From a virus, in IMG/VR virus record IMGVR_UViG_3300037584_000164, positions 1 to 38,585 of that record: a stretch of DNA of 38,585 nt; one strand, written 5' to 3'. Below, piece after piece: positions 1 through 38,585 of the stretch. The position numbers and the translations under genes are program-made. Positions within the stretch are counted from its first letter, which is position 1. Each line of letters begins with the position of its first letter. The notes beneath the pieces are model-generated. The model did no database searches and was not told the DNA's origin. It was given only the letters and a program-made list of their open reading frames with translations.

Positions 1-5
1 ATCAT
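1..5 (-). CDS. Start of a gene cut by the left window edge
   Basis: An ATG on the minus strand at 5-3 is preceded by AAGGAA (16-11) at a normal ribosome-binding distance, and it follows the single-stranded DNA-binding protein gene after a 99-base gap. Only the first codon and two bases lie in the window, so the product cannot be named. Its place suggests a further member of the recombination/replication set. The start is an inference from the Shine-Dalgarno spacing alone. Confidence 0.4.
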
Positions 6-21
6 GTTTGTTCCTTAAATG

Positions 22-53
22 TTGGGTAGCTTTGCGGCATCGGTGCTACCCAA
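22..53. repeat. Intergenic hairpin, 9-bp stem
   Basis: TTGGGTAGC (22-30) pairs perfectly with GCTACCCAA (45-53) across a 14-base loop. It sits between the ssDNA-binding protein gene and the next start codon. No T-run follows on the minus strand, so it does not look like a complete intrinsic terminator. It may be an mRNA processing or stability element, or a regulator site. Confidence 0.6.
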
Positions 54-59
54 ACCGAC

Positions 60-100
60 TCTAGCAGACAGAGAAAGCAGTCTTGCCGCTAGAAATCTAG
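60..100. repeat. Overlapping short dyads built on CTAGA/TCTAG
   Basis: TCTAGC (60-65) can pair with GCTAGA (88-93), with an inner AGAC/GTCT pair (66-69 / 80-83). CTAGA (89-93) also pairs with TCTAG (96-100). The two arrangements are mutually exclusive, so the leader could fold in two ways. This lies just after the stop codon of the ssDNA-binding protein gene. Function is unknown. Confidence 0.4.
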
Positions 101-104
101 TAAC

Positions 105-701
105 CTACTTTTGAGCCCAAGGTGGCAAAGTAGTATTAGCAGGTTGTGTTTGCGTTTGTGGTGTTTGCACTGGTTGTTGTGGTGCATTACCACTACCAAT
201 GTATTCTTTGCTATTCACAGCTAATGGCAGCAACATTTTATTTTTGTCGGCATAACCATTTGTGCCTTTCTCAACAGCAATCTTTACACAAAACTCTGCA
301 CCATCAAGTACATTTAAATCGTTAATGTTACGTCTTGATGCCGCTTCAGGTGATGTATCATTAGGGTCTAAACCAAAAGCACTATTGATAATATCTCTAA
401 AAGTTCTTACGCCAATTTCTTTACACCAAGGCATACCACTTTCAGGATTAATCTTACCACCATCAACCATGACGTTTTGCCAAAACTTACGTTTGTCATA
501 CTTGCCACCAACCACAGTAAATTCACATTCAAGCCATTTAGTGCCAGTCTGTCCTACTTTAAACAAAGGTTGTGATGAGTAATCAGAAATAGTTTCTGAT
601 CCTCTTTTCATGGTTAAAATTACACGAGCAACAGTTCCAGCAGGGATAAGCTCAAAGTCACCACCCCCACCACCTGTAGGTACACTATTATAATCAATCA
701 T
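105..701 (-). CDS. DUF669-like phage single-stranded DNA-binding protein
   Basis: The 198-aa protein has a glycine run near the N-terminus (residues 10-14), then FELIPAGT and a body ending around residue 165 that resembles the DUF669 family of phage OB-fold-type ssDNA-binding proteins (iPaG near the start, a conserved G-x-Y-x-x-R-x-x-W/F stretch, here GGKYDKRKFW). The C-terminal 35 residues are rich in Gln, Pro and Thr and probably disordered; there is no classic acidic SSB tip. The start at 701 has AAGGAG seven bases upstream and overlaps the ATPase gene by 8 bases. DUF669 genes commonly sit beside AAA/Sak4-type ATPases, as here, supporting a role in phage recombination or replication. Assignment is from family resemblance, not a search. 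Confidence 0.72.
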   Translation of the reverse strand: MIDYNSVPTGGGGGDFELIPAGTVARVILTMKRGSETISDYSSQPLFKVGQTGTKWLECEFTVVGGKYDKRKFWQNVMVDGGKINPESGMPWCKEIGVRTFRDIINSAFGLDPNDTSPEAASRRNINDLNVLDGAEFCVKIAVEKGTNGYADKNKMLLPLAVNSKEYIGSGNAPQQPVQTPQTQTQPANTTLPPWAQK

Positions 702-1566
702 TTACGTTCTCCTTCTCACTAGATTTGATTGCATTAGGATCAACAAAGTCCAAACTCTTGTCATCTGTCGATCTACCTTTAATTTTTGCCAATAACTTAC
801 CAAGATGTGGCTCCTCAATTACTTCTAATTGACCAGACCTATCTTTTGCTGGATAGCCATACTGATTAAGTGTTTGACATACAAAAGCCCTATACGGACC
901 ATGCTCTTCGCTTGGCATTACTGCCATAGTAATTACTTCATCAACGATCCCTGGTAATTCACGACCAGTCTTTGAACCCTCAATTTGTAATTCATATACA
1001 GACCTTCCATAGTCATCTACTTTTTCATCAAGAATACCAACGAAGATTACGTTTTTATCTCTGATGTGTTGTAGATGTGTAAGCCATGACATCATCTCAC
1101 GACCTTGCATACCATAGACTGCTCTTGTATCAATCTTGCCTGTTCTATCAGATTTATTATCCACATGACCAAGGCAATATTGAAAACAAAGTCTGCCTGC
1201 AACTGTAATACTATCTACAAAAATAGAATCATATTTTTTCATCATTGCAATTGAGTCACCATACATCTGTGAAACTCTTTCATATTCCACAACGCTATAT
1301 GGTTGCTCGGGTGTTAGAGCTGGATTTGGACCACCAAGAAAACAAGCAAAATCTCTGCACTCTTCCCATGTCTTAGGACGAATCACATCAATTGGCCATC
1401 TCTCAATAGCAGCATCACCAGCTTCTAAGTCCATAAACAAAGTAGTATCAGGATCAAGGGTACGGGCAAGAGTTGTCTTACCCACACCACTTTGACCACA
1501 GACTACAATCTTATGACCTCTTTTTTCTGCTAATCGTTCATCAGCAGTAATAATCTTAAGAGCCAT
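694..1566 (-). CDS. Sak4/RecA-like recombination ATPase (AAA_24-type P-loop protein)
   Basis: The 290-aa protein carries a Walker A motif GQSGVGKT at residues 24-31, a TLFMDLEAG strand-end at 42-50 and a Walker B-like SIFVDS at 114-119. The layout (short N-terminal segment, P-loop, then an acidic strand DLEAG) is that of the phage nucleotide-binding family AAA_24, which includes Sak4-type single-strand annealing proteins. It would load on ssDNA with the DUF669-like partner encoded immediately downstream. The start at 1566 has GGAGG six bases upstream, inside the 3' end of the preceding gene. The last 35 residues are charged and probably a flexible tail. Whether it anneals or acts as a helicase loader cannot be told from sequence. 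Confidence 0.78.
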   Translation of the reverse strand: MALKIITADERLAEKRGHKIVVCGQSGVGKTTLARTLDPDTTLFMDLEAGDAAIERWPIDVIRPKTWEECRDFACFLGGPNPALTPEQPYSVVEYERVSQMYGDSIAMMKKYDSIFVDSITVAGRLCFQYCLGHVDNKSDRTGKIDTRAVYGMQGREMMSWLTHLQHIRDKNVIFVGILDEKVDDYGRSVYELQIEGSKTGRELPGIVDEVITMAVMPSEEHGPYRAFVCQTLNQYGYPAKDRSGQLEVIEEPHLGKLLAKIKGRSTDDKSLDFVDPNAIKSSEKENVND

Positions 1567-1990
1567 TAGTATCCTCCGTAATATCCACAGATGTACCTGT
1601 AAGTTCTACAGTTCTGTGTTCTTGTAGTTTACCCTTAATACCAGGAGGTGCATTGTTATACTTACGCTCATCAATACCATAAGTGATTTTAGCGTAATGC
1701 CTTGCATCATCTTCGCTCATATTCATCAAAGACTGTGCTAGACCTTCTTGATCCCAAGTTACCTTCTGTCTTAAGCTTACTTTAACTTTATAGCCCTGCT
1801 CATTAAATGTTACAGTTCCATAATCTTTGCCATCATCTGCAAGTTTGTTCCTTGCAGAGTTGCCAAATCTAATTGCAAGATCGTCATTAAGAACACCTTG
1901 CTTATCCTTTAACGCTTGGATTTGTTGCTTCAAGTCTTCACGATACTTGAACAAATCCTGCAAAGGCATATTTAAAAAATCTACATTCAT
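1556..1990 (-). CDS. Conserved phage protein of the recombination operon, N-terminal coiled coil
   Basis: A 144-aa protein. Residues about 9-40 look like a coiled coil (LFKYREDLKQQIQALKDKQ). The middle contains KVSLRQKVTWDQ and the C-terminal half GIDERKYNNAPPGIKGKL. I recognise similar proteins next to Sak4/DUF669 genes in other phages but have no function for them. It is the first gene after the promoter at 2031-2059; AAAGGA precedes the ATG at 1990 at good spacing. The 11-base overlap with the ATPase gene places them in one transcript, so a role in DNA recombination or replication is likely by association. Confidence 0.7.
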   Translation of the reverse strand: MNVDFLNMPLQDLFKYREDLKQQIQALKDKQGVLNDDLAIRFGNSARNKLADDGKDYGTVTFNEQGYKVKVSLRQKVTWDQEGLAQSLMNMSEDDARHYAKITYGIDERKYNNAPPGIKGKLQEHRTVELTGTSVDITEDTNGS

Positions 1991-2030
1991 AATAATTCCT
2001 TTCTCTTATAAAATAGACACTAGATACCTG

Positions 2031-2059
2031 AACATAGGCACACAAATCCTATTTGTCAA
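2031..2059 (-). promoter_or_regulatory. Sigma70-type promoter of the recombination operon
   Basis: On the minus strand TTGACA (2059-2054) is followed by exactly 17 bases and TATGTT (2036-2031). The -35 box is a perfect consensus and the -10 matches at four positions. The predicted start is near 2024, leaving a leader of about 34 bases with an AAAGGA ribosome site before the ATG at 1990. It implies that the recombination genes are read by host RNA polymerase independently of the late operon. Confidence 0.7.
2042..2056. promoter_or_regulatory. Candidate operator: perfect inverted repeat over the promoter
   Basis: ACAAAT-CCT-ATTTGT is a perfect 6-3-6 dyad covering part of the spacer and three bases of the -35 box of the 2031-2059 promoter. 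This is the usual position for a repressor site. Candidate binders encoded in the window are the ribbon-helix-helix protein (2456-2653) and the HTH protein (36794-37201). Binding is inference only. Confidence 0.5.
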
Positions 2060-2068
2060 CAACCAATA

Positions 2069-2443
2069 TCATTTTTTTTTGTAAGAGAGATGCAATTCTA
2101 TATTATGAATAGCTTTCATAAGCTTCTTTTTAAGTTTAAACTCTGGTGTTAATATGCCTTTTGCATCTTCAACAACTAGGTTAAAAAGACCATTTTCTTC
2201 TTCTAATAAATACCTAAAATCTGCTATATAACTACATATTTTAACATCATTAATAGTCAAATCATATCGTATTTGACGCTCTAATTGAGTAACAATACCA
2301 GCTCTTTCCATTGATTTAAGCTGTCCCCAACGCTCTGCTTCCCACTTAGAATCAAACTTTAATCCCATAGCCACAGTTTTTTTTGCGAAATATTTGTTGG
2401 GTCTTCGGGTTTTATTGGGTATAATTGGGTATTTATAATTCAT
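2069..2443 (-). CDS. DUF1064 phage nuclease (PD-(D/E)XK-like, putative Holliday-junction resolvase)
   Basis: The 124-aa protein shows the DUF1064 pattern: NKYFAKKT (16-23), FDSKWEAERW (30-39), a Gln in LERQIRY (54-60), SYIADFRY (71-78) and VEDAKG (91-96). Likely metal-site residues are E35, D75, E92 and K95, giving the PD-(D/E)XK arrangement. The family is found in phage recombination modules and is thought to cut branched DNA. The start at 2443 is fixed by the need for the NKY segment and an in-frame TGA upstream; no clear Shine-Dalgarno sequence precedes it. It lies head-to-head with the plus-strand regulator gene, 12 bases apart. The C-terminus is Lys-rich. Confidence 0.82.
   Translation of the reverse strand: MNYKYPIIPNKTRRPNKYFAKKTVAMGLKFDSKWEAERWGQLKSMERAGIVTQLERQIRYDLTINDVKICSYIADFRYLLEEENGLFNLVVEDAKGILTPEFKLKKKLMKAIHNIELHLSYKKK
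2397..2425 (+). promoter_or_regulatory. Promoter for the plus-strand regulator gene
   Basis: TTGGGT (2397-2402), a 17-base spacer and a perfect TATAAT (2420-2425) lie inside the 5' end of the oppositely oriented nuclease gene. The predicted start near 2432 leaves a short leader with GGAGGT before the ATG at 2456. The -35 box is only a partial match. The promoter shares bases with the direct repeats at 2414-2432. Confidence 0.55.
2414..2432 (+). repeat. Two direct repeats one helical turn apart (candidate autoregulatory operator)
   Basis: ATTGGGTAT occurs at 2414-2422 and again at 2424-2432, a 10-base period, and overlaps the -10 box of the plus-strand promoter. A third TTGGGT is at 2397-2402. 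Ribbon-helix-helix proteins typically bind tandem sites with this kind of period, so repression by the product of the gene just downstream is plausible. Because the repeats also encode codons of the nuclease N-terminus, part of the pattern could be chance. Confidence 0.45.
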
Positions 2444-2455
2444 GGAGGTAGTATA

Positions 2456-2653
2456 ATGGCAGACACATCTAAATTCAAGTCAATAGGTATTGATGTTTCA
2501 ACTTACAATAAACTTAAAATTATTTGCGATAAAGAAAGGAGAAATATACGCCAACAGATAGGTTTAATGGTTGATAAAGAATGTGAAAAACAAGGCATAA
2601 ATAACAATGTTAAGACTTTAGGATTAGGTACCCTCGACCGCTCTCATCCTTGA
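2456..2653 (+). CDS. Putative ribbon-helix-helix (Arc/CopG-like) regulator, only plus-strand gene
   Basis: A 65-aa protein with a short strand-like start (KFKSIGIDV, residues 6-14) followed by two predicted helices (about 15-28 and 30-45), the size and layout of ribbon-helix-helix DNA-binding proteins. The ATG at 2456 has GGAGGT at 2444-2449 and a sigma70-like promoter upstream. The last 30 bases overlap the 3' end of the lysozyme gene on the other strand, so late transcripts that read past lysozyme are antisense to it. As a divergent single gene between late and recombination operons it is well placed to switch between them. Low conservation of RHH proteins makes the fold call tentative. Confidence 0.6.
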   Translation: MADTSKFKSIGIDVSTYNKLKIICDKERRNIRQQIGLMVDKECEKQGINNNVKTLGLGTLDRSHP

Positions 2654-3073
2654 AATCAGGCGATTCGCTCTGTTTGTTACCTGTTTGTGCCATCTCGAAT
2701 CTTCCATTTGAACGGCACATTCAGACCAGTCTTTGTTCGCTAGTGCTGCACGGAACATTTTAAATTTTGATAAACGAGGTCTACCCATATTAAACATCAT
2801 GTTCGCACATATTTTTTGTACTTCTTCTGGTAAATCATCAAAGTTATCAAACAACTCTTTACACTCTGATATTGTTACTTCAATGTCTGTAGCAAACAAT
2901 TCATTAACACGATCTTCTGATACTGCTGTACCAACTGGTTTGCCGTGTTCCTCATCTTGTTCGGTGATAAGATGGCCGATTCCTGTCGTTGGTAGGTTAA
3001 GGTGGTCGAGGTACACGGAGTTTACACTACCCTCATCACGCTTAATCTCTTCTCTTAATTCATCTATGTTCAT
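2624..3073 (-). CDS. T4-type lysozyme (glycoside hydrolase 24)
   Basis: The 149-aa protein cuts the peptidoglycan glycan chain during lysis. The N-terminus aligns by eye with T4 lysozyme: catalytic E14 in RDEG, D23 in YLDH and T29 before the TGIGH turn (29-34), with the same spacing as E11, D20 and T26 of T4. It ends with NRANRLISRMR, like other members. No signal peptide or membrane anchor is visible, so it probably needs the holin at 27400-27795, although the two genes lie 24 kb apart. It is the last gene of the late operon and starts in an ATGA overlap with the gene before it. No intrinsic terminator was seen after its stop. Confidence 0.9.
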   Translation of the reverse strand: MNIDELREEIKRDEGSVNSVYLDHLNLPTTGIGHLITEQDEEHGKPVGTAVSEDRVNELFATDIEVTISECKELFDNFDDLPEEVQKICANMMFNMGRPRLSKFKMFRAALANKDWSECAVQMEDSRWHKQVTNRANRLISRMRAVEGT

Positions 3074-6000
3074 CTGTTAAATAATTCCCCATATTGCTCT
3101 TTTGGCACACTTAATGGTGATCTAACTCTAGCTGCAATAGCCTGATTAGCTGGAGATAAACCTAAAGCCGCACCAGTGCCAGGATTTGTTACATCTATGC
3201 TTCCAACAGCAGTGTTTGGATTTGCAGTTTGTATTCCTTGTATTTGATTTGTTGACTGACTTACAACGTCTCTTACAGCTTTATTTACACCTGCGTTTTC
3301 TGCAAGTGCTCTTACTTGATTTGATGTATCGTTTACGCTTTCTTCAACAGATTGTGTGATGGCTTGACCTGGTCGGAAAGCATTGGACACGGCAGTTAAA
3401 AACACTCTTTGTTGTTCGGCAGTTGGATTTGCAGTTCCCTCTAATTTTTTAGAAGCTTCAACAATCTCTTTCATAGCTTTCTTACCAGTAAATAACTGGC
3501 CAAGAACGAACATTTTAGCAATTCTACCCACATTGTTGAATACATTAGCCAATATACCTGCAGCAACAAGATCGCCCTTTGGTATATTATTTGATATTCT
3601 AGTTAGTATTTTGCCAAAATCTCTAATATTTCCAGCAACATCTTTTGTTGCTCCAGAATTTGGGAAAATTATATCAAGCTTGTTACTCTTATCTGCTCTA
3701 GCAATATTTTTTGCTAGTTGCTTCATACCATCTGCGTTTGTTACGGCACCAACATTATCAAGCATATTCTCAACATAACTACCTCTGATAGTTTTAAGTT
3801 CTGCTGGACTGTTTTTATAAAAGTTCATAACGGCTTTTAGATCGCCACGAGTAGCACCTGGAGACATGACCAAATCCAAAGCTTCTTCTGGGTCTAAATT
3901 ATTGTTTCTAATTTTTGCAAACACACTATTAGATCTTAGTCTTGATGTCTCTTGTAAAGTTTCTATTGTATCTCCTAAAGCTTTAGCAACATTGCCATCT
4001 GCGTCTAAACCTTGTTTAACTAAAGTGCTAACTGTTTCTTCATCTAAATTTGTTATTTTTAAGTCTTCAAATTGTTTAGCAAAAGTTTTTAATTGATTGT
4101 ATTTTTGTCTACCATAAAGCTCAACGCCAGTATCACCTAAATCATCTAATGATTTAATAAACTCATTTGGCTTAAAATTTGTTGGTTTTATAGAATCAAA
4201 ACCAGTTTTGTTTAAAGCACCTTGCAACCAATCTTTACCCATTTGATTTTTGACTTGATTATATTGCGTATCATCTAAAGCTTTTTTTAATCTGTTAAGA
4301 CCAGTGGGTGTGCCACCTTTGCCAATAACTTTTTGAGTTAGTCCAGTTAAAGCTCCAGGCCTTGCGATGTTAAATGCTCCACTACGCATTTGAGCAACAA
4401 GTTCTTTAGACCCTAAAGTGCTTGATATATCGTTATATAAAGCGGTTCCCTCTCTGAATTGTTTTCTTGCTTTAGGCAATAATTTAGATGCAACTTGTAT
4501 TTTGCCGAATGCGTCTGAACCTAATTGTTCGGTAATGTCTTTGGTAAGTGAGTCAATATTTGACCTTAGAAGAAGGTTGTCAACTTTGAGAATTGCATCA
4601 TCCCAAACTTCAGTTAAATTAAAAGAGTTATCAATTATGCCTTTTTGTGCAAGTTCAGCTTCTGTTTTTGGTGCATTTTTGAGATCCCAAAGTTTTCTTC
4701 TTAGTTGGTAAGCATCTGTAAATGATGCTTTATCACCTAACGCTCTTAGATCTTCTACTAAAGATAGACCAATTCTACCCTCTTGTGTAGCTAATCTACC
4801 AGTCCCTGCTTGTGCAAATTTCTTTTCTGCTAAATCTGCAACTTCTTTAACTAAACTTGTAGGTATAATTCTAGCATCACCAATAGATGTCTCAATGACC
4901 TCATTTATAGTAGCCCATTGTTGTGACATAGTATCTTCAAAGTTCTTTGCAGATTGTTGCACAAAGTTAAAAACATTATCATCTATAAGTTGATTACGCT
5001 CTAATCCACCTGCTAAATTATCAGCAGATTGTTTTAAGGCACTCATAATTGTACCATAAGCTTGTGTTTGTTTTTGTGCTAATTCTTTACCAAACTTCTT
5101 CTCAAACTCAATAAACAACTGTCCTGCGGATTTTTGACTACCCTCTGTAGCCGCTTGACTAATAAAACTGTTAAGTTCGTTGATTTCTTTTTCCATAGCT
5201 GCAGCTATTTTTTGCGTTCTTGGTGAGCCACCTAATACGCTCTCTTGTAATTGTTGAAACTTCGCGGCTATAGGTCTGCCTTTTATTTGTGCTATAGTAG
5301 GCTCTAAACCTTTTTCAATACCTTTTGCAGTAATTTTTAAATCTTCTTTACTTGCCTCTTGTATAAATTTCTTACCAGAAGGTGCTATTGCTCGGTAAGC
5401 TAATAAAGGTATGCCGAACAACAGTTCACCCGCAGCAGCTATGCCACCTTCGATTGCTGCATCTTGTGCAATGTCTCCAGCAGTTTGTTCGGAAACACCA
5501 GCAATACCCTCAATGGCTTCTTCAACAAGAGAGCCACCGCCACCACCAATAAAAGCTCCAACCGCACCACCAAGTAATGTTCCAATACCTGGAGCAATAC
5601 CAGTTCCTATGGCAGCACCCTTTATTGCACCTGCAACACCAAATCCAAGTTCTGGTATTATGCCAACTAAATCAGATAAATCGTTTCTACTAAAACCTTC
5701 TTCATCAATGAGGACATTTTTATCTGTTTGCACTCCAACCTTTTCAGCACCAGTGGGTGTTAAGGCAAGTCTACCTCGATTATCTCTTATATAATCTGAC
5801 CTAGTAAACCCTTGTGCAGCCAATATCTTTTCTTGTTCTGCATCATTTTCTGCAACTGACAATGCAGACCTAAGACCAAAATCTTGAATACCAGACTCTG
5901 TATCAAAGTTCGCTTGTGTTGGTTGACCTTTTACTTGAGAAGTTGTTTTTGTTTCTTCTAATAAATCATCAAAAGTAGGATCTTGTCTTTGTGTTTTAAA

Positions 6001-6102
6001 AAATTGTGATCTAATAGCATTTGTTTCTTGTTGAGTTGGTTCATCACCTGCTATCTCAACCTTTACTACTCCTTGTGGAGTTTCAACATTTATTATAGCC
6101 AT
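3070..6102 (-). CDS. Large ejection/internal virion-type protein
   Basis: A 1010-aa protein. The first 40 residues (containing GVVKVEIAGDEPTQQE) and the IDEEGFSRNDLSDL segment (132-145) are familiar from large marine podovirus proteins. Residues about 147-190 are a glycine-rich hydrophobic stretch with GxxxG spacing, and 217-240 a second one, suited to membrane insertion. Most of the remainder is helical and Lys/Asp/Gln-rich. It lies after the tail genes and before lysozyme, where podoviruses place proteins ejected with the DNA. It may form part of the conduit across the cell envelope. No catalytic motif was found. The start overlaps the preceding stop as TAATG. Confidence 0.55.
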   Translation of the reverse strand: MAIINVETPQGVVKVEIAGDEPTQQETNAIRSQFFKTQRQDPTFDDLLEETKTTSQVKGQPTQANFDTESGIQDFGLRSALSVAENDAEQEKILAAQGFTRSDYIRDNRGRLALTPTGAEKVGVQTDKNVLIDEEGFSRNDLSDLVGIIPELGFGVAGAIKGAAIGTGIAPGIGTLLGGAVGAFIGGGGGSLVEEAIEGIAGVSEQTAGDIAQDAAIEGGIAAAGELLFGIPLLAYRAIAPSGKKFIQEASKEDLKITAKGIEKGLEPTIAQIKGRPIAAKFQQLQESVLGGSPRTQKIAAAMEKEINELNSFISQAATEGSQKSAGQLFIEFEKKFGKELAQKQTQAYGTIMSALKQSADNLAGGLERNQLIDDNVFNFVQQSAKNFEDTMSQQWATINEVIETSIGDARIIPTSLVKEVADLAEKKFAQAGTGRLATQEGRIGLSLVEDLRALGDKASFTDAYQLRRKLWDLKNAPKTEAELAQKGIIDNSFNLTEVWDDAILKVDNLLLRSNIDSLTKDITEQLGSDAFGKIQVASKLLPKARKQFREGTALYNDISSTLGSKELVAQMRSGAFNIARPGALTGLTQKVIGKGGTPTGLNRLKKALDDTQYNQVKNQMGKDWLQGALNKTGFDSIKPTNFKPNEFIKSLDDLGDTGVELYGRQKYNQLKTFAKQFEDLKITNLDEETVSTLVKQGLDADGNVAKALGDTIETLQETSRLRSNSVFAKIRNNNLDPEEALDLVMSPGATRGDLKAVMNFYKNSPAELKTIRGSYVENMLDNVGAVTNADGMKQLAKNIARADKSNKLDIIFPNSGATKDVAGNIRDFGKILTRISNNIPKGDLVAAGILANVFNNVGRIAKMFVLGQLFTGKKAMKEIVEASKKLEGTANPTAEQQRVFLTAVSNAFRPGQAITQSVEESVNDTSNQVRALAENAGVNKAVRDVVSQSTNQIQGIQTANPNTAVGSIDVTNPGTGAALGLSPANQAIAARVRSPLSVPKEQYGELFNR

Positions 6103-8015
6103 TATGTAGTCTCTTGTGCTTTAAATCTATATACGCCATCTTCACCAACAACCATCTTAGTTCCTAATGATCCAGCACCTTTTCTATCTACTTTAACACC
6201 AAATTTTTCTAAATTGCTATAAGCTTCTTCAATCTCATCTCTTTTACTTGCAGTAATTTGTTTAAATAATCTACCAAGTTTAGATTTAAGTAGTTTAATA
6301 TCAGCGTCACCACTTATAACGCCTATACCTCCAACTATTGTATCAACTAATCTTCTATCAGCATCAGAAATAGTTTTACCACTTTCACCTAAAATCTCTG
6401 CCGCACTTCTAGCTTTAAGTTCGGTTAACAAAGTATTTAATTGTTTTACTGGATCTGTTTCGCCATCGTCTATTGGCACACCAAAAGATATAGCTAACTG
6501 TTTAGCAAAAGATCTAGCTTGTTGTGGCAGAGCAACACCAGTTTGATTAATTACTTTTGCAATATCTCTAAACTTATCAATACGTCTTGTTAAGTCTTTT
6601 TCTATTGTCCCGATTGCGTTTACTGCTATATCAGGAGCAACAACTCTTGATTTTGCACCAGTGTCATTGTTTGGATTTGCATAAAAAACATCAAAAGTTA
6701 TCTTAGATCCACCGAACAATGGAACTGATCTAGGCTTTTCTAAATATACTTTTTTCTTATTTTTATTAGCAGCATTAATAAGAGTTTTTGTCATTTCATT
6801 AAAAGAAGAAGCATCTACAACCTCGAATCTTTTGCTAAATTCAGGGTTTTCCAATAAATTGTTAAGCTCATAACTATTAAGCCTTGAAAATCTACCTGTG
6901 TTTTGCAGAATACTTCTCTGAAGACCACCCTCTCTAGGTATAACAACGTAACCTTTTCTATCCATTGCTTTCTGTTGATCTGATTCTTTTTTACTTAAGG
7001 CATATGAACCTGCTTTAGCTCTTATTGCTTCTGCTTTGGCCACTGCTTTTCTAAAGTCTGGCATTGCAGCTTCGCCTGCTTCACCCACAGATGTAAGTAT
7101 TTTGCTTATATCAAAGCCTTTACCTGCCCTATTTTGCATAAGTGCTAACCCAAAGGACATAAGTGCTTGTTTAGTATCTGCCTCACCAGATACATCCAAT
7201 CCAGTAGCCTCGCCGAATTCATTTATGTACTCATCAAATGTTTTAGGACTTATTCCAGGTCTTGCTTCTGCTAAGAATGCGTCTAAAGCCTTAACTGTAG
7301 CCTTTTTAGCAGGTGTATCTGCACCCTCTACCTCATTATCTCCAGTTGAATCTTTTGTATCTGCATCAAAGTCACTATCAAAACTCGTATCAACAACTTG
7401 ACTTGTGTCAACTTCAGAAGATTTGTTTTTTTCTTGTTCTTTTATTTTATCCACAGTTGCTTGATCAACTTCGCCTTGTGGATCAAACGCACCTACATCA
7501 CCAACACTTTTACCTATTAAATTTTTAAGTGCCTCTGATGTTTCAGATGTTAAACGATCTTGTCCTTGTTGTGTAAAAACATCTGATCCTGGTATGGATG
7601 ATGTTTGATCTTCTGGCAAAAACAATTCTGGACCTGCACCAATTACCTTATCTTTAGTTTGTTCTTTAAACTCTTCTGGCGTTACTTGTGATAAATAATC
7701 ACCAAGTATGTTTCCTGCAGGATTTGTTAAAGCACCGATACCACCAGTAAGTAATCTACCTCCCTCAAGAGCCGCTAACGGAATATCCATAAGAAAATTT
7801 AATGCTCTTCTACCCTCTGTTTTAGGAGCACCATACATTTGCTCCATGCTTTTAACTGGAGAAATAAATGTTTTAGCAGCTGGACCAGTGCCTGAAAACA
7901 ATCCTTGTCCGTATAGACTAGACAGTTCTCCAAATGTTTTAGGTTTTTGAGGGAGACCTAAACTTTTTAATAAAGTATCCGTATCTCCAAGATTTAAACC
8001 TTGTTTTGGTGCCAT
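6102..8015 (-). CDS. Large virion protein of the ejection cluster, function unknown
   Basis: 637 aa from the ATG at 8015. An upstream GTG at 8045 is possible, but the ATG has AGAGGG just upstream and lies one base after the preceding stop, as with most neighbours. The N-terminal third is Gly/Pro-rich with PAKTFISPVKSMEQMYG. A central acidic linker (EVDTSQVVDTSFDSDF) precedes a long helical region with AEAIRAKAGSYALSK. It also holds GKTISDADRRLVDTIVGG, and the phrase TISDADR recurs in the protein at 32020-32703. Place and size suggest a structural or ejected protein. No enzyme motif was seen. Confidence 0.5.
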   Translation of the reverse strand: MAPKQGLNLGDTDTLLKSLGLPQKPKTFGELSSLYGQGLFSGTGPAAKTFISPVKSMEQMYGAPKTEGRRALNFLMDIPLAALEGGRLLTGGIGALTNPAGNILGDYLSQVTPEEFKEQTKDKVIGAGPELFLPEDQTSSIPGSDVFTQQGQDRLTSETSEALKNLIGKSVGDVGAFDPQGEVDQATVDKIKEQEKNKSSEVDTSQVVDTSFDSDFDADTKDSTGDNEVEGADTPAKKATVKALDAFLAEARPGISPKTFDEYINEFGEATGLDVSGEADTKQALMSFGLALMQNRAGKGFDISKILTSVGEAGEAAMPDFRKAVAKAEAIRAKAGSYALSKKESDQQKAMDRKGYVVIPREGGLQRSILQNTGRFSRLNSYELNNLLENPEFSKRFEVVDASSFNEMTKTLINAANKNKKKVYLEKPRSVPLFGGSKITFDVFYANPNNDTGAKSRVVAPDIAVNAIGTIEKDLTRRIDKFRDIAKVINQTGVALPQQARSFAKQLAISFGVPIDDGETDPVKQLNTLLTELKARSAAEILGESGKTISDADRRLVDTIVGGIGVISGDADIKLLKSKLGRLFKQITASKRDEIEEAYSNLEKFGVKVDRKGAGSLGTKMVVGEDGVYRFKAQETT

Positions 8016-8016
8016 C

Positions 8017-8946
8017 TTACCCTCTGTTCGCTGTAGCTCCACCAAATGGTGCTATTTGTGATAATGTAGTATAAGCACCCACACCTTGTAAAAATGGATT
8101 TGCGGCGGGTGTTGTTGCTTGTTGAAATGTAGATGGAATACTTGCACTAGGCATACCTTGCAATAAATTCTGACCTATCTGCAATCTTGTAAAAGGCTCT
8201 TGTGCTTGTTGCATAAGATTAGCTCTCATTGCATCTAATCCTGCTTGTTGTTGTCTTTGTCTTAATCCACCTAATTGTGATAATTGTGATACATCTGCTT
8301 GACCTAAAGCTTGTTGTAAACGCCCTAAATCACTTGTTGTACCTGCTAATGTGCCAAATGCTTGTCCAATACCACCAGATAATCTTCCTGCGTCTTGTGA
8401 GGCTTTTAAAGCTTGTCCAAAGCCTTGTGATAAAAGCTTTGTTAATGTATCGCCTTTGACTTGTTGTAAACCTCTTTCGGTTTCTGCTCTTTGCACACCC
8501 TCTCTTGATCCACCAAATGCTCCTGCTTTAATAGCTTGTGCATCGGCTCCAGCTCTACGCATATCAGCTTGTCTGTTTAACTGATTCATTGCCACATCAA
8601 TGACTTGTTCTTGAAATGGATCTTGAAATCTTTTAATAGAATCTGGTTGTAAGAAACCTAAACCACTTGTTAAGGCTTGTTGTGCTGCAAGTGATTGATC
8701 TGCTGCTCCTCGCATAAAAGGTTGAAATGCACCAACCATTTGTTCGCCAAGTTGCGTTGCTTTATCTTGTAGTGGATCTGTTCCAGCAATTTGAAATCCC
8801 GGCAAACCTAAAGGTCTGTCTAATAATCCTGGTGCAGTTTGAGTTTCACCATCAAAGGTGCCAAACCCAGTTTGTAACATACGTTTTTGTAAACCCTCTA
8901 AAAATGGGGGTAATCTTTGTATATTTTCTACAGTTTGAACTGCCAT
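8017..8946 (-). CDS. Gln/Gly/Ala-rich putative DNA-injection protein
   Basis: A 309-aa helical protein unusually rich in Gln, Gly, Ala and Leu, with repeated short stretches such as LQKRMLQTG, GLGFLQP, FGQALKAS, LQQALGQA and LRQRQQQAG. Composition and place (between a GEFVLTKDAV-type protein and the two large ejection-type proteins) match internal proteins that podoviruses inject with DNA. There is no signal peptide and no cysteine. The start at 8946 shares bases with the previous stop (TAATG). Confidence 0.5.
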   Translation of the reverse strand: MAVQTVENIQRLPPFLEGLQKRMLQTGFGTFDGETQTAPGLLDRPLGLPGFQIAGTDPLQDKATQLGEQMVGAFQPFMRGAADQSLAAQQALTSGLGFLQPDSIKRFQDPFQEQVIDVAMNQLNRQADMRRAGADAQAIKAGAFGGSREGVQRAETERGLQQVKGDTLTKLLSQGFGQALKASQDAGRLSGGIGQAFGTLAGTTSDLGRLQQALGQADVSQLSQLGGLRQRQQQAGLDAMRANLMQQAQEPFTRLQIGQNLLQGMPSASIPSTFQQATTPAANPFLQGVGAYTTLSQIAPFGGATANRG

Positions 8947-9770
8947 TATGCCCTAGCCTCCAAGTTATCCATCATATCATAAGCTCTTTGAATACCTTTT
9001 CTTTGATTGCCATCTCCTAAACCTTTGACAGCATCTTTTGTTAAAACAAATTCTCCTGCCATAAGCATTGCTGGCACATCATCTTTTGTACCAGAACCCT
9101 CTGATGGATCTATACCACCATTACGTCTTGGAAATCCCATTTGACCACCATCTGCGGCAAATCTTATGCCACCAAGTTGACCTCCAGGTCCACCTTGTCC
9201 AAAAGGTCTTCTCTCAAACTCTCTTCTAGTATCTTCTTCGTCATCTCCAGCAAGTAACTGTGCAATTAATCCAGCAGTTAAACCTTCACCCATGCGTGTA
9301 TTTAATAAACGAGATAATAAGTTATCTTCGCCAACTCCAGCTGCTTGTAATAACTCACCACTAAATGTTTTAGGTTTAAAAGATTCAGCTATTTTTTTAG
9401 TTGCTTGTTCGGCTGGAATTGTTGATGTACCACCAGAAGAACCAGTTGGTACTAATTGATTTCTTTCAATTTCTGCTCTACTAAATTGTCCAGGTTTTAA
9501 ATTTTGACCATCTTGCACAACTTGTTGACCTGTAAAACTATCAGAAGCCATTCCAAGAGCACCACCAAGCAAAGCATTTCTTAATGCGTCTTTATTTTTA
9601 CCACCCATCACTTTTGAAGTAAGAAAGGATGTTCCTGCTCTAGTTAAAAAAGGACTAATTGCTGATGATGTACCAAAAAGAGATCCTATGCCTGTCCCAA
9701 CGGCTGGACCTGCCACTGCACCAATTGCTACAGGAAGAACTATATCTTTTAACAAATCACCTAAATTCAT
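8946..9770 (-). CDS. Tail/ejection protein with the phage GEFVLTKDAV motif
   Basis: A 274-aa protein. Residues about 10-30 are a glycine-rich hydrophobic segment. Near the C-terminus lies NGGIDPSEGSGTKDDVPAML followed by MAGEFVLTKDAVKGLG, a motif well known from the ends of tape-measure and other tail-interior proteins, where VPA-M-L-GEFV is highly conserved. The protein is far too short for a tape measure of a long tail, which fits a short-tailed virion. It begins the ejection-type block. A weak AGGT lies upstream of the start at 9770. Confidence 0.6.
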   Translation of the reverse strand: MNLGDLLKDIVLPVAIGAVAGPAVGTGIGSLFGTSSAISPFLTRAGTSFLTSKVMGGKNKDALRNALLGGALGMASDSFTGQQVVQDGQNLKPGQFSRAEIERNQLVPTGSSGGTSTIPAEQATKKIAESFKPKTFSGELLQAAGVGEDNLLSRLLNTRMGEGLTAGLIAQLLAGDDEEDTRREFERRPFGQGGPGGQLGGIRFAADGGQMGFPRRNGGIDPSEGSGTKDDVPAMLMAGEFVLTKDAVKGLGDGNQRKGIQRAYDMMDNLEARA

Positions 9771-9802
9771 GTAATTATCTTACCTCAATTTTATTTATTC
9801 GT

Positions 9803-10030
9803 CTATGTCTTAACTTTTATAGTTCCATTATCGTTAAATAAAGCACCCACCTCTAAATCTGTATCACTTGTAGGTAAATCCGTCAAAGTAATCTTAGTGC
9901 CACGAAGTTCTCCAGGGTTTTGTAATTGTGTTACAAGTTGGCTTAAACTTCTTACCATTTCGTTGAAATACTGAACATCATACTCATCTGGTGGCAAAGA
10001 AAAATTTGGTGGTACTAGTTGTCTGCTCAT
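9803..10030 (-). CDS. Small conserved phage structural protein
   Basis: A 75-aa protein. The C-terminal 35 residues contain GTKITLTDLPTSDTDLEVG and LFNDNGTIKV, which I recognise as a common short module in marine phage virion proteins. The N-terminal half is helical. It overlaps the preceding tail gene by four bases (ATGA). The role is probably structural, but the partner is unknown. Confidence 0.6.
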   Translation of the reverse strand: MSRQLVPPNFSLPPDEYDVQYFNEMVRSLSQLVTQLQNPGELRGTKITLTDLPTSDTDLEVGALFNDNGTIKVKT

Positions 10031-11568
10031 CTATCACCATCCTGTCTTATATCAACTCTATTTGTTCCTAATCTCCAATTTACGCCTTGTGTTGTGCTTT
10101 CTACTCTAAGACCAAATGATCTACCACGCAATCGTAAATGATTAAGTTCAGTTGCTGGAGACACAGTATTTGTAGATGTTTTAACAAAACCACCATTTGG
10201 AGTCCTTTGTGCTTTTAATGAAAACACGGCTTGTTTGTTGTCATTACTAATACCAGTATCACTATTGTTAAAACTAACATCAGGTATCATTCTTCTAATA
10301 AAAACAAATTGATCTCCATCTTGTATATCGATAGGACTTGACTCAATAAACGATGTAAATGCAGTACCATCGTTATCATTTCCTTTTTCGTGATTGTATA
10401 CAAAATTAGAATCTGTAGCCATTGGATACTGATAAACACCTCTATCTATCCATGATGATCTTGCAAGGTTGCCTACATACCATATCTTTTGATCATAATT
10501 ATACACTACATATCTATCATTTTCATCTGTACCATTGTTTGCACCAGAGTTAGTTGCAGAGGGATAGAACCAGAATACTTCACCAAAAGCTGAATTTATT
10601 CCAGCGTAAACTTTATCGGATTGTGTTTCGTTAAAATCTTGAAATACATGATCTCTTACAGAACAAGGTATAACTTGAACACGACCATCATACACATAAA
10701 AACGATCATATCCCATCCAAAACACACTATCACCTACGGCAACTGCTGAATTAAATCCTCTTACTGTTATGGCACTTGCTAATTGATTTATACCAAATGT
10801 AAAGGGAGGACCTATAAACTGCATACTATGAACAGATGAATCTGTTAAAACAATCATCTCTCGTCTTGTTTTAACAGCAGTTATTATTTCTGATCCTGAA
10901 CCTATTCTTAAACTTCCAGTAGTGTTAGTTGCACTAGGTGTCCATAGAAATGGATTTTCTTGTGAACTAAAGCGAACAAGCAATCTGTCTTGTACTGATT
11001 CACCTATTGGATTTGCACCAAAACAAATTACATGACGATCTCTTTCAGATACAATGACCTTCCTAGATTTTGTCGGTGCAGCATCTGATAATTCAATTAA
11101 ATTTTTTGCTCTTGCACCTGTTCCAAGAGTTTTATCCCAATAAAAAACAAACCCATCTCTTTGATTAAAAATTAAATCTTCACCAAAATTATCTTGTGAC
11201 CATAAACGCAAAGTACCACCACCAGCAGTTTCACCAGAAGCAGAACCCCATCCATCTGCTCCCCAAGTGCCAGCACCCCATCCATCTCCAGGCACAACAG
11301 TATTAATACCTACGTTAAGTTGATATTCTGCATCAGCCGATCCAGCACTAGATAAAGCAGCATCTGCGTTATCACTAAGAGTAATAATATAACTATTAGC
11401 ATCTGTTATAGATGTTATAGAAAATTCATTGTTTAGTTTAGAGTTTAAACCAAGATTACCTGTGTTAGCATTACTAAATGTAACAAAACTACCAAGTATA
11501 GCTCCATGACTAGCATCATTCACAGTAACACTTGTGCTATCAGTTGCAGATATAAATGTTATCGCCAT
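10027..11568 (-). CDS. Tail/neck stabilisation-type protein, C-terminal part of a split gene
   Basis: A 513-aa protein. Residues 1-90 form a beta-rich domain (TSVTVNDASHGAILGSFVTF, then ITSITDANSYIITL). Residues 94-108 are a Trp/Gly motif (GWGAGTWGADGWG). The body, with REMIVLTDSSVHSMQ and DSVFWMGYDRFYVYDG, resembles P22 gp10/T7 gp12-type tail proteins built as propellers (packaged DNA stabilisation). In related marine phages, as I recall, this sequence continues directly from the MPITKLQFRPGINKE N-terminus that here forms the separate gene 11570-12148. The ATG at 11568 is one base after that gene's TAA and in a different frame. Confidence 0.6.
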   Translation of the reverse strand: MAITFISATDSTSVTVNDASHGAILGSFVTFSNANTGNLGLNSKLNNEFSITSITDANSYIITLSDNADAALSSAGSADAEYQLNVGINTVVPGDGWGAGTWGADGWGSASGETAGGGTLRLWSQDNFGEDLIFNQRDGFVFYWDKTLGTGARAKNLIELSDAAPTKSRKVIVSERDRHVICFGANPIGESVQDRLLVRFSSQENPFLWTPSATNTTGSLRIGSGSEIITAVKTRREMIVLTDSSVHSMQFIGPPFTFGINQLASAITVRGFNSAVAVGDSVFWMGYDRFYVYDGRVQVIPCSVRDHVFQDFNETQSDKVYAGINSAFGEVFWFYPSATNSGANNGTDENDRYVVYNYDQKIWYVGNLARSSWIDRGVYQYPMATDSNFVYNHEKGNDNDGTAFTSFIESSPIDIQDGDQFVFIRRMIPDVSFNNSDTGISNDNKQAVFSLKAQRTPNGGFVKTSTNTVSPATELNHLRLRGRSFGLRVESTTQGVNWRLGTNRVDIRQDGDR

Positions 11569-11569
11569 G

Positions 11570-12148
11570 TTAAGATCCGCCTACAGTAACAGTTGATTCA
11601 TTAGTTATAGATATTGTAACAGAACCAAGACCCGTAGTTCCAGTTAAAGATATAGCAGTAGGAGGAATGTCTATTGTAACTGTGCCAACTTGTCCTACAC
11701 CTATTGATAAAACACCAGAATCTGGGTTTCTTGCCAAGACGGGAACATCTTGAGATCCAAGTACAATAGCGGTGCCAATTTGACCAGTTCCTGCACTTCC
11801 AGATGGTGCAGCAATTACTGTTAGACCATCTAAATCAAAAACAGTTACACCATTTACAACTTTACGTCTTAAGGGAGTAATATCATTGTAACCTTGTGAC
11901 TCTTCTATATAGAATTTTATCTCTGTGCCTATACCTAGATAACTATTACCTTGAAGATTCGCCCAAGCATGAAGAGATCTTGAAGAACCTAAAAAAGTAG
12001 AGCCGCTGTATTTCTCCCAACCACCTAATTTTTCTGGATACCCAAAACGAAACCGAACAAGATCACAATCATTCCAACCGCCTTTGTTTGAATAAGACGT
12101 TGTTTCCTTATTTATACCAGGTCTGAATTGTAATTTTGTTATAGGCAT
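11570..12148 (-). CDS. N-terminal part of the split tail protein, with beta-repeat tail
   Basis: A 192-aa protein. Residues 1-90 (LQFRPGINKETTSYSNKGG, LVRFRFGYPEKLGGWEKY, SYLGIGTEIKFYIEE, YNDITPLR) are a signature N-terminus of a large podovirus-type tail protein. After residue about 95 come repeats of a loose pattern V-x-G-x-x-G-x-V-x-V-x-x (for example GVGQVGTVTIDI, GTTGLGSVTISI). It stops at 11570, one base before the start of the 513-aa protein that looks like its continuation. AAGGTG precedes the ATG at 12148. It is either a working half-protein or the product of an old frame break made good by a new start. Confidence 0.65.
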   Translation of the reverse strand: MPITKLQFRPGINKETTSYSNKGGWNDCDLVRFRFGYPEKLGGWEKYSGSTFLGSSRSLHAWANLQGNSYLGIGTEIKFYIEESQGYNDITPLRRKVVNGVTVFDLDGLTVIAAPSGSAGTGQIGTAIVLGSQDVPVLARNPDSGVLSIGVGQVGTVTIDIPPTAISLTGTTGLGSVTISITNESTVTVGGS

Positions 12149-12158
12149 TTAACACCTT

Positions 12159-12974
12159 TTACGCAGAATACTTAAGCATACGACTGTCAGGAAACGTTTG
12201 CCCTGCACTTGGTCTACCTTGTGAAGTAAACGTCTGTGCAGTACCATCACTAGATAAACCTGTTAGTGATACAACTGCTTCATCTCCACAGTTACTATGA
12301 CTTTCTGATAATTTAAAGGTGTTTGTTGTTGCAGATATTACATAATAAGATGTACCATTTACTAAGCCACCAATCACTGTTGCAGTTTCATTACTAGAAT
12401 TTTGTCCTACATTATAAGAAACTTGCTCATCATTCACAAATCCATGACCATTACTTGTAATAGTATTATCTGACGTACTAACTACACTAGACGATGTTGC
12501 ATCTATTGTTTTAGCTGTTTGCGATGCACCTGCTACTGTTTCATAACAAGCCTGTAATCCTGCTATATCTGAAGCATTACCTATGGCAGTCTTTAATGCA
12601 GTATAATTAGTTCTAACTGCTGTTCTATATGCAGTTATTCCACTTGGTATTGCAGTAGATGTTTCTGATTTACGAGTTACATACCAATCTGTGTCTTGCA
12701 ATAAACTTGCAGATGTTTGTTTAGCTTGGTCTATTTTAGCAGTTTTTAAATCTGCAAGTGGCTTTGGTAATAAAGCATCACCATCAGAGTTCCAACCCCA
12801 ATAATAAAAACTATCATAAGCACCTAAAGGTGTTGGGTCATCTTCCCAAACCAAACCAGCAGACTTTTTTTCTGCGTCTGTAAGATTGTTCCATTGACGA
12901 GGGTATTTAGTATTATCATCACTAACCCATGCTTTTCCTACTTGTATGGTTCTACCATTATGTTTCCAAGCCAT
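12159..12974 (-). CDS. Tail fibre-associated protein with a DUF4376-like helical domain
   Basis: A 271-aa protein. Residues about 70-150 resemble DUF4376, seen in phage tail fibre and fibre-assembly proteins (LLQDTDWYVTRKSE, then GITAYRTAVRTNY). The C-terminal 110 residues are a beta-rich module (ITSNGHGFVNDEQVSY, LVNGTSYYVISATTNTFKLS) of a type repeated through marine phage fibres. It follows the large fibre gene after nine bases with AGGAG six bases before the ATG. It is probably a fibre component or chaperone. Confidence 0.65.
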   Translation of the reverse strand: MAWKHNGRTIQVGKAWVSDDNTKYPRQWNNLTDAEKKSAGLVWEDDPTPLGAYDSFYYWGWNSDGDALLPKPLADLKTAKIDQAKQTSASLLQDTDWYVTRKSETSTAIPSGITAYRTAVRTNYTALKTAIGNASDIAGLQACYETVAGASQTAKTIDATSSSVVSTSDNTITSNGHGFVNDEQVSYNVGQNSSNETATVIGGLVNGTSYYVISATTNTFKLSESHSNCGDEAVVSLTGLSSDGTAQTFTSQGRPSAGQTFPDSRMLKYSA

Positions 12975-12983
12975 TATTTTCTC

Positions 12984-15536
12984 CTATCTTGCATTAGCAT
13001 ATTTAAACGGGTTTTCGGCGAACGCCATATATATGTATGAGCCATTATTATAACCAGTAGAATTAGCACGAGGTTTGAAGCCATTACTTAGAATGTCTAA
13101 TACTGAACCAAGTTGTGATTCATAATAGACATCATCAGCAACTAATAGTGAACCACTACCCATTGGATTAAAAATTCCTCTTGTAGTATCCCAAATATGC
13201 CAATTATTAGCTGCATCATATCTTTTCACCATAAGCCAAGCAGGTCTAAATCCCGTATAGACAAACGTACCATCTGCTACGCCATTTCCAGTATAACTGC
13301 CAAATTTGGAGTAACCTGATATTCCTCTAAATAAATAAGCCACAAAATTATCAGAAGAACCAGTATTGCTTGCAGTACCTACAGTAAAAACTGTTGAAGT
13401 CGGTGCAGTATCATTCCACATAGTTGAATCATCAACAACTCCACCAGTTCCACTTAAATTTAAATAATCTGTATGTGGGTCACTTGCCATTTTATGATGA
13501 TATGTTCCAGACCAACTATGTGCTCCATCTCTATTTTTTACAATCATCATTTCAGGAACACCACCTAATCCATGTGCAATACTTCCTGCACTTCCAGTTC
13601 CAGTATAAGTCACAATACTAAATCCTGCTGTAGTATTTGCTTGATAAGTAGAATCTATTGTACCAACACCAGTTGCACTTGCATCATTCGTTGTCAAATT
13701 TCCACCATTAGCTTTCCAGTTCCAAGCTACATATGTACCAGAGCCTATATTTATAAAACCACCACTAGCTACATTTGGAGTAGTAAAACCATTAGTATCA
13801 AGTGAACCTAATGTTCCTGCTGTTGAAGTATCCTCATCATCTGATGCGTTTGAATATAAGGCAGATTTATTTGTTCTGTTTGAATCCCACAAACCATGAT
13901 AATAAGAACCAGACCTTGATTTTACCCACAACCAATCAGGTTTGAAATTTATTTTACCACCAATATCAGTCCCCCCAGAAACTATACTTCTTGAAGCACT
14001 GCCACTACCAGTATAAGTTAGTATTCCAAAATGATCAGTAGCTTGTGTAGCAGCATTAGGACTTATGGTTAAATCATCATCACTAAGGTTAGCTGTGCAT
14101 ATTGCTAGAAAGCCTGATGGTGGCGAATAATAAAATTGACCTATTCCTTCAGAATCTGTGGCATTAGCTGAACCACTTGTTTTGTTTCCTGCAAATGTAT
14201 CATCTTGTCCACAATTAAAAATTCCCGAACCACTTGCACCATTCCCCGCTATAGTTACACCTATAGAAGATAAATCATTTGTTGAACCAGTACTTTGATT
14301 TGTGCCATTAGCAGGGTCACCTGAAAATAAGTATGTACCATTTTTACCAAACCATATTTTTCCTGCATCTACATCAAAAGCAATATTAATTATATCTCCA
14401 TTTGCAAATGATGATGGAGTGCCTCCTGCTGTTCCCTCGTCATAAAAATAACCACGACTATCCCACATACCTAAATCTGTGTTAGCACCAAAATCACCAC
14501 TACTTTGATAAATATTATTTGTAACTTCTTGTACACCAAATTGAGTTAAACTAGTGTTAGCCATGTATCCTTCACAATACCATTTACCACTAAACAAAGG
14601 TATTGTACCTAATACATTTCCAAAATTATTACTAGTATTGCAAACAAATTTTAAAGCACCTTCAGACAAAGCAACATTTGTTGTTCCTCTTGCATTGTGA
14701 TTAAGCGTACAAAAATTATTCTCAGGACTATCAGGCAAGGCACAATCATGTGCTTCAACATTAGTATTAGCTGTAGAAGTCCAATGGCGTGAATTACCAC
14801 TTGAATCTGCACCAATCGTTGTATCGGATGGACTACCCACTCCAGTTTGGTCAAACTTTAAATGCCAACCTTTATTACCAAATGATGGAGAAGAATAGTT
14901 TTTTGGAATAAATACCCCATTTTTAAATTCACCTACTGTATCAACTGGTGTAACTGCCGAACCATCTAACCACCACCAATCAGAATAATAAACATGACCA
15001 CCATACCCTGAATTTGAATGACCAAAGAAATGTGTTTTGTTTTGATTAAGACCAACTGTATCAGCATTTAATGAAGGAGCAGTTGCTGTTGCAAAAGATG
15101 TTTCTCTAACACCATTTATCCAAAGTTGAACTCTATCTCCTTCTGTACTATCTGTGGTATCTATTCTCACCCAAAGATGCATCCAAGCACTTGTATCACG
15201 AACTAATCTAGTAGTTATATAATTAAAGGTTGTTGCACCCCCTGCTGTTAAATCCTGCACAGCAACCTGGTCAACACTAATGCTATTACCACCCATCCAT
15301 ATATAACCTTGCCCAACACCACCACCACCTAATGTGGCAGAAAGTAAATTAGAGTAGTGTCCAGTCTGTTGTCTTTTTACCCAACCACCAAATGACATAA
15401 TTTTAGTGCTTGTAGGAGAAGCACCATAATCTCTAGTTAATGTTTGAGTTGGAATATTTCTGTATGAAGTTGTAGCAACACCATTATAGAAACCTGTGTC
15501 TTGATCTCCTGCGCCATTTGCCTTTATTATGCTCAT
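12984..15536 (-). CDS. Large tail fibre / receptor-binding protein with lectin-like and repeat domains
   Basis: An 850-aa protein. Residues about 40-235 look like a concanavalin/LamG-type sandwich (MSFGGWVKRQ, VQLWINGVRET, GWHLKFDQTG). Residues about 285-480 resemble a SPRY-like domain (GKWYCEGYM, NIAFDVDAGKIWFGKNGTYL). Then come three related units at about 503-608, 638-738 and 744-845, each with a YTG start, a PxWLMVK-like strand and a NGF or YVA/YMAF end. This layout is typical of receptor-binding fibres of marine phages. It is the largest protein of the fibre group and the best candidate for host recognition. AAGGT lies upstream of the start. Confidence 0.75.
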   Translation of the reverse strand: MSIIKANGAGDQDTGFYNGVATTSYRNIPTQTLTRDYGASPTSTKIMSFGGWVKRQQTGHYSNLLSATLGGGGVGQGYIWMGGNSISVDQVAVQDLTAGGATTFNYITTRLVRDTSAWMHLWVRIDTTDSTEGDRVQLWINGVRETSFATATAPSLNADTVGLNQNKTHFFGHSNSGYGGHVYYSDWWWLDGSAVTPVDTVGEFKNGVFIPKNYSSPSFGNKGWHLKFDQTGVGSPSDTTIGADSSGNSRHWTSTANTNVEAHDCALPDSPENNFCTLNHNARGTTNVALSEGALKFVCNTSNNFGNVLGTIPLFSGKWYCEGYMANTSLTQFGVQEVTNNIYQSSGDFGANTDLGMWDSRGYFYDEGTAGGTPSSFANGDIINIAFDVDAGKIWFGKNGTYLFSGDPANGTNQSTGSTNDLSSIGVTIAGNGASGSGIFNCGQDDTFAGNKTSGSANATDSEGIGQFYYSPPSGFLAICTANLSDDDLTISPNAATQATDHFGILTYTGSGSASRSIVSGGTDIGGKINFKPDWLWVKSRSGSYYHGLWDSNRTNKSALYSNASDDEDTSTAGTLGSLDTNGFTTPNVASGGFINIGSGTYVAWNWKANGGNLTTNDASATGVGTIDSTYQANTTAGFSIVTYTGTGSAGSIAHGLGGVPEMMIVKNRDGAHSWSGTYHHKMASDPHTDYLNLSGTGGVVDDSTMWNDTAPTSTVFTVGTASNTGSSDNFVAYLFRGISGYSKFGSYTGNGVADGTFVYTGFRPAWLMVKRYDAANNWHIWDTTRGIFNPMGSGSLLVADDVYYESQLGSVLDILSNGFKPRANSTGYNNGSYIYMAFAENPFKYANAR

Positions 15537-15545
15537 AAATCAACC

Positions 15546-16808
15546 TTATGTTAATATTGCCGATGCTGAAACTAATATTGTATTACTGCCACTTGCCGCA
15601 GTACAAAAGTAAGCAAGATGATATGTGCCACTTGCACTTATTGTACTAAGCACATCTGCATTTATTGCAACAAGTGCGTTTGCAGTTATTGTATGATTAC
15701 CACCATTTACAAATTTTATATTACCAGATTGTCCAGCAGCAGCATTACTAAATGTTATTTCGGTATTGCCAGTGGTGGTGCAAGTAAAGTCATTACCTAC
15801 AGCTAAATCAAAACTACCATCATTTTCCGCTGTAACTGTTACACCAACTGATCTTCCAGTAACTTCGACATCATTGCTAACTGTAACTTTGGTTGATGCA
15901 GTTAAATCTATTGTTGGTGCAGTAATTTCACATTCTGTGTCGGCATCAATATCTAACTGTCCATCTGTGCTTGAACTTACAGATAAAGCACTATCTCTAA
16001 AAGTCATTTTTATAGCATCATTTAATAATAAAGCACTATCATGTACATGAGTTAAAGTTACATCATTATTTTCACCAAAACCCAAAACTGATGAATCGCT
16101 ATCTAACTTGAGATCATTACTTACAAGAACGGCTGTACTTGCATTTAAATCAATGGTTGCCTCACCATCTACTGTTAAAACACCATCTGAACTTTGATGT
16201 ACAAAACTAGCGGCATCACCAAATGTTAATTTATTAGTTCCATTAAGAGTTAAACCTGTGCCGTCTGTATGTGTTAAAGTAGTGTCCGTATCAGCACCAA
16301 AGCCTAATACTGCACTATCTGATTTAAGAGTTACATCATCAGACACAATCAAATCATCATCTACAGTTAAATCACCAGCAGCTAAATGTGCAAAAGCATC
16401 AACAACGGCTGCACCAGATCCCGCACCATCTAAGTAAAGAACTTTTGCAGTGCCTGGTGTTATTGTAACATTCGCACCAGATCCTTGAGATATTATAATA
16501 TTTTGTGATCCACTAGTTCCATTTTCAATTATATGCACTCTTTTCATTGTGTTTGGAGATATAGTAATAGTACAAGCAGAATCTAAGGTTCCCGTGTATT
16601 TAATAAACATGGCTCTTCCTGCATCACTAGTAGCATCTGCCACAGTGGTTGCATGAGTGTCTGCGTTTGTTGTTATGGCTTCCGTGCCAAACCCTAATGC
16701 CTCACCTATGAGTTCTAAGTTTGTATTAGTTTTAGTACCCCATTGTCCTGACTGTTCGCCAGTATTCATTTCTTCGAGTCTTAAATTATTTACAAATGTA
16801 CTTGCCAT
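15546..16808 (-). CDS. Tail fibre-like protein with two tandem beta repeats
   Basis: A 420-aa protein. The N-terminus (EEMNTGEQSGQWGTKTNTNL, residues 12-31) is a well-known marine phage fibre start. Residues 159-232 and 233-313 are two related units, each with an SDSxVLGFG, a TLTH, a TLNG/LLND and a DLxAST segment. The C-terminal part (NGGNHTITANALVAI, SGTYHLAYFC) forms another beta domain. The composition (Thr, Ser, Asp, Ala) suits a trimeric fibre shaft. It shares its first base with the previous stop (TAATG). Attachment to the neck through the N-terminus is inferred from the family. Confidence 0.7.
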   Translation of the reverse strand: MASTFVNNLRLEEMNTGEQSGQWGTKTNTNLELIGEALGFGTEAITTNADTHATTVADATSDAGRAMFIKYTGTLDSACTITISPNTMKRVHIIENGTSGSQNIIISQGSGANVTITPGTAKVLYLDGAGSGAAVVDAFAHLAAGDLTVDDDLIVSDDVTLKSDSAVLGFGADTDTTLTHTDGTGLTLNGTNKLTFGDAASFVHQSSDGVLTVDGEATIDLNASTAVLVSNDLKLDSDSSVLGFGENNDVTLTHVHDSALLLNDAIKMTFRDSALSVSSSTDGQLDIDADTECEITAPTIDLTASTKVTVSNDVEVTGRSVGVTVTAENDGSFDLAVGNDFTCTTTGNTEITFSNAAAGQSGNIKFVNGGNHTITANALVAINADVLSTISASGTYHLAYFCTAASGSNTILVSASAILT

Positions 16809-17665
16809 TATGCCACCTCTTGCCAGTTAGCTGTTTGATTTGGTACTATTAAGCTATATACTAATTCTTCTCCCGTACTACCAGTAGCACCAAGTCCAAT
16901 TAAAGATACCACACATTGTGGCACTGTGACAACACTAGATATTCCACTTTGTGCCGCAACTAATGTAACTGCTATATCTACACTTGTGGTAACTGTTTCT
17001 GAACCTAGTGCTGTTGTACCAACAACATTAGTTACAGATGCTCCAGTTGTTGTTGCTATGTTAGGAATACCAAGGGTATTTGCAAAATAACCCATTAAAG
17101 CATGATTATAACATTGGTAATGCAATGTAGGTGCTCCGTCTGGAACAGTTATTTCTACATATCTAGTTGAGCCTGCATTAAAAGTAGAAGTGTCAACATA
17201 AGATGATTGAGATACAGAAGAACCATCTATATTATAACTAACACCACTTGTGTATGTTGTATTTTTGTCTTTATCTTCATAAAAGTTGATAGGATGGCCA
17301 TTATTACTGCTATCACTTTGATCAAATCTATATGTATTACCTTCATACATAGTTAAAGTAACATCAGACGTAGCAGTCGATCCACCAATAGCATATTTAT
17401 TGGTGGAGCCTTGATTATAATATGGGTGATTTGATGGATTGCCAGAAACAACAGTAACAGTATATGTAACTGTACTAGCACCAGTTTGACTTATAGCAGT
17501 AGTTGCAGAAACACCTGTTACGGCTACATTTACACCAGGAATACCATCTGGAGTGCCTAACGCAGTTGTTCCTACTACTCCAGTAACAACAACGTCAATC
17601 TCTTCATTCCAAGGACCTTGACCCCATGTGCCTCTACCCCAACCTTGTAAGGTAGAATTTGACAT
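16808..17665 (-). CDS. Virion protein with cupredoxin-like domain between beta repeats
   Basis: A 285-aa protein. Residues 8-19 hold a Trp/Gly motif (GWGRGTWGQGPW). Residues about 23-58 carry two VTGVxxTTAxx repeats, and more follow at about 203-255. Between them, residues 97-195 look like a cupredoxin: TLTMYEGNTYRFDQSD (103-118), NGHPINF (122-128) and TLHYQCYNHALMGYF (180-194). H124, C185, H188 and M191 sit where type-1 copper ligands are expected. Related domains occur in other marine phage virion proteins, to my knowledge without an established function. It may bind copper, or only use the fold for adhesion. The ATG directly follows the previous TAA. Confidence 0.65.
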   Translation of the reverse strand: MSNSTLQGWGRGTWGQGPWNEEIDVVVTGVVGTTALGTPDGIPGVNVAVTGVSATTAISQTGASTVTYTVTVVSGNPSNHPYYNQGSTNKYAIGGSTATSDVTLTMYEGNTYRFDQSDSSNNGHPINFYEDKDKNTTYTSGVSYNIDGSSVSQSSYVDTSTFNAGSTRYVEITVPDGAPTLHYQCYNHALMGYFANTLGIPNIATTTGASVTNVVGTTALGSETVTTSVDIAVTLVAAQSGISSVVTVPQCVVSLIGLGATGSTGEELVYSLIVPNQTANWQEVA

Positions 17666-18118
17666 TTAGGCTATCCTTATAATCGCATTACTTGCATCAG
17701 CAGTTGGAAATTGAACTGTAAATGTACCAGATGTTGAAGTTTTATTAGATGTAAAATCTAAAACACAAACTGCTTTATTACTATTAGTGTCATTGTATAT
17801 TAATGCACCCATAGCCGTAATCGTTGCAGTTGTAAAACTTAAATCAGCAAAATCTGTAAATGCCGTTGTTCCAGAAGTTGTTGGTGCAACTTTAGTCAAA
17901 GCTCCACCACCAGCAGTGTACGAACCACTGTTCGCTATTTCACCTGTCGTAGTATAAGCAGTTGTTGCCGCACCTAATGTTGCAGTAGTAGAAGATTTAC
18001 CTCCGCCACCCTCTGCGTATAGTGCTAATTTAAAAGCATTACCATTTGTTGCAAAGTTGTGTGTACCTAACATTAACTCTTGTTTAAATGCAGTACACAT
18101 TGCTTGTGCTATTGCCAT
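17666..18118 (-). CDS. Conserved phage structural protein (tail/fibre group)
   Basis: A 150-aa protein with a pattern I recognise from many marine phages: MAIAQAMCTAFKQELMLGTHNF at the start split as MAIAQAMC and FKQELMLGTHNF, then FKLALY, TAFTDFADLSF, MGALIYND and FPTADASNAIIRI at the end. It is beta-rich and Ala/Thr-rich. It lies among fibre and neck genes and is probably a virion component, but its place in the particle is not known to me. AAGGAG lies eight bases before the start. Confidence 0.65.
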   Translation of the reverse strand: MAIAQAMCTAFKQELMLGTHNFATNGNAFKLALYAEGGGGKSSTTATLGAATTAYTTTGEIANSGSYTAGGGALTKVAPTTSGTTAFTDFADLSFTTATITAMGALIYNDTNSNKAVCVLDFTSNKTSTSGTFTVQFPTADASNAIIRIA

Positions 18119-18119
18119 G

Positions 18120-18407
18120 TTATAATCTCCTTATATATTCAGCCGTTTCTTTTTGACCACCTGATAGCAAGGCTTGAATGATAGTACCACGCTCTTCTCT
18201 TCTTGCCAAGAGTAGATAATGATACAGAACATTTTTGAGATGTTCTCTAAATTGATTAGCTTGTTGTCTAATGTGTGCAGGAGCATCATCTGATATGCTC
18301 ACTATCTTATCAACAGCTAAGTCTGCAATTTGTTCATTTGTTAATCCTCCATTATTTGAAGTCATAACATTGACATTTCCAGCTTGTGATATTCCAACAT
18401 TAAACAT
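18120..18407 (-). CDS. Small conserved helical phage protein
   Basis: A 95-aa protein. A short polar N-terminus with NNGGLTNEQIADLAVDKI leads into helices with APAHIRQQANQFREHLK and HYLLLARREERGTIIQALL. Similar small proteins sit next to neck/fibre genes of marine phages. The GAGGAG ribosome site lies in the last codons of the gene before it. Function is unknown; oligomerisation through the amphipathic helices is likely. Confidence 0.6.
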   Translation of the reverse strand: MFNVGISQAGNVNVMTSNNGGLTNEQIADLAVDKIVSISDDAPAHIRQQANQFREHLKNVLYHYLLLARREERGTIIQALLSGGQKETAEYIRRL

Positions 18408-19118
18408 TTATTTCTCCTCATAACTAATACCAGGTATATCATCTCTGCCAATTAGATTAGGCTTTGAATCCAATGGTTCTGGTGGTTCTAATTTTGATTT
18501 CTTTGTTATTAACATACTACCTTGTGTTGTTGTAGAAACAAGGGGATCATCAAGTCTGTGATAACCATAAAGCTTTTGATCATCTGGTACATTCATATCA
18601 AGCAAAGATGAACTATTTGCTATGTGAACTTTAATTTTTTTTGAAATAGCTATGGCTAACCAAAATTCACAACAAGCTCTGCCTGCTTCGGCAAACGCAA
18701 CATCTTTATGAGTAAAATCTATTCCATATAAATGCAAATCAGAAACCTCTTGTGCAATAGCATAACCCAAAGAGTATGATACTGTATTGTTAAAATAAGC
18801 ATAACCAGTCTTTTGTATTACTTTTTGTAAGGGAAACTCAACAACATCTGGACATCTTTTGTCCAAACAACAAGAGAAAATAGGTATATCTTTCTTTTCT
18901 CTTAATCTATCTTGCATTATATTTGTTTGTTTTCCTGCATTTGGAGTATCAAGAAATCTTGAAGGAGGGTCCATCATAAAACACTTATCGTGATATATAA
19001 CTCCAGACATAGAGTTTATAGTCCACACCTCATCAAATTTTTCACTACGAATTTTTGCTAATATATATTCAGAAAAACTATTGCCAAGTGCAACAATAGC
19101 AATACTTTTATTTTTCAT
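18408..19118 (-). CDS. Rossmann-like enzyme resembling GT42/DUF115-type proteins
   Basis: A 236-aa protein. It starts with a strand and turn IAIVALGNSFSEY (6-18), then VWTINSM (31-37) and CFMMDPPSRFLD (46-57). Later come YAYFNNTVSYSLGYAIAQE (106-124), LHLYGIDF (128-135) and KIKVHIAN (161-168). This order (glycine-type turn at the N-terminus, N/S after strand 2, then a helix and a strand ending in YGIDF) recalls GT42 sialyltransferases and MptE/DUF115 proteins. I infer a nucleotide- or nucleotide-sugar-binding enzyme. The Cys pair CC at 83-84 and 149-150 is unusual. It is encoded between neck and fibre genes, so glycosylation of virion or host surface is possible but unproven. Confidence 0.45.
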   Translation of the reverse strand: MKNKSIAIVALGNSFSEYILAKIRSEKFDEVWTINSMSGVIYHDKCFMMDPPSRFLDTPNAGKQTNIMQDRLREKKDIPIFSCCLDKRCPDVVEFPLQKVIQKTGYAYFNNTVSYSLGYAIAQEVSDLHLYGIDFTHKDVAFAEAGRACCEFWLAIAISKKIKVHIANSSSLLDMNVPDDQKLYGYHRLDDPLVSTTTQGSMLITKKSKLEPPEPLDSKPNLIGRDDIPGISYEEK

Positions 19119-19129
19119 TGTGCTACCTT

Positions 19130-19777
19130 CTATTGTTTTGGAACTCTAACCAAACCCTCCCTATAAGCATCTGTGTTTTCTTGACCTTCACCATATATTT
19201 TTAATCTACTTATGGCTTCTGTAAATCTTGCAGTATACAGTTGAATTAAATCAGATTCACCTTTCATAAAGGTGTAAGCCTCTACCAAACTAGCATACAA
19301 CAAGGCATCAGGTGCATTTGTACTAATCCATGTGCTACCAGAGTCGTCTGTTGTTAGTGAAGCGGGTCTATAATAATAATGAAGTTCAACTGAATAGCTT
19401 GAATCTGGTGTAGGTGCCACAATAAATGTATTCACATCAAACGATGAATAAAATCTTGGACTTCCTGTAGTGCTTGGGTTTGGGGTAAATTCTTGTATGT
19501 AATTAACATCTTTTTGTAATAAAAAAACATTTTGACTACTCGAATTTACATAAGATAAAGAAAATGTAGATAAATAATCTGATGGTTTTTCTAAAAATTT
19601 ATTTCCGCTAGTCATACCTCCAGTAACATTTTTTCTAAAATAATCTAAATCAACTACTTTAAATATTCTTTCTTCTGCGTTTTTAATGAAAAAAGGTATT
19701 TCTGCTACAAAAGTAGTTTCATCATTTTGTGTCCATTCTTGGATTGATGCAGTCAATGTTGTTAAAGTAAAACTCAT
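19130..19777 (-). CDS. Neck adaptor protein (podovirus SU10-type adaptor)
   Basis: A 215-aa protein with the layout of phage adaptor proteins: LTASIQEWTQNDETTFVAEI near the start, FIKNAEERIFKVVDLD (29-44), then beta segments with PTPDSSYSVELHYYYRP and a final helical part (LVEAYTFMKGESDLIQLY). Such proteins bridge portal and tail in short-tailed phages. It overlaps the preceding small gene by four bases (ATGA) and forms a neck group with 19774-20088 and 20088-20756. The assignment rests on pattern recognition. Confidence 0.65.
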   Translation of the reverse strand: MSFTLTTLTASIQEWTQNDETTFVAEIPFFIKNAEERIFKVVDLDYFRKNVTGGMTSGNKFLEKPSDYLSTFSLSYVNSSSQNVFLLQKDVNYIQEFTPNPSTTGSPRFYSSFDVNTFIVAPTPDSSYSVELHYYYRPASLTTDDSGSTWISTNAPDALLYASLVEAYTFMKGESDLIQLYTARFTEAISRLKIYGEGQENTDAYREGLVRVPKQ

Positions 19778-20088
19778 GTTGTACTCACTGTTACACTACC
19801 TACACTTGCAGTAGCACTAAAAGATGTTAATAAACTTCCTAAATTTCCAAGACCTTGATTAGTATAAACTATGAAAGCTTTATTGTCATCTTTCACATCT
19901 GATCTTGCGTCTCTTATAGCTTCTAAATCTGTCCTTATTCTAGGAGGAGTTAATTGTGGATGTTTTTCTTCATATTCATCATATCCAACAACACTTCCAT
20001 TCCATTCTTTTCTCATATCTTTAATACGATAACGAAATCCAGAACGATCAGATATTCTGTAAGCGTATTTTCCTTGTGCAAAAGCCAT
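19774..20088 (-). CDS. Small conserved neck-region protein
   Basis: A 104-aa protein. The first 75 residues are conserved in marine phages (YAYRISDRSGFRYRIKDMRK, then EYEEKHPQL). The C-terminal 20 residues end in a short beta phrase (ATASVGSVTVSTT) like the repeats in the 11570-12148 and 16808-17665 proteins. Its start shares a base with the stop of the gp4-like gene (TAATG). It probably sits at the head-tail junction. The shared phrase may mark contact with fibre proteins. Confidence 0.6.
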   Translation of the reverse strand: MAFAQGKYAYRISDRSGFRYRIKDMRKEWNGSVVGYDEYEEKHPQLTPPRIRTDLEAIRDARSDVKDDNKAFIVYTNQGLGNLGSLLTSFSATASVGSVTVSTT

Positions 20089-20756
20089 TATCCAACCTTA
20101 TAATATGATAATTGTGGGCTTACTGTGAAAGATGATCTGTCTCTATCTTCGCCCATTGCCCTTTCAAATTCTTCCTCATATACTGTTTTTAATAATTGTA
20201 TTCTATCTGGTGCTCTTTTCATGGCTATATAATAAGCCAATCCTGCCGTAAGACAAGGATAAAACCTAAAAGGTATCTCCATTGTATTTACTTGTGTGTC
20301 AGCGTCTTGTATGCGTGTTAAAGCATCATAAACAATAATATCTGTGCTATTCTCTGGTGCTGGCCATATCTTCAAGTTTGGTGTTACTTGTCTATCAAGA
20401 AAATATTGCGTAGGTCTACCAGTTGTAGTTTTGGTTGGAATATTAATATATGTGTCTCTGCTAATTCTACTCATGCTAAAGTCTGTCCCACTCCTGCGAA
20501 CAACAGCAGATAATATATCAATAATGTCTGTACCCAAACTATACTCTGAATCAGATGCAGTAAGAGCTTGTGTCTTTTGTTCAATAGTCCATTGATTAAG
20601 ACCACGATTAGCCCACTCTGCTAACATGATGTTCATAGAACGTCTAGCTGTTTGCAGATCATATCCAGTTCTAGCTTCTAAGCCACATCGCTCAAAAGCC
20701 TCTTCTATATATTCTGCTACATCTAATTCAAAGTTAGTTGAGCTTGATGTTGCCAT
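20088..20756 (-). CDS. P22 gp4-like head-completion / tail accessory protein
   Basis: A 222-aa protein that looks like the P22 gp4 family: VAEYIEEAFERCGLEARTG, then TARRSMNIMLAEWANRGLNQ, a beta part with YFLDRQVTPNLKIWPAP, and EIPFRFYPCLTAGLAYYIAM with a final helix. gp4 binds under the portal and closes the packaged head. Overlap with its neighbours on both sides (TAATG) puts it in the neck operon. Some gp4 proteins also have muramidase activity, but no such site is visible here. Confidence 0.72.
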   Translation of the reverse strand: MATSSSTNFELDVAEYIEEAFERCGLEARTGYDLQTARRSMNIMLAEWANRGLNQWTIEQKTQALTASDSEYSLGTDIIDILSAVVRRSGTDFSMSRISRDTYINIPTKTTTGRPTQYFLDRQVTPNLKIWPAPENSTDIIVYDALTRIQDADTQVNTMEIPFRFYPCLTAGLAYYIAMKRAPDRIQLLKTVYEEEFERAMGEDRDRSSFTVSPQLSYYKVG

Positions 20757-20932
20757 TAGGCTTTACCACCTTTTTTCATTTTCTTAGCCATGCCGCCACC
20801 ACGCATTTTTTTAGGTTTCGTAGCCATGCCACCACCCATCATTTTTTTGACTTTGCCGCCGTCCATCATTTTTTTAGCAGCATTTTTAAGTTGATCGCCC
20901 ATAGCCATCATTTTTCTTGGACTCATTGCCAT
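20756..20932 (-). CDS. 58-aa Lys/Met/Gly repeat protein
   Basis: An ATG at 20932 with GGAGA seven bases upstream opens a 58-aa frame ending in a TAATG overlap with the gp4-like gene. The protein is almost only Lys, Met, Gly and Ala: MAMSPRKMMAMGDQLKNAAK, then four units of the type KKMxGGGM/KMMDGGKV, ending MKKGGKA. It is strongly basic and has no hydrophobic core. It overlaps the preceding gene by ten bases. The coupling signals and the unusual but regular composition support a real gene. It shares the xGGx[V/M] motif with other late proteins. It may bind DNA or act as a virion linker, by inference. Confidence 0.72.
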   Translation of the reverse strand: MAMSPRKMMAMGDQLKNAAKKMMDGGKVKKMMGGGMATKPKKMRGGGMAKKMKKGGKA

Positions 20933-21474
20933 TTTAGTCTCCTATAATAGTTTTCGCGTTGCTTATAAATGTCTTCAACATTGTACATATTATAATAATT
21001 ATCATAATATCCAAGTTTCTTCAATTTATTTGCACTTTCTTGAAGTTTACTTAGTCTTTGTACAAATATCAAAGAATATTCCTCACTGACAATTTCATCA
21101 AATGAACCATCATCTATAAGCTCATTTATATCATCATCAGGGTGGAATCCCATTAACCAAATATCTTGTTGGTCAAATTTATTTTCATGTATTAATACGT
21201 TTAAGTTAGATAAATTATTATGAAATATTTCGTTATCTTCATAACATAGATCAATAACTATAATTAAGTCTTTGGAATTATGAAACTTATTTATCAAAGT
21301 ATAAACAATATCATAATTATTATTAGTTTTTAAAGCAAAACCAACTTTGTTGTTTTTCCAAGCAGTTTTTGCATATGGACATGATGGTAAATTGTTATAA
21401 TTTTTATTTGGTATTTCTAAGGCGTGTTTTGACCACTGACGTACTTCTTCGCAAATTTTATCTTCGAGGCTCAT
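20923..21474 (-). CDS. Conserved acidic phage protein with CPYAKTAW motif
   Basis: A 183-aa acidic protein standing among very basic neighbours. Residues 26-39 read YNNLPSCPYAKTAW, a CP-[FY]-A motif also seen in the bacterial DUF1415 family and in cyanophage proteins of unknown role. It has a beta/alpha pattern (LIIVIDL, then VLIHENKFDQQDIWLMGFHP) and a Tyr/Asn-rich end. The motif Cys could be functional. It overlaps upstream DUF5872 by four bases (ATGA). I cannot assign a reaction. Confidence 0.55.
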   Translation of the reverse strand: MSLEDKICEEVRQWSKHALEIPNKNYNNLPSCPYAKTAWKNNKVGFALKTNNNYDIVYTLINKFHNSKDLIIVIDLCYEDNEIFHNNLSNLNVLIHENKFDQQDIWLMGFHPDDDINELIDDGSFDEIVSEEYSLIFVQRLSKLQESANKLKKLGYYDNYYNMYNVEDIYKQRENYYRRLKWQ

Positions 21475-21749
21475 TTCTTTTTTCTTCTTGCTGCTTGAAC
21501 TCTTCTTGGCTTACCTGCTGGTTGACCTAATCTTTTCTTTTGTGCAATACGTTTTCTTTTCTCTGAAGTAGACATTTCAGATCCAGTTTTAGGAGTTTTA
21601 CTGGAAATTCTTTTTGATGGCCTACAGTATGGCGTACCTCTCTTCTCTCCTTTTTTTCTTCCACAAGCCTTGCCAGTCCTTTGATCTTTCCAATCTTCTT
21701 TGAACCATCGTTTTAGTGCAAGACCTGCTTTTGTTTTACGAACAGCCAT
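21471..21749 (-). CDS. DUF5872-like small basic protein
   Basis: A 92-aa, very basic protein with the DUF5872 pattern: LALKRWFKEDWKDQ, a Cys in GKACGRKKGEKRG, YCRPSKRISSKTPKTG and SEKRKRIAQKKRLGQ. The two conserved Cys might hold a metal or a disulphide. The family is found in marine phages and large DNA viruses, with no known function to my knowledge. It starts in a TAATG overlap. It belongs to a run of five basic small proteins (20756-22620). The Lys/Arg density suggests nucleic acid binding. Confidence 0.75.
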   Translation of the reverse strand: MAVRKTKAGLALKRWFKEDWKDQRTGKACGRKKGEKRGTPYCRPSKRISSKTPKTGSEMSTSEKRKRIAQKKRLGQPAGKPRRVQAARRKKK

Positions 21750-22033
21750 TATCTAAACTTTGTAACTTTACGTCTATTTTCCATAACAGCTCCACAACCA
21801 CGAGCTATATTAGGATTGTTTGTTTTTCTTTTACGAGTTCTTTTAGGTACATTGCCACCATTTTTAAGCTCTATTACACCACCTTCTGCTTTCTTTTTAG
21901 CCTTCTTTTTACCACCAGTACCATAGTTTGCGGCACCTACTTTACGGCATTTTGCGATGGCCCCACTAGCATAAGCACTTGGAAAAACTCTGTAGCGAGC
22001 TTTAACTTTTCTGTAACAAGCGTCTTTTGGCAT
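21749..22033 (-). CDS. Small basic protein with CYRKVKARY motif
   Basis: A 94-aa basic protein. Its first 40 residues (DACYRKVKARYRVFPSAYAS, then AKCRKVGAANYG) are strongly conserved in marine phages, with Cys at 6 and 29. The C-terminal part carries AEGGVIELKNGGNVPKR and a second Cys-Gly pair (RGCGAV). AAAGGTG precedes the start at 22033. It may be a nucleic acid-binding or virion protein; the family function is unknown to me. It overlaps the 40-aa gene upstream by 32 bases. Confidence 0.7.
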   Translation of the reverse strand: MPKDACYRKVKARYRVFPSAYASGAIAKCRKVGAANYGTGGKKKAKKKAEGGVIELKNGGNVPKRTRKRKTNNPNIARGCGAVMENRRKVTKFR

Positions 22034-22124
22034 TTTTTTTCACCTTTAATATTTTTTTTACTTTTTTCTTTTTGTTTGGTGGCTTTGAGATTTGCTGACT
22101 CATTTGCGATCTACCTATAACCAT
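22002..22124 (-). CDS. 40-aa Lys-rich protein, short gene
   Basis: The frame starts in a TAATG overlap with the preceding membrane-protein gene and encodes MVIGRSQMSQQISKPPNKKK followed by a Lys-rich helix and NAKRRLLQKS. It ends inside the next gene (32-base overlap), which has its own good ribosome site. Short basic proteins of this kind occur at such places in related phages. The length and long overlap leave some doubt. Confidence 0.5.
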   Translation of the reverse strand: MVIGRSQMSQQISKPPNKKKKVKKILKVKKNAKRRLLQKS

Positions 22125-22336
22125 TATTTTAACAACGCCAACAATTCTGTTACCGCTCCTGTATTAGTAACAGCTATAACTGCCAAAGCACCAATTAACA
22201 TCCACTTTGCTTGAAAGACTGCTCTTTTAATATCTGTCATATCTGATCTTAATTCATCAACATGTTTGACAAGATAATCTTGTTTGGATTTCCATTCAGC
22301 AAATTCTATTTGCAAAGATTGAACATTTTTTGTCAT
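22124..22336 (-). CDS. Small single-span membrane protein with N-terminal coiled coil
   Basis: 70 aa from the ATG at 22336, which overlaps the preceding stop (TAATG); a GTG at 22348 would add four residues. A helical, coiled-coil-like half (SLQIEFAEWKSKQDYLVKHV, DELRSDMTDIKR) is followed by one membrane span (WMLIGALAVIAVTNTGAV). This layout is like haemolysin XhlA/holin-accessory proteins of other phages. A lysis-related or membrane-docking role is possible. Confidence 0.55.
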   Translation of the reverse strand: MTKNVQSLQIEFAEWKSKQDYLVKHVDELRSDMTDIKRAVFQAKWMLIGALAVIAVTNTGAVTELLALLK

Positions 22337-22620
22337 TAACACTTCCACCTTCTTCTAGCTTGTCTTAATCTACTATTAGGATTTTTTGCAGCTTTAGGAA
22401 ATTTTTTCATTTGCCCTGCTGATCTTGCACAATATGACTTACGTCTCTTTGCAGCGGTGCTACCTTTTTTTACTTTACCAGTAACTGCCGTTTTTAATTT
22501 ACTTCCAGGGTTGTCTCTACGATACTTAGCAACACCCTTTGCAGTCATTCCCGCCCCACTTTTAGTAGAGCGGAAATACTTTTTAGTTTTAGGTGGTTGC
22601 TTGTCAGGCTTCCGAGCCAT
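22336..22620 (-). CDS. DUF6321-like small basic protein
   Basis: A 94-aa protein, over one-third Lys and Arg. The core SGAGMTAKGVAKYRRDNPGS, KLKTAVTGKVKKG and KRRKSYCARSAGQMKKFP matches the DUF6321 pattern as I know it, ending in ARRRWKC. Two Cys are conserved. The family occurs in marine phages and large viruses; it may bind nucleic acid, but no function is established to my knowledge. It opens the basic cassette and starts in a TAATG overlap with the 134-aa gene. Confidence 0.75.
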   Translation of the reverse strand: MARKPDKQPPKTKKYFRSTKSGAGMTAKGVAKYRRDNPGSKLKTAVTGKVKKGSTAAKRRKSYCARSAGQMKKFPKAAKNPNSRLRQARRRWKC

Positions 22621-23024
22621 TAGTCATAACTCTTTCTAACTTGCATTATGATTGTATAGCTATCTGCTGATGAATGACCCACTGTAGTAAACATTATATC
22701 ACCAGTTACACCAGAACTTGCTGGGTTTGTTAATCCACCAAATGATGTGTAATCGTGATGTCCACTTTGATTTTCGCCTAACTCAATACAAAAGTCGTCT
22801 GTTGAAGCATCAAACAAAACCTTGACTTTCATACCATTACACTGCCACCAAATTTTTTCTATGGTTGCTCTAGTACAAGCCTCTCCTCTAACATTTGTTG
22901 CTAAAGCAGAGACATCAACTTTTTTTACTGCACCTTCACCTGATCCATCAGAGACATTGGTAAACTTCAAGACAGCAGTTTGATGTCCATCAACCAAAGT
23001 TTGCGAAGTAACTGCGTCTGCCAT
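22620..23024 (-). CDS. Conserved beta-rich virion-type protein
   Basis: A 134-aa protein with QTLVDGHQTAVLKFTNVSDG, KIWWQCNGMKVKVLFDAS and a final TIIMQVRKSYD. It is a familiar small protein beside capsid genes of marine phages, including T4-like cyanophages. It is predicted beta-rich with no membrane span. GGGAGG lies before the ATG at 23024. A capsid-decoration or fibre role is likely from its place. Confidence 0.6.
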   Translation of the reverse strand: MADAVTSQTLVDGHQTAVLKFTNVSDGSGEGAVKKVDVSALATNVRGEACTRATIEKIWWQCNGMKVKVLFDASTDDFCIELGENQSGHHDYTSFGGLTNPASSGVTGDIMFTTVGHSSADSYTIIMQVRKSYD

Positions 23025-23037
23025 TTAAACCTCCCTA

Positions 23038-23544
23038 TTATTGATCAGCGAAAGCTGGAGCGTCTTCAGAAACTACATTACCCCAAACATAGTAATTAGT
23101 ACTATCTTTACCAACTATGTTTATTTCCATACTACCAAAGTCAGTTAATGTTAACTTTGAGTTAGAACTTCCATTTGCATAAACAGAAACATTGTCTGCA
23201 TTTGTATCTAAATGCTGAACATTTCCTAAGAAAAAGTTAGTGTTACCAGGAGTAATAATAATCAAATTTTCTGCTTCTTCTGCTGCTCCTGCATAAATAA
23301 ACTTAAAACTTGATCCTGCAATCGGGGCAGGTAAAGTTATTGTTCTATTAGAACCAAGTGCTGGAACTGCTAAAACTCTTCCACTATGTGTTGCATTATC
23401 AAGAGTTTTATCCTCATCTCCTAATGCAACTGGTGCATCACCCATAGTAATGACTTCTGTAATTACTCCAGTAGTAGAATTTTTACTGATAGTTTTGATT
23501 GTGCTTTCAGATCTAATAGGACCTGAGAATGTTGTATTAGCCAT
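23038..23544 (-). CDS. Putative capsid decoration/head-fibre-like protein
   Basis: A 168-aa beta-rich protein beginning MANTTFSGPIRSESTIKTIS, with NRTITLPAPIAGSSFKFIY and EINIVGKDSTNYYVWG. The start phrase is common among small structural proteins after the capsid gene of marine phages. It is the first gene past the post-capsid terminator and has AAGGAG seven bases upstream of the ATG. It probably decorates the capsid surface or forms a short fibre. Confidence 0.6.
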   Translation of the reverse strand: MANTTFSGPIRSESTIKTISKNSTTGVITEVITMGDAPVALGDEDKTLDNATHSGRVLAVPALGSNRTITLPAPIAGSSFKFIYAGAAEEAENLIIITPGNTNFFLGNVQHLDTNADNVSVYANGSSNSKLTLTDFGSMEINIVGKDSTNYYVWGNVVSEDAPAFADQ

Positions 23545-23570
23545 GTAAATCTCCTTGTCTAGGCTATTGT

Positions 23571-23586
23571 CGAAGTTAATTCTTCG
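23571..23586. repeat. Small dyad upstream of the decoration-type gene
   Basis: CGAAG (23571-23575) and CTTCG (23582-23586) form a 5-bp stem with a 6-base loop in the leader between the terminator and the next start. It could be an mRNA end-stabilising hairpin or a weak operator. It is short, so chance is possible. Confidence 0.3.
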
Positions 23587-23599
23587 TCAAGGTAATTTA

Positions 23600-23628
23600 A
23601 TTATACACAAAAAAAAGGGGTCTGAAAA
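23600..23628 (-). promoter_or_regulatory. Weak promoter overlapping the post-capsid terminator
   Basis: A perfect TATAAT (23605-23600) lies 17 bases after TTTTCA (23628-23623), which sits in the terminator loop. It could restart transcription for the genes downstream. The -35 box is poor, so this is a low-confidence call. Confidence 0.3.
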
Positions 23629-23636
23629 GACCCCTT
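23609..23636 (-). terminator. Intrinsic terminator after the major capsid gene
   Basis: On the minus strand AAGGGGTCT pairs with AGACCCCTT across a 4-base loop, directly followed by a run of T (eight in all, partly within the stem base). It lies 20 bases past the capsid stop codon. A terminator here would keep capsid protein level well above that of the downstream genes, which are then reached by read-through or a weak promoter. On the plus strand only a very short T-run follows, so the direction is minus. Confidence 0.9.
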
Positions 23637-23655
23637 ATAAAATATGTAAATATTT

Positions 23656-24567
23656 TTATGCGGCTCCTGGAGAACCAAACACAGCACGAGGGTCTGAAAA
23701 ACCAAAGGCATAACGCTCTCTAGCTTTATATCTCATGTTGCCTGTATCAAAGTCAGCTTCCATGCTTGTGCTTAATGGTGTTCTTTCAAAATATTTGAAA
23801 CCATTTGGAGCATCTGTTTTTAAGAAAAACGCATCTGTGTCTGTTAAGAAATGGTTAATTGTATAACCCTCTGGTAACATACCTCTATTTTTAATAGCGT
23901 TTAAGTCATTGTCAGATGTTCCAACTCTAAGAGTTGACTCAAGCAATCTATCTGCAACAAATTGTAGTGAAGGTGGAACAATTAATTTCATTCCTCTTAA
24001 TGCAACAATCATGTTTCTCTCATCAACAAAGTTTGAAATGTCAATAAGAGCATTTTCTAATGATGTTTCATTAAGATCTGCTGCAGTTGATGGTTCATTT
24101 CTAAATGTACCACCACCACCTAATGGGTGGTCTGTTGCACAAAGCTCTTTACCATCACCACCTGTAAAGCTTGAATCAAACGCATTGTTTAAAACTGCAG
24201 CGGCTTTGACTTGCTTTGTGTGTGCCATTGATCTTGCTAACGCTCTTGTGTATCTTGCTCCAAGCTGATCATACAAGTTGTCTTCCATTGCTTCTTCTGT
24301 CAATGCAAAAGCTAATGCAATAGTTTCCATTGTATATCTTGAAGTATATACTTCGTTTGCAGAATCAAAGGCTACTCCAGCACCCTCTGATTTTGTTGCA
24401 GCATTACCAAAACCACTCAACATTACCTCTTCCTCAAAAGCTCTGTCAGAAGATTCTGTCTCATAAATTTCAGTATGCTCTTGGTCGTAACGATCATATT
24501 CCATGCCGAATAAAGCGTTAAGACCAGGTTCTAGTTCTTTAACTAGTTGTGCTCTTGATATAGCCAT
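23656..24567 (-). CDS. Major capsid protein, Mu gpT-like (HK97 fold)
   Basis: A 303-aa protein forming the head shell. It shows the pattern of the gpT-like marine phage capsid proteins: FALTEEAMEDNLYDQLGARY (86-105), KAAAVLNNAFDSSF, CATDHPLGGGG, RNMIVALRGMKLIVPPSLQF, then DNDLNAIKN and a conserved C-terminal RYKARERYAFGFSDPRAVFG. The HK97 fold is known for the family. The start has AAGGGAG upstream. Genes for scaffold-like, co-chaperonin and accessory proteins lie directly before it and a strong terminator directly after it. No separate prohead protease gene was recognised. Confidence 0.88.
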   Translation of the reverse strand: MAISRAQLVKELEPGLNALFGMEYDRYDQEHTEIYETESSDRAFEEEVMLSGFGNAATKSEGAGVAFDSANEVYTSRYTMETIALAFALTEEAMEDNLYDQLGARYTRALARSMAHTKQVKAAAVLNNAFDSSFTGGDGKELCATDHPLGGGGTFRNEPSTAADLNETSLENALIDISNFVDERNMIVALRGMKLIVPPSLQFVADRLLESTLRVGTSDNDLNAIKNRGMLPEGYTINHFLTDTDAFFLKTDAPNGFKYFERTPLSTSMEADFDTGNMRYKARERYAFGFSDPRAVFGSPGAA

Positions 24568-24580
24568 AATCTAATCTCCC

Positions 24581-25165
24581 TTACGCTAATCCTGCACCTT
24601 TTTGTCCAAATATGCTATTTTGAATAACTACTTGAACATTGGTGGCATCGGAACCAACATCGCTATTTTCTGGATCTTGTGATATATCTATCGCTTTGAT
24701 CGGTAAACCAGCGGTTGTTGCACCTGTTGTTACATCCAACTCTGCACCAGAAATACCAGTTACAGTAGAACCTGCACTTGTATATACGATGTCAAAGTTA
24801 CCAAATAAATCCGCAATTGGAAATGCAGCGTCACATTGAATCTCATAGACAACATTTGGGTCATCTATAATAAAAGCTTCAATGTCGGAAGCATTTGTGC
24901 TTGCAGGATAAAAGTTTGAAAAAGTTTCCTTTTTCGTGGTTGGGTCTGTATACCTACAACCATTGAATACTCCAACTATTGGAACAGTACCGCCATCAGC
25001 GTGTACCTCTACAGTTCCACCAGTAACTTGCATAACCATGTCACCTTGGAAAATAGAAGTTCCATAATTGGCAGCGATTCTATATCGGCTTTGTCCACCA
25101 TGAAAGGCTGCTCCGCCTACCATTTTTAAAGGACGCATTCCGAAAGCAGCATCTTGATTTGCCAT
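24581..25165 (-). CDS. Head decoration/stabilising-type protein
   Basis: A 194-aa protein beginning MANQDAAFGMRPLKMVGG, with SIFQGDMVMQVTGG, PIVGVFNGCRYTDPTTKK and SFGN-like strands. It is beta-rich and lies directly before the capsid gene, where decoration or capsid-stabilising proteins are usual in gpT-type phages. AGGAG precedes the ATG. I recognise it as a conserved marine phage protein, but the role is by position. Confidence 0.65.
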   Translation of the reverse strand: MANQDAAFGMRPLKMVGGAAFHGGQSRYRIAANYGTSIFQGDMVMQVTGGTVEVHADGGTVPIVGVFNGCRYTDPTTKKETFSNFYPASTNASDIEAFIIDDPNVVYEIQCDAAFPIADLFGNFDIVYTSAGSTVTGISGAELDVTTGATTAGLPIKAIDISQDPENSDVGSDATNVQVVIQNSIFGQKGAGLA

Positions 25166-25190
25166 TTTCTTCTCCTATAAGAAAAAATTA

Positions 25191-25643
25191 TTAATTTTGC
25201 CTCTTGCCACCAAAGTGAACTTGAGACTTCCTATCTTTTGATATTGGCATAGCAGGATTTGATTCTTTCATTAAATCTCTATCTACAGCCTCCATCTGGG
25301 TACTCGTTTTATTCCTAAAATAATCATTTCTTTCTTCAACTATTTCATCTGGAATCCGTGCTAATAAAAGACCCCCTTGACCAATTACTCCAGCATTTTT
25401 GCCTTCATCAATCACAGGTGCTTCAAAATCAGGGAAATCTTCAGCACGAACTAATTCATATCCCTCTCTTTGTCGCTTATAGATATTTGCTTTATCATCA
25501 TAATCCATAACTCGTTCTCTAATCCACCTATGTTTATATCCAATAGGTGCGGGTGGAGCATCTAATTGAGATGGGGGTGTCCAAGCTTTTCTTCTTTCCT
25601 GCTTTTCACGAGTTGCAGTCTCTCGGTTGCTTCTATCCACCAT
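25191..25643 (-). CDS. Conserved capsid-module protein, function unknown
   Basis: 150 aa from the ATG at 25643. A longer frame starts at 25688, but the ATG at 25643 has AAGGAG seven bases upstream and follows the scaffold stop by one base, so it is preferred. The protein is charged: ATREKQERRKAWTPPSQLDA, PIGYKHRWIRERVMDY, then IYKRQREGYELVRAEDFP and a Lys-rich end. It looks like a small accessory of head assembly; no motif tells its role. Confidence 0.6.
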   Translation of the reverse strand: MVDRSNRETATREKQERRKAWTPPSQLDAPPAPIGYKHRWIRERVMDYDDKANIYKRQREGYELVRAEDFPDFEAPVIDEGKNAGVIGQGGLLLARIPDEIVEERNDYFRNKTSTQMEAVDRDLMKESNPAMPISKDRKSQVHFGGKRQN

Positions 25644-25644
25644 T

Positions 25645-26589
25645 TTAGGCTCCTTTCCTGGTTTCAATTTTAGATACCTCTTTTGCATATTGCTCTAAAG
25701 GTATTCTCATTTTTTTTGCAAATGCAACTTGTCCAGGTGTAAGTTCTATTTGCTTTTTCCGCCCACTGTTAATGGCTTTGCCATTAGATGCAGGTGCGAC
25801 AGTTTGGGCGTTCTTTCTGTCTACCTGAAACTTTTGTGGAAACTCTGTCCTCATTCGTTTATCTATTTCTTTGTAATATTGATCAGTTGCGGGATCAAAT
25901 CCCTCTGATATTACTATTTCATGTAAAGCTTGAGCACCTCTAGTCATTACCATGTCAGTAGCAAACCATGTGTTTTTATCAAGCCAACTTTGTAGTTTTG
26001 GATCTAACTCTTGTTTTTGAGGGGTCTGCCTCGCTTGGGCTTCTTTTGCTTGAGCTTGTCCCTCATTTGTTGGAGCTGCCTTGCTTTGCTCCGTTCTAAT
26101 TTTTTGGATTCTGAGTCTTTCGTTCTCAATAGCGAGTTTAGCCATGAGATCGCTTGCTTCAGACATTTTGTCAGCGTCTCCAGCATCAAAAGCCTCCTTA
26201 TAAAGTTTTTTAGCTTGTGCAGTTTGAGACTCAATTCTACTACCAAATTCTGATGTGTAACCAGTATTAAGTTGCTCAAGCTTTTTTTGAAGTTCTTCAT
26301 TTTGCTTTTTTTGATCTTCAGCATATTTAAAAGCGGCATCTGCCTCCTCCAAAGCTAATTTTCTTTTTGCTGTTAATTGATTAATTCTTTTTTGTACGTT
26401 CTCGCTGTAATTTTCAAGTTCTTCTTCTTGATCCTCACTGCGAACATCTGTTCGCTCTGTATTATCTTGTTGAGCCTCAACAACATCTTCTTTTTTTTCA
26501 GAAGTTTCATCTATGTCAACAATTGTGTTTTCTTCTTGAGAATTTTCTTCTTTTATTTGTTCTTGTGCTTCATTCATCATGTTCTCCAT
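25645..26589 (-). CDS. Scaffold-like capsid assembly protein
   Basis: A 314-aa protein just before the capsid genes. Residues 1-60 are very acidic (Glu/Asp), residues about 60-175 are a predicted coiled coil (RINQLTAKRKLALEEADAAF, KKQNEELQKKLEQL), and the C-terminal part ends in a basic helix (RMRIPL-type and KKQIELTPGQVAFAKKMRIP). This is the design of phage scaffolding proteins, which bind the shell through a C-terminal helix. The frame can start at 26589 (TAATG), but the ATG codons at residues 4 and 5 lie three and six bases after GGAG, so the real N-terminus may be MNEAQEQ. Confidence 0.75.
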   Translation of the reverse strand: MENMMNEAQEQIKEENSQEENTIVDIDETSEKKEDVVEAQQDNTERTDVRSEDQEEELENYSENVQKRINQLTAKRKLALEEADAAFKYAEDQKKQNEELQKKLEQLNTGYTSEFGSRIESQTAQAKKLYKEAFDAGDADKMSEASDLMAKLAIENERLRIQKIRTEQSKAAPTNEGQAQAKEAQARQTPQKQELDPKLQSWLDKNTWFATDMVMTRGAQALHEIVISEGFDPATDQYYKEIDKRMRTEFPQKFQVDRKNAQTVAPASNGKAINSGRKKQIELTPGQVAFAKKMRIPLEQYAKEVSKIETRKGA

Positions 26590-27062
26590 TATACATAAGA
26601 AATATCTGTTGGATCAAGTATTTTTGCAATTATATTATCATCATTTATGATTCTAAGCTCAAGTCCATCTACTTTGAACCTATTTCCCGCATATCTACCC
26701 ATAAGCACCCATTCTTTTTCAGAGCAATACGCTCCACTTGGGAATTTATCAGAATCTTGATATGCGTCAGAACCAAGTTTTACGACATAAGCGACAACTG
26801 TTGCGTAACTTTCTCTATCTCTTGTTGCATCTGGTATAAATACGCCACCTTTTGTTTTTTCCTTTGGATAATATGGAATAACAAGCATTCTATATCCAGT
26901 TGGAGTTGGTAGTCTATCAATAACAGAAGAGTCTAGCTTTGAAGGATCGTCTTCATTTTTGCTAGTTTCATCATTTTTAAATGCCTTTGATATGGCAGGA
27001 GAAGTAGGATTTACTTTTTTTTGTGCCAAAAACCTATCTGGCACATATAACTTTTTACTCAT
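26589..27062 (-). CDS. GroES-like co-chaperonin (T4 gp31 type role)
   Basis: A 157-aa protein. After a polar N-terminal extension of about 50 residues comes a GroES-like domain (50-152): RLPTPTGYRMLVIPYYPKEK (50-69), KGGVFIPDATRDRE in the place of the mobile loop, VVAYVVKLG, KEWVLMGRYAG where GroES has a GD-x-V-x-F/Y stretch, and LRIINDDNIIAKI at the end, like the ESDILAIV close of GroES. T4 gp31 and similar phage proteins replace host GroES to fold capsid protein; the gene here lies directly before scaffold and capsid genes. It overlaps its upstream neighbour by eight bases. Confidence 0.8.
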   Translation of the reverse strand: MSKKLYVPDRFLAQKKVNPTSPAISKAFKNDETSKNEDDPSKLDSSVIDRLPTPTGYRMLVIPYYPKEKTKGGVFIPDATRDRESYATVVAYVVKLGSDAYQDSDKFPSGAYCSEKEWVLMGRYAGNRFKVDGLELRIINDDNIIAKILDPTDISYV

Positions 27063-27246
27063 CTTCTATACCTTTCATCGAGGCTCTTATTTCTTCAATT
27101 ACCCAAGTCATGCCTCGTATTTGACCTGTAATAAACCGATAGTCTTCCATTGAGTCTATCGAACCATCTGCTAAAGACTGTGATAATTCATCTTGTCTTT
27201 TGCGAATGTTCTTTAATAAATGCTCTGCTAATTTAATACTGTCCAT
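27055..27246 (-). CDS. Small coiled-coil protein
   Basis: A 63-aa helical protein: MDSIKLAEHLLKNIRKRQDE, DSMEDYRFITGQIRGMTWVI. Proteins with this pattern are common next to capsid-assembly genes in marine and other phages. It overlaps the co-chaperonin gene by eight bases. Function is unknown; it likely forms oligomers. Confidence 0.6.
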   Translation of the reverse strand: MDSIKLAEHLLKNIRKRQDELSQSLADGSIDSMEDYRFITGQIRGMTWVIEEIRASMKGIEDE

Positions 27247-27247
27247 A

Positions 27248-27400
27248 TTAAGATTCTACACATGTGGTTAAGCAAATAGGACATTTATACTCATCATAAT
27301 GATAAATCCCAAGCTCTGGTATTGGTTCCTCATGTTCTACTTTTTTCATTGCTACTTTATGGATATAACATATGACAACTTTTTTTGTTTCTTCTTCCAT
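27248..27400 (-). CDS. 50-aa zinc-ribbon-like protein, short gene
   Basis: The ATG at 27400 overlaps the holin stop (TAATG) and opens a 50-aa frame ending just before the next start. It holds CYIH (11-14), CPIC (40-43) and C47 in CPICLTTC. CxxH plus CxxC can form a zinc knuckle pair. The rest is charged with IPELGIYHYDEY. The coupling signals and the metal-site pattern support a real gene. It may bind nucleic acid or protein. Confidence 0.75.
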   Translation of the reverse strand: MEEETKKVVICYIHKVAMKKVEHEEPIPELGIYHYDEYKCPICLTTCVES

Positions 27401-27795
27401 TACTTAGCCAAACCCTTTTGCTTCTCGTATGTCCGCAATCCTCCAATTCCTAACATTCCTCCAAGGACAGTTAAAAGTGTACCCATGTCAAATTCTGGCA
27501 ATTCTGGTAGTTCTGCTCCTGCAAAACTTGCACCAAATATAATTAGGTCTTTAAGTATAAAATGATATGCAAAAGCAATCGCACAGACCCACCCAACAGC
27601 GGGTCGCCAACCGCCCTTAAATATAGAGCCACTTGCGGCCTCTGCCTTGTTAATCTCTAACTGTGCGAGCAGAGCCTCTTGAGCATGTTTTTCAGACATG
27701 GTGGCTATCTCGTGTGCGAGCTTTGCCTTTTGGTCTGCATCTGGAATAAATTTGTCTAAAAGTCCAGTAACTGGACCTATAAGTGCTTGTAACAT
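27400..27795 (-). CDS. Holin of the 3TM superfamily
   Basis: A 131-aa inner-membrane protein. The N-terminal amphipathic part with HAQEALLAQLEINKAEAASG is followed by GGWRPAVGWVCAIAFAYHFI (61-80), a second hydrophobic stretch (81-94) and a third (about 105-121) before RTYEKQKG. WRPAxGW and RTxEKxKG are signatures of the 3TM holin family. It would open the membrane at lysis and let the lysozyme (2624-3073) reach the wall. GGAGG lies just before the start. Its place in the head-gene region, far from lysozyme, is notable. Confidence 0.85.
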   Translation of the reverse strand: MLQALIGPVTGLLDKFIPDADQKAKLAHEIATMSEKHAQEALLAQLEINKAEAASGSIFKGGWRPAVGWVCAIAFAYHFILKDLIIFGASFAGAELPELPEFDMGTLLTVLGGMLGIGGLRTYEKQKGLAK

Positions 27796-27804
27796 GGCTA
27801 CCTC

Positions 27805-28002
27805 CTAGTATACTTTCACTTTTTTATCATCAAGACTTGGTATGAGTTTACACATACATTCATAATTTTCAACTTTAATCGGTACTTCTATCTTTTGATT
27901 ACTTAATCTTTCAGAATAATACAAGCAATCATTTATGTTTTTGAAATAGATGCCACCATTAAAATTATCATTTAGATAACACATGAGCATGAAAACTGTC
28001 AT
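27805..28002 (-). CDS. Small conserved phage protein
   Basis: A 65-aa protein: MTVFMLMCYLNDNFNGGIYF, NDCLYYSERLSNQ, then NYECMCKLIPS. The first residues are hydrophobic and could be a signal or membrane anchor, with a CxC later. It resembles short proteins in cyanophage and pelagiphage genomes. It is coupled by ATGA to the Lys-rich gene before it. No function is known to me. Confidence 0.6.
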   Translation of the reverse strand: MTVFMLMCYLNDNFNGGIYFKNINDCLYYSERLSNQKIEVPIKVENYECMCKLIPSLDDKKVKVY

Positions 28003-28121
28003 TTTTTTCTGGTTAAAACACTCTTTAAAGATTTAGCTTGTTTTTTATGTAAATTACTTGCTTTTTTTAAACCTTTAATTACTTTTTTTATTTTAGTTTT
28101 TTTCTTTGGTGCTATTGCCAT
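27999..28121 (-). CDS. 40-aa Lys-rich protein, short gene
   Basis: The ATG at 28121 has GGGAG upstream at good spacing and opens MAIAPKKKTKIKKVIKGLKK, then ASNLHKKQAKSLKSV and a basic end; the stop overlaps the next start as ATGA. Short basic proteins with the same MAIAPKKK start are familiar from marine phages. Close to half of the residues are Lys or Arg. It is a candidate nucleic acid-binding peptide. Confidence 0.7.
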   Translation of the reverse strand: MAIAPKKKTKIKKVIKGLKKASNLHKKQAKSLKSVLTRKK

Positions 28122-28326
28122 AATTATCTCCCTTATGTTCGTGACCCATCCATATACCAAAAACGCCTGTCATAACTCCCATTACAACTGATACGAAAGC
28201 TGATTGAGACGCAGTTGGATCTTCTAATGCCATAAACCATTCAGCACATCTCCAAGACATAGCTGTGGATATTAGCATCATAAATCTTGGAAGTATCTTC
28301 CATTTTAAAAATGTTTCAATATTCAT
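28093..28326 (-). CDS. Small two-span membrane protein
   Basis: A 77-aa protein: a span around residues 10-32 (ILPRFMMLISTAMSW and the WFMAL that follows) and a second around 42-60 (SAFVSVVMGVMTGVFGIWMG), then a charged tail. It is well conserved in marine phages as I recall. It lies in a cluster of lysis or membrane proteins with the holin. A role in lysis control is possible. It overlaps upstream by four bases and downstream by 29. Confidence 0.6.
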   Translation of the reverse strand: MNIETFLKWKILPRFMMLISTAMSWRCAEWFMALEDPTASQSAFVSVVMGVMTGVFGIWMGHEHKGDNYGNSTKEKN

Positions 28327-28532
28327 TTTAATAAAATTTCGTTAAGACCAAAACCCTCTAACAAGATTAACGTAAAAAATAATAATAATATACCACCAGC
28401 TATTAACTTACCACTAAAGTTAGTGGAGCCAATTTTAATGGCAACAAATTCATTACCTAATATTCTTAATGATAACTCAAAGCTGTTTTGCCCTATGTCT
28501 AATTTAACAATTTTCTTTTTATCTTCTGTCAT
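28323..28532 (-). CDS. Small single-span membrane protein
   Basis: A 69-aa protein with a polar, strand-rich N-terminus (KLDIGQNSFELSLRILG) and one C-terminal span (LIAGGILLLFFTLILLEGFG). The start is coupled to the preceding short gene by ATGA. It is conserved in marine phages, but the function is unknown to me. Confidence 0.6.
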   Translation of the reverse strand: MTEDKKKIVKLDIGQNSFELSLRILGNEFVAIKIGSTNFSGKLIAGGILLLFFTLILLEGFGLNEILLK

Positions 28533-28687
28533 TTGTTTTTCACCGCACTATTTAAAGAATTTATTACGTCGTCGATATTCGGCTCCTTACCCCACGGATT
28601 ATAAATACATTTATATTGACGGGGGCACCAACTCTCAATCATTAACTCATATGTTTTATTGTTACCTATGTAAATACAAGCCATCAT
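28529..28687 (-). CDS. 52-aa Cys-containing protein, short gene
   Basis: A frame from 28687 (or the next ATG at 28684) encodes MMACIYIGNNKTYELMIESW, then CPRQYKCIYNPWGKE and a helical end. Its stop overlaps the next start as ATGA, and it fills an otherwise empty 181-base gap. Three Cys (residues 4, 21, 27) are present. The ribosome site is weak (AAGGA lies too far upstream). The coupling to the next gene is the main support. Confidence 0.6.
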   Translation of the reverse strand: MMACIYIGNNKTYELMIESWCPRQYKCIYNPWGKEPNIDDVINSLNSAVKNK

Positions 28688-28713
28688 ACCAGTTTTTGAT
28701 TTTATCCTTTTTT

Positions 28714-29262
28714 TTAATCTACAGGTTGTATATTTTTTTTTTTAATTTTACCTTGCCATATTTTTTGTTCTCTTGTGTATTCTTTTGGCTTGTATTTGTA
28801 GCCATCTGCTCTTGCTTTGTTGAAATATATAGATGTAACTAATAATAAAAATCCACTAACAACTAATACCAAGAACAGCCAAGCAATACCTTCGCCTATT
28901 TGCCTTCTCATTTGTTGTTGTTTATATACAGTTTCTTGTCTTTGTTTTCTTATCTGACCTTCCATAGCCAATAACTCATTATAAGCTTGTGGACCATGTG
29001 TCATGTTTAGAAAAACCTTGAGTTCGTACCTTTGTTCCTCAAGTTTCTTTTTGGCTGCATAAGCTGCGAGAGCTGCTTCTTCAATCGATCCAGCTTTAAA
29101 CAATTTGCCAAACAGGGGAGGATTTTTAGCTTGTTTCTCCGCATTATCAACATCTGATACAGCTCCCATCCATCGTCCAATATCTCCAGACATTTGTTCT
29201 ATATCACGACCTACTGCGAATCCTTGTTTTATCGCACTAAATGCTTTTGAAGCTACTCCCAT
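28714..29262 (-). CDS. Conserved phage protein with one membrane span; possible 5' frameshift
   Basis: 182 aa from the ATG at 29262. The first half (AIKQGFAVGRDIEQMSGDIG, RWMGAVSDVDNAEKQAKNPP, then EEAALAAYAAKKKLEEQRYE) is a strong marine phage signature. A membrane span lies at 127-147 and a basic tail follows. The frame stays open upstream and reads LIDPVTISLAMGVASKAF, which looks like the usual N-terminus, but has no ATG, GTG or TTG there. An ATG in a TAATG overlap at 29302 is one frame off, so a one-base change may separate start and body. Function is unknown; it is probably a membrane-bound or virion protein. Confidence 0.65.
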   Translation of the reverse strand: MGVASKAFSAIKQGFAVGRDIEQMSGDIGRWMGAVSDVDNAEKQAKNPPLFGKLFKAGSIEEAALAAYAAKKKLEEQRYELKVFLNMTHGPQAYNELLAMEGQIRKQRQETVYKQQQMRRQIGEGIAWLFLVLVVSGFLLLVTSIYFNKARADGYKYKPKEYTREQKIWQGKIKKKNIQPVD

Positions 29263-29301
29263 AGCTAATGATATAGTTACTGGATCTATCAGATAACTCC
29301 A

Positions 29302-29529
29302 TTAAAAAACGCCTTTAAACCTTTGTGGTTTGGCTATTGGTGAAAACTTTTTAATCATACCACCACTACTTTTTTTTTGTGGCTTTTTTAGATTTTTTTT
29401 TAGATTTTTTGATTTCCCCGCTTTTGATAATGCTATTGCTATCGCTTGTTTCTGTGGGTACTTCTCTTTCTTCAACTTGCGTATGTTCTTGCTGATTGTT
29501 TTCTGGGATGATCCTTTCTTCAACGGCAT
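29302..29529 (-). CDS. DUF6496-like small basic protein
   Basis: A 75-aa protein starting [20 protein letters not shown], followed by [19 protein letters not shown], which matches the DUF6496 pattern (histone-like in size and charge, function unknown to me). The C-terminus has [15 protein letters not shown] lies seven bases before the ATG. The gene overlaps the 82-aa frame at 29366-29614 by 164 bases in another reading frame; the domain match makes this one the firmer of the pair. Confidence 0.8.
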
Positions 29530-29614
29530 TTACCACTCCTTCTTTTGCAAGTCTTCTTTGTCTTTTTTTTTCTCTTTCAACAGCCCACATTTTTTCTCTG
29601 ATTGAACTAACCAT
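29366..29614 (-). CDS. 82-aa charged protein overlapping the DUF6496 gene
   Basis: The ATG at 29614 is three bases after the portal stop with AAAGGA before it. The protein reads [20 protein letters not shown], then [16 protein letters not shown] and an acidic middle, with a Lys-rich end. The first half resembles small proteins after portal genes in related phages. Its last two-thirds are encoded in a different frame of the DUF6496 gene. It is either a true overlapping pair or a frame that merely stays open past the second start. Confidence 0.55.
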
Positions 29615-29617
29615 AAC

Positions 29618-32017
29618 TTATCCTTTCATTGCTCTCATTGCAGCTACATCTCTTGTTGTTTGATCTCTTTGATTAGCTATTTCTTCTTGTTGATCTAATC
29701 TTTGTTGATCTAGCAATACATCATTTCTTTCTTTTTCTTTATCCAGTGTTTGCTTCTTTTCAAATTGGTCTTGTTTTTGTGCTATCTCTTGCCCTCTTAG
29801 TGCCAACTCTTGTTTTCTTATTGTTACAAGTGGATCTTCACTTGGAGGTGGTGTTAAGGCTTGTGCGTATTGTTCTTGTATCTCTGCCGCTAATTCAGCA
29901 CTTCTTGATGCCATCTGATCTTGCACAGCTTTCATTGCATTTGGATCTTGTTGCATCATCATTTGTTGCTCTGGTGGTATTGATGCCATGACTTCTTGTT
30001 GTGCTTGTAACTCTGACATCAAAGCAATATGTTCTGATATATGACCTTGTAAAGTCATTATTATTGCTGCATTAGCTTGTGCCACTGGTGTACTAATCAT
30101 AGCTAAATGTGCAGTTATATGTGCTTGATGATTTTGTTCTGGAAAAGCATTTAAAGCACCACCTTTTAAAGCCTCTTGATTTTCTTTAGCTGGATTTAAA
30201 GGCATCGGTTGTGGTGGTGGTTGCAAGACTGCTTCAATGTTTGTAACACCTAATGCCTCATACATCTTCCTATATGCTTGATACATACCATTTGGACCAT
30301 GAATATCTGGATTGCTTTGTGCTAACTGTAATTGTGTCTGTGCCAAAGCAATACGTTGTGACATAGAAAATATGTTTGGATCAGATACTGGCAGTATATC
30401 TATTCTGTCATCAAAGTCTGTTTGCTTAATCTCTGGCGGAGCACCTGGAACTTGATATGGATACATTGGTACATCCATAGCAAACAATCTAGCTAACAAC
30501 TTAAACTCAATCTTCTGTGAGTAATGTAACCTTTTATGAATAGCAGACATAACTTTTGTTCCACGCTCCATAATAGCCATAGTTGTGCCAACTGGTGCAT
30601 TGCCTTGCATTTCACCAACTTTCATATCAGCCATTGATGCAAAACGTCTGCCTGTGTCTATTAGATTGCCAAGTAAAGAATACAAGGTTTGAGATGGCTC
30701 CTTAAATGGTAATGGCATGATTGCTTGACGCAAATCCATACCCACCATATCTACATCTCTAAACTCGCCAGGACTTAGTGGAGTTTCATCATCTCTAATC
30801 CTTGCACCTCTTGCTTTAAATCCTGCAGGTAAGTTTGATAAAGTACCTGCGTCTATTAGTTGTCTTAATATTGATGTTGATGCTCTTGATAAGCCACCTA
30901 TCATATGAGTAAGACCAAACCCATAAAACCCAAGACCAGGTAAGAACTTATAATGAACAAAATAAGGGATTTTCCGACGGAGCGGATCACTTTCATTGAA
31001 ATTACGCTTGATTGATAAGATTTCACTGGACTTCTCCACTATGGTTACGACATAGGGCATTTTGAGTCCTGTAGGCTCTCCTTGAGAATCCATATCCTCA
31101 AAACCTGACAAATCTAAATCTGTGTGAACTTCATGTAATGTTATTTCTTCATTGTAACCTGTGCCTTTATCAATGCCCTCAATATCACTTATTGTTTCTC
31201 TTACCTCATCATAGTTTGTTCCCCCATTTTCTGATGTAGGCAAGTCTATATCTCTGTAAAATCCACTAAGCTGCAACTTTCTTACCTCGTTCTTGTTCAT
31301 GCGTATAACATGAGCAATACGAGTTGATGTTCTTAAGTCTGTCGCATTGTAAGGCACAATTAAATCTTCTGCATGGACAAACTTTGAAACCGCTCGTTGC
31401 ATTGATGGATCAAAATAAACTTTTTTAAATGCTGAACCTACAATTGGAAGATAAAATAACATTTGATCTAACTCTGGATCATATTCTTCCATCTCATAAG
31501 TTATTTGGTAATTCATATAATTTTTAACACGCTCTGCTTGTGATAAAAGTTCTGGACTTTCAGCACCTACAATGTGTGTTCGCACTGGACCACTTGCTGG
31601 TAGCATTTCTCTATATGCTTGTGCTTGAAACTGTGTAACGCTTTCTGCTAATAATGGGTGTACTATTCCAGAAGCACCTTCAAACGGCTCGGCTCTGTCT
31701 TCGTAATTCATGCCAAGTAATTCTAAACCACTTTTATATTGATCTTCCCAATCTCTTCTTGATTGTATATCATTTTCTATATCACCAACAATATCACTTG
31801 CAATTGTACCAAGCTCTCCGTCATCTATGTGTTCTGCTAAGTTGGCATCAAATGGTATGGATATAGGTGCATCTAATTGTTCTTGCATCTCACCTATAAT
31901 AGCAGATCCGTCTTCAAACTCTGTTATGCCAGGTGTTATTTCTGTTTCAGTAACAGCAACTTGCACACCTTCTGGTAATGCGGCGTTCTCTATACCATTT
32001 ACTTTTTCAATAGCCAT
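29618..32017 (-). CDS. Portal protein, P22-like
   Basis: A 799-aa protein, the size of large podovirus portals (P22 portal 725 aa). It forms the ring through which DNA enters and leaves the head. Recognisable stretches are RRDWEDQYKSGLELLGM, PFEGASGIVHPLLAESVTQF, EYDPELDQMLFYLPIVGSAF and KFLPGLGFYGFGLTHMIG. The C-terminal 65 residues are Gln/Lys/Glu-rich and helical, fitting a barrel or coiled coil (KKQTLDKEKERNDVLLDQQR). It lies after terminase and three small basic proteins. The start at 32017 lacks a strong ribosome site and follows the previous stop by two bases. Confidence 0.85.
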   Translation of the reverse strand: MAIEKVNGIENAALPEGVQVAVTETEITPGITEFEDGSAIIGEMQEQLDAPISIPFDANLAEHIDDGELGTIASDIVGDIENDIQSRRDWEDQYKSGLELLGMNYEDRAEPFEGASGIVHPLLAESVTQFQAQAYREMLPASGPVRTHIVGAESPELLSQAERVKNYMNYQITYEMEEYDPELDQMLFYLPIVGSAFKKVYFDPSMQRAVSKFVHAEDLIVPYNATDLRTSTRIAHVIRMNKNEVRKLQLSGFYRDIDLPTSENGGTNYDEVRETISDIEGIDKGTGYNEEITLHEVHTDLDLSGFEDMDSQGEPTGLKMPYVVTIVEKSSEILSIKRNFNESDPLRRKIPYFVHYKFLPGLGFYGFGLTHMIGGLSRASTSILRQLIDAGTLSNLPAGFKARGARIRDDETPLSPGEFRDVDMVGMDLRQAIMPLPFKEPSQTLYSLLGNLIDTGRRFASMADMKVGEMQGNAPVGTTMAIMERGTKVMSAIHKRLHYSQKIEFKLLARLFAMDVPMYPYQVPGAPPEIKQTDFDDRIDILPVSDPNIFSMSQRIALAQTQLQLAQSNPDIHGPNGMYQAYRKMYEALGVTNIEAVLQPPPQPMPLNPAKENQEALKGGALNAFPEQNHQAHITAHLAMISTPVAQANAAIIMTLQGHISEHIALMSELQAQQEVMASIPPEQQMMMQQDPNAMKAVQDQMASRSAELAAEIQEQYAQALTPPPSEDPLVTIRKQELALRGQEIAQKQDQFEKKQTLDKEKERNDVLLDQQRLDQQEEIANQRDQTTRDVAAMRAMKG

Positions 32018-32019
32018 GA

Positions 32020-32703
32020 TTATCTAAGCTTAAACTTCCCACCTGCTCTTGCAGCACCCATACCTCTACAGACACCACCACCAGAACCCATTTTTACAGG
32101 TCCACCTTTTTCAAATTTACTAGCTAATTTTGGATTCATCTTTTGTTGAACATCTTCTGGTAATTTAGAAAAACCTTTTAATTTTGCTGGAACTACTCCA
32201 CCATCTTCCATTTTTCTAGCACCCATCATTTGACTAATCATAGATCTGTCTGCGTCAGATATAGTTCTACCGCCTCCACCTAACATGGCACCTACCATTG
32301 CTCTGTCTCTGTCAGACATCATTCTGCCACTTCGTGCATTTGGATTTGGCATTCTTCTGACAACCATTGTTTTGCCATCTATGTTTCTAAGAGTTTCACC
32401 TTTTTTAACTGTGCCTTGAAATGGCTCAATAGTTTCAATAAAATCTTCTACTGCCTCATCTAGTTTGTTCATGGCTCTCATTGGACTTTGTTGTGCTCTT
32501 CTTGGTGCCATACCACCTTTTGCCATCTTAACAGCATCTTCTTTTTTAACTTTACTTGCGTTCTTGTAAAAGTCCTGCATCATTGATGGAGTCATTTCAT
32601 TGAAGTCACCAATAGTCATATCGCCATCTGCTATAGCTTTATCTCTTTTTTGTTTTTCTACAGCCTTCTTAAAATTCTTTGGCTTTGCCTTTGGTTGAGC
32701 CAT
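32020..32703 (-). CDS. Basic GG-motif protein with SDxDR repeats
   Basis: A 227-aa basic protein between terminase and portal. It holds two related units, MMSDRDRAMVGAMLGGGG and TISDADRSMISQMMGA, and several xGGx motifs (AKGGMAP, EDGGVVP, EKGGPVK). The C-terminus GGGVCRGMGAARAGGKF is a common end of marine phage proteins of this place. It appears partly disordered. It may accompany packaging or be a virion protein. GGAGAG precedes the start. Confidence 0.6.
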   Translation of the reverse strand: MAQPKAKPKNFKKAVEKQKRDKAIADGDMTIGDFNEMTPSMMQDFYKNASKVKKEDAVKMAKGGMAPRRAQQSPMRAMNKLDEAVEDFIETIEPFQGTVKKGETLRNIDGKTMVVRRMPNPNARSGRMMSDRDRAMVGAMLGGGGRTISDADRSMISQMMGARKMEDGGVVPAKLKGFSKLPEDVQQKMNPKLASKFEKGGPVKMGSGGGVCRGMGAARAGGKFKLR

Positions 32704-32704
32704 A

Positions 32705-33172
32705 TTACTCTCCTGTCTTTGAGTTAATCATTCTTGATCTAGTCATATTAATAACCTCGCCTCCGTTAGCCATCTGTATTGTCTTTTGTTGAATACTAAA
32801 CGGATCTTTCTTAGCGTCTGGTGTTATATCAAAAGTTTGTGGCCTTGCTTTCACTCTACTGACTTTTGCAGATTTTTTCAATTTTTTTATCATAGAGGCA
32901 TCTTTCTTCTTCTGTTTATCAACAGTCTTGATGCCAGTTTTGCCTTTCTCAAAGTCAGTAATCATCTTAGCTAAACCCTTTAATGGGTCAGCTTCTCCAC
33001 CTTTTTTTAGAAGTTTTAACTGCTTCATTTTAGTGGTATCTATGACTTTTATCTTTGGCTGTAATCTTTTTGTTTTAGGAGTAACGCCAGTGCCAAAGTT
33101 CTTGCCAGGAACAGCTTGACCACGCCTTGCTAATTCTTGATAAGTTCTAATTCTATCAGCTTCGTCTGACAT
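32705..33172 (-). CDS. Basic protein of the packaging region
   Basis: A 155-aa protein with a short N-terminal helix (DEADRIRTYQELARRG), then Lys-rich stretches (TKMKQLKLLKKGGEADPLKG, KKKDASMIKKLKKSAKVSRV) and MANGGEVINMTRSRM near the end. It has no clear fold and little hydrophobic content. It shares the GG motif with its neighbours. Starts and stops overlap as TAATG. Function is unknown. Confidence 0.6.
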   Translation of the reverse strand: MSDEADRIRTYQELARRGQAVPGKNFGTGVTPKTKRLQPKIKVIDTTKMKQLKLLKKGGEADPLKGLAKMITDFEKGKTGIKTVDKQKKKDASMIKKLKKSAKVSRVKARPQTFDITPDAKKDPFSIQQKTIQMANGGEVINMTRSRMINSKTGE

Positions 33173-33540
33173 TATCTTGTTCCTTTAAAGCTACCACCAC
33201 GACCGGGTACAACACCACCCATATTCATTTTTTTAATTCTCAATCCTTTTCCAAATATTTCTTCACCTATCTTTTGAATTTTATCCATATTTGGCACTTT
33301 TTTAATTTTAGTCATATCAGAAGGCTTCAAACCTTTTATAGCTTTTTTTAAGTTTTTTGTAATTTCTCCACCATCTTCCTTTTTAACTGGCTCTGGATCT
33401 AAATCTTGTATGTACTTTCTTACTCCACCAGTGTCTTCTCCTTTGACAAAATCTAATTCTTTTTTTCCAAAGTTTTTCTTAATAAAAGAACCATATTTGT
33501 TTAAAAGCTGTGACTTGCTCATTTTACCATAGTCTGCCAT
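33172..33540 (-). CDS. Small basic GG-motif protein after terminase
   Basis: A 122-aa protein: KMSKSQLLNKYGSFIKKNFG, ELDFVKGEDTGGVRKYIQ, KEDGGEITKNLKKAIKGLKP and MNMGGVVPGRGGSFKGTR at the end. It is Lys-rich and probably partly disordered. It overlaps the terminase stop (TAATG). A packaging-linked role is suggested only by its place. Confidence 0.6.
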   Translation of the reverse strand: MADYGKMSKSQLLNKYGSFIKKNFGKKELDFVKGEDTGGVRKYIQDLDPEPVKKEDGGEITKNLKKAIKGLKPSDMTKIKKVPNMDKIQKIGEEIFGKGLRIKKMNMGGVVPGRGGSFKGTR

Positions 33541-35009
33541 TAGTAATACTCCATCTTTCTTCTGTAAGCGGGTTCAAACTCTTCATCGTCTGGTGTGGAT
33601 ATAAAACCACCTTGTCTGAATCTTAGTATAGCCTGTGTCATCGAGTCTGCCAAGTCATCATGGTCGCCATGTGGAAAACTAGCACACTCTTCAACAACCT
33701 CCTCTGCAAAATTAGCGTCTGGTCTCCATACCATTCCACTCTCAAAGACTGGAGCACACGCATTCATTCTTGCAAACTTATCAGAACCTTTGCTTGGTGT
33801 AAATGGTGTAACAGGAACGCCCATACGCCTTAACTCTTGTGTTAAAGGTGTACCACTGGCTTTCTGCTCTATTAAAATCATGTCAGGATCATATGCTTCG
33901 CACAATTCCATTGCTTTTTGTTTGAGTTCTGGAAAATCCCATCTGCCCTTTTCTGCGTCAAGCAAGATGATGGCATCTCCTTCTCCCTCAACGGGAGTAA
34001 AGATACCCCAAGTAGTAATAGCACTAAAATCAGAACGCTCATTTTTTGTAAACGCTGTGTCGTAGGATTGTATGATGTACGAACAGGCAGGTGGGTTACT
34101 AGGATTCCAAACATTCCACCACTCCCTTTTGATAATTGCACCCTCTTCGGCAGTAGGGTTTTGCATATATTGTGCATTCCATTTGCCTACGGGTATAGAT
34201 GCCTTAACACCCTCTAATTCTTCTCTGCTCCAATACTCTGGCCATAATACATTATCTGTGTCTGGAAATATAGCAGGAAACTCCACAACCTCCCACTTAT
34301 CAGCTCCACCTTGAGCTTGTTTTTGTAAAACCCTAGCCGTTAAATCCTTAATACCCCATCTGGTCATCACAACAATTATAGATCCACCTGGCTGCAATCT
34401 CTGCCGTGGTCCAGATGTGTACCACTCGTAAATACTATCCAATGCCGTTGGACTTAACGCATCTTGCTCTGATACTGGATCATCAATGATAAGTAAGTCT
34501 GCACCTCTTCCAGCTAACGCACCCCCTACACCAACAGCGTAATACTCACCGCCTTTGTTCGTTGACCATCTGCCAGATGCCTTCGCATCTGCTGCCAGTT
34601 TGACCTCTGGAAATATATCCCTAAAGTCCTCGCTATCAATTAAGTTCTTAACCTTACGACCAAAACCAACGGCAAGTTCTGCCGTATGTGTTGCTTGTAT
34701 TATCTTTAAATCTGGTCTTCTTCCCATTAACCATGAGGGAAACAAATAACTGGCAAATTCAGATTTGGTATGTCTTGGCGGCATATTAACAATCAAACGC
34801 TTAATCTTACCATCTGCTACTTGTTGTAATTTATCTGCGTATATCTTGTGGTGCCTGCCCTCAATGAAAGAAGGCCAGATACGCTTTACAAAATCCATGT
34901 ACTTGTCTTGACTTACTTTCTGCTTTTCAAGCATCGTCAGACGATCAAGCATAGGAGCTATCTTGGATAACTCATCATCACTTAAATATTCTGCAAAATC
35001 TAATTTCAT
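33540..35009 (-). CDS. terL: Terminase large subunit
   Basis: A 489-aa DNA-packaging motor. The ATPase half has the Walker A-like PPRHTKSE (77-84), Walker B LLIIDDPV (172-179) and MTRWG (215-219). The nuclease half has SYDTAF with D317, LIEQKASG with E381 and HDDLADS with D451 and D455, the usual metal-site residues. Size and motifs fit the Terminase_6/HK97-P22 type, as known for many marine podoviruses. It overlaps the preceding gene by four bases (ATGA). A small terminase subunit is not obvious; the HTH protein at 36794-37201 is a candidate. Confidence 0.95.
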   Translation of the reverse strand: MKLDFAEYLSDDELSKIAPMLDRLTMLEKQKVSQDKYMDFVKRIWPSFIEGRHHKIYADKLQQVADGKIKRLIVNMPPRHTKSEFASYLFPSWLMGRRPDLKIIQATHTAELAVGFGRKVKNLIDSEDFRDIFPEVKLAADAKASGRWSTNKGGEYYAVGVGGALAGRGADLLIIDDPVSEQDALSPTALDSIYEWYTSGPRQRLQPGGSIIVVMTRWGIKDLTARVLQKQAQGGADKWEVVEFPAIFPDTDNVLWPEYWSREELEGVKASIPVGKWNAQYMQNPTAEEGAIIKREWWNVWNPSNPPACSYIIQSYDTAFTKNERSDFSAITTWGIFTPVEGEGDAIILLDAEKGRWDFPELKQKAMELCEAYDPDMILIEQKASGTPLTQELRRMGVPVTPFTPSKGSDKFARMNACAPVFESGMVWRPDANFAEEVVEECASFPHGDHDDLADSMTQAILRFRQGGFISTPDDEEFEPAYRRKMEYY

Positions 35010-36751
35010 TGTCCTGTGGATAGAAAATCATCAACTGCTTTAATTAAACCACCATCAGCAAATCCAGCGATACCACCTTGAGCCATAGACCTTGGTGATT
35101 GGATACCCGTTATTTGAGCAATTAATCTGTTTAAATCTCCAGTGTTAAAGCCAGTGCCTTGAAAATCCCCAACACTAGTTGTGAAAGGCGAGTCTACAAC
35201 AACTGGCATTTGTGTTGGTGCAAAAGGATTAGCACCACCCATCATTCCAATATTTGTAGGTGACTTTTCTTCTTCTGGCTTTGGTGTGCGTGGCAAAATT
35301 ATAGGTGAATCACTCTCATCTCCACCTATAGTATTATCATCATACATACCTAATGATGGTGATGTTTTATCAAAAACGTCATACCCATCTACAGATCTGC
35401 CACTACTAAAAAAACCACCAGTCATATCAGTGTCATTACCTGGTTGACCCATACCAATACCATAATTCGTTGTGCCAGTTATATTTCCATCTTTGTCATA
35501 TGTCGGTGCAAAACCTTTTGCGATGTTGTCTAATGTATTTTGAGCACCAGTTTTTGTTGCGGCATTAATCAAACTTGTAATAGCTCCTAAAGTGCCTGGA
35601 ACATTATCAAAAGATGGAAATGAACCTTTCTTAGCTTGGTCCTCAACATTTGATAAAGCATCTATGTCTGTGCTGAAATCACTCTTGTCTCTACTTGAAC
35701 CAAATCCAGTTATGTCTGCATTAGTGTTTGGGCCACTCGTTGGGCTAACTGATGCTATTGAAGGAGCGTTTATACTAGGGCCTAAACCTACGCCTGTTAA
35801 ATCTAAACCTAAAGGATCTTGATCTATACCTTTAGCACCAATGTTACTGAAAGCTGCAGCTATATTCGTAGCCGCTGGTGCTTGATTCATAGCTTGATTT
35901 ATAGCCATAGCATCATCCATTTGTGCCTGTGCTTCTTTACCTTGAGTAGTCATACTATAATCTTCTGGACTCATAGTAACTGAAGGATCAAGTCCTTGTG
36001 CTTGTGCAACATCTGCTGCAAATTGTGGACTGTATGCTAGATTTGAATCTTTACCAACATTGGTTATGTTTGTCCTACCTTTACCCGATTGTGCATTTGC
36101 TGCGGCTACTGCTTGACCAATCGCTGTAGCTGCAGAAAAGTCATCTTCCTGATCTTGTGTGGTGCTGTAAGAATCTGTATAATCCATATCACTGTCTGGA
36201 TCAGAATAGTCAGTGTTGTCACTAAAGTCACTATAGTCAGTATTATCTGAATCATCGTCACTAACACCATCATCAGCACCTGTACCACCAGGGTCAGAAG
36301 AAGCTCCTCCATCTGCCTCTCCACTAGGTCCATCAACTCCTGCACTAGAATCGCCTTCTCCTGGATAAAAACTTGGAATACCCATAGGGCCAGGCTTGTT
36401 TGCACCACCTAAACTTTCTAATATATCACCCTCTTGTGGCGTAATATACGCTAACATATGTGGTTGACCCATGATTTCAGTCTGCCTTGGAGCAACATTG
36501 CCACCCTCTTGCATCATCTGCATAGGTGGATTGAAAATATCTATGTCTGAAATAGAGGGTGCCAGACTTGGAGACATCATAGCACCCATTTGCGGTGCCA
36601 TCGGAGGATTTAATGAACTCGCACCACTCATATTCTTTAAAAAATTGTTGAAATTACCACGACTTAGTGCCGTTGTATCTAATTTTACTGTAGGAGGTTG
36701 TGCAGGGGCTGCGGGGGTAGGCATAAATCCACCCATAGGTCCATTTACCAT
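35006..36751 (-). CDS. Low-complexity virion-type protein with acidic Asp/Ser/Tyr repeats
   Basis: A 581-aa protein encoded just before terminase. The N-terminal 60 residues are Pro/Met-rich. Then comes MMQEGGNVAPRQTEIMGQ and EGDILESLGGANKPGPMGIP, familiar phrases of marine phage structural proteins. Residues about 139-205 are acidic repeats of SDNTDYSD type. The rest is Gly/Asn/Ser-rich. The end has MAQGGIAGFADGGLIKAV. It is probably disordered in large part. Its place before terminase is unusual for a tail protein. GGAG is seven bases before the ATG at 36751. Confidence 0.5.
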   Translation of the reverse strand: MVNGPMGGFMPTPAAPAQPPTVKLDTTALSRGNFNNFLKNMSGASSLNPPMAPQMGAMMSPSLAPSISDIDIFNPPMQMMQEGGNVAPRQTEIMGQPHMLAYITPQEGDILESLGGANKPGPMGIPSFYPGEGDSSAGVDGPSGEADGGASSDPGGTGADDGVSDDDSDNTDYSDFSDNTDYSDPDSDMDYTDSYSTTQDQEDDFSAATAIGQAVAAANAQSGKGRTNITNVGKDSNLAYSPQFAADVAQAQGLDPSVTMSPEDYSMTTQGKEAQAQMDDAMAINQAMNQAPAATNIAAAFSNIGAKGIDQDPLGLDLTGVGLGPSINAPSIASVSPTSGPNTNADITGFGSSRDKSDFSTDIDALSNVEDQAKKGSFPSFDNVPGTLGAITSLINAATKTGAQNTLDNIAKGFAPTYDKDGNITGTTNYGIGMGQPGNDTDMTGGFFSSGRSVDGYDVFDKTSPSLGMYDDNTIGGDESDSPIILPRTPKPEEEKSPTNIGMMGGANPFAPTQMPVVVDSPFTTSVGDFQGTGFNTGDLNRLIAQITGIQSPRSMAQGGIAGFADGGLIKAVDDFLSTGQ

Positions 36752-36793
36752 GAAATATCTCCAAAATTAACGTCTTTTGAAGATGTTATAATA

Positions 36794-37201
36794 CTAGATG
36801 GATTTTTGCAACATCATTGTCATCTCTCTGTTGCTCTGATTTAATAATTTAGTCATCCAAACCTCGTCTTGACGCTTCTCTGCATCACCAATCGTGTGAT
36901 CTATCGCATTGCAAAGCTTCCATATACGCTGTTCTTCATGTTTCGTCAGAGGTGTCTTGTTGTCATCGTAGTTTATTATCTCTTCCGTGCCCTTTTTAGC
37001 CTCTTTTTCTTCACATAAGTACAAAACTGCGTATTTAACTGATAAAGGTATGCGATATTGCTCCGTTTCATAACATCTGTAACCCCTCTCACTCAATCCT
37101 AACTTCTTTGACATCTGTATCTGGTTCAAATGTATGCTTTTTCTGTGCTCCTTTAACTGATCACCTGACCAATCACTGAAACTGTTGTCGTTCTTCTTCA
37201 T
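36794..37201 (-). CDS. XRE-like helix-turn-helix protein (regulator or small terminase)
   Basis: A 135-aa protein. Residues about 15-62 are a Cro/CI-type helix-turn-helix: DQLKEHRKSIHLNQIQMSKK, LGLSERGYRCYETEQYRIPL. The C-terminal 70 residues are helical and charged. A regulator of the late promoter just upstream is one reading. Another is a small terminase subunit, since these carry N-terminal HTH domains and are encoded just before the large subunit. The domain itself is clear, the role is not. It overlaps the first gene of the operon by four bases. Confidence 0.7.
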   Translation of the reverse strand: MKKNDNSFSDWSGDQLKEHRKSIHLNQIQMSKKLGLSERGYRCYETEQYRIPLSVKYAVLYLCEEKEAKKGTEEIINYDDNKTPLTKHEEQRIWKLCNAIDHTIGDAEKRQDEVWMTKLLNQSNREMTMMLQKSI

Positions 37202-37428
37202 ATCTGTTCCTTTATAATTCCATAATCTAATAAATCTTCAATAAAATCATTGTCAGAGCCAAAACGAACTGGATCACCAGTGTAATCTGATATTAATGAA
37301 GCATAAGTACGCCTAAGATCTTCCCTTGTCCTAAAAGCCATTTGTGATTTTTGTGTTATTTGGTCAATCATCTGTGCGGGGTCGCCATGCACATCAAATT
37401 TACCATATTTCATAGTATATGTTTTCAT
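37198..37428 (-). CDS. First gene of the late operon, small protein of unknown function
   Basis: A 76-aa protein with KYGKFDVHGDPAQMIDQITQ, FRTREDLRRTYASLISDYTG and a short acidic end (NDFIEDLLDYGI). I do not recognise a family. The ATG at 37428 has no ribosome site upstream and lies at the predicted transcription start, so translation may be leaderless. A second in-frame ATG is at codon 6. It is probably an early product of the late operon. Confidence 0.6.
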   Translation of the reverse strand: MKTYTMKYGKFDVHGDPAQMIDQITQKSQMAFRTREDLRRTYASLISDYTGDPVRFGSDNDFIEDLLDYGIIKEQI

Positions 37429-37434
37429 AACATC

Positions 37435-37463
37435 ATCATAGGTGTTGAGTGCCTAAAGGTCAA
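37435..37463 (-). promoter_or_regulatory. Late operon promoter with AT-rich upstream element
   Basis: On the minus strand TTGACC (37463-37458), 17 bases, TATGAT (37440-37435): each box is one base off consensus. An A/T-only-rich stretch at 37487-37466 lies just upstream of the -35 box in UP-element position. The start should fall near 37428, the A of the first ATG. It lies between the amidoligase terminator and the late operon and is the strongest promoter seen in the window. Confidence 0.75.
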
Positions 37464-37560
37464 GGAATTTTTTATAAAATTTTTTTTGAGGTGCCGTTTT
37501 TAAAACACTGGGGGCTGTTTGTGGTGAAGTTAGTGCGTAGCCAACCAGATCGTCAAATAT

Positions 37561-37590
37561 AAAAAAATGGGGGCATATGGTATGCCCCCA
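37561..37590 (-). terminator. Intrinsic terminator after the amidoligase gene
   Basis: On the minus strand TGGGGGCATA pairs with TATGCCCCCA over a 3-base loop, followed by seven T. It ends the upstream operon and insulates the late promoter about 100 bases further on. The stretch 37464-37560 between terminator and promoter holds no gene that I can see. Confidence 0.92.
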
Positions 37591-37605
37591 CCGAATTTAA
37601 TTCTG

Positions 37606-37633
37606 TAGATTTACAAGTTATCTTGTAAATCTA
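37606..37633. repeat. 12-bp inverted repeat spanning the amidoligase stop codon
   Basis: TAGATTTACAAG (37606-37617) and CTTGTAAATCTA (37622-37633) are perfect inverted copies with a 4-base centre that holds the stop codon. A second, smaller dyad (GAATTTAATTC, 37593-37603) follows, then the terminator hairpin. The three in a row may protect the mRNA end or slow the ribosome at the stop. Confidence 0.65.
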
Positions 37634-38585
37634 TTCTCAAACCATGTTTTTAAATCTTGTCTAATATTAGACCATACACAATCATTATTATTATTTAATT
37701 GAATTGTACCATTTGAGATTCTCTCGATTTCCATTGGAATCTTGTATCCATTTAAATCGTAAAGACCATTAGACGAGCCGTTCAAATGACCATAAAATTC
37801 TTGGTTCAATGTAATAACACATTGTGTACATCCAATTTTCCTTCTAATTGTGTTGATTGTTCTTCTTACAGACCTAGCATCGTTAATGCCACATTGACTC
37901 ATAATCTCTTGAGTCGTTGCTCCATTTGGATTCTGACATAATTGAAACACCTTATATAACTTAGAGTTATATGGCATATTGTTAACAAGAGTCTCATTAT
38001 ATCTTGTACCTTGATTAACCATTGAGAATCTTTCGTGGTGTGAATAATCAACAAGAGTAACAATAAACTCAACAAAGTTTTTAAGTTTAGTATTATTTAA
38101 TGTGCCTTGATGTTGTCTGAATTCTATTGTGCCTTTTCCTCCACCATTAGACTCAATGTGTGAAATGTTTATTGCATTAAACTTTCCACCACATACATTC
38201 TGCAATTGAGATAAGTTATCGCAATTCTCAATTCTTGCGACTCTATCTGTCATATTTCTTGCATATCTTGAGTCTCTTCTACTAGGAGCAAGAAATGAGT
38301 TTATTGTTTGTTGATGCTTGGCATATCTAAAACAAATATCTTTTATAACCTCAAATTGAATCGCATCATTTGAATCTTGAAAATATTTATTCTGCCTAAA
38401 CTTAGCAATAGATTTCAAATTGAATTCTTCTGCATCCATTGTAATAGGTTTTAAACCTATATGTACATGATGACCACATTGAGTAGTGACACGACCTCCA
38501 AGATTGATAATAATATCGTTAACTTGCGATGAAATCTGCCATGTTGACTCTGCTTTGAAACTCAATGGAGGAAATACGACCTCGC
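37618..38585 (-). CDS. Amidoligase_2-type ligase with C-terminal winged-helix-like region, 5' end missing
   Basis: The frame is open to the window edge (38583) and begins EVVFPPL, the EVVSPPL-type motif of phage and bacterial amidoligases (glutamine-synthetase-like COOH-NH2 ligases), so the TTG at 38565 is not a start. Further motifs are CGHHVHIG (about 36-43 of the visible part) and GTIEFRQHQGTL. The N-terminal segment is lost. The last 110 residues look different: ATTQEIMSQCGINDARSVRR, then GLYDLNGYKI, like a winged helix. The enzyme would join a carboxylate and an amine on a peptide or cell-wall substrate; the substrate is unknown. It ends in tandem hairpins and a terminator. Confidence 0.75.
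   Translation of the reverse strand, partial: EVVFPPLSFKAESTWQISSQVNDIIINLGGRVTTQCGHHVHIGLKPITMDAEEFNLKSIAKFRQNKYFQDSNDAIQFEVIKDICFRYAKHQQTINSFLAPSRRDSRYARNMTDRVARIENCDNLSQLQNVCGGKFNAINISHIESNGGGKGTIEFRQHQGTLNNTKLKNFVEFIVTLVDYSHHERFSMVNQGTRYNETLVNNMPYNSKLYKVFQLCQNPNGATTQEIMSQCGINDARSVRRTINTIRRKIGCTQCVITLNQEFYGHLNGSSNGLYDLNGYKIPMEIERISNGTIQLNNNNDCVWSNIRQDLKTWFENRFTR

Follow-up and report, generated by a model that had tools for sequence, protein, structure and literature searches.

What a phage gains from a GroES-like co-chaperonin of its own, encoded just before its scaffold-like and capsid genes, and which part of such a lid could be fitted to a client, are the questions raised by the window analyzed here, a partial viral record of 38,585 bases (IMG/VR record IMGVR_UViG_3300037584_000164).

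The lid gene and the capsid cassette

The gene at 26589..27062 (minus strand) starts with ATG and stays open for 157 amino acids; by Pfam, PHROG, and predicted fold its product is a genuine Cpn10/GroES co-chaperonin. Pfam Cpn10 (PF00166) matches residues 53-148 with 39.5 bits against a cut-off of 21.1, PHROG 3188 ("co-chaperonin GroES") matches at 1.9e-10, and a phmmer search of PDB sequences finds the GroES 3nx6 at 2e-7, all chains with E < 0.001 being Cpn10, Cpn20, or Cpn23 co-chaperonins. The AlphaFold2 model, built on a 54-sequence alignment, has a mean pLDDT of 81.2, with means for 10-residue blocks of 81-96 over residues 41-150 and 52-66 over residues 1-40. Rows 1-27 of a Foldseek search with this model are GroES/Cpn10 entries, headed by a chain of the human mitochondrial chaperonin complex (2.5e-7); the highest VIA-align Z is 9.8, for bacterial GroES 8wuc over model residues 51-149, the range taken as the Cpn10 barrel core (26616..26912, minus strand). 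The original prediction, that the gene encodes a GroES-like co-chaperonin, is thus borne out by PF00166, PHROG 3188, and the modelled fold, and the GroES barrel, whose absence from a structure prediction was to count against it, is predicted by the AlphaFold2 core and by both fold comparisons. Chains of T4 gp31 rank below GroES as structural matches (Foldseek E 0.037 and 0.14; VIA-align Z 7.0 and 7.5, at 7-8% identity); with the modelled fold nearer to cellular GroES than to gp31 by these scores, any likeness to gp31 would probably be one of role, not of subfamily.

Read along the minus strand, the genes are terminase large subunit (33540..35009; PHROG 38, 5e-114), portal protein (29618..32017; PF23899 SU10_portal, 1e-13; PHROG 1216), several small genes that include a GTA-type holin assigned by Pfam/PHROG (27400-27795), a 63-aa gene that overlaps the Cpn10 start (27055..27246; PHROG 32603, 4.3e-7), Cpn10, a scaffold-like protein of 314 aa (25645..26589), two conserved cassette proteins of 165 aa (25191..25688; PHROG 36003) and 194 aa (24581..25165; PHROG 37556), and, directly after the latter, the major capsid protein (MCP) of 303 aa (23656..24567; PF25209 Phage_capsid_4, 8e-13; PHROG 371 major head protein, 9.4e-24). 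The position first proposed for the lid, before scaffold and capsid, therefore holds, with MCP as the fourth gene after Cpn10. The Cpn10 stop and the start of the scaffold-like gene share one base (TAATG), an overlap that suggests translational coupling of the two.

The 314-aa protein is given a scaffold label by neither Pfam nor PHROGs, and the PHROG that it matches (28737) has no assigned function. Its AlphaFold2 model, with a mean pLDDT of 75 and a pTM of only 0.37, has helices at residues 53-136 and 139-171 and a C-terminal pair at 285-293 and 298-313; the protein is rich in charged residues and free of cysteine, and on this prediction it fits a scaffold. In the relatives MW574966.1 and OL906435.1 (L058, L061), annotation calls the scaffold-position protein "kinesin-like" or "kinesin motor domain-containing", perhaps from its long helices. 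A decoration role is possible for the 194-aa protein.

This arrangement recurs in known phages. The window has the order of HTVC023P-type phages, namely a small gene, GroES, and proteins of ~300, ~160, and ~190 aa followed by MCP; the GroES of these phages (HTVC023P gp36, HTVC027P gp55, 023Pt_psg01) is of the same family with the same neighbours, at 40-46% identity to the window lid over 82-89% of the query. Roseobacter phage CRP-901, Caulobacter phage RW, Planktothrix phage Pag-Yong1, and Alcaligenes phage QDWS535 likewise have Cpn10, a scaffold-position gene, two small proteins, and MCP in the order of the window, with lids whose N-terminal regions are shorter than the window's and, in QDWS535, with a longer loop. 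Genes of like size occupy the 165-aa and 194-aa places in 7/7 annotated relatives, and a gene of 55-79 aa precedes GroES in 11 of 12, QDWS535 being the exception. The small gene is variously named in relatives, once as "type III secretion system". An ORF of 200-450 aa lies directly behind GroES in 240 of 276 GroES loci; eight loci are incomplete, and 28 are without such an ORF under the rule used.

Linkage of the lid to one capsid lineage

With the window MCP as tblastn query, 21 phage records are matched. PF00166 is over its cut-off in all 14 of those tested; outside this set are MW202604 and six records covered only by a Cpn10 tblastn match. Of 50,697 phage records, 16 have a Cpn10 related to the window lid (E ≤ 0.01); HTVC023P and HTVC027P, with their annotated GroES, belong to these 16. 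In 12 of the 14 MCP-matching records the lid is directly before the scaffold-position gene; these 12 phages are recorded for Pelagibacter, Roseobacter, Caulobacter, Planktothrix, Alcaligenes, Gammaproteobacteria, and unnamed hosts. The two most divergent of the 14 have Cpn10 elsewhere in the genome, away from the capsid. BK063670.1, a virus assigned to Methanomicrobiales with a distant form of the MCP (L581), carries Cpn10 at 42826-43182, upstream of terminase and not in a capsid cassette.

Metagenomic loci extend the comparison. Four MCP queries against IMG/VR give 290 loci, three of the sets being the best 80 of 593-600 or more and hence weighted toward close relatives of each query; the loci are anchored on MCP, not on the lid, with at least one contig (IMGVR 3300025137_001131) present in two of the query sets. 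After exclusion of 120 loci with too short an upstream flank, Cpn10 is upstream of MCP in 170/170 of these best-matching loci with >4.5 kb upstream, within 4.5 kb in 169 and at 4,568 b in the remaining one. Bacterial assemblies yield 80 MCP loci, 23 of which were left out for short flanks; the lid is within 5 kb of MCP in 55 of the other 57. The remaining two (L466 and L482), which lack Cpn10, each have bacterial genes next to incomplete phage genes, L482 also containing a masked stretch; both may be broken or chimeric contigs. The Cpn10 HMM for the locus counts was built from 14 sequences of alignment A1. The control is one capsid lineage, that of HTVC010P, a pelagiphage outside the MCP tblastn matches: no Cpn10 is present in its 80 loci, of which 26 extend 4.5 kb upstream, and PF00166 is in none of the 22 records tested from these 80. 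The capsid linkage of the lid is accordingly stronger than could be known from the window.

Across 104 loci, the distances among GroES and among MCP sequences correlate (Spearman 0.616; permutations as high, 0/999). The correlation is compatible with long co-inheritance of lid and capsid, short of proving that they interact, and both linkage and correlation can also come from vertical inheritance of the whole structural module. The comparisons argue for a near-invariable coupling of the lid to one capsid lineage; linkage does not itself prove the identity of the client.

Parts of this picture are published. GroES is among the 13 core genes of HTVC023P-type phages in a comparison of 82 genomes, the type being defined by PolA similarity (PMC9599517), so the presence of GroES in these relatives, already annotated, is not new. 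As far as the accessible text of that paper goes, it gives presence alone, and neither capsid linkage nor the roof described below; for strict GroES-capsid linkage or an aromatic roof, no account was located in the literature, which in the portions available reports only that GroES is present. A viral metagenome paper lists GroES among the genes of variable genomic islands (PMC6487183), a listing that would conflict with a fixed gene were its phages members of this lineage.

Mobile loop, roof segment, and N-terminal extension

The lid can be divided, by alignment with bacterial GroES, into segments. The comparisons below use 108 phage lids, the representatives left when 289 complete ORFs were clustered greedily with blastp at 70%. 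The mobile loop spans residues 66-84 (26811..26867, minus strand), and its hydrophobic tripeptide for GroEL binding, V74-F75-I76 (26835-26843), is retained within KGGVFIPD. The G-hydrophobic-x-hydrophobic motif of the loop is present in 90/108 relatives, against a shuffled mean of 11.5, and is absent in its strict form from 18/108. For the loop, dN/dS across 51 close sequences is ~0.056, the lowest of the regions computed, though its identity (89%) is below that of the core (92%). The original prediction held that the loop was altered and might tune the lid to host GroEL; this was not borne out, the loop being near-canonical and the window's EKTKGGVFIPD close to the EKTAGGIIIPD of cellular GroES in Pelagibacteraceae assemblies, and an altered loop was rejected as the special feature of this lid. 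Alcaligenes-type lids (L063 at 3348-3689; L150, L160, L165, L166, and L169) have a loop several residues longer, with a KRAKAAGI-like insert.

Residues 97-117 (26712..26774, minus strand) are the segment that we take to be the roof, from alignment with GroES structures and the general anatomy of GroES. It is this segment, not the loop, that in sequence comparison separates these lids most clearly from bacterial GroES. An aromatic residue at the position of window Y101 (26760-26762) is found in 104/108 phage lids and in 0/38 bacterial GroES, the latter being 10 cellular sequences plus 28 chosen among the top scorers in 60 genomes of a single phylum, a sample that favours canonical forms; it is found in 0/8 GroES of phages outside the 21 MCP records. 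At F107 (26742-26744) an aromatic residue is present in 96/108 phage lids in one alignment and 73/108 in another, in 0/38 bacterial GroES in both, and in 1/8 of the other phage GroES. C113 occurs in 52/108 phage lids and in 0/38 bacterial GroES. The BK063670 lid has no obvious aromatic residue at the roof place. The roof signature is a feature for which no earlier description was found in the accessible portions of the literature. T4 gp31 is not known to have the roof hairpin, whereas the window lid keeps the roof segment and has an aromatic residue in it.

The third segment, a polar N-terminal extension of about 50 residues, was noticed at the outset and is indeed present in the window ORF: it covers residues 1-50 (26913..27062, minus strand), begins with MSKKLYVP, and is mostly of low confidence in the model. 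It is predicted to be disordered and is lineage-dependent. The median number of residues before the core in the four MCP-query sets is 46, 2.5, 30, and 25.5, the value of 2.5 belonging to the Alcaligenes-type set, in which the extension is nearly absent and the gene is in the same place; because its length varies by lineage, the extension is unlikely to be essential to a common function. In the 51 close sequences, window included, its mean identity is 73% with dN/dS ~0.18, compared with 92% and ~0.08 for the core, values that indicate constraint, though less than on the core. A short N-terminal motif occurs in 15/37 window-like members, where shuffling gives a mean of 1.2, but it was chosen after looking, in related sequences of which 8/37 were hand-picked from the fourth MCP query, and is only a lead. 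Variation between lineages, and a rate of change above that of the core, weaken the case for the extension as a conserved functional key.

Proposed role of the lid

The observations are probably best explained by a dedicated lid that would work with host GroEL and be specialised for folding the capsid protein of this lineage. Its subunits would presumably assemble as a heptamer and form a dome, which would cap host GroEL through the near-canonical mobile loop, the phage lid taking the place of host GroES while virions are assembled. The resulting cage would be specialised for folding the MCP of this lineage, and possibly the scaffold too, and the specialisation would reside in the roof segment, where an aromatic residue that bacterial GroES lacks may contact the client. 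The lid gene abuts the scaffold-like gene and shares a cassette with the capsid gene, a layout in which lid and client would probably be produced at the same time. GroEL (PF00118) is in 0/15 records, the partial window and 14 phage records, so that a phage-encoded partner was rejected for these records and the partner would be the host's. Cellular GroES/Cpn10 (PF00166) has the same barrel fold and mobile loop; the window lid differs from it in the aromatic roof residue, the N-terminal extension, and a place in a capsid cassette without groEL.

The precedent is T4 gp31, which is needed with host GroEL for the folding of gp23 and which GroES cannot replace; in the accessible text of the report, the favoured explanation is a larger cage for a large client (PMC3012670). 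The gp31-like logic of the original prediction, that a phage brings its own co-chaperonin for capsid folding, finds support here as an inference: in T4 a phage lid of Cpn10 fold serves the capsid protein, and the window lid would do likewise. For an MCP of only 303 aa, extra room in the cage is not an obvious rationale, and the aromatic roof is proposed as the source of client specificity.

That the lid is instead a general folding booster, serving many phage and host proteins and lying near the capsid gene through shared late expression, is unlikely, if the most serious of the alternatives. A near-canonical loop would fit many GroELs, and in some other phages GroES lies among genes not annotated as structural. 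Siphovirus B8b (PMC4294664), which is outside the roof alignment, and jumbo phages have a phage-encoded GroES as the window does. A cellular GroES query matches 56 phage records, a few of them shared with the first set; in eight non-shared records viewed, GroES is among genes not annotated as structural in BcepSaruman, Motura, Vibrio D93, and immuto (which has its own GroEL), beside genes annotated as structural in CBB, one gene away from terminase in PBR31, and among mostly hypothetical genes in DAC16 and Mvi-JY20. A general booster fits poorly with a lid tied to one MCP lineage in 170/170 IMG/VR loci, among the best-matching, and absent from the HTVC010P lineage, and with a Y101 signature that marks the capsid-linked set and none of the eight other phage GroES. 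The place of the gene in the cassette, its one-base overlap with the scaffold-like gene, and the neighbours of the CBB GroES would also suit a structural or assembly protein with a borrowed Cpn10 barrel, one that attaches to scaffold or prohead by its extension and has lost its function with GroEL; the N-terminal motif in 15/37 window-like members, chosen after looking in related sequences, leans the same way. This reading is improbable, given a GroEL-binding loop motif kept in 90/108 lids, a loop dN/dS that is the lowest of the regions computed among close sequences (though with identity below the core's), and an extension that is nearly absent from the Alcaligenes-type set, in which the gene keeps its place.

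Recent capture of a host GroES, as an accessory gene with no special role, has clear Cpn10 homology on its side and is very improbable nonetheless. In a tree of 86 core sequences, a branch with support 100/99 separates the 10 cellular GroES from the 76 phage rows; the tree had only 109 columns and many of its inner forks are weak, and it took six of 12 copies labelled phage, L531, one of those left out, being a frameshifted host-type gene. Three Pelagibacteraceae assemblies (those with L457, L470, and L480) each have a cellular GroES, at 130-131 bits, beside a phage-type Cpn10 at 33.0-47.5 bits, as is consistent with infected cells; the assembly with L468 has the phage-type copy only. The branch, the two-copy assemblies, and the near-fixed presence of the lid across a wide capsid lineage all disfavour recent capture.

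A broader form of the preferred reading, a lid dedicated to the capsid protein, is offered with rather more doubt than confidence: that the whole capsid lineage, in phages recorded for alphaproteobacteria, betaproteobacteria, cyanobacteria, and other hosts, depends on a dedicated GroES whose aromatic roof patch is matched to the capsid protein, that lid and client are co-inherited, and that the roof, rather than the loop or the size of the cage, sets client specificity. T4 gp31, the classic phage lid for a capsid protein, has been accounted for chiefly by the size of its cage. In the loci examined here, a small capsid protein seems to be accompanied, nearly without exception, by its own lid, which has a distinct roof. 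The general question of how a lid, rather than GroEL, selects or helps a client is thereby made testable, and phages that grow on laboratory Caulobacter offer such a pair of lid and client.

Elsewhere in the window, two large ORFs, at 35006-36751 (581 aa) and 6102-8045 (647 aa), have no PHROG match at E 0.001, and an ORF at 37618-38565 partly matches the amidoligase family PHROG 2443 (5.4e-9).
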